A stretch of DNA of 48,497 nucleotides, taken from NCBI GenBank assembly GCA_016871725.1, contig VHCL01000008.1, forward strand, positions 1-48,497, given 5' to 3'. This document shows positions 1 to 48,497 of this stretch, one piece after another. Below the pieces are notes generated by a model. It was not told where the DNA came from and did no database searches. It saw nothing but the letters and a program-made list of their open reading frames with translations. The DNA comes from Verrucomicrobiota bacterium (GTDB lineage: Bacteria > Verrucomicrobiota > Verrucomicrobiia > Opitutales > UBA953). A program made the position numbers and the translations under genes. Each line of letters opens with the position of its first letter. Position 1 is the first letter of the stretch.

Positions 1-31
1 CGGCGCGCCTCCCCTCGGCGAAGTGGCAAAT

Positions 32-59
32 GAAAACCGCCATCCTGGCGGATGGCGGT
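32..59 (-). terminator. Rho-independent terminator downstream of typA
   Basis: A 9-bp perfect stem (36-44 with 51-59, six-base loop) lies about 40 bases past the typA stop. Read on the minus strand, the stem is followed by TTTT-C-A-TTT, which suits an intrinsic terminator. On the plus strand no T tract follows. Confidence 0.6.
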
Positions 60-98
60 CATCGGTATCAGCTGACCCTCGCGGGCTGAGCGGACGGC

Positions 99-2000
<1,902 letters not shown>

Positions 2001-2105
2001 CTGTAAAGGGCTTACGCATAGGAAAATGCCCCCTTGTGCAAGGGGAATAAGCCACCTTTGCCCGATTCTTGCCTCCGACCGGCCCCCGGAAGGGGGCGGA
2101 CGGGC

Positions 2106-4211
2106 TCACGCCAGCCCGTCGCGCACCAAAAGGGCCTCCGGGTCGAGGTCCCGGCCCATGAAGTCACGGAAAAGCTTCTCGGCCGGCTCGGAGTTGCCCT
2201 TGGCGAGGACCTTGGACCGGAGTTCGCGGCCGACCCGGGGGTTCAGGACCCCCTCCTGGAGGAAGCGGGTGAAGGCGTCGGCCTCGAGGGCCTCGGCCCA
2301 CTTGTACGAGTAATACCCCGCGGCGTACCCCGTGGCGTCCGAGAAGAGGTGGTTGAAGCGCCGGGCCATGGCCGGACCCCGGCGGGTCGTCCGGGCCTGC
2401 CACTCGGCGAAGTCCTCGTTCCAATGGGCGTCCAGGTCCCGGCCGCGCAACTCCTCGGCCCGGATGTGCAGGTCGAGGTCGAGCTTCGAGAAGGCGAGCT
2501 GGCGCATGCAGACGGAGGCCGAGCGGAAGTTCGCGGCGGCGTCGAGCTTGGCGAGCAGGTCGGACGGCAGAGGGGCGCCGGTCTCATGATGGCGGGCGAA
2601 GACGGCGAGGGACTCCTCCTCCCAGCACCAGTTCTCGAGGATCTGGGATGGCAGCTCGACGAAGTCCCAGGCGACGCGGACGCCGGAGAGGGACTCGACC
2701 TCGACTTCGCTGAGGAGGTGGTGGAGCAGGTGCCCGAACTCGTGGAAGACCGTGGTGACCTCGTCGTGGTTGAGCAGCGCCTGCTTGCCGGCGACGGGCG
2801 GCGTGAAGTTGCCGCACATCAGGCCGAGGTGCGGGGCGAACGAGCCGTCGGGACGCGGGCCGCCGGTACGGAAGAAGTTCATCCAGGCCCCTCCCCGCTT
2901 CGATTCGCGCGGGAACCAGTCGGTGTAGAAAGACCCCAGCAGGCGGCCCCCGTCGCGCACCTCGTAGAAGCGGACCTCGGGGTGCCAGACGCAGATCGGC
3001 GCGCCTTCGACGCGCGGTTCGGCGGCGCGGACGACCGTCTTGGCGCCGGTGGCCGGGTCGAAGTGGTAGGTGTCGCAGGCGACGACCTGGATGCCGAAGA
3101 GCCCGCCGAAGAGGCGGAACATGCCGGCGATCACGCCGTCGACCGGGAACCACGGACGCAGGGCCTCGTCGTCGAAATCATACTTCTCGCGGCGCATCTT
3201 CTCGGACCAGTAGCCGAATTCCCACGGGTGCAGCGGACGCGGCGCGTCGCCGGCCTTGGCGGCGCGATACTGCTCGAGCTCGACGCCTTCGGCCTGGAAC
3301 TTCGGACGGATGCGCCGGCCGATGTCCTCGATGAACTTCAGGGCCGTCTCGCCGGTGCGGGCCATGCGGCGGGCCGTGGTGAAATCGGCGAAGTGCTTCT
3401 TGCCCAACAGGCGGGCCTTCTCATGCCGGAGCGCGAGGATCTCGCCGACCAGCGCGGTGTTGTCCCACGGCGCCTTCAGGCCGACCTGACCGAGGCCTTC
3501 CCAGCACTGGCGGCGCAGGTCTTCGTCGTCGGCGTATTGCAGCACCGGGAATACCGAGGGGGACTGCAACGTGAAGCGCCAGGCCGCCGGCTGGCCCTTG
3601 ACGGTCGCGGACTGTTTCGCCGCGGCGAGCGCGCTGGCAGGCAGACCGGCGAGGCGCTTTTCGTCTTCGATGAAGAGCTCCCAGGCGTTGGTGGAATCGA
3701 GGACGTTCTCGGAATATTTCTGCGTCTTCTCCGCGAGTTCGGCGTTGAGCTTCGCCAGGCGGGCCTTCCCTTCTGCCGGCAGGTCGGCGCCGTTCTCTTC
3801 GAAATCGGCGATCGTCTCCTCGAGGAAGCGGCGACGGACGCCCGTGAGCGCCTGGGCGTCGGCGGTCGCCGCATAGGCCTTGAAGACCGCCCAGAGTTCG
3901 GGGTCGAGCGTCAGCGAAGTGAAGAACGCCGTGACCTCGGGCATCATCGCGTTGTAGGCCTTGCGGAGCTCGGGCGAGTTGAGGACCGAGTCCAGGTGCG
4001 AGACCAGGCCCCAGGCCCGGGAAAGTTCCTTCGTCGTGGCCTCGAAGCCGAGGAGCACCTGGGCGTAGGTCAGGTCGGCCCCCTTCGTCTGCTTGAACGC
4101 GTCGACGTTCGCGCGGGCGCGGCGCAGGGCCTCGCGGATGTCCGGCTCGACGTGTTCGGGCTTCAGGTTGCTCCAGTCGAAAAGGAAGTCGTCGGCGAGG
4201 AAGGGATGCAC
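2106..4211 (-). CDS. prlC: M3 family zinc oligopeptidase (oligopeptidase A type)
   Basis: Cytoplasmic zinc metallopeptidase that degrades short peptides, including cleaved signal peptides, in the thimet/oligopeptidase A family. The 701-residue protein matches family length. The zinc site is H490-E491-F-G-H494 with Glu491 as catalytic base, and the third ligand is likely Glu519 in DFVELPSQ. The all-helical N-terminal half and the FYTDWFPRESKRGGAW region are typical of M3A enzymes. No signal peptide is seen. It is divergent from the DUF151-dus pair, with only 98 bp between the two starts. A 6-bp hairpin with a GGAA loop (2082-2097) lies just past the stop but has no T run. The symbol is assigned by family; Dcp is a less likely alternative. 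Confidence 0.9.
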   Translation of the reverse strand: MHPFLADDFLFDWSNLKPEHVEPDIREALRRARANVDAFKQTKGADLTYAQVLLGFEATTKELSRAWGLVSHLDSVLNSPELRKAYNAMMPEVTAFFTSLTLDPELWAVFKAYAATADAQALTGVRRRFLEETIADFEENGADLPAEGKARLAKLNAELAEKTQKYSENVLDSTNAWELFIEDEKRLAGLPASALAAAKQSATVKGQPAAWRFTLQSPSVFPVLQYADDEDLRRQCWEGLGQVGLKAPWDNTALVGEILALRHEKARLLGKKHFADFTTARRMARTGETALKFIEDIGRRIRPKFQAEGVELEQYRAAKAGDAPRPLHPWEFGYWSEKMRREKYDFDDEALRPWFPVDGVIAGMFRLFGGLFGIQVVACDTYHFDPATGAKTVVRAAEPRVEGAPICVWHPEVRFYEVRDGGRLLGSFYTDWFPRESKRGGAWMNFFRTGGPRPDGSFAPHLGLMCGNFTPPVAGKQALLNHDEVTTVFHEFGHLLHHLLSEVEVESLSGVRVAWDFVELPSQILENWCWEEESLAVFARHHETGAPLPSDLLAKLDAAANFRSASVCMRQLAFSKLDLDLHIRAEELRGRDLDAHWNEDFAEWQARTTRRGPAMARRFNHLFSDATGYAAGYYSYKWAEALEADAFTRFLQEGVLNPRVGRELRSKVLAKGNSEPAEKLFRDFMGRDLDPEALLVRDGLA

Positions 4212-4258
4212 GCCGTCATCCTGCGGGAATGGGGGCGGATTTCAAGGCAACCCTACGG

Positions 4259-4281
4259 CCGCAAGCAGCGAGGGCTTGCGG
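4259..4281 (+). other. Hairpin in the leader of the DUF151-dus transcript
   Basis: An 8-bp perfect inverted repeat (4259-4266 with 4274-4281, seven-base loop) sits about 30 bases before the ATG at 4310. No known riboswitch or leader was recognised. It might affect translation of the first gene. Confidence 0.35.
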
Positions 4282-4309
4282 GGAGGCCGCGGCGGGCCCA
4301 CTTTGCGGC

Positions 4310-4753
4310 ATGAGCAAGTTGGAGGCAGTGCCCGTCACCGGCATCGAGGTCATCCCCGTCAAGGGAGGCAGCGCCGTGTTCCTCGTGACCGCCCTCAAGA
4401 CCATGTTCATCCAGGTCGACCCCGCCGTCGGCGAAGCGCTCCAAGGCGCCCTGGACGGCCGGATCCCGGACCGCCCGCAGTCCCACGACCTCATGCTCCA
4501 CCTCCTGCTCGGCCTCGACGCCGCGGTGGTCCATGTCGCGATCGTCGACGTGAAGGACGGCGTCTTCTTCGCCCGTATCCTCCTCGGCCAGGACGGCCCC
4601 GTCGCCCGCAAGGTCGCCGAAGTCGACGCCCGTCCGAGCGACGCCCTCGTGCTCGCCGTGAAGGCCAAGCGCCCGGTCTTCGTGGCCAAGGCGGTCCTGG
4701 ACGCGTGCGATGACATGACGGAAACGCTCGCGCGCCTGCGCAAGCAGGCGTGA
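4310..4753 (+). CDS. Bifunctional nuclease-domain (DUF151) protein
   Basis: A 147-residue protein of the BFN/DUF151 family, found across bacteria and in plants, with DNase/RNase activity reported for some members. The pattern of LTxxKxMFIQVD, DRPQSHDLMLHLL (about 60-72), VHVAIVDVKDGVFFARILL and EVDARPSDALVLAVKAKRPVF is the family signature; the last motif includes the conserved Arg-Pro-Ser-Asp. The frame is open upstream to 4229, but ATG 4310 gives the normal N-terminus and follows the leader hairpin. The stop overlaps the GTG start of dus by four bases (GTGA), so the two genes are translationally coupled. A shared role in RNA metabolism is inferred from this coupling only. Confidence 0.85.
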   Translation: MSKLEAVPVTGIEVIPVKGGSAVFLVTALKTMFIQVDPAVGEALQGALDGRIPDRPQSHDLMLHLLLGLDAAVVHVAIVDVKDGVFFARILLGQDGPVARKVAEVDARPSDALVLAVKAKRPVFVAKAVLDACDDMTETLARLRKQA

Positions 4754-5808
4754 GCGGCCCGCTGCCAGCCCCTGTCGTCGCCGGGACGCGCCCCTCGGTG
4801 CTCGCGCCGATGCAGGACGTCACCACCACCGGCTTCATGCGCGTCATCGGCCGCCGCGGCTCGCCGGACTGGTTCGTGACCGAGTATTTCCGCGTGCACG
4901 AGAGTTCCACGCCCGAGAAGCACATCGTCGACTCGGTCGTGAACCACGGCACCGGCCGGCCGGTCTTCGCGCAGCTCATCGGCGAGGACACCCCGCACAT
5001 GCTCCGGACCATCCGCGAGCTGCGGAAGCTGCCTATCGCCGGCATCGACCTCAACATGGGCTGCCCGGCGCCCAAGGTCTACCGCAAGAACGTCGGCGGA
5101 GGCCTCCTGCGCGATCCGGCCAAGATCGACGAACTCCTCGGCGCCATGCGGCAGGAGATCCCCGGACTCTTCACCGTCAAGATGCGCATCGGCTTCGACG
5201 GCCAGGAGCGGTTCGACGAGATCCTCGCGATCGTCGCCAAGCATCAGGTCGACCTCCTCACCGTGCACGGCCGCACCGTCAAAGGCCTCTACTGGTCGGA
5301 AGTCGATTACGCCGCCATCGCCAAGGCCGTGGCGGCGGTCCCCTGCCCCGTCATCGCCAACGGTGACGTCACCTCGGCCGCCAAGGCCCAGCGTCTGCTG
5401 GCCGAGACCAAGGCCTACGGCATGATGATGGGCCGGCACGCCATCCGGAACCCGTGGGTCTTCCGTCAGTGGCGCGAGGTCCAGCAGGGCCTGACGCCCT
5501 TCGCGCCCACGCTGGCCGACGTCCGGCAATACGTCCAAGAACTCGCCGACGAGTGCTGCGACGCCGCCAAGGCGACGGAGAAGCAGGCCGGGCGGCTCAA
5601 GAAATTCCTGAACTTCATCGGCCTGGCCGTGGACACCGAAGGCCGGTTCCTGCACGACATGCGTCGGACCGAGACCCTGCCGGAACTATTGAAATGCTGC
5701 GACGCGCACCTGCTCGGAGCGCGCGCGGGCGAGGCCTATCCCGACGAGCCGCACCGCGGGCTCATCGCGCGGCCGACGCGCGAGACCCAGCAAGGCTGCG
5801 GCCTCTGA
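4750..5808 (+). CDS. dus: tRNA-dihydrouridine synthase
   Basis: FMN-dependent reductase that makes dihydrouridine in the D-loop of tRNA. It has 352 residues with a TIM barrel: LAPMQDVTTTGFM (18-30) at the flavin end, GIDLNMGCPAPKV with the catalytic Cys105, VKMRIGF for phosphate binding, LLTVHGRTVKG and IANGDVTS, then MMGRHAIRNPW. A helical RNA-binding C-terminal domain follows. Translation starts at GTG 4750, inside the stop of the DUF151 gene. The Dus subfamily (A, B or C) was not resolved, so only the generic symbol is given. Confidence 0.93.
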   Translation: MSGPLPAPVVAGTRPSVLAPMQDVTTTGFMRVIGRRGSPDWFVTEYFRVHESSTPEKHIVDSVVNHGTGRPVFAQLIGEDTPHMLRTIRELRKLPIAGIDLNMGCPAPKVYRKNVGGGLLRDPAKIDELLGAMRQEIPGLFTVKMRIGFDGQERFDEILAIVAKHQVDLLTVHGRTVKGLYWSEVDYAAIAKAVAAVPCPVIANGDVTSAAKAQRLLAETKAYGMMMGRHAIRNPWVFRQWREVQQGLTPFAPTLADVRQYVQELADECCDAAKATEKQAGRLKKFLNFIGLAVDTEGRFLHDMRRTETLPELLKCCDAHLLGARAGEAYPDEPHRGLIARPTRETQQGCGL

Positions 5809-5810
5809 GT

Positions 5811-6506
5811 TCAGCCCGCGCGCACGGCGGCGCGGATCCGTCGGTCGCGCGCCAAGACGAAGAGCAGCGGACCGCCGATGACCAGCAAGGACCAGAGGCC
5901 GAGCACGAGGGCGAGGAAGGAACCCAGGCCGCAATAGCAGGAATGCTTGCGGCGCAGCACGAAATACCAAGGTAACGTGAGCGCCAAGCCCACCGCGGAG
6001 CCCGCGATGTTCTTGCCGACGAAGCGCTCGACCGCGTCGGCCTGCCGGCGCGCGCGGTGCAGCAGGATCGGCGTCCAGATGAGCCAGGAGAGCGCCCAGA
6101 CGACCAGCACCGCGGCGAAGAGCGGCGTCGGGTCGTGACCTTGGGCATCGGCCGGTCGGTCCGATAAGAGGAAGAGGTCGACGCACGCGAACAACGGGAC
6201 GGCGAGGAACACCCCGCCGAGGGACGCGGCCGCTATCACGCGCGGGCCGAGCGGGACTTTCTCCCCGGGCGAGGAAGCCGCCGGGAGCGGCAACAAGAGC
6301 AGGCACGACTGTAGAAAGGCCAGACCCCACAGCAGGGAGATCCAGAGCCAGTCCGCTCCGGTCGACTCGAACAGCTTGGCGCCGTTCAGCGCCCGCATGT
6401 CGAGCAGGCTGGTGTCCCAGCCGACCAAGGCCCCGACCAAGACCAACAGGGCGTTGAAGACGAAGGTCAGCAGGACCGACAGGGCGAGGACTTTGAGCAG
6501 ACGCAT
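5811..6506 (-). CDS. Polytopic membrane protein of unknown function
   Basis: I do not recognise this 231-residue protein. It has about six hydrophobic segments (roughly residues 4-30, 53-77, 88-112, 127-149, 166-185 and 192-218). A short cysteine-containing turn, KHSCYCGLG, precedes the last segment, and Arg/Lys-rich connectors suggest a cytoplasmic C-terminus. The ATG at 6506 starts the first membrane segment directly. It is convergent with dus (two bases apart) and divergent from the IscA-like gene. Its high hydrophobicity and codon use like its neighbours support a real gene. No function is assigned. Confidence 0.7.
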   Translation of the reverse strand: MRLLKVLALSVLLTFVFNALLVLVGALVGWDTSLLDMRALNGAKLFESTGADWLWISLLWGLAFLQSCLLLLPLPAASSPGEKVPLGPRVIAAASLGGVFLAVPLFACVDLFLLSDRPADAQGHDPTPLFAAVLVVWALSWLIWTPILLHRARRQADAVERFVGKNIAGSAVGLALTLPWYFVLRRKHSCYCGLGSFLALVLGLWSLLVIGGPLLFVLARDRRIRAAVRAG

Positions 6507-6571
6507 GCGGTGGGGTGAACACGAACCTAAGCCGCCGGCCCCTTAAGCCAAGGCAAAGCCGGCCACGGAGG

Positions 6572-6589
6572 CTGAGGCGTAGGCCTCAG
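6572..6589. other. Hairpin in the divergent spacer before the IscA-like gene
   Basis: A 7-bp perfect inverted repeat (6572-6578 with 6583-6589, loop GTAG) lies in the 142-bp spacer between two divergent genes. It may be an operator or a transcript hairpin; no regulator is implied by the sequence. Confidence 0.3.
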
Positions 6590-6648
6590 GGATGGGCTGG
6601 CCGACGCCCGCCCCTTGACTCCCGGCGAACAGTCCTAAACTGGGAGAC

Positions 6649-6966
6649 ATGATCAACCTCACCGAAGCCGCCGCCGCCCAGATCAAGGCCCTGCAGAAAG
6701 CCCAGGCCAATCCTGAGTCCGTCCTCCGCGTCCTCGTGGAGACCGGCGGGTGCTCCGGCTTCGAATACGGCATGGCCTTCGACGTGCGCAAGGACGGCGA
6801 CCTCGAGTTCGAGAGCCAGGGCCTGAAGATCCTCATCGACCCCACGAGCCACGCCTACCTCGACGGATCGACCGTGCACTTCGACGACGGCCTGCACGGC
6901 AAGGGCTTCGAGGTGCGCAACCCCAACGCCACCAGCACCTGCGGCTGCGGCAAATCCTTCAGCTAA
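6649..6966 (+). CDS. IscA/ErpA-type iron-sulfur carrier
   Basis: A 105-residue A-type carrier that takes an Fe-S cluster from the scaffold and delivers it to client proteins in the cytoplasm. The three invariant cysteines are present: Cys35 in [11 protein letters not shown] and Cys98 and Cys100 in STCGCGKSF at the C-terminus. Starting with [13 protein letters not shown] is typical. It stands alone with respect to isc/suf genes but precedes msrB by four bases and is probably co-transcribed with it. The Fe-S-rich complex III encoded later in the window is a plausible client, by inference. Subtype (IscA, ErpA or SufA) cannot be decided here. Confidence 0.92.
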
Positions 6967-6970
6967 GACC

Positions 6971-7582
6971 ATGCACGCCGCCCTCCGCCTCTCCTGCGCC
7001 GCGCTCGCCGGCCTCGTCGCCGCCTGCTCGGCCGACGCCGAGAACAAGACGGTCGCCAAGCCCGCCCCCGCTTCCCCACCCATGAAAGAATCCGCTCCCC
7101 AGACCAAGGTCCCCCAGGTGCTCGTCACGCTCGACGACGGCAAGGGCGGCGTCGGCCAGCCCGTGCTCGTCGACAAGGTCGTGAAGACCGACGCCGAATG
7201 GGCGGCCATGCTCACGCCCGAGCAGTATTTCGTCACCCGCGCCAAGGGCACCGAACGCCCGTTCTGCGGCACCCTGCTCGACAACAAGAAGACCGGCACC
7301 TACCACTGCGTCTGCTGCGACCTGCCGCTGTTCTCGTCCGCCGCCAAGTTCAACTCCGGCACCGGCTGGCCGAGCTTCTACCAAGGCGTCTCCAAACAGA
7401 ACATCGCCACCATCACCGACAACAGCCACGGCATGACGCGCACCGAGATCCTGTGCGCGCGCTGCGACTGCCATCTCGGACACGTGTTCGAGGACGGCCC
7501 GGCTCCGACCGGCCTTCGCTACTGCCTCAACTCCGAGTCCCTCAAGTTCAAGGAACTCAAGGGCGCGCCGGAGAAGAAGTAA
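6971..7582 (+). CDS. msrB: Peptide methionine (R)-S-oxide reductase, predicted lipoprotein
   Basis: Repairs Met-R-sulfoxide in proteins. Residues 1-19 form a lipoprotein signal ending in LVAAC (Cys19), so the enzyme is probably anchored in the periplasm rather than cytoplasmic. A Pro/Ala-rich linker leads to the MsrB domain (about 73-195). Zinc is bound by C113-x2-C116 and C162-x2-C165, and the catalytic nucleophile is Cys185 in GLRYCLNS. The usual resolving-Cys position in SG(C)GWPSF is Thr here (SGTGWPSF), while Cys99 in ERPFCG could serve instead. It follows the IscA-like gene by four bases and converges with obg one base away. Confidence 0.93.
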
Positions 7583-7583
7583 C

Positions 7584-8882
7584 TCACTTCTTCTTCGCCT
7601 TCGACTTCGGGGCCGCCTTCCTCACCGGGGCGGCCTTCTTCTTGGCCACGACCTTGGCGGGACGGCGCTTCGCGACCGGCTTGGCGGCCTTCTTCGCGAG
7701 AGGCTTCTTCGCGACGGGCTTGGCCTTGGGCGCGGCCTTCTTCGCCTTCTTGGCGGCGGGCTTGGCCGCCTTCTTCGCGACCGGCTTGGCCTTGGCCTTC
7801 GGCGCGACGACCTTGGCGGAGTGGACCTTGGCCAGGCGCTTGGCCGCGGCGGGTTCGACGTAAGGCGCGGGGGCCTTCGGACGCTGGTCGACCGGGCCTT
7901 TGACGGCGGCCCAGAGCTTGTCGCGGAAATCCTGGATGCCCTCCTGCGAGTAGCAGGAGATCGGGATGACCTGGTCCGACACGCGCTGCCGGAACTTCTT
8001 CAGCTTCGCGGCGGCTTCCGGCAGATCCATCTTGTTGGCCACGATGAGGCGAGGCTTGGCGGCGAGGACCGGCGAATAGAGGCGGAGTTCGCGCTCGAGG
8101 ACGCGATGGTCGTCCCACGGCTCACGGTTCTCGCTGCCGGCCATGTCGACGATGAAGATCAGGAGCGAGCAGCGCTCGACGTGGCGGAGGAACTGGTGGC
8201 CCAGTCCGCGATTCTCGTGGGCGCCTTCGATGAGGCCGGGGATGTCGGCCATCACGATGCGGTCGAAGCGGTCGGGGTAGTCGATGACGCCCACGTTGAC
8301 GTGCAAGGTCGTGAACGGATACGGCGCCATCTTCGGGCGCGCGGCCGTCAGCAGGTTGGTCAGGGTGGACTTGCCCGCGTTGGGGTAGCCCACGAGGCCG
8401 ATGTCGGCGATCGTCTTGAGCACGATGCGGAAGGTGCCCTCTTCGCCGGGGTAGCCCGGGGTCGTGCGGCGCGGGGCCTGGTTGACCGAGCTCTTGAAGT
8501 TCATGTTGCCCAGGCCGCCCTTGCCGCCGGCGAGGAGGACGACGCGTTCGCCGTGCTCGGTCAGCTCGGCCACGAGGCGGTGGGTGCCCTCTTCGAGGAC
8601 CTGCGTGCCCGGAGGCACCGGGAGGATCAGGTCGGCGCCGTCGGGACCGGCGCACTGGCGGCCCATGCCCGGGGCGCCGTTGCGGGCGCGGCGGTGCGGC
8701 TGCCAGCGGTAGGCCTGCAGGTCTCCTTCGTTGCGGTCGCAGACGAGGATGACGTCGCCGCCCTTGCCGCCGTTGCCGCCGTCGGGGCCGCCCTTCGGGA
8801 TGAACTTCTCGCGACGGAAGCTGACGCAGCCGTGGCCGCCGTCACCGGACTTCAGTACAACCTTGGCTTCGTCGATAAACAT
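7584..8882 (-). CDS. obgE: Obg GTPase with a Lys/Ala/Pro-rich C-terminal tail
   Basis: Essential GTPase of late 50S ribosome assembly and stress control. The glycine-rich Obg fold occupies about 1-158 (GDGGHGCVSFRREKFIPKGG, GGNGGKGGDV). The G domain has G1 GYPNAGKST (165-173), G3 DIPGLIEGAHENRGLG (about 213-228) and G4 NKMD (283-286). It ends near residue 332. In place of a folded OCT domain the last 100 residues are a histone-H1-like run of AKK/PAK repeats with almost no acidic residues. Such basic tails occur in several bacterial Obg proteins, but the length is notable. The ATG at 8882 gives the standard MFIDEAKV start. Upstream is the ABC permease gene, 52 bp away. Confidence 0.95.
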   Translation of the reverse strand: MFIDEAKVVLKSGDGGHGCVSFRREKFIPKGGPDGGNGGKGGDVILVCDRNEGDLQAYRWQPHRRARNGAPGMGRQCAGPDGADLILPVPPGTQVLEEGTHRLVAELTEHGERVVLLAGGKGGLGNMNFKSSVNQAPRRTTPGYPGEEGTFRIVLKTIADIGLVGYPNAGKSTLTNLLTAARPKMAPYPFTTLHVNVGVIDYPDRFDRIVMADIPGLIEGAHENRGLGHQFLRHVERCSLLIFIVDMAGSENREPWDDHRVLERELRLYSPVLAAKPRLIVANKMDLPEAAAKLKKFRQRVSDQVIPISCYSQEGIQDFRDKLWAAVKGPVDQRPKAPAPYVEPAAAKRLAKVHSAKVVAPKAKAKPVAKKAAKPAAKKAKKAAPKAKPVAKKPLAKKAAKPVAKRRPAKVVAKKKAAPVRKAAPKSKAKKK

Positions 8883-8934
8883 TTGCCCCCAAGGTAGGGG
8901 CGACCCCGCCCCGAGGGCGAGGAGGAAAGGCGGC

Positions 8935-9711
8935 TCAGCGCTCGAGCCCGCGGGAGCGGCGCAACCAGCGTTCGAACGGCGCGAAGAAGACCAGGTCGGC
9001 GAGCAGGCCGACCAGCATGACGACGGCCATCACGCCCATGACCTGGTCCATGCGGAGCAGCTCACGGCCGGCGTTGAGCAGCGAGCCCAGCCCGAAACCG
9101 GTCACGATCACGACGAAGATCTCCGCCGCCATGAGGGAGCGCCAGGCGAAGGCCCAGCCCTGCTTCATGCCGTTGAGCACGCCGGGCAGCGCGGCCGGGA
9201 AGATGACGCGAGTCCAGAGGTGCCAGCCGTTGGAACCCATCGTCTGGGCGGCGCGGAGGTAAAGCGGAGGAACGTTGAGGACCGATTCCTGGACCGCGAG
9301 GACCACGGCCCAGAGCGTGCCCATCACGACGACGAACAGAACGGCCTCCTCACGGATGCCGAACCAGAGCAGCGCGAGCGGCACCCAGCAGACGGACGGA
9401 AGGGTCTGCAGGCCGAGGGCGAGCACGCCGAGGGTGTCGCGGACCCAGCGCACGCGGGCGCACAAGGCGCCGAGCGGCACGCCCAGGGCGGCGCCGATGG
9501 CGAAGCCGACGATCAGGCGACGCATCGTCACCCAAGTGGCCGCCAGGAGTTCACCGCTGAGCAGCGATTCCCAGAACCACCGGAGGACGTGCGACGGAGC
9601 CGGGAAGAGGACTTCGCTGACACGTCCGCTGCGGACGAACCACTCCCACCCTCCGAGGACGAAAAGGGCGACGAGGGTCGGAATGACCGGGCGAGGAAGC
9701 TTCGAGGCCAT
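8935..9711 (-). CDS. ABC transporter permease (SsuC/TauC/NrtB family)
   Basis: A 258-residue inner-membrane permease of the BPD type used for sulfonates, taurine, nitrate, cyanate or pyrimidine precursors. There are about six membrane segments. The EAA-type loop contacting the ATPase lies around AALPGVLNGMKQGWAFAWRS (about 177-196), and the C-terminal region has the typical TGFGLGSLLNAGRELLRMDQ pattern. The start codon is two bases after the ATPase gene, so the two are co-translated. It is the last gene of the porin-to-permease unit. The substrate cannot be read from this protein. Confidence 0.9.
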   Translation of the reverse strand: MASKLPRPVIPTLVALFVLGGWEWFVRSGRVSEVLFPAPSHVLRWFWESLLSGELLAATWVTMRRLIVGFAIGAALGVPLGALCARVRWVRDTLGVLALGLQTLPSVCWVPLALLWFGIREEAVLFVVVMGTLWAVVLAVQESVLNVPPLYLRAAQTMGSNGWHLWTRVIFPAALPGVLNGMKQGWAFAWRSLMAAEIFVVIVTGFGLGSLLNAGRELLRMDQVMGVMAVVMLVGLLADLVFFAPFERWLRRSRGLER

Positions 9712-9713
9712 GG

Positions 9714-10502
9714 TCAGCGGGCGAGGCGGGCGGAGAGGGCCGTGGTGACCTCGGCCGCGAGGTTCGCGAGCGCGGGATCGTTCAGACGGCGGGGGCGAGG
9801 CAGGTTCACGTCGAAGACCTGCTGGACACGACCGGGATTAGGCGAGAAAAGCACGACGCGATCGCCGAGGCAGACCGCCTCGCGGATGTTGTGCGTCACG
9901 AGCACGATGGTCTTCTTGCGCTTGGTGAAGATCTCCTGGAGGTCTCCGTAAAGTTGCTCACGCGTCAGGGCGTCGAGGGCCGAGAAAGGCTCGTCCATCA
10001 GGAGCACGCGCGGGTTCGGCGCGAGCGAGCGGGCGAGGGCCACGCGCTGGCGCATGCCGCCGGAGAGTTCGTGCGGACGAGCCTTCTCCTTGCTGCCGAG
10101 GCCGACGAGGTTGAGATAATAGCGGGCCGACTCGAGACGCTCGGCTTCCGTGAGGTCGGGCTTGAGACGGAGGCCGAAGAGCACGTTCTCCAGGACGTCG
10201 AGCCAAGGGAAGAGCGCGTCCTGCTGGAACATCACCAGACGATCGCGGCCCGGCGCTTCGACCGGCTGATCACCAAGTTTGATTTCGCCTACGTTGGTAT
10301 GCTCGAGACCGGCGAGGAGGCTGAGGAGCGTGGACTTGCCGCAACCAGAGGGTCCCACGATTGCCAGAAACTCCCCTTCCCTGACATCCAAAGTGATATC
10401 CTCCAACGCCGTGACCCGGCCCGAAGCCCCATCGAAACGCTTGGTCACGTTACGCAGGGTAAGGGCCGCGGTGGCGGAGGATGCTTCGGAGTGGTTGCCC
10501 AT
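9714..10502 (-). CDS. ABC transporter ATP-binding protein (SsuB/TauB family)
   Basis: A 262-residue ATPase energising the adjacent permease. Walker A is GPSGCGKST (50-58), the Q-loop is in VMFQQDALFPW, the signature is LSGGMRQRVALARSLA, Walker B is VLLMDEPFSALD and the H-loop is VLVTHNIREA. The pattern DALFPWLDVLENV is typical of the nitrate/sulfonate/taurine group. The ATG at 10502 is preceded by a 102-bp A/T-rich spacer separating it from the binding-protein gene. This leaves room for an internal promoter or an mRNA processing site, as is common after binding-protein genes. Confidence 0.92.
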   Translation of the reverse strand: MGNHSEASSATAALTLRNVTKRFDGASGRVTALEDITLDVREGEFLAIVGPSGCGKSTLLSLLAGLEHTNVGEIKLGDQPVEAPGRDRLVMFQQDALFPWLDVLENVLFGLRLKPDLTEAERLESARYYLNLVGLGSKEKARPHELSGGMRQRVALARSLAPNPRVLLMDEPFSALDALTREQLYGDLQEIFTKRKKTIVLVTHNIREAVCLGDRVVLFSPNPGRVQQVFDVNLPRPRRLNDPALANLAAEVTTALSARLAR

Positions 10503-10604
10503 GGATTCCAGAGGCGAGAGACTGGCTAACCTAACCTTATCCTGTCAAGTTTACTTATGTTTAAAAGATTAGACGCTAAACCACCCATTTCTTCATTTTT
10601 GGAA
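10503..10604 (-). other. A/T-rich spacer between binding-protein and ATPase genes
   Basis: This 102-bp spacer is much richer in A/T than its surroundings. Read on the minus strand it contains TTGACA followed by a short tandem GGTTAGGTTAG. The TTGACA resembles a -35 box, but I see no good -10 at 16-18 bp, so a promoter is only possible. Confidence 0.3.
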
Positions 10605-11612
10605 TCATCGGACCAAGGACTCCAGCAGAGGCCCCATCGGGGCATCCCCCTTGAGCAGCCGAGAATCCTGGGCGTCCTTATGGGCACGAGCAAAGAGGGC
10701 TGAAAGACGTTTCCGCCGGGATTCCAAGTCCTCCGGGACGGCAAAGCTGACGCGGGCCAAGGCCGGGCCGATCAGTTCGGACTTGGGCGGCTGGGAGCGC
10801 AATTCGGCGCCGAGACCGGTCCGCACCAATTTTTCCTGCCAAGCCTGATCGGCCCGAAGGCGAGCGCACAGGGCGTAATGAGAGCGCACGAAGGCTTCGA
10901 CCGCCGGCCGACGCTTCTCCAAAGCAGCACGGCTGGTGACGAGCACGGTGATCAGCGACTCCTTGTTCTCGTGAACGACGACCCCGCCGAACTCGCTCGT
11001 CAGTCGCGTGACCCAAGGTTCGACGGTCCAGACCGCGTCGATCTCGCCGCGGGAGAAGAGAAGCATGAGGTCGGCGTTCTGCGCCGGCACCACGCGCGCA
11101 TCGCCACCGCCGAGGTGCACGTTGAGGCCGCCCTCCCGCAGCCAGGTGCGGGCGTCGATGTCCTGCGTATTACCGAGCTGCGGCGTGCCGACGTTACGGC
11201 CGATGAAATCCTTGGGCGTCTTCAGTCCGGAATCCTTACGGACGACGAGCGCGTTACCACCCTGCGCGACCGGCGCGAGGACGCGGATCTCCGCGCCCTT
11301 GGTGCGGACGTGAGCGTTGAGCGCCGGCGAGGCGCCGACGTAAGCGACGTCGATGGCCCCGGCGAGCAAGGCCTCCATAGCCGAAGGTCCGGCGTTGAAC
11401 GAACGCCACTCGAGCTTCACGCCGGCCGGCAAGGCGGCCTGATGGCAGTCCTGGCCTTCGCGCTCCAGCTGACGGGCGGCGAGCGCCGGCGCATGCGTCA
11501 GGTTCGGAAAGAAACCCACGCGAAGCGTGTCCGCATCGGCACGGCCCAGGATCGGCACGACCAAGGCGGCGGCGAGCAGACCGACGGACAGGAAGAAGGG
11601 GGACGGACGCAT
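10605..11612 (-). CDS. Periplasmic substrate-binding protein (SsuA/TauA-like)
   Basis: A 335-residue type II periplasmic binding protein. Residues 1-26 are a Sec signal peptide, probably cleaved near GRADA. The mature part starts DTLRVGFFPNLTHAPAL and has the family patterns AGPSAMEALLAGAIDVAYVGASPA, GGNALVVRKDSG, DFIGRNVGTPQLGNTQDI and EIDAVWTVEPWV. These fit the aliphatic sulfonate/nitrate/taurine binding family. The ligand is not predictable by eye. It lies 11 bp after the porin gene and precedes the ATPase and permease, giving a complete importer in one unit. Confidence 0.9.
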   Translation of the reverse strand: MRPSPFFLSVGLLAAALVVPILGRADADTLRVGFFPNLTHAPALAARQLEREGQDCHQAALPAGVKLEWRSFNAGPSAMEALLAGAIDVAYVGASPALNAHVRTKGAEIRVLAPVAQGGNALVVRKDSGLKTPKDFIGRNVGTPQLGNTQDIDARTWLREGGLNVHLGGGDARVVPAQNADLMLLFSRGEIDAVWTVEPWVTRLTSEFGGVVVHENKESLITVLVTSRAALEKRRPAVEAFVRSHYALCARLRADQAWQEKLVRTGLGAELRSQPPKSELIGPALARVSFAVPEDLESRRKRLSALFARAHKDAQDSRLLKGDAPMGPLLESLVR

Positions 11613-11623
11613 GGACGAAGGAA

Positions 11624-13018
11624 TCAGAAGGCTTTGAGCTGCAGCTCGAGGTAGGCGAAATCAGTATCACCGGGGCGGACCTGGCGGCGAGTCCACTCTC
11701 CGGCCACGAAATGAGCATAACCAAGGGTGACTTCAGCCTGGCGGGTCACCTGCCAGCGGAAGCGGATGTCGAACTCGTGGCCGACGTCGGTGCCGCTCTG
11801 GCCGGTCTGGTCGCGGTTGTTCGCCGCATTGTAGAAACGGTCCGTCGCGCTCTGGAGGGCATACCAGCTGTAGCCCGCGTCGAAGCGCAAGGCGGGCGAG
11901 AAAGTCGCTTCATAGCGCACCTTGGGCGCCAGGATGTTCTCGAAGACGACGTAATCGTTCGCCGACCAAGGCCGGCCGAAACCGAAGAACCGCTCGAAGC
12001 GGTTGTCCTCGGCGTCCGTCGGACTCCGGTCCCCGGAAGCGGCGCCATAGAAGAAACTCAGCCGAGATTTCCAAGCATCCTCGAAACGATAACCCAACTC
12101 GGCGTTGGCGGCCCAGGCGGAGATATCCCTGGCGCCGGCGTGACCGAACTGCGTGACGGCGGAAACATCGAAATCAAAGCCCGAACGTCGGAAGACACCG
12201 TAGGCGCGCAGACCGGGAGAGTGCACGACCCGCCCGCCGTCAGGGATACTCCGCTCATCCAGGCGCAGGTAGAAAGGCTCGAGGGTGACGACGTCAGACC
12301 AAGCTCGCCAGTGCCCGATCGCGCCCCACAGTCGCTTGCCCTCCGCCGGCCGGTCCGGGTCGTAGAGCAGCCGATCGAGCGGCTGGACGGAAAGCAGGTC
12401 GACCTGCCAGTCGTTGGCTTCCTGTCCGACGATGCCATGCCATCCGCGGAAAGCGTTCGCTGTGTTGCGCCACTGGTTGTTGCCGATCAGGCGACGGTCG
12501 AGGAATTCGAAGTTATGATTGCCGAAGCGAAGGGCCACGGGCCGCGAATTACCGAGGGAGTCCGCGGGCAGCAGATCCTTGAAATGGAGCTCGGCGTAGA
12601 GACGGATGAACTCGAGTTCGTTCACATCGCGGCTATCCAAAGCGTAGTCGCCGTTGTAGCGGTGCGCGTCCTGCAGCTCGACGGCGAAGCGGAGCGGATC
12701 GACGATATCCCTGACGCCAAGATAGAGGCGCGTGCGATGGAGGAACGGCTCGTCGACTCCGTCGCGGGCGCGCCGGATATCGTCATCGCGGTATTCGTAG
12801 CGGAGGCGGTAATCGAGACCGACGTCCAGCCACTCGAACTCGTTGAGCTGAGTCGACGGGCTGGCGGCCGCCGGCTCCACATACCGAGGCGGATCCGGAT
12901 CACGCTTCGTGCTGTAACTGTCGGCTTCGCGATAGAATGTAGCAGCTTGGACGCCCGACCACGATACGCCGACGCCGAGCAGGGCCCGGAGCAGCGAACT
13001 GGTGGAGGAAAGGGACAT
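11624..13018 (-). CDS. Alginate-export-domain outer-membrane porin
   Basis: A 464-residue outer-membrane beta-barrel of the Alginate_exp family. It has an N-terminal signal (about 1-25, ending near GVQA), a 30-residue proline-rich linker, then alternating amphipathic strands ending in ELQLKAF with a terminal Phe. Family marks include LDYRLRYEYRDD, HRTRLYLGVRD and FRGWHGIVG. The AlgE prototype exports alginate, but relatives act as general anionic channels. Here the gene leads an ABC importer, so an uptake pore for the same solute is the simpler reading. The promoter should lie in the A/T-rich 119-bp spacer upstream (13019-13137). Confidence 0.85.
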   Translation of the reverse strand: MSLSSTSSLLRALLGVGVSWSGVQAATFYREADSYSTKRDPDPPRYVEPAAASPSTQLNEFEWLDVGLDYRLRYEYRDDDIRRARDGVDEPFLHRTRLYLGVRDIVDPLRFAVELQDAHRYNGDYALDSRDVNELEFIRLYAELHFKDLLPADSLGNSRPVALRFGNHNFEFLDRRLIGNNQWRNTANAFRGWHGIVGQEANDWQVDLLSVQPLDRLLYDPDRPAEGKRLWGAIGHWRAWSDVVTLEPFYLRLDERSIPDGGRVVHSPGLRAYGVFRRSGFDFDVSAVTQFGHAGARDISAWAANAELGYRFEDAWKSRLSFFYGAASGDRSPTDAEDNRFERFFGFGRPWSANDYVVFENILAPKVRYEATFSPALRFDAGYSWYALQSATDRFYNAANNRDQTGQSGTDVGHEFDIRFRWQVTRQAEVTLGYAHFVAGEWTRRQVRPGDTDFAYLELQLKAF

Positions 13019-13137
13019 GACTAATTAAGATGATAACTTTAGTAATGATAAAATGTATCAGGTCGAGCCAGTTCTATTCTAAGCATGTCATACCTCAAAT
13101 AACTTACAAACAGTTACTTGTGACGATATGTCGTATT
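13019..13137 (-). promoter_or_regulatory. A/T-rich upstream region of the porin-ABC unit
   Basis: This spacer of 119 bp is sharply A/T-richer than the coding flanks and should hold the promoter of the porin operon. It contains an imperfect palindrome ACGA-TATG-TCGT (about 13122-13133) and repeated GTAATGATAA-like runs near the porin start. I could not place -35 and -10 boxes with confidence. Confidence 0.4.
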
Positions 13138-14412
13138 TCAGAAGACGCCGGCGACGAACCACAGGCTCGCGCTCACGACCATGGCGGTCGCGATCCAGCC
13201 GAGGACGAGGATCCAGCGCGGCGCGACGAACGCTCCCATCAGCTTGGCGTCGCCGGTCATCCGCACCAGCGGCCAGCAGGCGAACCCGAGCTGGAGACTG
13301 AGGATGACCTGGCTCCAGAGCAGGAGCGATTCCACCCTGCCCTCGCCCGCCAGCCCGATGACCAGCAACGCGGGCGCGAGCGCGGCGAGGCGCGTGGCCA
13401 CGCGGATGATCCAGCCGGCCGTCTTGACCTTCAGGAAGCCCTCTAGGACGATCTGGCCGGCCATGGTGCCGGTGATGGTCGCGTTCTGACCGGACGCCAG
13501 GAGCGCGACGGCGAAGAGCGTGCCGGCGAAGGTCGCCCCGAGCACGCCGTCGAGCAGGCGGTGGGCTTCGCGGATGTCGGTCACGGCCTCCGGCCGGCCG
13601 TGGAAGGCCGCGGCGCTGAGGACCAGCAGGCCGGCGTTGACGAAGAAGGCGAGGCTCAGGGCCAGCGTGGAATCCCAAGTGGCGAAGCGCATGGCCTCGC
13701 GGCGCTCCTCCTCGGTCCGCCCGAAGTCACGCGAGCCGACGATCGACGAGTGCAGGTAGAGGTTATGCGGCATGACCGTGGCCCCGATGATGCCGAGAGC
13801 CACGAAGAGCATGCCCGGGCGGGTCAGCACCTCGGTCGTGGGGACGAAGCCCTTCACCAGTTCGGCGACGACGGGCTTGGCCAGCAGGAGCTCGACGCCG
13901 ATGCAGGCCGCGATGGTCAGGACGAGCACGGCGACGAGCGACTCCAGCCAGCGGAAGCCGAGGCGCGTGAGCGCGAGCAGGACGAGCACGTCGAGCGCGG
14001 TGATGATGGCGCCGAAGAACAGCGGGATGCCGAAGAGGATCTGCAGCGCGATGGCGGAGCCGAGCAGCTCCGCGAGGTCCATCGCGATGATGCCGAGCTG
14101 GGCCGCCACCCAGAGGAACTTGCCGACGAGCGGCGAATAACGCTCCCGGCAGGCCTGGGCAAGGTCGAGGCCGGTCGCGACGTTCAGGCGCACGCAGAGG
14201 TGCTGGAACAAGATCGCCATCAGGTTCGACAGCAAGATGACCCACAGCAGCGCGTAGCCATACTGCGAGCCGCCGGCGAGGTCGGTGGCCCAGTTGCCCG
14301 GGTCCATGTAGCCGACGGAGACGAGGAACCCCGGGCCGACGAAACCGAGGAAACGACGGAGGGCGGTGAAGCGAGAGGCGTTTCGGTCGGGATGCGGTTC
14401 GCCTGTTCTCAT
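13138..14412 (-). CDS. Nramp family divalent metal (Mn2+) transporter
   Basis: Proton-coupled importer of Mn2+ or Fe2+ in the inner membrane, 424 residues with about 11 membrane segments. The metal site motifs are present: DPGN (37-40) in segment 1 and the MPHN motif in segment 6, followed by LYLHSSIVGSR. The hydrophilic N-terminus (1-20) is cytoplasmic. The gene is on the same strand as the preceding small membrane protein, 32 bp apart. No Mn riboswitch or MntR gene was recognised next to it. MntH is the likely role but the symbol is withheld because bacterial Nramp groups differ in metal choice. Confidence 0.93.
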   Translation of the reverse strand: MRTGEPHPDRNASRFTALRRFLGFVGPGFLVSVGYMDPGNWATDLAGGSQYGYALLWVILLSNLMAILFQHLCVRLNVATGLDLAQACRERYSPLVGKFLWVAAQLGIIAMDLAELLGSAIALQILFGIPLFFGAIITALDVLVLLALTRLGFRWLESLVAVLVLTIAACIGVELLLAKPVVAELVKGFVPTTEVLTRPGMLFVALGIIGATVMPHNLYLHSSIVGSRDFGRTEEERREAMRFATWDSTLALSLAFFVNAGLLVLSAAAFHGRPEAVTDIREAHRLLDGVLGATFAGTLFAVALLASGQNATITGTMAGQIVLEGFLKVKTAGWIIRVATRLAALAPALLVIGLAGEGRVESLLLWSQVILSLQLGFACWPLVRMTGDAKLMGAFVAPRWILVLGWIATAMVVSASLWFVAGVF

Positions 14413-14444
14413 CAGCCTCGAGCATCACCTTCCCGCTGACGCTG

Positions 14445-14861
14445 TCAACCCGCGGCCCGCCGAATGGATTCCATAGCCAGGAGCGACCACAGGGCGGTCC
14501 GCCAGGCATGGGAGCGGATGAGGCTGACGAGCGCGGGCGATGCCGGCCCCTCGACCTGCAGGCGACGATGGCAAGGCACGGACCAGAAGCCCGTCAGGCC
14601 CCAGCAAGCCAGGACCATGGCGAGCGCCGGCCACCCTTGCCCGGCCTCGCAGACCAGCCAGACGTGCCCGGCCAGCTGCAGGAGCAGCAGAGGACCGACG
14701 ACCCGGCCGACCTTGCGCGTATACTCCACGTGATGATGCGCGAAACCTTCGGCCCGCCACCGGGCGAAGTCCGGATACGTGCACAGCAGGATCAGCCAGG
14801 AGACCGCGGCCATGGCGACGTCGACGCAGGCCAGCCCGAGGGCGAGGAAACGAGGGTCCAT
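14445..14861 (-). CDS. Small four-helix membrane protein, conserved hypothetical
   Basis: A 138-residue protein with about four membrane segments (roughly 5-27, 54-74, 79-95 and 116-132). The cytoplasmic-like loops hold AHHHVEYTRKVGRVVGP and SVPCHRRL. Both resemble the histidine-bearing loops of an uncharacterised family of small membrane proteins, but I cannot name it. It lies upstream of the Nramp gene on the same strand and 59 bp from the divergent sulfatase gene. Its histidines could bind metal or heme; that is speculation. Confidence 0.65.
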   Translation of the reverse strand: MDPRFLALGLACVDVAMAAVSWLILLCTYPDFARWRAEGFAHHHVEYTRKVGRVVGPLLLLQLAGHVWLVCEAGQGWPALAMVLACWGLTGFWSVPCHRRLQVEGPASPALVSLIRSHAWRTALWSLLAMESIRRAAG

Positions 14862-14920
14862 GAGGCCACCGAAGTCGGTTTTGCCCTTTGCACAACCCGG
14901 GCGGACGCTAAAACCAAGGC

Positions 14921-16765
14921 ATGCCCCGCCCCTTCCTCGGCCTGCTCCTCGCCGCGCTTTCCTGCCTCCTGCCGCTCGGCGCCGAGGAGACCCAGCCTAA
15001 CATCGTGATCCTCTTCGCCGACGACCTCGGGATCAACGACCTCGGTTGCTTCGGTCGCAAGGACCAGCGCACGCCTAACCTCGACCAGCTCGCGGCCGAC
15101 GGCGCCCGCTTCACGCAGGCCTACGCCGCCGCCTCCGTCTGCTCGCCTTCGCGCGCCGCGCTGATGACGGGCCAGAGCCCCGCCCGCCTGAAGATCACGA
15201 CCTTCCTGACCGGCCGTACCGACCGCTCCTCGCATCGGCTGCTCAGCGCGCCGATCAACCTGCATCTGCCCGCCGGCGTCCCGACGATCGCCGAGCTGCT
15301 CAAGCCCAAGGGCTACGTCAGCGCCGCCGTCGGCAAGTGGCACCTCGGCGGCAAGGGCCACCAGCCGACCGACCATGGCTTCGACGAATACTTCCCCGGC
15401 CGCGCCAACCCCGGCGCCGAATCGCCGCAGGGCGGCAAAGGCGAACTCGGTCAGGCGGACTTCGCCGTGAAGTTCATCGCGAAGAACAAGGCCAAGCCCT
15501 TCCTGCTCTACCTCGCTTTCGACAACCCGCACATCCCGCTCGCCGCGCCGGCCAAGGGCATCGCCGCCAACGCGCAGTCCTTCCACCCGACCTACGCCGC
15601 GCTCGTCGAGTCGCTCGACGCCGCCTGCGGCCGCGTGCTCAAGGCCCTCGACGAGCATGGCCTCGCCCGGAACACGCTGGTGGTCTTCGCCTCCGACAAC
15701 GGCGGCGTGCACATCTCGGAACTCAAGGAAAGCCCGGCGACCTACAACGCGCCGTCCCGCGCCGGCAAAGGCTACCTCTACGAAGGCGGTCTGCGCACGC
15801 CCCTGATCGTCCGCTACCCCGGACGTCTCGCCTCACGCGTGATTTCGGAACCCGTCGTGCTCGGTGACCTCGTCCCCACGATCTGCGCGCTGGCCAAGGT
15901 GCCGGCGCCGAAGACCCTGGATTTCCAGGACCTCTCGCCGCTGCTCTTCGATGGCAAGCCGCCGGCCGACGCCGCCAAGCGCCCGCTGTTCTGGCATCAG
16001 CCCCATTACATGAACCAAGGCGGCCGGCCCGGCGGCGTGATCCGCGAGGGCGACTGGAAACTCATCGAACAATACGAGGACGGCAGCCTCGAGCTCTACG
16101 ACCTCGCCAAGGATCCGAGCGAAAAGACCGACCTCGCCGCCGCCGAGCCTGCGCGCGTCGCCGCGATGCGCGGCAAGCTCGAGGCCTGGCGCCGGAGCGT
16201 CGGCGCCGAACCCACCAAGGCCAACCCGGACTTCGACCGCGCCGCGTGGGAGGATTGCTTCGTCAAGACCGACGCGACGAAGCTCGCGGCCCTGCCGACC
16301 TCCGAGGCCATGCGCCCGCTCCTCGCCGACTGGCGCAAGGCCATGGACGCCCGGGCCACCGAAGGCGCCAACACGCTCATCCACCTCGAGGCCCGCGACG
16401 CCCGGGTCAGAGGCGCGAAGCTCAAGTACGAGGAGCCGCCGCACAAGGACACCCTCGGCTTCTGGGTCAACGCGGACGACACCGCGGCATGGACCTTCGT
16501 CGCGCCCAAGGCCGGCACCTACCGCGTGACCGTGCTCCAGGGCTGCGGCAAGGGCAACGGCGGCTCGGTCGTCACGCTGGACACCGCCCAAGGCTCGTGC
16601 GAATTCACGGTCGAGGAGACCGGGCACTTCCAGCGGTTCGTGCCGCGCGAGGTCGGCCGGCTGACGCTCGTCGCCGGCGAGAACACGCTGACCGTGCGTC
16701 CCGTGAAGAAGGCCAAGGCGGCGGTCATGGACCTCCGCCGCGTGATCCTGGAACGCGTCGAGTAA
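14921..16765 (+). CDS. Secreted arylsulfatase-type sulfatase with C-terminal beta domain
   Basis: Type I sulfatase cleaving sulfate esters, probably from sulfated polysaccharides, in the periplasm or outside. A signal peptide covers 1-21. Metal ligands Asp34-Asp35 are in LFADDLGIND, and the formylglycine motif is C74-S-P-S-R, so a maturase is needed; none is in the window. GKWHLGG, the H-I-P segment and SDNGG complete the active site. The sulfatase fold ends near residue 450. A further 140-residue region (GFWVNADDTAAWTFVAPKAG...) looks like a carbohydrate-binding-type beta-sandwich. Its neighbours give no substrate clue. Confidence 0.93.
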   Translation: MPRPFLGLLLAALSCLLPLGAEETQPNIVILFADDLGINDLGCFGRKDQRTPNLDQLAADGARFTQAYAAASVCSPSRAALMTGQSPARLKITTFLTGRTDRSSHRLLSAPINLHLPAGVPTIAELLKPKGYVSAAVGKWHLGGKGHQPTDHGFDEYFPGRANPGAESPQGGKGELGQADFAVKFIAKNKAKPFLLYLAFDNPHIPLAAPAKGIAANAQSFHPTYAALVESLDAACGRVLKALDEHGLARNTLVVFASDNGGVHISELKESPATYNAPSRAGKGYLYEGGLRTPLIVRYPGRLASRVISEPVVLGDLVPTICALAKVPAPKTLDFQDLSPLLFDGKPPADAAKRPLFWHQPHYMNQGGRPGGVIREGDWKLIEQYEDGSLELYDLAKDPSEKTDLAAAEPARVAAMRGKLEAWRRSVGAEPTKANPDFDRAAWEDCFVKTDATKLAALPTSEAMRPLLADWRKAMDARATEGANTLIHLEARDARVRGAKLKYEEPPHKDTLGFWVNADDTAAWTFVAPKAGTYRVTVLQGCGKGNGGSVVTLDTAQGSCEFTVEETGHFQRFVPREVGRLTLVAGENTLTVRPVKKAKAAVMDLRRVILERVE

Positions 16766-16769
16766 GCGC

Positions 16770-17075
16770 TCAGAGGGTCGCGAGCAGGGCCCGCAGCTCC
16801 GCCTCGGGCTCCTCGTGTCCCTGCGCGACGGCGAGCGCGAGCGCGTCCGCGAAAGCGGCCTGGGCGCCGGCGCGGTCGCCCGCGGCGAGGAGGCTCTTGC
16901 CCAGGAGGATGCGCGGCATCATCCAGTCGGCCTTGGAGGCCGCGGCGAGGCGCAGGTGCTCGACGGCGCCGGCGGCGTCGCCTTCGGTCCAGAGGGCCTG
17001 GCCGAGGGAGAAACGGAACAGCGGATTGGCGGGATCGGCCGCGACGTGGCGGCGGAAGATCTCGGAGCGGGCCAT
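16770..17075 (-). CDS. Small TPR-repeat protein
   Basis: A 101-residue helical protein with about two and a half tetratricopeptide repeats: DPANPLFRFSLGQALWTEGD, AGAVEHLRLAAASKADWMMP and RILLGKSLLAAGDRAGAQAAF. It should be cytoplasmic and act in protein binding. ATG 17075 lies two bases after the glgB stop; a GTG at 17084 would instead overlap glgB. It ends four bases from the convergent sulfatase stop. Co-transcription with glgB suggests a link to glycogen metabolism, which is inference. Confidence 0.8.
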   Translation of the reverse strand: MARSEIFRRHVAADPANPLFRFSLGQALWTEGDAAGAVEHLRLAAASKADWMMPRILLGKSLLAAGDRAGAQAAFADALALAVAQGHEEPEAELRALLATL

Positions 17076-17077
17076 GG

Positions 17078-19276
<2,199 letters not shown>

Positions 19277-19366
19277 CCCCGAAGACTCCACGTCCGCCCG
19301 AGGGTCGGCAAGCGCTCATTACCCGAAAAGCCTTGAGGGAAAGCCCGGAGCGACAACTCTCGGCGG

Positions 19367-21529
19367 ATGCCTGGCCGTCGCTTCTGGATCCTCGCCGCAA
19401 GCCTCTCCCTGTCCGTGGCGGCCTTGGCCGCCGAACCGGCCCGGACGGTCGCCTCCGCGCCCGGCCAGCCCAACGTCGAGGCGGACAGCTACGCTTCCGA
19501 AGAAGGCGGGAAGGTCGTCGTCGCCACCAACGCCCGGCTGGAAAGCAACGGCACCTACCTGTCAGCCCGGAAGCTCCGCCTCGACTACCGCACCGGCGTG
19601 ATCGTCGCCGAAGGCGAGGTCGTCTACGCGACCCCGAGCCTGCGCATCTTCGGCGCCAAGGTCATGATCGACCCGCGGGCCGACGTCATCGAGGCGACCG
19701 ACGTCCGCTTCGGCCGCGCGCCCGTCTACTTCACCGCCGAGTCGCTGCGCATCGTCAAGGGCGACAAGCAGCTCAAGGGCGTGCGCGTCTGGAACAACGA
19801 ACCCTCCGCGGCCGGCATGCACCTCAAGATCGCGGAAGCGTCCTACGTCGAGAAGGAGGACTGGCTGTCGATGCGCAGCGCCACGCCGTACGTGGCCGGA
19901 CTGCCGGTCTTCAACCTGCCCTACTACGGCCAGTCCGGGCTGGATTTCCCGTACGAGATCATGCTCAACACGGGCAGCGAGGACAAGCAGGGGCGCTTCC
20001 TGCGTTCCACCGTCCTCAACCGCGTCTCGCCCTCCCTCTGGCTGGGTGGGCTCGTCGACTACTACAGCGAATCCGGCTTCATGGTCGGCCCGGCGATGCG
20101 CGTGGACAACACCCGTCTGCCAGGCGTCGGCGCGCGTTGGAAAGGGCGCATGCAGAGCGGTTGGATCGACGACCAGTCGACGCCCGTGGCGGACCTCTTC
20201 GGCCGCCTGCCGGACAGCCAGCGCGCCTTCTTCACGGGCGAGATCAACGGCCGCACGGCCGACGGCGTGGAGATCGCGGGCAACGTCTTCGCCCAGACGG
20301 ACCCCGACGTCCTCCGCGACTTCCGGCCGATGCTCATCGGCGCGAGCGGCAACCCACAGCTCAACCTCGAGGCCGTCAAACCTTACGCCGGCGGCTACCT
20401 CTCGGCCGCCCTCACCGCCAAGGCGGACAACTACCAGGACGTCGTCCAGCGCCTGCCGGAGTTCCGCTTCGACCTGCCGACGACGCTGGCCGAAGACGAC
20501 GGCTGGTCCCGGCGCGCGTTCCTCAGCCTCGGCTATTTCACCGAACGTCCGTCCGCCGAGCTTCCGCTGGCGGCCTTCCAGGCCGCGACCTTGTCCGCCG
20601 ACGCCTGGTCCACCGCGCGGATCGACGGCTACTACGGCTTCAGCCGTACGCTCGTCGCCGGCGAATGGCTGAGTTTCCGTCCGGTCGCCGGCGTGCGCGC
20701 CACCGGCTGGTCCGAAGGCCTCAACGGCCAAGACGCCGCCACCAAGGTGATCGGCCAGGCCGGCTTCGACGTCGAAGGTCTCTTCACCGGCTCCTGGTCC
20801 GCCGACGCGCCGAACTGGAGCATCGACGGCCTGCGCCACAGCCTGCGCCCCGTCCTGCAGTACCGCGTGATGCCGGGGGCCGACCGCGAGGTCGGCGTCG
20901 CCCCGATGACCCAGCGGGCGGTCTCCGTCTCGGTGCTCGAGGAAGTCGACCTCGCGGACCGGTTGGACGCCGCCTCGACGACGGACCGGCAGGTGGCCCG
21001 CTTCGGTGTACGCAACACCCTGGAGACGCGTGACGCCGTGACCGGCTCCCGCGAACTGCTCCGGGCGGACCTCTTCGCCGACTGGCGGCAAGGGCCGACG
21101 GACGCCGAGACCGGCCGCAGCGACCTGCTCGGCTCGCTCCGGCTGAGCCCGACGCCGTGGATGTCGCTGAGCTCCTCCGTCCGGATGCCCAACGGCGGCG
21201 GCGCCCCCCGGGAATCGATCCAGACGATCGCCCTCAATTCCGGAGATTTCTGGCGCACTTCCCTCAACTGGATCGAACTACGGCAGGCCGTCTCCGCCCG
21301 TCAGCTGCTCTGGGACACCCAGACCCGCCTGAACTCGGTCTACAGCGTCGTGACCGGCCTGAATTACGACGCCCAGATCGGCCAGGCCACGATGGTCTGG
21401 GCCGGCCTGATCCAACGGGTGGGCGACTCCTGGGAGATCGAGTACGGCCTCAACAAGCGCATGGACCCGCTCAACCGTGGCATCAGCTCATTGGGCTTCC
21501 ACCTGCGGGTGAGATTGTTCAAGTTCTGA
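19367..21529 (+). CDS. lptD: LptD/OstA-type LPS assembly outer-membrane protein
   Basis: Outer-membrane translocon that inserts lipopolysaccharide, working with LptE and LptA. Residues 1-22 form a signal peptide ending in ALAA. An OstA/LptA-like jellyroll follows (about 33-130: NVEADSYASEEGGKVVVATN, ESNGTYLSARKLRLDYRTGV, AEGEVVYATP). A long beta-barrel region ends in a terminal Phe (LRVRLFKF). At 720 residues it is slightly short for LptD. Few cysteines are seen, so the disulfide pattern of E. coli LptD is absent. It lies three bases before scpA. Divergent LptD-like barrels are common outside Proteobacteria, so function is fairly but not fully sure. Confidence 0.82.
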   Translation: MPGRRFWILAASLSLSVAALAAEPARTVASAPGQPNVEADSYASEEGGKVVVATNARLESNGTYLSARKLRLDYRTGVIVAEGEVVYATPSLRIFGAKVMIDPRADVIEATDVRFGRAPVYFTAESLRIVKGDKQLKGVRVWNNEPSAAGMHLKIAEASYVEKEDWLSMRSATPYVAGLPVFNLPYYGQSGLDFPYEIMLNTGSEDKQGRFLRSTVLNRVSPSLWLGGLVDYYSESGFMVGPAMRVDNTRLPGVGARWKGRMQSGWIDDQSTPVADLFGRLPDSQRAFFTGEINGRTADGVEIAGNVFAQTDPDVLRDFRPMLIGASGNPQLNLEAVKPYAGGYLSAALTAKADNYQDVVQRLPEFRFDLPTTLAEDDGWSRRAFLSLGYFTERPSAELPLAAFQAATLSADAWSTARIDGYYGFSRTLVAGEWLSFRPVAGVRATGWSEGLNGQDAATKVIGQAGFDVEGLFTGSWSADAPNWSIDGLRHSLRPVLQYRVMPGADREVGVAPMTQRAVSVSVLEEVDLADRLDAASTTDRQVARFGVRNTLETRDAVTGSRELLRADLFADWRQGPTDAETGRSDLLGSLRLSPTPWMSLSSSVRMPNGGGAPRESIQTIALNSGDFWRTSLNWIELRQAVSARQLLWDTQTRLNSVYSVVTGLNYDAQIGQATMVWAGLIQRVGDSWEIEYGLNKRMDPLNRGISSLGFHLRVRLFKF

Positions 21530-21532
21530 CCC

Positions 21533-22393
21533 GTGACGGATTCCCCTTCAGACACCCCTTCGGTCCCCGCGGACGGCATCCTGCCGCCGCCGGACCTGCC
21601 GATCCGCCTCGACGTCTTCGAAGGCCCGCTCGACCTGCTCCTGTTCCTGATCCGCAAGAACGAGATCGATATCTACGACATCCCGATCGAGAAGGTCACC
21701 CAGCAGTACCTCGAGATCCTGCGCACGCAGGAGAAGGACAACCTCGAGCTGGCCGGCGACTTCTTCGTCATGGCGGCCACCCTGATGTACATCAAGAGCC
21801 GCATGCTCCTCCCGGTCGAAAGCCGGCCCGAGGAAGAGGTCGCGGCCGCCGACGAAGGCCAGGATCCGCGCTGGGCGCTCGTCCAGCAGCTCATCCAGTA
21901 CAAGCGCGTCAAGGAGACCGCCGCCATCATACGCGGCCTGGTCGATGACCGCCAGGGCCTGCTGAGCCGCCACGTGGTCCAGCCCCAGGGAGAGGACGCG
22001 GTGATCCGCCCGGTGGCCCCCGCCGACCGCATCGAACTCTGGAACACCTTCAACCTGGTCCTGCGGCGGCTCGCCGAACGGATCCAGCCCGGCAACATCG
22101 CCAGCGAGACCGTCACGGTCTCCGACCGGATGGAGACGATCCTGGCCCGGCTCGAGACCGAACCCACGTTCGTCTTCACGAGCCTGCTGCCGGAACGTCC
22201 CACCGTCGGGTTCCTGGTCGCGACCTTCCTGGCCTGCCTCGAACTCGCCCGCCTCGGAAAGCTGAAACTGGAGCAGGACGCCTCCTTCGCCGAGATCAAC
22301 TGCGCGAAGGCGGAACCCAACGCGGCGCCCAACGCCGGGGAAGCCTTGGAAGGCGGTTCGGAATTCGACCAACCCGCGGGCGCGGCCGAGTAA
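21533..22393 (+). CDS. scpA: Segregation and condensation protein A
   Basis: Kleisin subunit of the SMC-ScpAB condensin that compacts and segregates the chromosome. It has 286 residues. The N-terminal SMC-binding region has the hallmark RLDVFEGPLDLLLFLIRKNEIDIYDIPI (about 23-50), followed by QYLEILRTQEKDNLELAGDFFVMAATLMYIKSRMLLP. The C-terminal winged helix around VTVSDRMETILARL and VGFLVATFLACLELARLGKL contacts the SMC head. A low-complexity acidic tail follows. Translation begins at GTG 21533, three bases after lptD. ScpB is not adjacent. Confidence 0.95.
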   Translation: MTDSPSDTPSVPADGILPPPDLPIRLDVFEGPLDLLLFLIRKNEIDIYDIPIEKVTQQYLEILRTQEKDNLELAGDFFVMAATLMYIKSRMLLPVESRPEEEVAAADEGQDPRWALVQQLIQYKRVKETAAIIRGLVDDRQGLLSRHVVQPQGEDAVIRPVAPADRIELWNTFNLVLRRLAERIQPGNIASETVTVSDRMETILARLETEPTFVFTSLLPERPTVGFLVATFLACLELARLGKLKLEQDASFAEINCAKAEPNAAPNAGEALEGGSEFDQPAGAAE

Positions 22394-22436
22394 GCGTCGG
22401 GCTTGAATTCACGGACCGAGCGGTCAGATTAAGGTC

Positions 22437-22682
22437 ATGGCCAGCGCGCGACGCCCCCCTTCCCGTCTCCTCGGACTCGGTTTGGACGCCACCGACCGCC
22501 AGAAGCGCATCACGCAAGGCGAGGGCTTCTCCTTGGTGGGCGGGTCCGCCGAGACCCATGAACGGATGACAGAGACCGTCATCAAGACCTCGGAGGATCT
22601 CAGCCGGAAGGGGCGCACCATCGCGGACGCCCGCCCGGAGGAACTCGCCGAGCTCCTCCGCAAGCACGACCGGAGCGCCTGA
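22437..22682 (+). CDS. Small protein of unknown function downstream of scpA
   Basis: I do not recognise this 81-residue protein. It has a basic N-terminus (ASARRPPSRLL), a central GEGFSLVGGSAETHERMTETV segment and a helical C-terminus with RPEELAELLRKHD. No signal or membrane segment is seen. It lies 43 bases after scpA on the same strand, and codon use resembles the neighbours. Being mostly charged and helical, it could be a small regulatory or binding protein. Confidence 0.6.
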   Translation: MASARRPPSRLLGLGLDATDRQKRITQGEGFSLVGGSAETHERMTETVIKTSEDLSRKGRTIADARPEELAELLRKHDRSA

Positions 22683-22702
22683 GCCAAAAAGGAGCCACAG
22701 AC

Positions 22703-22740
22703 GGATTGACTCACCTCTTTCGCAGGATTTGACTACCTCT
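22703..22740 (+). repeat. Direct repeat upstream of the polyproline gene
   Basis: Two near-identical 16-base units, GGATTGACTCACCTCT (22703-22718) and GGATTTGACTACCTCT (22725-22740), are offset by 22 bp, or two helical turns. They fill the spacer right before the ATG at 22746. The spacing suits binding of a protein to one face of the DNA, but chance duplication is possible. Confidence 0.4.
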
Positions 22741-22745
22741 CCCCA

Positions 22746-23114
22746 ATGAGCAACGAGCTACCCCCTCCTCCGCCGCCGCCTCCGCCCCCGCCTCCGCCGC
22801 CCGCGCCGGAAGGAGACAACTCCGCCCCGAGCGGCGCTCCGAAGCTGAAGCTCAACAAACCCGTGGCTCCCGTCGCCGCCGAAGGCGTCCCGGTGCCTCC
22901 GCCGCCCGTGCCGACCGCCGGCGCGCCGATTCCTCCGCCGCCGGCGCCGAGCGCCACCGCGCCGATCCCGGCCGCGGCCCCGCGCCCGGCCGCCGCGCCC
23001 GCCAATCGCACCGTCGGCAAGGTCGCCGTGGCGTTTGACCTTCTCGCGCTGGCCGCTTCCCTCGCGGGCGTGATCCTCCTCGCGCTCGAGCTCTTCGTGA
23101 AATCCAAGGGTTGA
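22746..23114 (+). CDS. Polyproline-rich single-pass membrane protein
   Basis: A 122-residue protein beginning MSNEL followed by 14 consecutive prolines, then Pro/Ala-rich sequence with repeated VPPPPVP and IPPPPAP blocks to about residue 90. A C-terminal hydrophobic helix (about 94-116) with the short tail KSKG looks like a tail anchor. The proline run should require EF-P for translation. The proline codons are mixed CCC, CCT and CCG, not a pure triplet repeat. The stop overlaps a TTG upstream of the thioredoxin ATG. No function is assigned; similar proteins may act as spacers or SH3/WW-like ligands. Confidence 0.65.
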   Translation: MSNELPPPPPPPPPPPPPPAPEGDNSAPSGAPKLKLNKPVAPVAAEGVPVPPPPVPTAGAPIPPPPAPSATAPIPAAAPRPAAAPANRTVGKVAVAFDLLALAASLAGVILLALELFVKSKG

Positions 23115-23125
23115 CCGACTTTTCC

Positions 23126-23455
23126 ATGGCCTCCGACCTCATCACTCATCTCGATAACTCCAACTTCGAAGCCACCATCAAGGCCTCGACCGTCCCCGTG
23201 CTGGTGGACTTCTGGGCCACCTGGTGCGGCCCTTGCAAGCAGATCGGCCCGGTGCTCGACCAGCTCGCCGCCGAGATGGCCGGAACAGTCAAGATCACCA
23301 AGGTCGACGTGGACACCAACCAGGCCCTCGCCCAGCAGCTCGGCGTGAATTCCATCCCCGCCCTGTTCCTCTTCAAGAACGGCGTGGTGGTGGACAAGAT
23401 GGTCGGCGCCCGCCCGAAGGGCGACATCGCCGCCTTCATCAAGAAGCACGCCTGA
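23126..23455 (+). CDS. trxA: Thioredoxin
   Basis: Cytoplasmic disulfide reductase of 109 residues. The active site is W-C34-G-P-C37 in VDFWATWCGPCKQIGP, and the cis-Pro loop is NSIPALFLF. Starting at ATG 23126 gives the normal length; an in-frame TTG at 23111 would add five residues and overlap the previous gene. It could reduce MsrB-type enzymes, though the MsrB here is predicted to be periplasmic. A strong terminator follows 27 bases after the stop. Confidence 0.95.
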   Translation: MASDLITHLDNSNFEATIKASTVPVLVDFWATWCGPCKQIGPVLDQLAAEMAGTVKITKVDVDTNQALAQQLGVNSIPALFLFKNGVVVDKMVGARPKGDIAAFIKKHA

Positions 23456-23482
23456 GCGGTCCGGCGAAAGCCCCAAGAGAAA

Positions 23483-23512
23483 GGCCCGGGATTGCTCCCG
23501 GGCCTTTTTTTT
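23483..23512. terminator. Strong bidirectional terminator between trxA and the complex III operon
   Basis: A perfect 8-bp G/C stem (GGCCCGGG at 23483-23490 with CCCGGGCC at 23497-23504) is followed on the plus strand by eight Ts. On the minus strand TTTCTCTT follows. It can end both trxA and the convergent respiratory operon. Confidence 0.92.
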
Positions 23513-23532
23513 CGGCGGACGCCGAGGGAAAC

Positions 23533-24216
23533 TTACTTGGTCTCGAGCGGATGCTCCTTGAGGAGGTCGGCCGGATTGTACTGGGCGCGGTTGCCGATGG
23601 CCTTGCGGATCTCGGCGACCTTGGTGTCCATGACGGGCTCGGCCGAGTTGCCCCAGGCCTGACGGACGTAAGTCGCGATGTGGGCGACCTGGGCGTCCTT
23701 GAGGCCGGCGCCGATGTTCGGCATGTTGCCGTTGTACTTCACGCCGTTGACCTCGATCTCGCCGGCGAAACCGGCGAGGATGGCCTTGATCAGACGGTCC
23801 TCGGAGCCGGTGACCCAGATCGACTTGGCGAGCGGGGGAAAGGCGCCGGGGACGCCGAGACCGGTGGCCTGGTGGCAGGCCGCGCAGTTGGCGAGGAAGA
23901 GCTGCTCGCCCTTGACGGGATCGGGCTCGAAGGCGACCGGACCGCCGGCCGCGACCGCCTTAGGGGCGTCGAGGTCGAAGGCCGAGGCCGAGAAACCGCC
24001 CGCGGTCTTGGTGAGGTAGACGCCGGCCCAGAAGCCGAAGCCGCAGAAGAGGAAGACGATGAAGATCGGCGTGAGGGAGAAACCCTCGGCCGGCTCGTCC
24101 TTGTCGCGGGAGAGCTGGGCGTGAACCTCCACCAGGCGCCCGTCGGAGGGGCCTTCGGAGCCGGAAGGACCCCGGCGCGGGCGGTTGCTATCGGAATGAC
24201 GGTTACGGTCGTTCAT
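23533..24216 (-). CDS. Membrane-anchored monoheme cytochrome c (last gene of complex III operon)
   Basis: A 227-residue cytochrome with a 45-residue charged N-terminus, one membrane anchor (about 48-68, IFIVFLFCGFGFWAGVYL) and a periplasmic class I domain. Heme c is bound at C111-A-A-C114-H115. The axial Met is in YNGNMPNIG. The layout recalls CcoP, but with one heme instead of two. The heme domain is clearly paralogous to the cytochrome at 26214-26981: both share HQ-TGLG, FPPLA and YVRQ-GN segments. It is four bases after the CcoO-like gene. Likely role is electron transfer out of complex III. Confidence 0.9.
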   Translation of the reverse strand: MNDRNRHSDSNRPRRGPSGSEGPSDGRLVEVHAQLSRDKDEPAEGFSLTPIFIVFLFCGFGFWAGVYLTKTAGGFSASAFDLDAPKAVAAGGPVAFEPDPVKGEQLFLANCAACHQATGLGVPGAFPPLAKSIWVTGSEDRLIKAILAGFAGEIEVNGVKYNGNMPNIGAGLKDAQVAHIATYVRQAWGNSAEPVMDTKVAEIRKAIGNRAQYNPADLLKEHPLETK

Positions 24217-24220
24217 GGGT

Positions 24221-24745
24221 TCACTTCTTCAATTTGGCTTCCGGCGAGGGATAATCCTGGCGGAGGGATTTCAGGTAGGCGACGAGGGCCGTGCGCTGCG
24301 CGGCGTCCACGAAGCGGTAGGACGGGTGCCAGACCGCGCCGCTGGAGGCGGGATCGGTCAGGAGCGTCTCGACGTTGATCTGGGAGGAACGGGCGCCGTA
24401 GTTGGCGAGGTCCGGACCGAGGCGGCGCTCGCCGAGCAGCACCTGCGGCTGCAGGGCGTAGTCGCGGGCGACGGACGGACGGGCGCCGAGACCGCGGGCG
24501 AGGTCGCTGCCCTGCCCCGCCGGACGGACCTGCTGGGTATGGCAGCTGACGCAACCGAGGGAGACGTAGACGGCGCGACCTTGGATGGCCAGGCCCGGCT
24601 CGCGGGCGGGGAACAGCGCGCCGCCCTCTTCGCCGGCGGCGCGACCGAGGCCGCCGAGCTGGGACTGACCGCTGAGCACGAGCGCGCCGAAAGGCAGCGC
24701 GACGGCGAGGAAGACGCCGGCCAGGAGAGTGTTGAGGTTCTTCAT
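24221..24745 (-). CDS. CcoO-like monoheme cytochrome c with axial Met missing
   Basis: A 174-residue protein with an N-terminal membrane anchor (about 7-25) and a heme site C65-V-S-C68-H69 followed by TQQVRP, the pattern typical of cbb3 oxidase subunit II (CHSQMIRP in CcoO). The LGPDLANYGARSS segment also matches CcoO. The expected axial-Met motif, MPxY in CcoO, reads H140-P-S-Y here. Apart from the initiator, the protein has no methionine at all. His140 is the only other histidine, so bis-His ligation of the heme is likely. The gene lies 13 bases after the CcoN-like gene. Confidence 0.88.
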   Translation of the reverse strand: MKNLNTLLAGVFLAVALPFGALVLSGQSQLGGLGRAAGEEGGALFPAREPGLAIQGRAVYVSLGCVSCHTQQVRPAGQGSDLARGLGARPSVARDYALQPQVLLGERRLGPDLANYGARSSQINVETLLTDPASSGAVWHPSYRFVDAAQRTALVAYLKSLRQDYPSPEAKLKK

Positions 24746-24758
24746 GGTGGGGGTCCGA

Positions 24759-26195
24759 TTAGTCGTGGCGGCTCGCGGGAGCCGGAGCTTTGAGGATCAT
24801 GCCGAAGGCGTTGAGGGCGAAGGCGACGTGGCCGACGAGGAGCAGCACCGAGGAGACCGTCAGCAGGAAGAACCAGGACGACTCGGCGCGCAGGACGTCG
24901 GCGTAGGCGACGGCCGGGTTGGCGAGGAGCTGACCCGTCTGCCAGCCGCCGACGAGCCAGGCGACGAGGGCGAGCAGGAAGCCGAGCGCGGTGGCCCAGA
25001 AGTGGGCGTGCACGAGCTTCGCCGACGGCCAGAGCGTACCGGTGAGGCGCGGGAGGACGAAGTAGCTCGCGCCGAAGACCACCATGGTGGCGCAACCGTA
25101 GACGAGCAGCTGCTCGAGGCCGGTCGCGAAGGAGGTGAACCGAGCGACGGCGCTCGGGGCGCGGAAGGCGAAGACGCCGCCGAGCACCCCGGCGAGGGTG
25201 AAGGCGACCGCGCCGAAGCTCACGAAGCGGAGCGTGGTGTCGTTCCAGGCGCGTCCCCAGCCGCCCTGGGTGGAGAGCGTGCCGTGGACGTTGATGGCGA
25301 TGATGATGGCCGGGATGATCATCATGGCGGCGGCGACGACGCCGGTCGACTGGAGCCAGAGCGGCACGGGCGAACCGACGAGGGCGGCGGGACCGGTCCA
25401 GCCGGCGAAGAGGAAGAACGTCCAGAAGGCCACCGGCGCGAGGTAGTAGCCGGTGAGCGTGCGCTCGAGGACCTTGGGGAGGAAGTAGTAGATGGCGGCG
25501 AGGGCCGAGGCGCCGAACCAGAGCTGGAGCAGGTTCGCGACGAACCAGCTGTGCGCGACGGCCTGCACCACGCCGGAGGCGGGCTGCCACAGGACGAGGA
25601 GCTGCGCCAGGAGGTAGACGAGCGGGAAGGCGAACGAGGCGCCGACCACGAACCACTGGGAGGCGAACGTGTGGCCGGTCGGACGGCGCGCGAAGGCGAC
25701 GATCGGCCAGAAGCCGGCCAGCAGGAAGGCGACCGCGAGGACGGGCCCGACCTCGCGCGGGAAGTCGAGCAGACGGTAGCCGCTCATCTCGCCGGCGAAG
25801 ACGCGCGCCACGCCGTAGGTGAGCGCGAGGTTCCACGCCACGCCGCCGAGCTGGGCCAGCCAGCCGTTGCGGAACTCGAAACGACCGAGCTGCGAGAGCA
25901 GCCAGAGGTTGAGCGCGAAGAAGGCGTTGAAGCCCCAGCCGTAGACGAAGAGGTCCTGCTGGGCGGCGGCGACGCGGCCGGGCGTGAACCAGGAGCATTC
26001 CCGGAGGACGCCGACCGAAGAGCCGAGGCCGAGCGCGGCGATCACGCCGAGCACCGAGGCCACGAGCAGCCAGATCACGGCGGAGACGAAGAAGAGGAGG
26101 AACGGGCCACGGAGCGAGGCCTCGACGCGGGAGACGCGGACGTCGCCTTCGGGAGGACGGCCCTGCGGGCGGCCGGAACGATTATCCTGGGTCAT
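24759..26195 (-). CDS. CcoN-like heme-copper oxidase subunit I lacking all heme and CuB ligands
   Basis: A 478-residue integral protein with about 12 membrane segments that follows cbb3 subunit I (CcoN) along its length: PGR...GFNAFFAL, WF-ANLL...AIYYFLPKVLER, FWTFFLFAGWTGP...LWLQSTG, YFVLPRLTGTLWPSAKLVHAHFW. From remembered CcoN patterns, the six metal-ligand histidines are all replaced. The low-spin heme His of RPLHTN is Gln79. The CuB His of WWYGHN is Ala220. The HH pair of AGPHH is Ala270-Ala271. The HVH of TIGHVHSG is Leu360 and Gln362. It therefore cannot be an oxygen-reducing subunit. It lies among the complex III genes and probably scaffolds the flanking cytochromes. Confidence 0.85.
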   Translation of the reverse strand: MTQDNRSGRPQGRPPEGDVRVSRVEASLRGPFLLFFVSAVIWLLVASVLGVIAALGLGSSVGVLRECSWFTPGRVAAAQQDLFVYGWGFNAFFALNLWLLSQLGRFEFRNGWLAQLGGVAWNLALTYGVARVFAGEMSGYRLLDFPREVGPVLAVAFLLAGFWPIVAFARRPTGHTFASQWFVVGASFAFPLVYLLAQLLVLWQPASGVVQAVAHSWFVANLLQLWFGASALAAIYYFLPKVLERTLTGYYLAPVAFWTFFLFAGWTGPAALVGSPVPLWLQSTGVVAAAMMIIPAIIIAINVHGTLSTQGGWGRAWNDTTLRFVSFGAVAFTLAGVLGGVFAFRAPSAVARFTSFATGLEQLLVYGCATMVVFGASYFVLPRLTGTLWPSAKLVHAHFWATALGFLLALVAWLVGGWQTGQLLANPAVAYADVLRAESSWFFLLTVSSVLLLVGHVAFALNAFGMILKAPAPASRHD

Positions 26196-26213
26196 CGGAG
26201 GAAGGGTGCGGGA

Positions 26214-26973
26214 TTATTTGAGGCCGAGTTCGGCGGTGGTCCACGGAGCCGTGCGGCCGGCGTTGGCGGCGCGGATCGCCTTGACCTGGTCGGCGGTGAC
26301 CGGGTTGCCCTGGTTGCCGAAGCTCTGGCGGACATAGGTGAGCACGTCGGCGATGTCGGCGTCGGAGACGCCGGCGACCGGAGGCATCATGCTGTTGTAG
26401 GTCATGCCGTTGACGGTGATCGGGCCCATGAGGCCCTGGAGGATGAACTTCACCGGCAGCTCGGGATTGCCCACGACGATCGGGGCGTTGGCGAGCGGCG
26501 GGAAGACGGGCGGCAGACCGAGTCCGGTCGGCTGGTGGCAGGCGATGCAGGTGCGCGCGTAGACGGCGGCGCCGCGCTTCATCTGCTCGGGGTCGGCCTT
26601 GACGAAGGCGCCGGCCGCGGCGGCGGGCGCGGCCGGAGCCGCGGCGGGCGCCGGCGCGGGACCGGCGGCGGCCTGGAGCTTGGCGACGACCTTCGGGTCC
26701 TGGGCGACGAGGGCGACGGCGTCCTTGAGGGGGATGCGGAAGGTGCCGTCGGCGTTGCGGGCCGGCTCGGTGAGGAGGGCCTGCGCCTTCTTGGCGTTCT
26801 CGGCGCGCAGTTCCTTCTGGGCCTGGCGACGGGCGGCGTCCTCGTTCGGGCCCTGACGGAGCGCCAGGTAGGAGTAGCCGGTGACGATAAGGCCGGCGGC
26901 CAGCAGGGAGACGGCGCCGAGCCAGACGGCGACCTGGCCGGGGATCAGCGGGCGGTTCCCGGAGGAAGAATGA

Positions 26974-26981
<8 letters not shown>
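26214..26981 (-). CDS. Membrane-anchored monoheme cytochrome c downstream of actF
   Basis: A 255-residue protein with a membrane anchor (about 17-38), a charged helix (45-70), a RIPLKDAVALV segment (about 82-92), an Ala/Pro-rich linker (105-125) and a class I cytochrome domain. Heme is bound at C145-I-A-C148-H149, with the axial Met in YNSMMPPVAG. Its start overlaps the end of actF by eight bases, so it is translated with complex III. It is paralogous to the cytochrome at 23533-24216, and the two bracket the CcoN/CcoO-like pair. A role as membrane-tethered electron acceptor of complex III is inferred. Confidence 0.9.
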
Positions 26982-28245
<1,264 letters not shown>

Positions 28246-28252
28246 GGACGGA

Positions 28253-28966
28253 TTACTTGATTTGGGCCTTCACGGCGGCGGGGGCGAGTCCGGGCGGGCA
28301 GTTCTGGGAGAGCTGCAGGGCGCGCAGGTAGGCCACGACGGCCCAGCGCTCCTCGGGGGAGAGCTTGTCGCCGTAACCCATCATGGTGTTCTTGCCGTTG
28401 GTGATGACGTCGTAGAGCTGGCCGTTGGGGTAGGCGCGGATGACCGGCGTCTGGAGGTTGGCGATCGTCACGATGGCCACGTCGCCCTCGAGCGCGGAGC
28501 GCACCTTCATGATGCCGTTGCCGTCGGCGGCGTCACCGTGGCAGACGGCGCAGTAGACCTGGTACCTGGCCTGGCCGAGGGCGAGCACGGCGGCGTCGAC
28601 CGCGTAAGGCTGGGGCTGGCCCTTCGCGAGCTTCAGCGACTGCGTCGGGAAGCCCGCGAGGAAGGCGCCCTTGGCGTCCTTGCCGGAGACGAACGACGGG
28701 TTGAGGGATTCGGCGCGACGGTAGTCGGCGGAGAAGACCTTGAGGGGCTCGAGGCCGTTGCCGCGCGCGACGGTGCCGGCGACGGGCGGACGGGCGTCCC
28801 GGCCGTCGGCGAAGAACTTGTTCTCCCCCTGGGCCTTGTACTTGTTCTGGTAGTCCATGTCGTCGAAGACATAGACGGGCGTGTCCTTGGACACCTTGCC
28901 CTGGAAGCCGAGGAAGCTGATCGTGGCGACGACCGCGACGGCGAGGAATGCGAGGTAACGGGTCAT
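28253..28966 (-). CDS. actE: Alternative complex III monoheme cytochrome subunit ActE
   Basis: Periplasmic monoheme cytochrome of complex III, 237 residues. A signal anchor covers about 1-20. The DDMDYQNKYKAQGENKFFADGRDARPPVAGTV region (about 35-66) is the ActE hallmark. Heme is bound at C139-A-V-C142-H143, with a Met ligand in NTMMGYG. The chosen ATG at 28966 begins MTRYLAFLAV; an in-frame upstream extension to 29038 would overlap actD and gives no sensible signal. The gene follows actD by 10 bases. Confidence 0.93.
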   Translation of the reverse strand: MTRYLAFLAVAVVATISFLGFQGKVSKDTPVYVFDDMDYQNKYKAQGENKFFADGRDARPPVAGTVARGNGLEPLKVFSADYRRAESLNPSFVSGKDAKGAFLAGFPTQSLKLAKGQPQPYAVDAAVLALGQARYQVYCAVCHGDAADGNGIMKVRSALEGDVAIVTIANLQTPVIRAYPNGQLYDVITNGKNTMMGYGDKLSPEERWAVVAYLRALQLSQNCPPGLAPAAVKAQIK

Positions 28967-28976
28967 GGGGGGCGGA

Positions 28977-29519
28977 TTAGTCGCGGATGACGGTGATCTC
29001 CTGGCCGCCGAGCGACTGGAGGAAGTTGCGCGACTCATCGAGATGGAACCGCGGGTCGCGGGCCTCGAGCACGATCATGAACGTGTCGTCGGAAACGCGC
29101 GCGAAGTTCGGGAGGTCGAACAGCGGATGGTTGTGGCGCGGGAGGCGGTTGAAGATGAACTGGCCGAAGAAGGTGCCGAAGGCGGCGAACAGGATCGTGC
29201 ACTCGTAGAGCACCGGGAACGGGAAGATCACGCTCCAGTAGGGCTTGCCGCCGACGATCAGCGGGTAGTCGTACGAGTTCATGTACCAGGTGAGGAGGCA
29301 GCCGGTGATGAAGCCGGTGACGCCGCCCAGCAGGGTCAGGCGCGGGACCGGGGAGCGCGGCAGGCCCATGGCCTGGTCCATCCCGTGGATCGGGAAAGGC
29401 GTGTGCACGTCCCAGTTCTTCCAGCCGGCGTCGCGCACCTTCTCGGCGGCGTGGAACACGTCGGAGACCTTGCGGAAAGTGCAGGCCACGCCGTGGATGC
29501 GTTCGTTGCGTTCGTTCAT
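28977..29519 (-). CDS. actD: Alternative complex III subunit ActD
   Basis: A 180-residue subunit of the DUF3341/ActD family. A cytoplasmic alpha/beta domain (VACTFRKVSDVFHAAEKVRDAG) with the signature PFPIHGMDQAMG (about 42-53) is followed by two membrane helices (about 62-80 and 98-120) and a cytoplasmic tail (FMIVLEARDPRF). The two helices pack ActC in known structures. It lies 19 bases after actC. Confidence 0.94.
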   Translation of the reverse strand: MNERNERIHGVACTFRKVSDVFHAAEKVRDAGWKNWDVHTPFPIHGMDQAMGLPRSPVPRLTLLGGVTGFITGCLLTWYMNSYDYPLIVGGKPYWSVIFPFPVLYECTILFAAFGTFFGQFIFNRLPRHNHPLFDLPNFARVSDDTFMIVLEARDPRFHLDESRNFLQSLGGQEITVIRD

Positions 29520-29538
29520 GGTCGGGGGGCGGCGGGGA

Positions 29539-30948
29539 TCAGTGGGCGTGGGGGTCGGCCTGCGGCGCGACCATCTTCACCTCGGCCATGGGGAGCAGGG
29601 GCAGGAAGCGCACGAACAGGAGGAAGAGGACGGAGAAGAAGCCGAAGGTGCCGAAGAACGTGAAGATATCCACGATCGTCGGGGAGTAGTAGCCCCAGCT
29701 CGACGGCAGGTAGTCGTTGGCGAGCGAGGTGATGGTGATCACGAAGCGCTCGAACCACATGCCGACGTTGACGAAGAGGCAGATGATCCAGACGAGCGAG
29801 TGGTTCTCGCGGACCTTCCTGAACCAGAAGAGCTGCGGGGTGATCACGTTGCAGGACACCATGATCCAGTAGGCCCAGGCGTACTGGCCGAAGGCGCGGT
29901 TCACGAAGGCGAACTTCTCGAACGAGTTGCCCGAGTAGGCCGCGATGAAGAATTCCGTGGCGTACGCGTAGCCGACCATCGTGCCGGTCGCCAGGATGAT
30001 CTTGCACATGTTGTCGACGTGGTACTGGTTGATGACGTCGTGCAGGCGGTAGATCGCGCGCAGCGGGAGCATCAGGGTCAGCACCATCGCGAAGCCGGAG
30101 AAGATGGCGCCGGCGACGAAGTACGGGGGGAAGATGGTCGTGTGCCAGCCCGGGACGTTCGAGACGGCGAAGTCGAACGAGACGATGGTGTGCACGGAGA
30201 GCACGAGCGGGGTCGAGAGGCCGGCGAGCAGCAGGTAGGCCATCTCGAAGTTGGACCACTGGCGGTTGCCGCCGCGCCAGCCCATGGCGAGGACGCTGTA
30301 GAAGGCCTTGCGCCACCAGGTGGTCGCGCGGTCGCGGATCGTGCCGAGGTCCGGGATCATGCCCATGTACCAGAACAGCGTCGAGACGGTGAAGTAGGTC
30401 GAGACCGCGAAGACGTCCCACTCGAGCGGCGAGCGGAACTGCGGCCAGATGCCGTTCTGGTTGGGCAGCGGGAAGAGCCACCAGCCGAACCAGACGCGAC
30501 CGACGTGGAAGAGCGGGAAGAGGCCGGCGCAGCAGACCGCGAAGATGGTCATGGCCTCGGCCGCGCGGTTGATGGAGGTGCGCCACTTCTGGCGGAGGAG
30601 GCAGAGGATCGCCGAGATCAGCGTGCCGGCGTGGCCGATGCCGACCCAGAACACGAAGTTGACGATGGCCCAGCCCCAGCCCACGGGCGAACGGAGGCCC
30701 CAGGTGCCGGTGCCGGTCGAGACGAGGTAGCCGAGGCCGATGAACGTGAACGACGCGACGAAGAGCGCGACGCCGAACATGACCTTCCACCAGAGCGGAG
30801 TGTCCTCCTCGACGATCGTGCAGACCTTGTCGGTGATCCAGTGGAAGCCGCGGTTGTTGAGGATCAGCGGCGAGCGCGGGAGCTCGGCTGGGCGAACCTT
30901 GTCGAGGATCGCGGGGCGCTCCGAGGAGCTGTCGTGGGCGTGAGCCAT
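29539..30948 (-). CDS. actC: Alternative complex III quinol-site subunit ActC
   Basis: NrfD/PsrC-family membrane subunit that contributes the quinol-binding site. The 469-residue protein has about 10 membrane segments. Family marks include the loop [69 protein letters not shown] and [18 protein letters not shown]. The C-terminus ([10 protein letters not shown]) is histidine-bearing. It follows actB by 22 bases. Confidence 0.95.
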
Positions 30949-30970
30949 GGGACGGAGGGTCGTTTAAGGA

Positions 30971-33900
30971 TTATTTGGCGTGGGGCTTGGCGCCGTGGGC
31001 GTCACCGTGGGCGGGAGCGGCGTGGGCGTCGCCGTGCGGGGCGCCGTGCGCCTCGCGGCCGGCCATCTCGACGCGCGAGAGCGGGACGAGGTTGGCGCCG
31101 GGCATGCGGAGGTTGAGGTTGCGCAGCTTGGCCTGGTAGGTCGTGCGCGGACGGGTGTTGAGGTAGGTCAGCGCGCCGTAGGTGCGGCTCGAAGCCTTGG
31201 CCTTGGCGACGCGGGTCTTGGGGTCGGTGATGTCGCCGAACTCGATCGCGCCGGCCGGGCAGGCCTGCTGGCAGGCGACCTTGATGGCGCCGTCGCGGAC
31301 GTTGATGTCGGCCGAATTGCGGGCGCGGACCTTGGCCTGGATCTTGGCCTCCTGGATGCGCTGGACGCAGTAGGTGCACTTCTCCATGACGCCGCGCATG
31401 CGCACGGAGACGTCGGGGTTCTTCTGCAGCTGCGGGAGGTCGGCGGGATCCTTGACCGCCTTCTCGGGTCCGAGGGGGCCTTCGTAGTAGTGGCCGTCGA
31501 CGCGCTTGTTGAAGTCGAGGAAGTTGAAGCGGCGGACCTTGTACGGGCAGTTGTTCGCGCAGTAGCGGGTGCCGATGCAACGGTTGTAGGCCATCGTGTT
31601 GAGGCCCTGGTCGTCGTGGACGGTGGCGTTGGCGGGGCAGACGGTCTCGCACGGGGCGGTCTCGCAATGCATGCACGCGACGCCCATGAAGGTGACCTGC
31701 GGGTCCTCGGGGATCGCGTTGCCGGCGGCGGCGCGGCCGTCGAAGAAGTAGCGGTCCAGGCGGATCCAGTGCATGTTGCGGCCCTTGAGCACCTGCTCGC
31801 GGCCGACGACGGGGATGTTGTTCTCGGACTGGCACGCGGTCACGCACGCGTTGCAACCGGTGCAGGTGTTGAGGTCGATCGACATGCCCCACTGCTGGAG
31901 CTGCGGGAACTTGTCCTCGTGGCCCCGCCAGACGGCGACGTTCGGGGCGACGGTGTGGTCCGGGTGCTCGTAGGCGGAGTTGCCGCGCGGGGTGGTGACC
32001 GCCTTCTGGGCGGGCGACATCTTGCCGTCCTTGCCGTAGACGGCGGGCGCGTGGCCGTCGATGCCGAGCTTGGCGAAGTCCTGGTTCTTCTTGAGGTCCT
32101 CGACGTTGCCTTCGCGGATGATGTCGCGGCCTTCCATCGACCAGTGGTCCTGCATGTTGCAGACGGCGACGGTGGCGTCCGAGAGCGTGAGCCTGGCGCC
32201 CGTGCGGACGGCGGGTTCGGCGGCGGCGACCAGCGGGTAGGCGTCGAAGCCGTTGCCGGTGACGCGGCCGGCGAGGCGTTCGTCGACGCGCGTGGCGACG
32301 CGGCCGGCGACGCGACGGCCGAAGCCGAGCTGCAGGCCGATCGTGTGGTCGGCCATGCCGGGCATGATGAAGACGGGACCGGTGACGGACTTGCCGCCCA
32401 CGGTGACGGTGGCGACGCGGCAGATCAGGCGGCCGTCGACGAGCTGGTTGATGTTCCGGTTGAGCGCGCCGATCTTGTTGATGACCATCGCCTCGGGCTC
32501 GATGGCGAGCTTCGCGGCGAACTTCGGGCTGACGAGGATGACGTTCTCCCAGACGGTCTTGGTCATGGGATCCGGAGCCTCGGCGAGCCAGCCGTTGTTG
32601 GCCAGGAGGCCGTCGCCGGCGTGGACGCTGGGGAGGAGACGGACTTCGAGGGCGTCGAAGGAGAGGGCCGGCGCCGCGTAGGCGTTGAGCGCGGCGACGC
32701 CGACGGACTGGGGCTTGGCCGCGGCGAAGGCGGTGCCGGCGAGCACGCCCTCGGCGAGCCAGGCGGCGAAGGCTTCGTCGGTGACGTTCTTCGAGAGGGA
32801 ATTGAAGGTCTCGCGGACGAGCGCGTGCGGCTCCCTGTCGGAACCGGCGAAGGGCGCGAGGACGTCGAGCTCGGTGACCGTCGCGAAGAGCGGATCGATC
32901 ATCGGCTGCACCGGCACGTAAGTGCCGTCGAGCGTGCGGCCGTCGGACCAGCTCTCGAGGTAGTGCGAGGCGGCGAGGAAGGTGCCGGCGGCGGCCTTCA
33001 CGGCGGCCGAGGTCTCGTCGAAGGACGGACCATGGTAGCCGAGGCGGACGACCTGCTTGGCGGCCTTGATCGCGGCGGCGAAGTTCACGTCGGCCGGCGC
33101 GTCGTAGACGGGGTTGCCGCCGAGGATGACGAGAGTCTTGGCCGGCTGGGCGACGAGCGTGGCGAGCGACGCGGCGGCCGGAGCCGGCGCGGCGACGTAA
33201 CGGACCGCGGCGCCGAGCGCCTGGTTCGCGAGGAAGACGGCGCGATGCGCGTCGGCGGAGAGATGGTCGCCGGCGACGATGAGGGCTTCGCCTTTGGCGG
33301 CCTTGACGAGGTCGGCCACGCATTCGGTGACCCACTTGGCGTCGACGTGGATGCCCGAGACCTTCGCCTTGAGGGCGGCGGCGTCGGCGGAACCCTTCTG
33401 CGCGAGGACTTCGGCGGCGAAGAGCAGCGCGAGGCCGGAGATGTGCGAGGAGGCGGCGCGGAGACGGTGGTCGGCGGCGGCGCCGGTGAGCGAGAAGACG
33501 GACTCGACGACGTAGAGGCGCGTCATCTTCTCGGCCTCGGCGGCCGTGTCGGCACGGCGGGCGGAGGAATAGGCGCGGGTGTCTTCGACGGTCGCGTCAT
33601 GGGCGCCGAGGAAGTCGCGGTCGAGGCTCAGCACGCGGCGGGCCTTGGCGTAGTCAGGGAGCGCGCGGGCGCCGAGGACGGCGTCGGCGCGGTTCTGGGC
33701 GACCGGGGTGTACTCGACCCAGCGGGCCTGCGGGTAGGCGGCCTTGAGGGCGGCGACGAGGCGGGCGCGCGTCGGGGAGGTGGACGGGCGGGCGAGGAAG
33801 GCGAGACCGGCGCCGGCGTCGGCCTTGGCCGAGGCGGCGAGGCCGCGGAGGAACGCGCGGGCGGCGGCGACGGAGAGGACGGAACCGTCGGCGGCGAGGG

Positions 33901-34372
33901 AAGCCTGCGCGCGGTCCGGATCGTACATGTCGAGCACGCTGGCCTGGGCGAACTTCGAGGAGGCGCCGCCGTTGGCGCGGTGGCTCGGATTGCCTTCGAT
34001 CTTGGTCGGACGATGCTGGTGCGTCTCGACGAGGATCGGCTGGTTGGCGTGTTCGCCGGGGAAGGACGAGGCGTAGTACGTGGCGACGCCGGGGATGGTG
34101 TTCTCCGGCTGCTTGGCGTAAGGAAGCGTGTGGTTGCGGGGCTCGCGGCAGCCGGCGAGGCCGAGGCCGGCGAGGCCGAACGAGGCGCCCATGAGCATCA
34201 GGAACTCGCGGCGTTCGACGGAGGAGATGGCGGAGGCGCCGTCCAGGAACTCGCGCTCGGCGCGGGTGCGGAACTCGGGCGACTTGTTGCGCTCGTCGAG
34301 GCTGCGCCAGTACGAGGGACCGGTCGGCTCGCCGGGCTGGGCCGCGGGGTGTTCGAAGACTTTCTTGCTCAT
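30971..34372 (-). CDS. actB: Alternative complex III iron-sulfur/molybdopterin-like subunit ActB
   Basis: Large periplasmic subunit of 1133 residues. A Tat signal is seen at about 53-75 (ERREFLMLMGASFGLAGLGLAGC) with a lipobox LAGC. It is followed by a molybdopterin-oxidoreductase-like domain (about 90-800) that in known complexes holds no cofactor. A four-cluster ferredoxin domain then spans about 837-1038: CTGCNACVTAC, CMHCETAPCETVC, CIGTRYCANNCPYKVRRFNF and CTYC...CQQAC. The last 30 residues are rich in GDAH-like repeats with six histidines, an unusual tail. It follows actA by 18 bases. Confidence 0.95.
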   Translation of the reverse strand: MSKKVFEHPAAQPGEPTGPSYWRSLDERNKSPEFRTRAEREFLDGASAISSVERREFLMLMGASFGLAGLGLAGCREPRNHTLPYAKQPENTIPGVATYYASSFPGEHANQPILVETHQHRPTKIEGNPSHRANGGASSKFAQASVLDMYDPDRAQASLAADGSVLSVAAARAFLRGLAASAKADAGAGLAFLARPSTSPTRARLVAALKAAYPQARWVEYTPVAQNRADAVLGARALPDYAKARRVLSLDRDFLGAHDATVEDTRAYSSARRADTAAEAEKMTRLYVVESVFSLTGAAADHRLRAASSHISGLALLFAAEVLAQKGSADAAALKAKVSGIHVDAKWVTECVADLVKAAKGEALIVAGDHLSADAHRAVFLANQALGAAVRYVAAPAPAAASLATLVAQPAKTLVILGGNPVYDAPADVNFAAAIKAAKQVVRLGYHGPSFDETSAAVKAAAGTFLAASHYLESWSDGRTLDGTYVPVQPMIDPLFATVTELDVLAPFAGSDREPHALVRETFNSLSKNVTDEAFAAWLAEGVLAGTAFAAAKPQSVGVAALNAYAAPALSFDALEVRLLPSVHAGDGLLANNGWLAEAPDPMTKTVWENVILVSPKFAAKLAIEPEAMVINKIGALNRNINQLVDGRLICRVATVTVGGKSVTGPVFIMPGMADHTIGLQLGFGRRVAGRVATRVDERLAGRVTGNGFDAYPLVAAAEPAVRTGARLTLSDATVAVCNMQDHWSMEGRDIIREGNVEDLKKNQDFAKLGIDGHAPAVYGKDGKMSPAQKAVTTPRGNSAYEHPDHTVAPNVAVWRGHEDKFPQLQQWGMSIDLNTCTGCNACVTACQSENNIPVVGREQVLKGRNMHWIRLDRYFFDGRAAAGNAIPEDPQVTFMGVACMHCETAPCETVCPANATVHDDQGLNTMAYNRCIGTRYCANNCPYKVRRFNFLDFNKRVDGHYYEGPLGPEKAVKDPADLPQLQKNPDVSVRMRGVMEKCTYCVQRIQEAKIQAKVRARNSADINVRDGAIKVACQQACPAGAIEFGDITDPKTRVAKAKASSRTYGALTYLNTRPRTTYQAKLRNLNLRMPGANLVPLSRVEMAGREAHGAPHGDAHAAPAHGDAHGAKPHAK

Positions 34373-34390
34373 CGGAAAAGGCGTGGGGGA

Positions 34391-35092
34391 TTAGCGGTGG
34401 CAGCCCGAGCAGCTCTGGGGAGGATTGACCTTCCAGTCGTGCACGAACTTCGTGCCGTCGGCGGTCTGCTGGGCGGGAGTGGCGGCCTGGTAGGCGAGGT
34501 CGGTGACCTTCTCGACCGGACGCAGGACCTGCTCGGGATTGCGGTGGCAATCGAGGCAGAAGGACATGTTCAGGGATTTCTGCTGGCCGACGACGACCTG
34601 CTGGTCGATGCGGCCGTGGCACTCGACGCAGCTGACGCCGCGGTTCACGTGGACCGCGTGGTTGAAGTACACGTAGTCGGGCACCTTGTGGACCTTGACC
34701 CAGCGGATCGCCTCGCCCGTCTCCATGCTCTTCTTGACGAGCGCCAGCGCGGGGCTGTCGGTCTTCACCTGGCTGTGGCAGTTCCAGCAGGTGTTGGTGG
34801 TCGGCACGTTCGAGTGGCCCGACTTGTCCACGTAGTTGTGGCAGTAGCGGCAATCGAGGCCGAGGACCGAATCAGGACCGGCGTGGAAGGAGTGGTCGAA
34901 GGCGACGGGCTGGTCGGGCGTGTATCCGACGTTCAGATACTTGTTGGTGGCGTACTCGTTGACCGCGGCGGCCACGACGACGGCGGTGACCAGGAGGCAG
35001 ACGAGGACCTGGAACGGGGCGGCGTTGATCGCCCGGGAGAAGAAGTTACCGCGGGGGGCCGGGCGGTTGAGGTATTCGAGGAGCTTGCGCAT
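34391..35092 (-). CDS. actA: Alternative complex III pentaheme cytochrome ActA
   Basis: First gene of the complex III operon, a 233-residue pentaheme cytochrome with one N-terminal membrane anchor (about 27-45). Five CxxCH sites are seen: C81-H85, C102-H106, C155-H159, C179-H183 and C228-H232. The spacing and the FDHSFHAGPDSVLGLDCRYCH and YFNHAVHVNRGVSCVECHGRI segments are standard. It takes electrons from the ActB clusters and passes them to ActE or soluble carriers. The start at 35092 is followed by a basic leader and anchor. The promoter should lie in the A/T-rich region 35130-35300. Confidence 0.95.
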   Translation of the reverse strand: MRKLLEYLNRPAPRGNFFSRAINAAPFQVLVCLLVTAVVVAAAVNEYATNKYLNVGYTPDQPVAFDHSFHAGPDSVLGLDCRYCHNYVDKSGHSNVPTTNTCWNCHSQVKTDSPALALVKKSMETGEAIRWVKVHKVPDYVYFNHAVHVNRGVSCVECHGRIDQQVVVGQQKSLNMSFCLDCHRNPEQVLRPVEKVTDLAYQAATPAQQTADGTKFVHDWKVNPPQSCSGCHR

Positions 35093-35280
35093 CGCGTTCA
35101 GACGAAGGGATTGGCGGGTTTTTTGACCGAAGAAGCACGAAAGGCGGCAACCCTTCGCAATCCAAATTTGAGGGGTTTTAGTCGCTTTTCTATGGTTCCC
35201 TGTGGATGAGGGCTATGATTGGGTGTGAATGGGTTGTGATTAGATAAATTAAGTCTTTAAATATCAGTATTTTACAAAGT

Positions 35281-35295
35281 TTAGAATTATTCTAA
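35281..35295 (-). promoter_or_regulatory. Perfect 7-1-7 inverted repeat, Fur/PerR-type operator candidate
   Basis: TTAGAAT-T-ATTCTAA is a perfect palindrome with a single central base. It fits the general PerR/Fur-family operator pattern NTANAANNATTNTAN at every fixed position. It lies about 190 bp upstream of the actA start and beside the weak promoter-like TTGTAA, in position to control the complex III operon. No Fur-family regulator gene is in the window. Confidence 0.5.
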
Positions 35296-35341
35296 GAAAG
35301 ACACCCCTCCCCTGCCCATTGCTTGCTCGTTTCCAAACTAT

Positions 35342-35391
35342 TAGGCCAGCCGACGGAAACCCCCAGAGAGGCTTATCCGTTGGCTGGCCTA
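35342..35391 (-). terminator. Long hairpin past tpiA, probable terminator
   Basis: A 16-bp stem (35342-35357 with 35376-35391) has a single G-T wobble and an 18-base loop. It lies 20 bases past the tpiA stop. The minus-strand continuation TAATAGTTTGG is not a strong T tract, so termination may be weak or Rho-assisted, or the hairpin may protect the mRNA end. Confidence 0.5.
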
Positions 35392-35410
35392 TGCGGGTCG
35401 GGGACCTTGA

Positions 35411-36187
35411 TCAGCGGCTCAGGGACTTCGCGGCGCTGCGGACGAGGTCCACGAAGCTCTTGGCCTCGAGGGAGGCGCCGCCGATCAGGCCGCCGTCGAT
35501 GTCATGCTCGGCGAGGAGGGCGTCGGCGTTGTCCGGCTTCATCGAGCCGCCGTAGAGGATGCGCACGCGGGCCGCGGTCTCGGCGCCGAACTGGCTGACG
35601 AGCAGCGAGCGGATGAAGGCGTGGACCTCCTGGGCCATGGCCGGGGTGGCGGTCTTGCCGGTGCCGATCGCCCAGACGGGCTCGTAGGCGATGATGACCT
35701 GTTCGGCCTTGCCCGCGGGGACGCCGGCGAGACCGAGCTCGACCTGACGCTTCACCACGGCGTTCGTGGTGCCGGCTTCGCGCTCCGAGAGCAGCTCGCC
35801 GACGCAGAGGATGGGCTTGAGGGACGCGGCCAAGGCGGCGTTGACCTTGCGGTTGATGAAGGCGTCGTCTTCGCCGAACAGGCTGCGTCGCTCGCTGTGG
35901 CCGAGGATCACGTAGCCGACGTGCAGGTCGCGGAGCATCGCGGCCGAGACTTCGCCGGTGAAGGCGCCGTTGGCCTTGTCGTGCATGTTCTGGGCGCCGA
36001 CGGCGAGGTGGGTGCCTTCGGCGGCCGCGCTCACCGCGGAGAGCGCGGTGAAGGGCGGGCAGAGGACCACCTGGACGGCGGACTCGATGCCGACGGCGGC
36101 GGCGATGGCCTTGGCGAGCTCGGTGCCTTCGGTGGCCGTCTTGTTCATCTTCCAGTTACCGGCGATGAGGGGGGTGCGGGCGGACAT
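35411..36187 (-). CDS. tpiA: Triose-phosphate isomerase
   Basis: Interconverts dihydroxyacetone phosphate and glyceraldehyde 3-phosphate. The 258-residue protein has normal length. Catalytic residues are Lys13 in GNWKMNK, the His of ILGHSERR and the Glu of AYEPVWAIGTG, with the phosphate loop YGGSMKPDNA. The frame is open far upstream into pgk, but ATG 36187 gives the canonical MSARTPLIAGNWKMN. It is 41 bases after pgk and probably co-transcribed with it. Confidence 0.97.
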   Translation of the reverse strand: MSARTPLIAGNWKMNKTATEGTELAKAIAAAVGIESAVQVVLCPPFTALSAVSAAAEGTHLAVGAQNMHDKANGAFTGEVSAAMLRDLHVGYVILGHSERRSLFGEDDAFINRKVNAALAASLKPILCVGELLSEREAGTTNAVVKRQVELGLAGVPAGKAEQVIIAYEPVWAIGTGKTATPAMAQEVHAFIRSLLVSQFGAETAARVRILYGGSMKPDNADALLAEHDIDGGLIGGASLEAKSFVDLVRSAAKSLSR

Positions 36188-36228
36188 GGGTGTGGTGCGG
36201 ATGTGTGTGGATGAGGTTCCGGAGGGGG

Positions 36229-37473
36229 TCAGGCCGAGAGCGCCGCGACGCCGGGGAGGGTCTTGCCTTCGAGGTACTCGAGGGAGGCGCCGCCGCCGGT
36301 CGAGCAATGCGAGACCTTGGCGTCGACGCCGAACTTCTTGGCCGCGGTGGCGGTGTCGCCGCCGCCGACGATGGTGATCGCGCCGCGTTCCGTGGCCTTG
36401 GCCACGGCCGCCGCCATGGCCTTGGAGCCGACGGCGAACTTCTCGAATTCGAACACGCCGCACGGGCCGTTCCAGACCACCGTGCCGGCGCGGCCGATGG
36501 CGGCCTCATAGAGTTTGATGGACTCGGGACCGCAGTCCATGCCTTCCCAGCCGGCGGGGATGCCGGACTGCATGGTGGCGGGCCGGGTGTTGGAATCAGG
36601 GGAGAACTTGTCGCCGCAGACGAAGTCGACCGGGAGCGTGACCTTCACGCCGCGGGCCTTGGCCTTGTCGAGCAGCTCCTGGACGATCTTGGCGCCTTCG
36701 GCGTCGAAGAGGGAGTTGCCGATCTCCATGCCGTCGCAGACCTTGCGGAAGGTGTAGGCCATGCCGCCGCCGATGATGATCTCGTCGGCCTTCTCGATGA
36801 GGTTGCGGATGAGGGGGATCTTGTCGGCGATCTTGGCGCCGCCGAGGATGGCGAGGAGCGGGCGTTGCGGGTTGTTGAGCACGGTGTCGAAGGCCTTGAG
36901 CTCGGCTTCGAGCAGGAAACCGGCGGCCTTGCGGGGCAGATTGACGCCGACCATCGAGGAGTGGGCGCGGTGGGCGGTGCCGAAGGCGTCGTTCACGTAG
37001 ACGTCGCCCAGACGCGAGAGAGAGGCCCTGAATTCGGCCACTTCGGCGGGGTCGGCCTTCTGGCTGGTGCCGTCCTCGAGCTTCACCTTGCCCTCTTCCT
37101 CGATGTGGAAGCGCAGGTTCTCGAGGAGCAGGATCTCGCCGGGCTTGAGGGCCTTGGCGGCGGCTTCGGCCTCGGCGCCCACGCAGGCGGCGACGAACTT
37201 CACCGGCTTGCCGAGGAGCTTCTCGAGCTCGGCGGCCACGGGGCGGAGGGAGAACTTCTCGACGACCTTGCCGTCCGGACGGCCGAGGTGGGACATCAGC
37301 ACCAGGGAGGCGCCGCCTTCGAGCAGGAACTTGATCGTCGGCAGGGCCGCGGCGATGCGCTGGGTATTCGTGATGGCGCCGGTCTTCTTGTCCTGGGGGA
37401 CGTTGAAGTCGACACGGACGAGGACACGCTGGCCCTGGACGGAGCCGAGTTCGCGGAGGGTAGGAGCAGGCAT
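36229..37473 (-). CDS. pgk: Phosphoglycerate kinase
   Basis: Transfers phosphate between 1,3-bisphosphoglycerate and ADP. The 414-residue protein has normal length. Signature elements are [11 protein letters not shown] near the N-terminus, [34 protein letters not shown], the nucleotide loop around WNGPCGVFE and GGGDTATAA near the C-terminus. The ATG 37473 gives [12 protein letters not shown]; longer in-frame sequence upstream lacks family similarity. It is separated from gap by 164 bp holding a terminator, so pgk-tpiA likely has its own promoter. Confidence 0.97.
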
Positions 37474-37580
37474 GGTGGTGAAAGGCAGCAGAGAAAGGCG
37501 TAAGCCGAGGGGTGGGAAGAACAAACCGCCCACGGCCTCGCAAACCGTCGTAACCGCCCCACCCCACCCCGTCCGGAGCC

Positions 37581-37616
37581 CAAAACAAGACAGGCGGCCC
37601 GGATGGGCCGCCTGTC
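37581..37616 (-). terminator. Rho-independent terminator of gap
   Basis: A perfect 12-bp stem (37589-37600 with 37605-37616, loop GGAT) starts 22 bases past the gap stop. On the minus strand it is followed by TTGTTTTG, a good T-rich tail. It separates gap from pgk-tpiA at the transcript level. Confidence 0.88.
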
Positions 37617-37637
37617 GCGGAAGAACCTGAGCCGGGC

Positions 37638-38771
<1,134 letters not shown>

Positions 38772-41165
38772 TCAGGCCCCGGCGGACCAGACGGCGGCGG
38801 CCAAAGGCGGCAGGATGACCCGGTCCCCCTCGATCCGCGGCACGGGCCCAGGGGCATGCAGGCAGGAGGGGAACGGCGAAAGCACCACGGGCGTCCAGTC
38901 CCCGGTCCGCGGCAAGGCGAGGGCGACTTCCCGGTCATGCGGATTGCAGGCCAGGAGCACCCGCGCCGGCCCGAGCAGTCCGTCGGCGTTGAGGACGGCG
39001 ACGAAGGCCTCCCCGTCGGCCTGATGGGTGACCCGCATCCAGCCCGGGGACACGGCCGCGCGCGGGCGCAGGCCGGCGCCGGCCGCCGAGAGGCGGAAGC
39101 CGACCAGCCGGGCGACGAACTCGTGCTCGGACCGGAAACGCTCGCGGCGCACGGGATCCAGGCGGTTGAGGTCGCCGCGGCGCCAGGTATTGCTCACGCC
39201 GCGCTTGGTCGCGAGGAAATCCTGGCCGGCGCAGAGCATCGGCACGCCGGCGGAGCAGAGCAGGATCGCGTGCATGAGGCGCGTGCGCAGGACGTCGCGG
39301 GGCGCCGGATCGAGGGCGTCGCCGCCCGCGCGCTCGGTGATGCGGTCGAGCCAGGCCATGTCGTCGTGCGACTGCGCGTATCGCAGCCGCGCCGAGGGCC
39401 GGAAGGCGCACGCCGCCACGTGGTGGAGCAGGTCCGCCGCGCGCGCGTGTCCGCGCACGTAGGCGGGAAGGAATTCGCGGAAAGCGTCGTCCCAGCTGGT
39501 CCAGCTGGTGTGGTCGAGGTCGCGCGCGGTGTGCCCGCGGAAGCTCCAGGGCTCGGCGATGAGGATCTTGTGCGGCGCGCGGAAGCGGAAGTCGGCCTCG
39601 ATCTCGCGCAGCAGCGGCGTGCCCAGCAGCTCGGCGAGGTCGAGCCGGACGCCGTCGACGCCGAGCACCTCGGTCCAGTGACGCAGCGCGGCGTGCACGA
39701 GCCGCTTGAACATCGGCGCCTCGGCGCGCACGTCGTTGCCGCAGCCGCTCCAGTTGGTGAGCCGTCCCTGCGGGTCGACGCGGTAATAATACGGGGCGTC
39801 GATCGCGCCGAGGCCGTTGGGGGCGCCGAAATGGTTCAGCACGACGTCCATGATGACGGCGAGCCCGGCCTCATGGCAGGCGCGCACGAGGTCGCGGAAC
39901 TCCTCCATCGCGACGACGCCGGGCGCGGAGGCGTAAGGGTTCGCGACGCCGAAGGCGCTGACCGGCATGTAACCCCAGTGATATTCCGCCTTGTCCGCGT
40001 GCTCGAACTCGGCGCAGGGCAGGAGTTCGAGGGCGTTGACGCCGAGGGCGCGCAGGTAGTTGCCCCGCGAGCGCACGTAGCGGGCGAGGTCGCGGTAGCC
40101 GCCGGCCGCCGGCGAGCCTTCGGCCAGGCCGAGCAGGTCGCGGAGGTGGCCTTCGAGGATGACCAGGTCCTCGACCGCCGGCGGGACGAAGCCGTCGGCG
40201 AAGGGCCGCAACGCGTCCGGGCCGACGACGAGGCCCGCGACCTGGCCGGGGCCGACGACCGCGCGGGCCCACGGGTCGACGATGTCGGCGCCGCCGAAAC
40301 GCTCGCCGACCGGATCGCCGTCGGGCGAGGAGACCTGCAGCCAATAATGGGCCCCGGTGAGGTTTTCCGGCCACGTCGCCGACCAGGCGCCCTGCCCTTC
40401 GGGCTTGAGCGCCAGCAGGCGCGTGGCGCCGCCGTCCGCGGGCCGCCAGGTGACTTCGACCGCGCGGGCGCGGGGCGCGAACACCCGGAAGGTCGTCGTC
40501 CGCGGGCCGACCGTCGCGCCGAACCCGCCCGCCGGCTCGAGCACGTCGAGCGGCTCCGAAGCGAGGATGTCGCCCAGTTCCAGCAGCTCGGGCGTCGCGT
40601 AGACCATGCGCACCGGCGCGGCGCTCGGATCGACGTCGGCCGCGTGGAAGCGGAAGACATGGCGGTCGGTGCGCCGACGCGAGATCACGAGGTTGCGATG
40701 ATTGGCTTCGTCGCGCCTCACGTTGTCGGCGTCGTGCGACGGCTCGAGCCAGCGACCGCCTTCGCGGAGGAACTTGAAGACGGTCTCCTCCGCCTCGCCG
40801 AGGACTTCGGCGAGATCCGCGGCGAGCTCGAAGCCTTCGGCGCCGGCGACGCAGACCGGACGGAGCCGCCAGCGTTCCATGTCGACGGCGCGACCCCAGT
40901 CATTGAAGGGTCCGGCCACGCTGAGGTCGCCGGCGGCGGCCTCGGGACAGAGCGCCTTCCAGAAGAAGAAATGGACCCGGTCCGCTTCGATCCAATGGCC
41001 CGCGCGGCAGGCCCAGGCGCGGACGTCCGCCGGCTCGAGCAAGGTCAGCCGGGCCGGCGGGTTCAAGGACAGGGGCGGCAGGCCCGGGCAGGTCCAATCA
41101 CGGGCGAGCGCGACCAAGCCGGAGACCTTCGTCTCCCAGCGGGCGCTGGCCAGCTCACGCGTCAT
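38772..41165 (-). CDS. GH13 glycosidase, pullulanase/debranching type, with two N-terminal CBM48-like modules
   Basis: A 797-residue alpha-glucan hydrolase without a signal peptide, so probably cytoplasmic and acting on glycogen. Module one (about 63-160) has LSVAGPFNDWGRAVDMERW and VFKFLREGGRWL, like glycogen-binding CBM48. Module two (about 213-310) begins GFGATVGPRTTTFRVFAPRA. The GH13 barrel has the nucleophile Asp509 (VDGVRLDLAE), acid/base Glu538 (LIAEPW) and Asp601 (YAQSHDDMAW). The LNHFG and YHWGY-P patterns resemble type I pullulanases. ATG 41165 is chosen because upstream in-frame sequence runs into the divergent methyltransferase gene. It may replace GlgX. Confidence 0.85.
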   Translation of the reverse strand: MTRELASARWETKVSGLVALARDWTCPGLPPLSLNPPARLTLLEPADVRAWACRAGHWIEADRVHFFFWKALCPEAAAGDLSVAGPFNDWGRAVDMERWRLRPVCVAGAEGFELAADLAEVLGEAEETVFKFLREGGRWLEPSHDADNVRRDEANHRNLVISRRRTDRHVFRFHAADVDPSAAPVRMVYATPELLELGDILASEPLDVLEPAGGFGATVGPRTTTFRVFAPRARAVEVTWRPADGGATRLLALKPEGQGAWSATWPENLTGAHYWLQVSSPDGDPVGERFGGADIVDPWARAVVGPGQVAGLVVGPDALRPFADGFVPPAVEDLVILEGHLRDLLGLAEGSPAAGGYRDLARYVRSRGNYLRALGVNALELLPCAEFEHADKAEYHWGYMPVSAFGVANPYASAPGVVAMEEFRDLVRACHEAGLAVIMDVVLNHFGAPNGLGAIDAPYYYRVDPQGRLTNWSGCGNDVRAEAPMFKRLVHAALRHWTEVLGVDGVRLDLAELLGTPLLREIEADFRFRAPHKILIAEPWSFRGHTARDLDHTSWTSWDDAFREFLPAYVRGHARAADLLHHVAACAFRPSARLRYAQSHDDMAWLDRITERAGGDALDPAPRDVLRTRLMHAILLCSAGVPMLCAGQDFLATKRGVSNTWRRGDLNRLDPVRRERFRSEHEFVARLVGFRLSAAGAGLRPRAAVSPGWMRVTHQADGEAFVAVLNADGLLGPARVLLACNPHDREVALALPRTGDWTPVVLSPFPSCLHAPGPVPRIEGDRVILPPLAAAVWSAGA

Positions 41166-41247
41166 GCCCCCAAGAGGAAGGACCGGGAAAAAATTGGCGA
41201 GCAAAAGCGGGCTTCCCTCCCGGCCGCCGGCCGCCCACGATGCGGGC

Positions 41248-42129
41248 GTGGACATCAGCGTACTCGTGAGCGACTGGGCGGGTCACCGCCTCCTGGATTC
41301 CGGCGACGGCTTCAAGCTGGAGGAGATCGGCGGCGTCCGGATGATCCGGAGCGAGCCCAAGGCCTGGTGGGCCAAGTCCCTGCCCGCCGCCGAGTGGGCC
41401 CGCGCCGTGGCCGAGCACGAAGAAGGCGGCCGCGAAGGCCGTTGGAAGCTGAAGGGCAACTGCCCCAAGGAATGGGAGACGCAGCTCGGCAAGCTCCGCT
41501 TCCAGCTGCGGTTCATGGATAATTCCAAGCAGTTCGGCGTCTTCGCCGAACAGTCCCCGCACTGGAAGTGGGTCGCCGGACGCCCGCAGAAGCGCGAACC
41601 GCGGCCCCGCTTGCTCAACCTTTTCGGCTACACCGGGGCGGCCTCCCTCAACGCCGCCCAGGCCGGCTGGCACGTCACCCACGTCGACGCCTCCAAGCCC
41701 GCGGTGGCCTGGGGCCGTCGCAACCAGGAACTTTCCGGCCTGGCCCAGGAGCCGATCCGTTGGATCATCGAGGACGCGATGACGTTCGTGAAACGCGAAG
41801 TCAAACGCGGCAACCAGTACGAGGCCATCATGCTCGACCCGCCCGCCTTCGGCCGCGGCCCGACCGGCGAGTTCTGGAAAGTCGAGCGCGACCTCGCTCC
41901 CCTGCTGCGCGCCTGCCGCGAACTGCTCTCCCCGCAGGCCCAGTTCGTGATCCTGACGGTCTACACCATCGACGCGTCGTCCATCCTCTGCCACAACCTG
42001 CTCGAGGAAGTCACCCGCGGCCTGGGCGGCCGGGTCGACATCGGCGAGCTCGCCCTGAAGCAGGAGAACAACGGCCGCCTGCTGCCGTTGTCCCTCTGGG
42101 GCCGCTGGACCGCCGGCCATCAGGCCTGA
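41248..42129 (+). CDS. Class I SAM-dependent rRNA-methyltransferase-like protein (RlmI type)
   Basis: A 293-residue enzyme of the RlmI/PF10672 group that modifies RNA cytosine C5 in relatives. The N-terminal part has GFKLEEIGGVRMIRSEPKAWW. The SAM site is LLNLFGYTGAASLNAAQAG (motif I, about 112-130) with VTHVDASKPAVAW, and the catalytic-site loop is IMLDPPAFGRG (about 192-202). It starts at GTG 41248 with no clear Shine-Dalgarno; sequence upstream in the frame is antisense to the GH13 gene. It lacks the PUA domain of E. coli RlmI, so the substrate is uncertain. It is divergent from the GH13 gene. Confidence 0.85.
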   Translation: MDISVLVSDWAGHRLLDSGDGFKLEEIGGVRMIRSEPKAWWAKSLPAAEWARAVAEHEEGGREGRWKLKGNCPKEWETQLGKLRFQLRFMDNSKQFGVFAEQSPHWKWVAGRPQKREPRPRLLNLFGYTGAASLNAAQAGWHVTHVDASKPAVAWGRRNQELSGLAQEPIRWIIEDAMTFVKREVKRGNQYEAIMLDPPAFGRGPTGEFWKVERDLAPLLRACRELLSPQAQFVILTVYTIDASSILCHNLLEEVTRGLGGRVDIGELALKQENNGRLLPLSLWGRWTAGHQA

Positions 42130-42203
42130 CCGCCCGGGTCTCATTCGGCCCGGTTTGCTTTAATTGGTTTCCAAAGCATAGGTTTACGCATCTAAATGGA
42201 CGC

Positions 42204-43700
42204 GTGAGCCTAGTCCCCGACCAAGCTACCTTCCGCCAGTTGGCCCAGCAGTCCGACCTGATCCCGGTCTGCCTGGACCTCATGGCCGATCTGGAGACGC
42301 CGGTCTCGGTCTACGCCCGCCTCCGCGCCCTCGGCTCCCCCTTTCTGTTCGAATCCGTCACGGGGGGCGACAAGCTGGGTCGCTACAGCTTCTGCGGCGC
42401 CGCGCCGGCCCTGACCCTGACCGCCTGGGAAGACCGGACCGAGATCGTCCGTCGGGACGGCTCCCAGGAGACCATCCCCACCCCGGCGGATCCGCTCACC
42501 TTGGTGAAGAAGGAACTCTCCGGCCTGCGCGTCGCCAAGGTCCCCGGCCTGCCCCCGTTCGTCGGCGGCATGGTCGGCATGGTCGGCTACGAATACGTCC
42601 ACCGGATCGAGCCCACCGTCCCGAAGCCCGCCAAGGATCCGGCCGGCACGCCCCTGCTCCATTTCATGCTGGTCGACCGCGTCGTCGCCTTCGACAACGC
42701 CCGCCAGACCCTCCGCCTCATCGTCAACGCCCGCGTGAAGTCTCCGGCCGACGCCGACGCCGCCTGGAACGCCGCCCGCCAGGAACTCGAGACGCTCCGC
42801 GCCGTGGTGACCGGGCCGCGCGCCGCCGTGGCCGCCGAACTCCCGGCCGCCGCCGAACTGGCCACGGGCCAGGCCAACTTCAGCCAGGCCGACTTCGAAG
42901 CCGCCATCCGCCGCACCCAGGAATACGTCCGCGCCGGCGACTGCGTGCAGGTGGTGCTCTCGCGGCGCACCGACGTCGCGTTCAAGGGCGATCCGCTCGA
43001 CCTCTACCGCGTGCTGCGCCACGTGAACCCCTCGCCTTACATGTTCGTCCTGGAGACGGGCCGCGGGTTCGACGTCGTCGGCGCCTCGCCGGAAGTGAAC
43101 GTCCGCCTCACCGGCCGGCTCTGCGAGATCCGGCCGATCGCCGGCACGCGTCCGCGCGGCGCCGACGAAGCCGCCGACCGCCAGCTCGAGGCCGACCTGC
43201 TGGCCGACCCGAAGGAACGCTCCGAGCACCTGATGCTCGTCGACCTCGCGCGCAATGACCTCGGCCGCGTCTGCGTCCCCGGCACGGTGCAGGTGCCCGA
43301 CTACGCGATCGTGGAACGGTATTCGCACGTGATGCACATCGTCTCACAGGTCGAAGGCCGGCTCGCCCCCGGGAAGGACGCCTTCGACCTCTTCCGCGCC
43401 ACCTTCCCCGCCGGCACCCTGTCCGGCGCCCCCAAGGTCCGCGCCATGCAGGTGATCTCCGAACTCGAAGGCGAACGGCGCGGCGTCTACGGCGGCGCGG
43501 TCGGCTACTTCGGCTTCGATGGCGGCCACGACTCCTGCATCGTCATCCGCACCGCCTCGCTCCGCGCCGGCGTCGCCAGCATCCAGGCGGGCGCCGGCGT
43601 CGTCGCCGACTCCGTCCCGACTTCCGAATACGAAGAGACCATCAACAAGTCCAAGAGCGTCCTCCGCGCCCTCGGACTCGCCGCCGGCCTGCGCTCCTGA
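42204..43700 (+). CDS. trpE: Anthranilate synthase component I
   Basis: Makes anthranilate from chorismate, the first step of tryptophan synthesis. It has 498 residues. The feedback site region reads SPFLFESVTGGDKLGRYSF, and the catalytic domain has HVNPSPYMF, GASPEVNVRL, the PIAGTRPRG motif that marks TrpE rather than PabB, DLARNDLGRVC and TFPAGTLSGAPK. Translation starts at GTG 42204. The 74-base upstream spacer contains an imperfect inverted repeat (GCTTT...AAAGC) but no obvious leader peptide with Trp codons. The glutamine-binding partner trpG is not in the window. The start lies 74 bases after the methyltransferase gene. Confidence 0.95.
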   Translation: MSLVPDQATFRQLAQQSDLIPVCLDLMADLETPVSVYARLRALGSPFLFESVTGGDKLGRYSFCGAAPALTLTAWEDRTEIVRRDGSQETIPTPADPLTLVKKELSGLRVAKVPGLPPFVGGMVGMVGYEYVHRIEPTVPKPAKDPAGTPLLHFMLVDRVVAFDNARQTLRLIVNARVKSPADADAAWNAARQELETLRAVVTGPRAAVAAELPAAAELATGQANFSQADFEAAIRRTQEYVRAGDCVQVVLSRRTDVAFKGDPLDLYRVLRHVNPSPYMFVLETGRGFDVVGASPEVNVRLTGRLCEIRPIAGTRPRGADEAADRQLEADLLADPKERSEHLMLVDLARNDLGRVCVPGTVQVPDYAIVERYSHVMHIVSQVEGRLAPGKDAFDLFRATFPAGTLSGAPKVRAMQVISELEGERRGVYGGAVGYFGFDGGHDSCIVIRTASLRAGVASIQAGAGVVADSVPTSEYEETINKSKSVLRALGLAAGLRS

Positions 43701-43711
43701 GAAGACCCGCT

Positions 43712-44932
43712 GTGCCCAAGTCCAAGCCCAAGAAAAGCGTCCCCGCCAAGGCCAAGCCTCCGGCGAAGGCCGCGAAGCCGGGCCGGACCAAGCCGCCGGT
43801 CGCGGCCACACCGGCGAAGCCGTCGCGGCCGCCGAAGAAAAACGTCGCGGCCGCCCCCGCGCTGCCGTCGAAGAAGCCCGCGCTCCCTGAGGCCAATGTT
43901 CGCCCTACCCCTACCCCTACCCCTGCCCCTACCCCTGACAGGGACACCGACCCCACCGAACCCGGCCTGCCGTGGGAAGAGCTGTCCACGGAAGAGCGTT
44001 CGCCGATCCGTTACTACCTCGACCAGATCGGCAAGACGCCGCTGCTGACGCTCGAGCAAGAGACCGCCCTGGCCCGGCGCGTCCTCAAGGGCGACGAGGA
44101 AGCGCGCCAGCAGATGATCCAGGCCAACCTGCGCCTGGTCGTCCGCATCGCCAAGGATTACGACAACTTCGGCCTGTCGCTGATGGACCTCATCAGCGAA
44201 GGCAACTTCGGCCTCATCAAGGCGGTCGAACGCTTCGACCCCGACAAGGGCGGCAAGCTCAGCACCTACGCCTCGTGGTGGATCAAGCAGGCCATCAAGC
44301 GCGCGCTGGCGACCAGCGGGAAGACCATCCGCCTGCCGGTCCACATGGTCGACCGCATCGCGCAGATGCGCCGCGTGACCAACCAGCTCGCCGCCGAGCT
44401 CGGCCGCGAGCCGCATAACGAGGAGATCGCGATGGCGATGGAGATCCCCCTCGCGAAGGTCGTCCACATGAAGTCGGTCGCGAACCGCGCGGCCTCGCTC
44501 GACCAGCCGGTCGGCGAAGAAGGCGACGCCACCTTGGGCGACCTGGTCAAGGACGAGTCCGAGCGCACCCCTTTCGAGACCCTCCGCGGCAAGTCCGACA
44601 ACGACGAGATCGCCACGATGCTCGCCGCGCTCGAGCCCCGCGAAGCCGAGATCCTCACGCACCGCTTCGGCCTGAACGGCGAAAGCCCGCTCACGCTCGA
44701 AGAGGTCGGCGAACGCTTCAAGCTCACCCGCGAACGCGTCCGCCAGCTCCAGCAGTCCGCCCTGATGCAGCTCCGTCGCATCATGACCGAACGCCAGAAG
44801 CTGCTGACGCCGGAGGACGTGCGGAAGAACCAACTGGCCGCGGCGCGTTCCGAAGTCCTCGGCGAATTCTTCCGTTCCAAGGGCCTCGGCCCGACCCCGC
44901 CCAAGGGCCGCCCCGACCGCACCGGCCTCTGA
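43712..44932 (+). CDS. Sigma-70 family RNA polymerase sigma factor (group 2, RpoD/RpoS-like)
   Basis: Directs RNA polymerase to promoters. A Lys/Pro/Ala-rich low-complexity head (1-80) ends in PTPTPTPAPTPD encoded by TACCCC hexamer repeats. Then come region 1.2 (about 97-130), region 2 (134-205, with DLISEGNFGLIKAVERFDP and YASWWIKQAI), region 3 (213-290) and region 4 (297-362) with the helix-turn-helix LTLEEVGERFKLTRERVRQ. Region 1.1 and the nonconserved insert of RpoD are missing, so this is probably a group 2 sigma. The start is GTG 43712, 11 bases after trpE. A C-terminal tail of about 45 residues follows region 4. Confidence 0.92.
   Translation: MPKSKPKKSVPAKAKPPAKAAKPGRTKPPVAATPAKPSRPPKKNVAAAPALPSKKPALPEANVRPTPTPTPAPTPDRDTDPTEPGLPWEELSTEERSPIRYYLDQIGKTPLLTLEQETALARRVLKGDEEARQQMIQANLRLVVRIAKDYDNFGLSLMDLISEGNFGLIKAVERFDPDKGGKLSTYASWWIKQAIKRALATSGKTIRLPVHMVDRIAQMRRVTNQLAAELGREPHNEEIAMAMEIPLAKVVHMKSVANRAASLDQPVGEEGDATLGDLVKDESERTPFETLRGKSDNDEIATMLAALEPREAEILTHRFGLNGESPLTLEEVGERFKLTRERVRQLQQSALMQLRRIMTERQKLLTPEDVRKNQLAAARSEVLGEFFRSKGLGPTPPKGRPDRTGL
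43903..43937 (+). repeat. Hexanucleotide (TACCCC) tandem repeat in the sigma factor gene
   Basis: About five copies of a six-base unit, interrupted once by TGCCCC, encode alternating Pro-Thr. The unit length is a multiple of three, so gain or loss changes linker length and not frame. It lies just before region 1.2. Confidence 0.7.
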
Positions 44933-44951
44933 CCTGCCTGTTTTTGGCAGG
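44933..44951 (+). terminator. Weak hairpin past the sigma factor gene
   Basis: A 6-bp stem (CCTGCC at 44933-44938 with GGCAGG at 44946-44951) with a T-rich loop starts at the base after the stop codon. No T tail follows, so it is at best a weak terminator. Confidence 0.3.
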
Positions 44952-45039
44952 CGGTGCCTAAGTTAGCCCTCCAGTCCTGAGGTTTTTGACCATCCTCCAG
45001 CCGTCCTCGGGATGGCAGGGGTCTTGCTTACTTCTAGGC

Positions 45040-46473
45040 ATGATCCTGTCCGACTACAAAGGGGCCGACCTCTTCGACGAACTCGTCGACGAGCACGGCG
45101 CGATCCGTCCCTACTACCGCGGCGTGGCCGACAAACTGTCGGGGCTAGGCCACGAGGAGCTCAACCAGAAGCTGCGCAGCCTCGAGCTGCTCTTCCTGAA
45201 GCAGGGCATCACCTTCACGGTCTACGGCGACGAGAAAGGCACGGAGCGCGTCTTCCCCTTCGACCCTTTCCCGCGGGTCATCCCCGCCGCCGAGTGGGAA
45301 CACATCGAGGCGGGCCTGGTGCAGCGCATCACCGCGCTGAACCTCTTCCTCTACGACGTCTACCATGAGCAGCGCATCATCAAGGACGGCGTGATCCCCC
45401 CGGAAGTCGTCTTCGGCGCCTCCCACTACCGGCCGGAGTTCGTCGGCGTCTCCGTCCCCAAGGACGCCTACGTGCACGTCTGCGGGACGGACCTCATCCG
45501 CGACCGCGACGGCCGCTACCTGGTCCTGGAAGACAACGGACGCTGCCCCTCCGGCGTCTCCTACGTCCTCGAGAACCGCGCGGCGATGAAGCGCGTCTTC
45601 CCCCAGCTGTTCGGCGCCAACGGCGTGCGCCCCGTCGACACCTACCCCGCCGACCTCCTCGCCACGCTCCGGCACGTCGCCCCGCGGGCGAACCCCAACC
45701 CGAACGTGGTCCTGCTCACCCCGGGCGTCCACAACAGCGCCTACTTCGAGCATTCCTTCCTGGCCCGCCAGATGAGCATCGAGATCGTCGAAGGCCGCGA
45801 CCTCATCGCCCTCGACGGGTTCGTCTACATGCGGACGACCCGCGGCCTGCGCCAGGTCGACGTCATCTACCGGCGGATCGACGACGACTTCCTCGACCCG
45901 CAGGTGTTCCGCAAGGACTCCTGCCTCGGCGTCCCCGGCCTCGTCGACGCCGTCCGCCGCGGCAACGTGGCCCTCGCCAACGCCATCGGCACCGGCGTGG
46001 CCGACGACAAGGTCACCTACGCCTACGTGCCGGACATGATCCGCTACTACCTCTGCCAGGAGCCGATCCTCGACCAGGTGCCGACCTACCTCGCCTGGCG
46101 CGACGCCGACAAGAAATACATCCTGGAGAACCTCCCCACGCTCGTCGTGAAGGCCGCCAACGAGAGCGGCGGTTACGGCATGCTGATCGGCCCGGTCGCC
46201 AGCCGGGCGCAGCTCGCCGAGTTCCACGACAAGGTCTCGCGCCACCCGCGCAACTACATCGCCCAGCCGGTGGTGAATTTCTCCCAGCACCCCACCCTCG
46301 TCGACGGCGGCCTCGAAGGCCGGCACGTCGACCTCCGCCCCTTCGTGCTGTGGGGCGACACGGTCAAGGTGCTGCCCGGCGGCCTCACCCGGGTCGCCCT
46401 CACGCGCGGCTCCCTCGTGGTCAATTCCTCTCAGGGCGGCGGCAGCAAAGACACCTGGGTCCTCGCGGCCTGA
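45040..46473 (+). CDS. Circularly permuted ATP-grasp protein (COG2308)
   Basis: A 477-residue predicted amide ligase. The family is marked by [63 protein letters not shown] (about 146-177) and the nucleotide-binding [20 protein letters not shown]-grasp enzymes activate carboxylates; this group is thought to ligate peptides or polyamino acids but its substrates are unknown. ATG 45040 is chosen over an in-frame upstream start because it begins [15 protein letters not shown], the family N-terminus. It opens a three-gene cluster with the alpha-E protein 9 bases later. Confidence 0.92.
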
Positions 46474-46482
46474 CCGACGCCG

Positions 46483-47523
46483 ATGATGCTTTCCAGGGTC
46501 GCCGACCACCAATACTGGATGGCCCGCCAGATGGAACGGGCCGAGAACCTCGCCCGGCTCGTCCGCGTCTCCGAGGAGATGCTGCTCGACGACGAGACGC
46601 TGGGCCGGGGCAGCGCGCATGAGTACTGGACGCCGGTCCTGGCGGCCACCGCGATGGAAGGCGCCTTCCGTTCGCTCTACCCCGACCCCCGGAGCGGCGA
46701 CGTGGCCCGTTTCCTGACCCTCGACCTACGCAACCCCGACTCGATCCTTTCCTGCATCCGCCAGGCCCGCGAAAACGCCCGCTCCGTCCGCGACAAGATC
46801 TCCGACGAGATGTGGTCGGAGATCAACGCGCTCAACCTCTTCGTGACCTCCCCGGAGGGCCTCGAGCTGCTCGAGCGTTTCCCGCAGGCCTATTACGAGA
46901 AGATCATCTCCTCCTCGATGCTCTTCGACGGGATCACCGACGCCACGCTGACCCGCGACGAGGGCTGGAACTTCCTGCAGCTGGGCCGGCTGCTCGAACG
47001 GGCGGACATGACGAGCCGCTTCCTGGACATCCGCTCCCAGACCCAGCCTTCGGCCGTCGATTCGGCCCTGGAATCCCTCCAATGGGGCGCGGTCCTGCGC
47101 GCCTGCAGCGCCCATGCCGGCTACCGGCGGGTCCACGGCGGCGAGATCAGCGTCGAAGGGGTCGTCGACCTGCTGCTTTTCTCCAATGAGTTCCCGCGCT
47201 CCGTCCGGCACTGCATCCGCCGGGCGGACGAAGTCCTGCACGACATCTCGGGCACGCCCACCGGGCGCTACTCCAACGCCTGCGAGAAGATCACGGGCGC
47301 CCTGCTCGCCCGGCTGAGCTTCGCCGGACCGCCCGAGGTGATGGCGCGCGGACTGCATGCCTATATCGACGAGCTGCAGGTCCAGCTCAACGCCGCCGGC
47401 CAGGCCGTCTTCGAGAGTTACGTGCTGCTGCCCGGCGAGGTCGACCGGCACTTCCCGCGAGGAACCCGCCCCGAGTCGCTTTCCGACTGGCAACGCGAAC
47501 AACAGCAGCAACAGCAGCAGTAA
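46483..47523 (+). CDS. Alpha-E domain protein (COG2307/DUF403)
   Basis: A 346-residue all-helical protein of the alpha-E family, a fixed partner of circularly permuted ATP-grasp ligases; its biochemical role is unknown. Marks are MLSRVADHQYWMARQMERAENLARLV at the N-terminus, the LGRLLERADMTSRFLDIR motif (about 167-184) and FPRSVRHCIRRA. The protein ends in seven glutamines written as CAA/CAG triplets (47500-47520), which could slip in length. It is nine bases after the ATP-grasp gene and 13 bases before the transglutaminase gene. Confidence 0.92.
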   Translation: MMLSRVADHQYWMARQMERAENLARLVRVSEEMLLDDETLGRGSAHEYWTPVLAATAMEGAFRSLYPDPRSGDVARFLTLDLRNPDSILSCIRQARENARSVRDKISDEMWSEINALNLFVTSPEGLELLERFPQAYYEKIISSSMLFDGITDATLTRDEGWNFLQLGRLLERADMTSRFLDIRSQTQPSAVDSALESLQWGAVLRACSAHAGYRRVHGGEISVEGVVDLLLFSNEFPRSVRHCIRRADEVLHDISGTPTGRYSNACEKITGALLARLSFAGPPEVMARGLHAYIDELQVQLNAAGQAVFESYVLLPGEVDRHFPRGTRPESLSDWQREQQQQQQQ

Positions 47524-47536
47524 GGGCGACGCGACC

Positions 47537-48379
47537 ATGAAGCTCCGCATCCTGCACCGCACCGAGTACCGGTACGCCCTGCCGGTCCGCAACAACGCCA
47601 ACGAACTCCGCGTCACACCCCTCACGAACCTGCGGCAGAAACTCGGCCTCCACCTGGTCCGGGTCCTGCCGGCGGTGCGGATGCGCCGCTACCCCGACCT
47701 CTACCGCAACCCGGTGCACCTCTTCGAGGTCGAGGAACCCCATAAAGAGCTCATCATCGACGTCTCCAGCGTGGTGGAGACCGTCCCGACGCCGGTAGCG
47801 GCCATCCCGACGGACCTCCCGCTGTCGGCGGTGCGGGCGGAAGAGATCGTCGAGACCTTCCAGCCCTATCTGCAATCCGACGGACCCGTCCGTATCACGC
47901 CGGAGATCTGGCGCGCGGCCGTGGACGTCGAAAAAGACCGGGGCGACCTGTTCTCCGTGGTCATCGGGCTCATGGACTTCATCCACGCCACCTGCCGTTA
48001 CGTGCCCGGGGCGACGCATATCGGCACGAATACCGAGGAATTCTTCGCCAAACCCCAGGGGGTCTGCCAGGATTACGCGCACCTGCTGCTGGCCCTCGCC
48101 CGCTCCATCGGGATTCCGGCCCGCTATGTCTGCGGTTATGTCTATGACGCCAAGCGCGGCGACGTCATCGGCAGTCACGCTTCCCACGCCTGGTGCGAGG
48201 TCTGGTTGCCCGGTCATGGCTGGCTGGGCGTCGATCCGACCAACCGGAAAGTCATCCATGAGGCCTATGTCGCCTCGGCGGTGGGGCGTGATTATCGCGA
48301 CGCCACTCCCGTGAGCGGCAGTTATTGGGGCGGCGGCGACCGCGAGATGCGGGTCACCGTGCACGTCGAAGCGAAATAA
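47537..48379 (+). CDS. Transglutaminase-like cysteine peptidase (COG1305)
   Basis: A 280-residue protein with a beta N-terminal domain (HRTEYRYALPVRNNANELRVTP) and a transglutaminase core. The triad is C177 (GVCQDYAHLLLALARSIGIPARYV), H217 (SHASHAWCEVW) and D233 (GVDPTN). Related enzymes act as peptidases or amidases and partner the ATP-grasp/alpha-E pair in many genomes, so it may remove or edit what the ligase adds. No signal peptide is seen, so cytoplasmic action is likely. ATG 47537 is used; the longer frame runs antisense to nothing useful and lacks similarity. Confidence 0.93.
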   Translation: MKLRILHRTEYRYALPVRNNANELRVTPLTNLRQKLGLHLVRVLPAVRMRRYPDLYRNPVHLFEVEEPHKELIIDVSSVVETVPTPVAAIPTDLPLSAVRAEEIVETFQPYLQSDGPVRITPEIWRAAVDVEKDRGDLFSVVIGLMDFIHATCRYVPGATHIGTNTEEFFAKPQGVCQDYAHLLLALARSIGIPARYVCGYVYDAKRGDVIGSHASHAWCEVWLPGHGWLGVDPTNRKVIHEAYVASAVGRDYRDATPVSGSYWGGGDREMRVTVHVEAK

Positions 48380-48406
48380 GCCGAATAATCGGGACACCCG
48401 GACAAC

Positions 48407-48434
48407 AAAAAGGGCCCCGTTGCCGGGGCCCTTA
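48407..48434 (-). terminator. Rho-independent terminator of the gene at the right edge
   Basis: A 10-bp perfect stem (48410-48419 with 48424-48433, loop TTGC) is followed on the minus strand by TTTGTTG. It lies 22 bases past the stop of the minus-strand gene at the edge and 30 bases past the transglutaminase stop, so it can serve both, but the T tract favours the minus strand. Confidence 0.75.
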
Positions 48435-48455
48435 GGTCAGCCTCTAATCCGAAGA

Positions 48456-48497
48456 TTAGAAGTTGTAGCGGACGGTGACGGAGGTCTGCTCGTCGGA
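48456..48497 (-). CDS. 3' end of an outer-membrane beta-barrel protein gene (partial)
   Basis: Only the last 13 codons are in the window. They encode SDEQTSVTVRYNF followed by TAA. The alternating pattern T-V-T-V-R-Y-N-F with a terminal Phe is the standard C-terminal strand of outer-membrane beta-barrels, recognised by the BAM machinery. A small hairpin (TCTAATC/GATTAGA, loop CGAA, 48443-48460) overlaps the stop codon. Identity beyond a barrel protein cannot be told. Confidence 0.7.
   Translation of the reverse strand, partial: SDEQTSVTVRYNF

Follow-up and report, generated by a model that had tools for sequence, protein, structure and literature searches.

The Operon and Its Gene Content

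The window, by which we mean the whole 48,497-nucleotide stretch of DNA that was analysed, contains one tight minus-strand operon in which the genes for ActA-F, an extra cytochrome c and CcoN-like, CcoO-like and CcoP-like proteins (N, O-like and P-like below) follow one another with overlaps or gaps of only a few bases (Table 1). The operon thus consists of an alternative complex III (ACIII) and then a cbb3-like trio. The ActA-F set adjoins the CcoN-like gene and was recognized by Pfam in the case of ActD and the NrfD-type subunit, and by motif in the case of the pentaheme ActA and the monoheme ActE. A preliminary interpretation made from the letters and their open reading frames, the sequence-only reading, had placed the gene inside a complex III operon, a claim that can now be refined in that the complex is ACIII, which is unrelated to bc1. 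Both partners of the CcoN-like protein are remote homologues and both are monoheme; the FixO match of the CcoO-like protein has an E-value of 6.5e-12. A gapA-pgk-tpiA glycolysis cluster (window 35411-38684, minus) immediately precedes the act operon and shares its strand.

The source genome, a draft of 2.37 Mb, consists of 178 contigs, and its near relatives are Opitutales/Opitutae metagenome assemblies. It carries two further COX1 genes: an intact A-type CoxA with COX2, COX3 and CtaG as neighbours, and a fused CcoNO that has all of its ligands and is separate from the act operon. No bc1 cytochrome b was found in this 2.37 Mb draft, and ACIII is therefore the likely quinol:cytochrome c route.

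Table 1. Genes of the act operon in the window, listed from the downstream to the upstream end
Feature	Position	Strand	Basis or remark
CcoP-like monoheme cytochrome c	23533..24216	-	CXXCH at 111; Met165 kept
CcoO/FixO-like monoheme cytochrome c	24221..24745	-	CXXCH at 65; His140 in place of the usual sixth-ligand Met
CcoN-fold protein without heme or CuB ligands	24759..26195	-	alignment, structure prediction
Additional monoheme cytochrome c (cytX), encoded between ActF and the CcoN-like gene	26214..26981	-	typical of the window's own clade
ActF	26974..28245	-	operon position and conserved order; no Pfam match
ActE, monoheme cytochrome c	28253..29038	-	overlaps ActD; first Met possibly further downstream
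ActD	28977..29519	-	PF11821, E 2e-61
ActC, NrfD-type membrane subunit	29539..30948	-	PF03916
ActB, molybdopterin-oxidoreductase-like and iron-sulfur subunit	30971..34372	-	assigned from sequence and order
ActA, pentaheme cytochrome c	34391..35092	-	five CXXCH

A CcoN Fold without Metal Ligands

The CcoN-like gene is an intact reading frame, from ATG to stop, that encodes 478 amino acids and has both the subunit I fold and sequence homology to CcoN of the C-type oxidases. In HMMER searches the protein matches Pfam COX1 (PF00115) with an E-value of 1e-32, and CcoN of P. stutzeri (3mk7) aligns with its residues 35-473 (E 4e-21). The AlphaFold model, a 12-helix body with a mean pLDDT of 93.8, finds its best match among solved structures in cbb3 CcoN (Foldseek E 8e-19), on which it superposes with a Z score of 49.5 and 1.7 A over 444 residues. 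The protein does not reach TIGR00780, the NCBIfam ccoN equivalog (583 bits), against which it scores 109 bits, compared with 224 bits for a liganded ACIII-linked relative. The reading frame is likewise intact in all relatives, and the dN/dS of 0.13-0.25 against them shows that purifying selection acts on the protein.

Metal ligands are what define subunit I of the heme-copper oxidases. In the HMMER alignment, 3mk7 residues H60, H207, Y251, H257, H258, H345 and H347 (chain numbering) are paired with Q79, A220, A264, A270, A271, L360 and Q362, such that the window protein reads QAAAALQ at the seven columns where the liganded pattern is HHYHHHH. Absent, then, are the low-spin heme b His pair (Q79 and Q362), the heme b3 His (L360), the three CuB His (A220, A270 and A271; the CuB ligands His207/257/258 carry the same numbers in PMC3578206) and the active-site Tyr (A264). 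The sequence-only reading had named these same six His replacements and had proposed that the catalytic Tyr region was lost as well, and both claims held exactly; the CcoN fold that it presumed was confirmed by the structure prediction. Several second-shell residues that are invariant in 55 liganded relatives are also changed (W216 to S, R76 to A, H352 to R, R445 to L and S253 to A). The placement of the E323 column in the alignment is unreliable.

Ligands at shifted positions, which would have refuted that reading, were looked for and not found: relatives of about 38% identity hold HHYHHHH in the same columns of an ungapped alignment, and a scan for conserved His, Met, Cys and other residues ruled out such ligands as well. 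Sequencing error was ruled out by the recurrence of the pattern in 91-93%-identical relatives from independent assemblies and by the low dN/dS given above. By its defining ligands, then, the protein is not a heme-copper oxidase enzyme, and by descent and fold it is a member of the superfamily; what we say of its oxygen reduction and heme b content is inferred from sequence alone, and a cofactor-free state is the likely condition, deduced in the same way.

Three Ligand States among the Relatives

Relatives came from three sources: 388 genomes of the phylum, which were searched at the protein level; named genome contigs, which were scanned; and 384 genomes of the class, which were searched with a profile and gave a match in 313, some of these being ordinary CcoN. 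About 150 family sequences were inspected. All seven residues (HHYHHHH) are kept in 55 of them. Ten others, all of family code f12 (L054, L115-L118, L120-L122, L125 and L134), have retained the two low-spin heme b His (columns 79 and 362) but no residue of the binuclear centre, in the pattern HN[SA]QRYH, and their second shell retains R76 and W216 throughout and R445 in nine of the ten. The ACIII-linked CcoN of f12 thus appears to be a b-heme protein unable to reduce oxygen, although this too is an inference from its residues. A third set of 82 sequences keeps at most two of the seven residues (41 of these keep none), and the second shell is mostly lost too. Partial states are rare (L135 HRYHHHH, L138 HHCSHHH, L129 YHVYYHH and L154 YAYAHEH) and may represent recent losses in progress. 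Because partial states are so few and the f12 state is coherent, the data suggest that metal sites were lost as units and the binuclear centre first, the order being inferred.

Two records call for separate comment. One genome (G636) has two copies, L175 and L176 (contigs C47 and C78), of which the act-operon copy is in the heme-b-only state and the other is fully liganded, with only an O-like gene found beside it; this second copy may stem from a contaminant. A contig filed as the betaproteobacterium Polynucleobacter meluiroseus (L006) carries an Opitutales-type operon at 91% identity and is probably a binning error in the public record.

Repeated Loss of the Ligands

Rooting on true CcoN shows that the liganded state is ancestral and that the ancestor was a genuine C-type oxidase, as 55 relatives keep all seven residues. 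The sequence-only reading can accordingly be refined: a series exists that begins, in the same operon, with a genuine C-type oxidase, and the window protein lies at its degenerate end. How often the ligands disappeared is harder to establish. A careful 38-row tree built with the ligand columns masked requires four state changes, none of 200 bootstrap trees of this set needs only one, and a topology in which the ligand-free rows form one clade is rejected by the AU test, and with it a single origin of the loss, at p 7e-8. The clearest case is L069, which sits inside liganded f2 sequences, and with this row left out the AU p-value is 0.0096. A quick 115-row tree instead groups most of the ligand-free rows, and a tree of ActB plus ActC interleaves them and asks for nine changes. 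Fast-evolving rows may attract each other and exchange of modules is possible, so that while the ligands were lost more than once, the number of losses remains uncertain.

Gene Order and Partner Cytochromes

The order ActA-F, (cytochrome c), N, CcoO-like, cytochrome c is found at every ligand-free locus with enough flanking sequence. The CXXCH of the O-like protein is invariant across 64 ligand-free and 25 liganded loci, and that of the P-like protein is invariant whatever the state of N, with the sixth-ligand Met165 kept too. The sixth-ligand Met of the O-like protein is kept in 25 of 26 liganded rows; at ligand-free loci the position is His in the window's clade (His140), Cys in f10 (e.g., L101) and missing in others. 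It is possible, on this inference from sequence, that the heme c of the O-like protein has been retained but retuned. Two irregular loci were also seen: at L064 (G385, a relative in the same family) the O-like open frame has 665 residues and is perhaps a fusion, and at L019 (BGOI01000001.1) ActF is split into two open frames, probably by a sequencing frameshift.

A Genomic Link to True Oxidases

Outside Opitutales, a CoxA/CoxB set usually lies directly downstream on the same strand, as at L093, where the order is ActA-F, N, O, P, CoxA, Cox3, Cox4, CoxB; no Opitutales locus, the window included, has an adjacent oxidase gene. An adjacent CoxA was considered as a predictor of ligand loss and fails, given that the liganded L078, L180, L182 and L184 have CoxA too and no Opitutales locus does. 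In 80 genomes that were inventoried, a ligand-free N is always accompanied by at least one other COX1, and a liganded N is the only COX1 in two (G001 and G146). Seven Opitutales genomes without N are also without ActD and without any COX1. From this joint absence with ACIII and COX1, together with the constant presence of a further COX1, it follows that the module tracks aerobic respiration through ACIII, and we infer from gene content and ligand loss that it does so yet cannot itself reduce oxygen. Four close N-less relatives from the window's family (G149, G176, G305 and G612; genus code g2) have no ActD and no COX1, and to judge from these absences they likely represent a sister genus that does not respire aerobically.

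Proposed Role and Alternative Explanations

We lean, by a modest margin, toward the view that the CcoN-like protein is a catalytically dead and probably cofactor-free descendant of CcoN that serves as a scaffold for c-type cytochromes between ACIII and a true oxidase. The ancestor would have been a working oxygen reductase encoded with ACIII, whose frame then fed its own heme b and b3-CuB centre. The oxygen-reducing centre would have been given up, and then usually the low-spin heme b, with the helical body kept; N would now be the membrane frame of an ACIII supercomplex, anchoring the CcoO-like and CcoP-like cytochromes beside ACIII. Electrons would pass from quinol to ACIII, to the c hemes of the O-like and P-like proteins and on to the true terminal oxidase, which in many relatives would be the A-type enzyme encoded directly downstream and which the window's own genome would encode elsewhere. 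The fold, the loss of ligands, selection, the conservation of the operon, the kept c-heme motifs and the joint absence with ACIII and oxidases are shown; the cofactor-free state in vivo, the electron route and physical association with ACIII or an oxidase are inferred, the last from linkage and joint presence or absence only. The sequence-only reading had proposed much the same, a scaffold without cofactors by which cytochromes dock to complex III or which links that complex to a true oxidase, and had looked to homologues beside act genes; many ligand-free relatives exist there, all in the ActA-F order where the flank suffices, and the proposal is supported insofar as an inferred role can be. 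Against it stand the lack of direct evidence that N, O or P binds ACIII or an oxidase, the Opitutales loci without an adjacent oxidase gene, and the replacement of the O-like sixth-ligand Met in the window's clade, which may have retuned the heme or made it less fit for electron transfer. A bolder version, which we consider as likely to fail as to hold, posits a class-wide respiratory supercomplex in which a former cbb3 oxidase lost its function repeatedly and in steps, first at the binuclear centre and then at heme b; what is left would be a frame without cofactors, whose old c-type cytochromes connect ACIII to another oxidase.

Several other explanations can be envisioned. N may still bind heme through ligands at new positions and take part in redox chemistry, perhaps as a transmembrane b-heme wire. 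In the f12 relatives, both low-spin heme b His and the second shell of heme b do remain, H215, H396 and H456 are conserved and clade-specific in the window's clade, and H398 is present in nearly all members. However, neither low-spin His is present in the window protein, nor is the propionate-side Arg (R76 to A, R445 to L). H398 and H456 also occur as conserved residues in liganded relatives, where they are not ligands, and most other ligand-free clades lack H215 and H396. All this makes a hidden heme improbable. It is similarly doubtful that N is some other membrane device, a proton path or quinone site that aids energy conservation by ACIII. A selected 12-helix body inherited from a proton-pumping enzyme and placed beside ACIII would suit such a role, but the protein has lost S253, Y264 and H352, which are invariant in liganded relatives and lie close to the active site or proton route, and the ligand-free clades do not all share a new conserved path of acidic or polar residues.

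Less plausible still is an assembly or insertion factor for the cytochromes of ACIII or the oxidase that is not a lasting subunit; the operon position and the lack of cofactors would fit this equally well, but the liganded sisters are core structural subunits by homology, and unchanged size and topology bear no mark of a switch. These three alternatives are less economical than the scaffold but are not excluded. That the gene is a decaying pseudogene, or that assembly or alignment produced an artefact, can be all but dismissed: ligand loss is indeed the first expected result of oxidase decay, but the reading frame is intact in all relatives, the dN/dS values are those of a selected gene, the fold is confident, the pattern recurs in dozens of independent genomes and the alignment is ungapped.

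Relation to Known Systems and Significance

The window protein shares its whole-length fold, sequence homology and CcoO-like and CcoP-like neighbours with CcoN of cbb3 oxidases (3mk7, 8smr), from which it differs in the lack of six His and the Tyr, its short monoheme partners and its location in an act operon. The clustering of ACIII with a C-type oxidase is already known from Opitutaceae and verrucomicrobial methanotrophs, where the oxidase was regarded as a cbb3 enzyme (PMC8498564 and PMC6688271, citing Refojo 2010); the gene cluster is the same, and the liganded family members are probably this oxidase. Neither paper mentions ligand-free or heme-b-only forms, and no account of such a CcoN was found in the open-access literature searched, with subscription papers, including Refojo 2010, outside its scope, so that an earlier description is not excluded. 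In the ACIII-aa3 supercomplex of Flavobacterium johnsoniae, ACIII is joined to an oxidase with direct electron transfer (PMC8552683), a role that matches the one proposed here, except that the supercomplex in our case is inferred and that no CcoN-like subunit appears to be described in that paper. The fused cbb3 oxidase of Nitrospina, for which an unusual replacement of Trp203 is reported, is likewise a C-type protein with unusual residues near CuB, but it keeps most cofactor sites and, unlike the window protein, has not lost all of its ligands (PMC3578206).

If the proposed role is correct, a widespread and selected subunit I without ligands would stand as a pseudoenzyme at the heart of respiration, and an oxidase would be convertible into structural wiring for another complex. 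The natural series of all ligands, heme b only and none makes the contribution of each cofactor site testable. It also allows a test of which supercomplex components electron transfer by itself requires. Verrucomicrobiota genomes that have been credited with an ACIII-linked high-affinity cbb3 oxidase may have no working one there.
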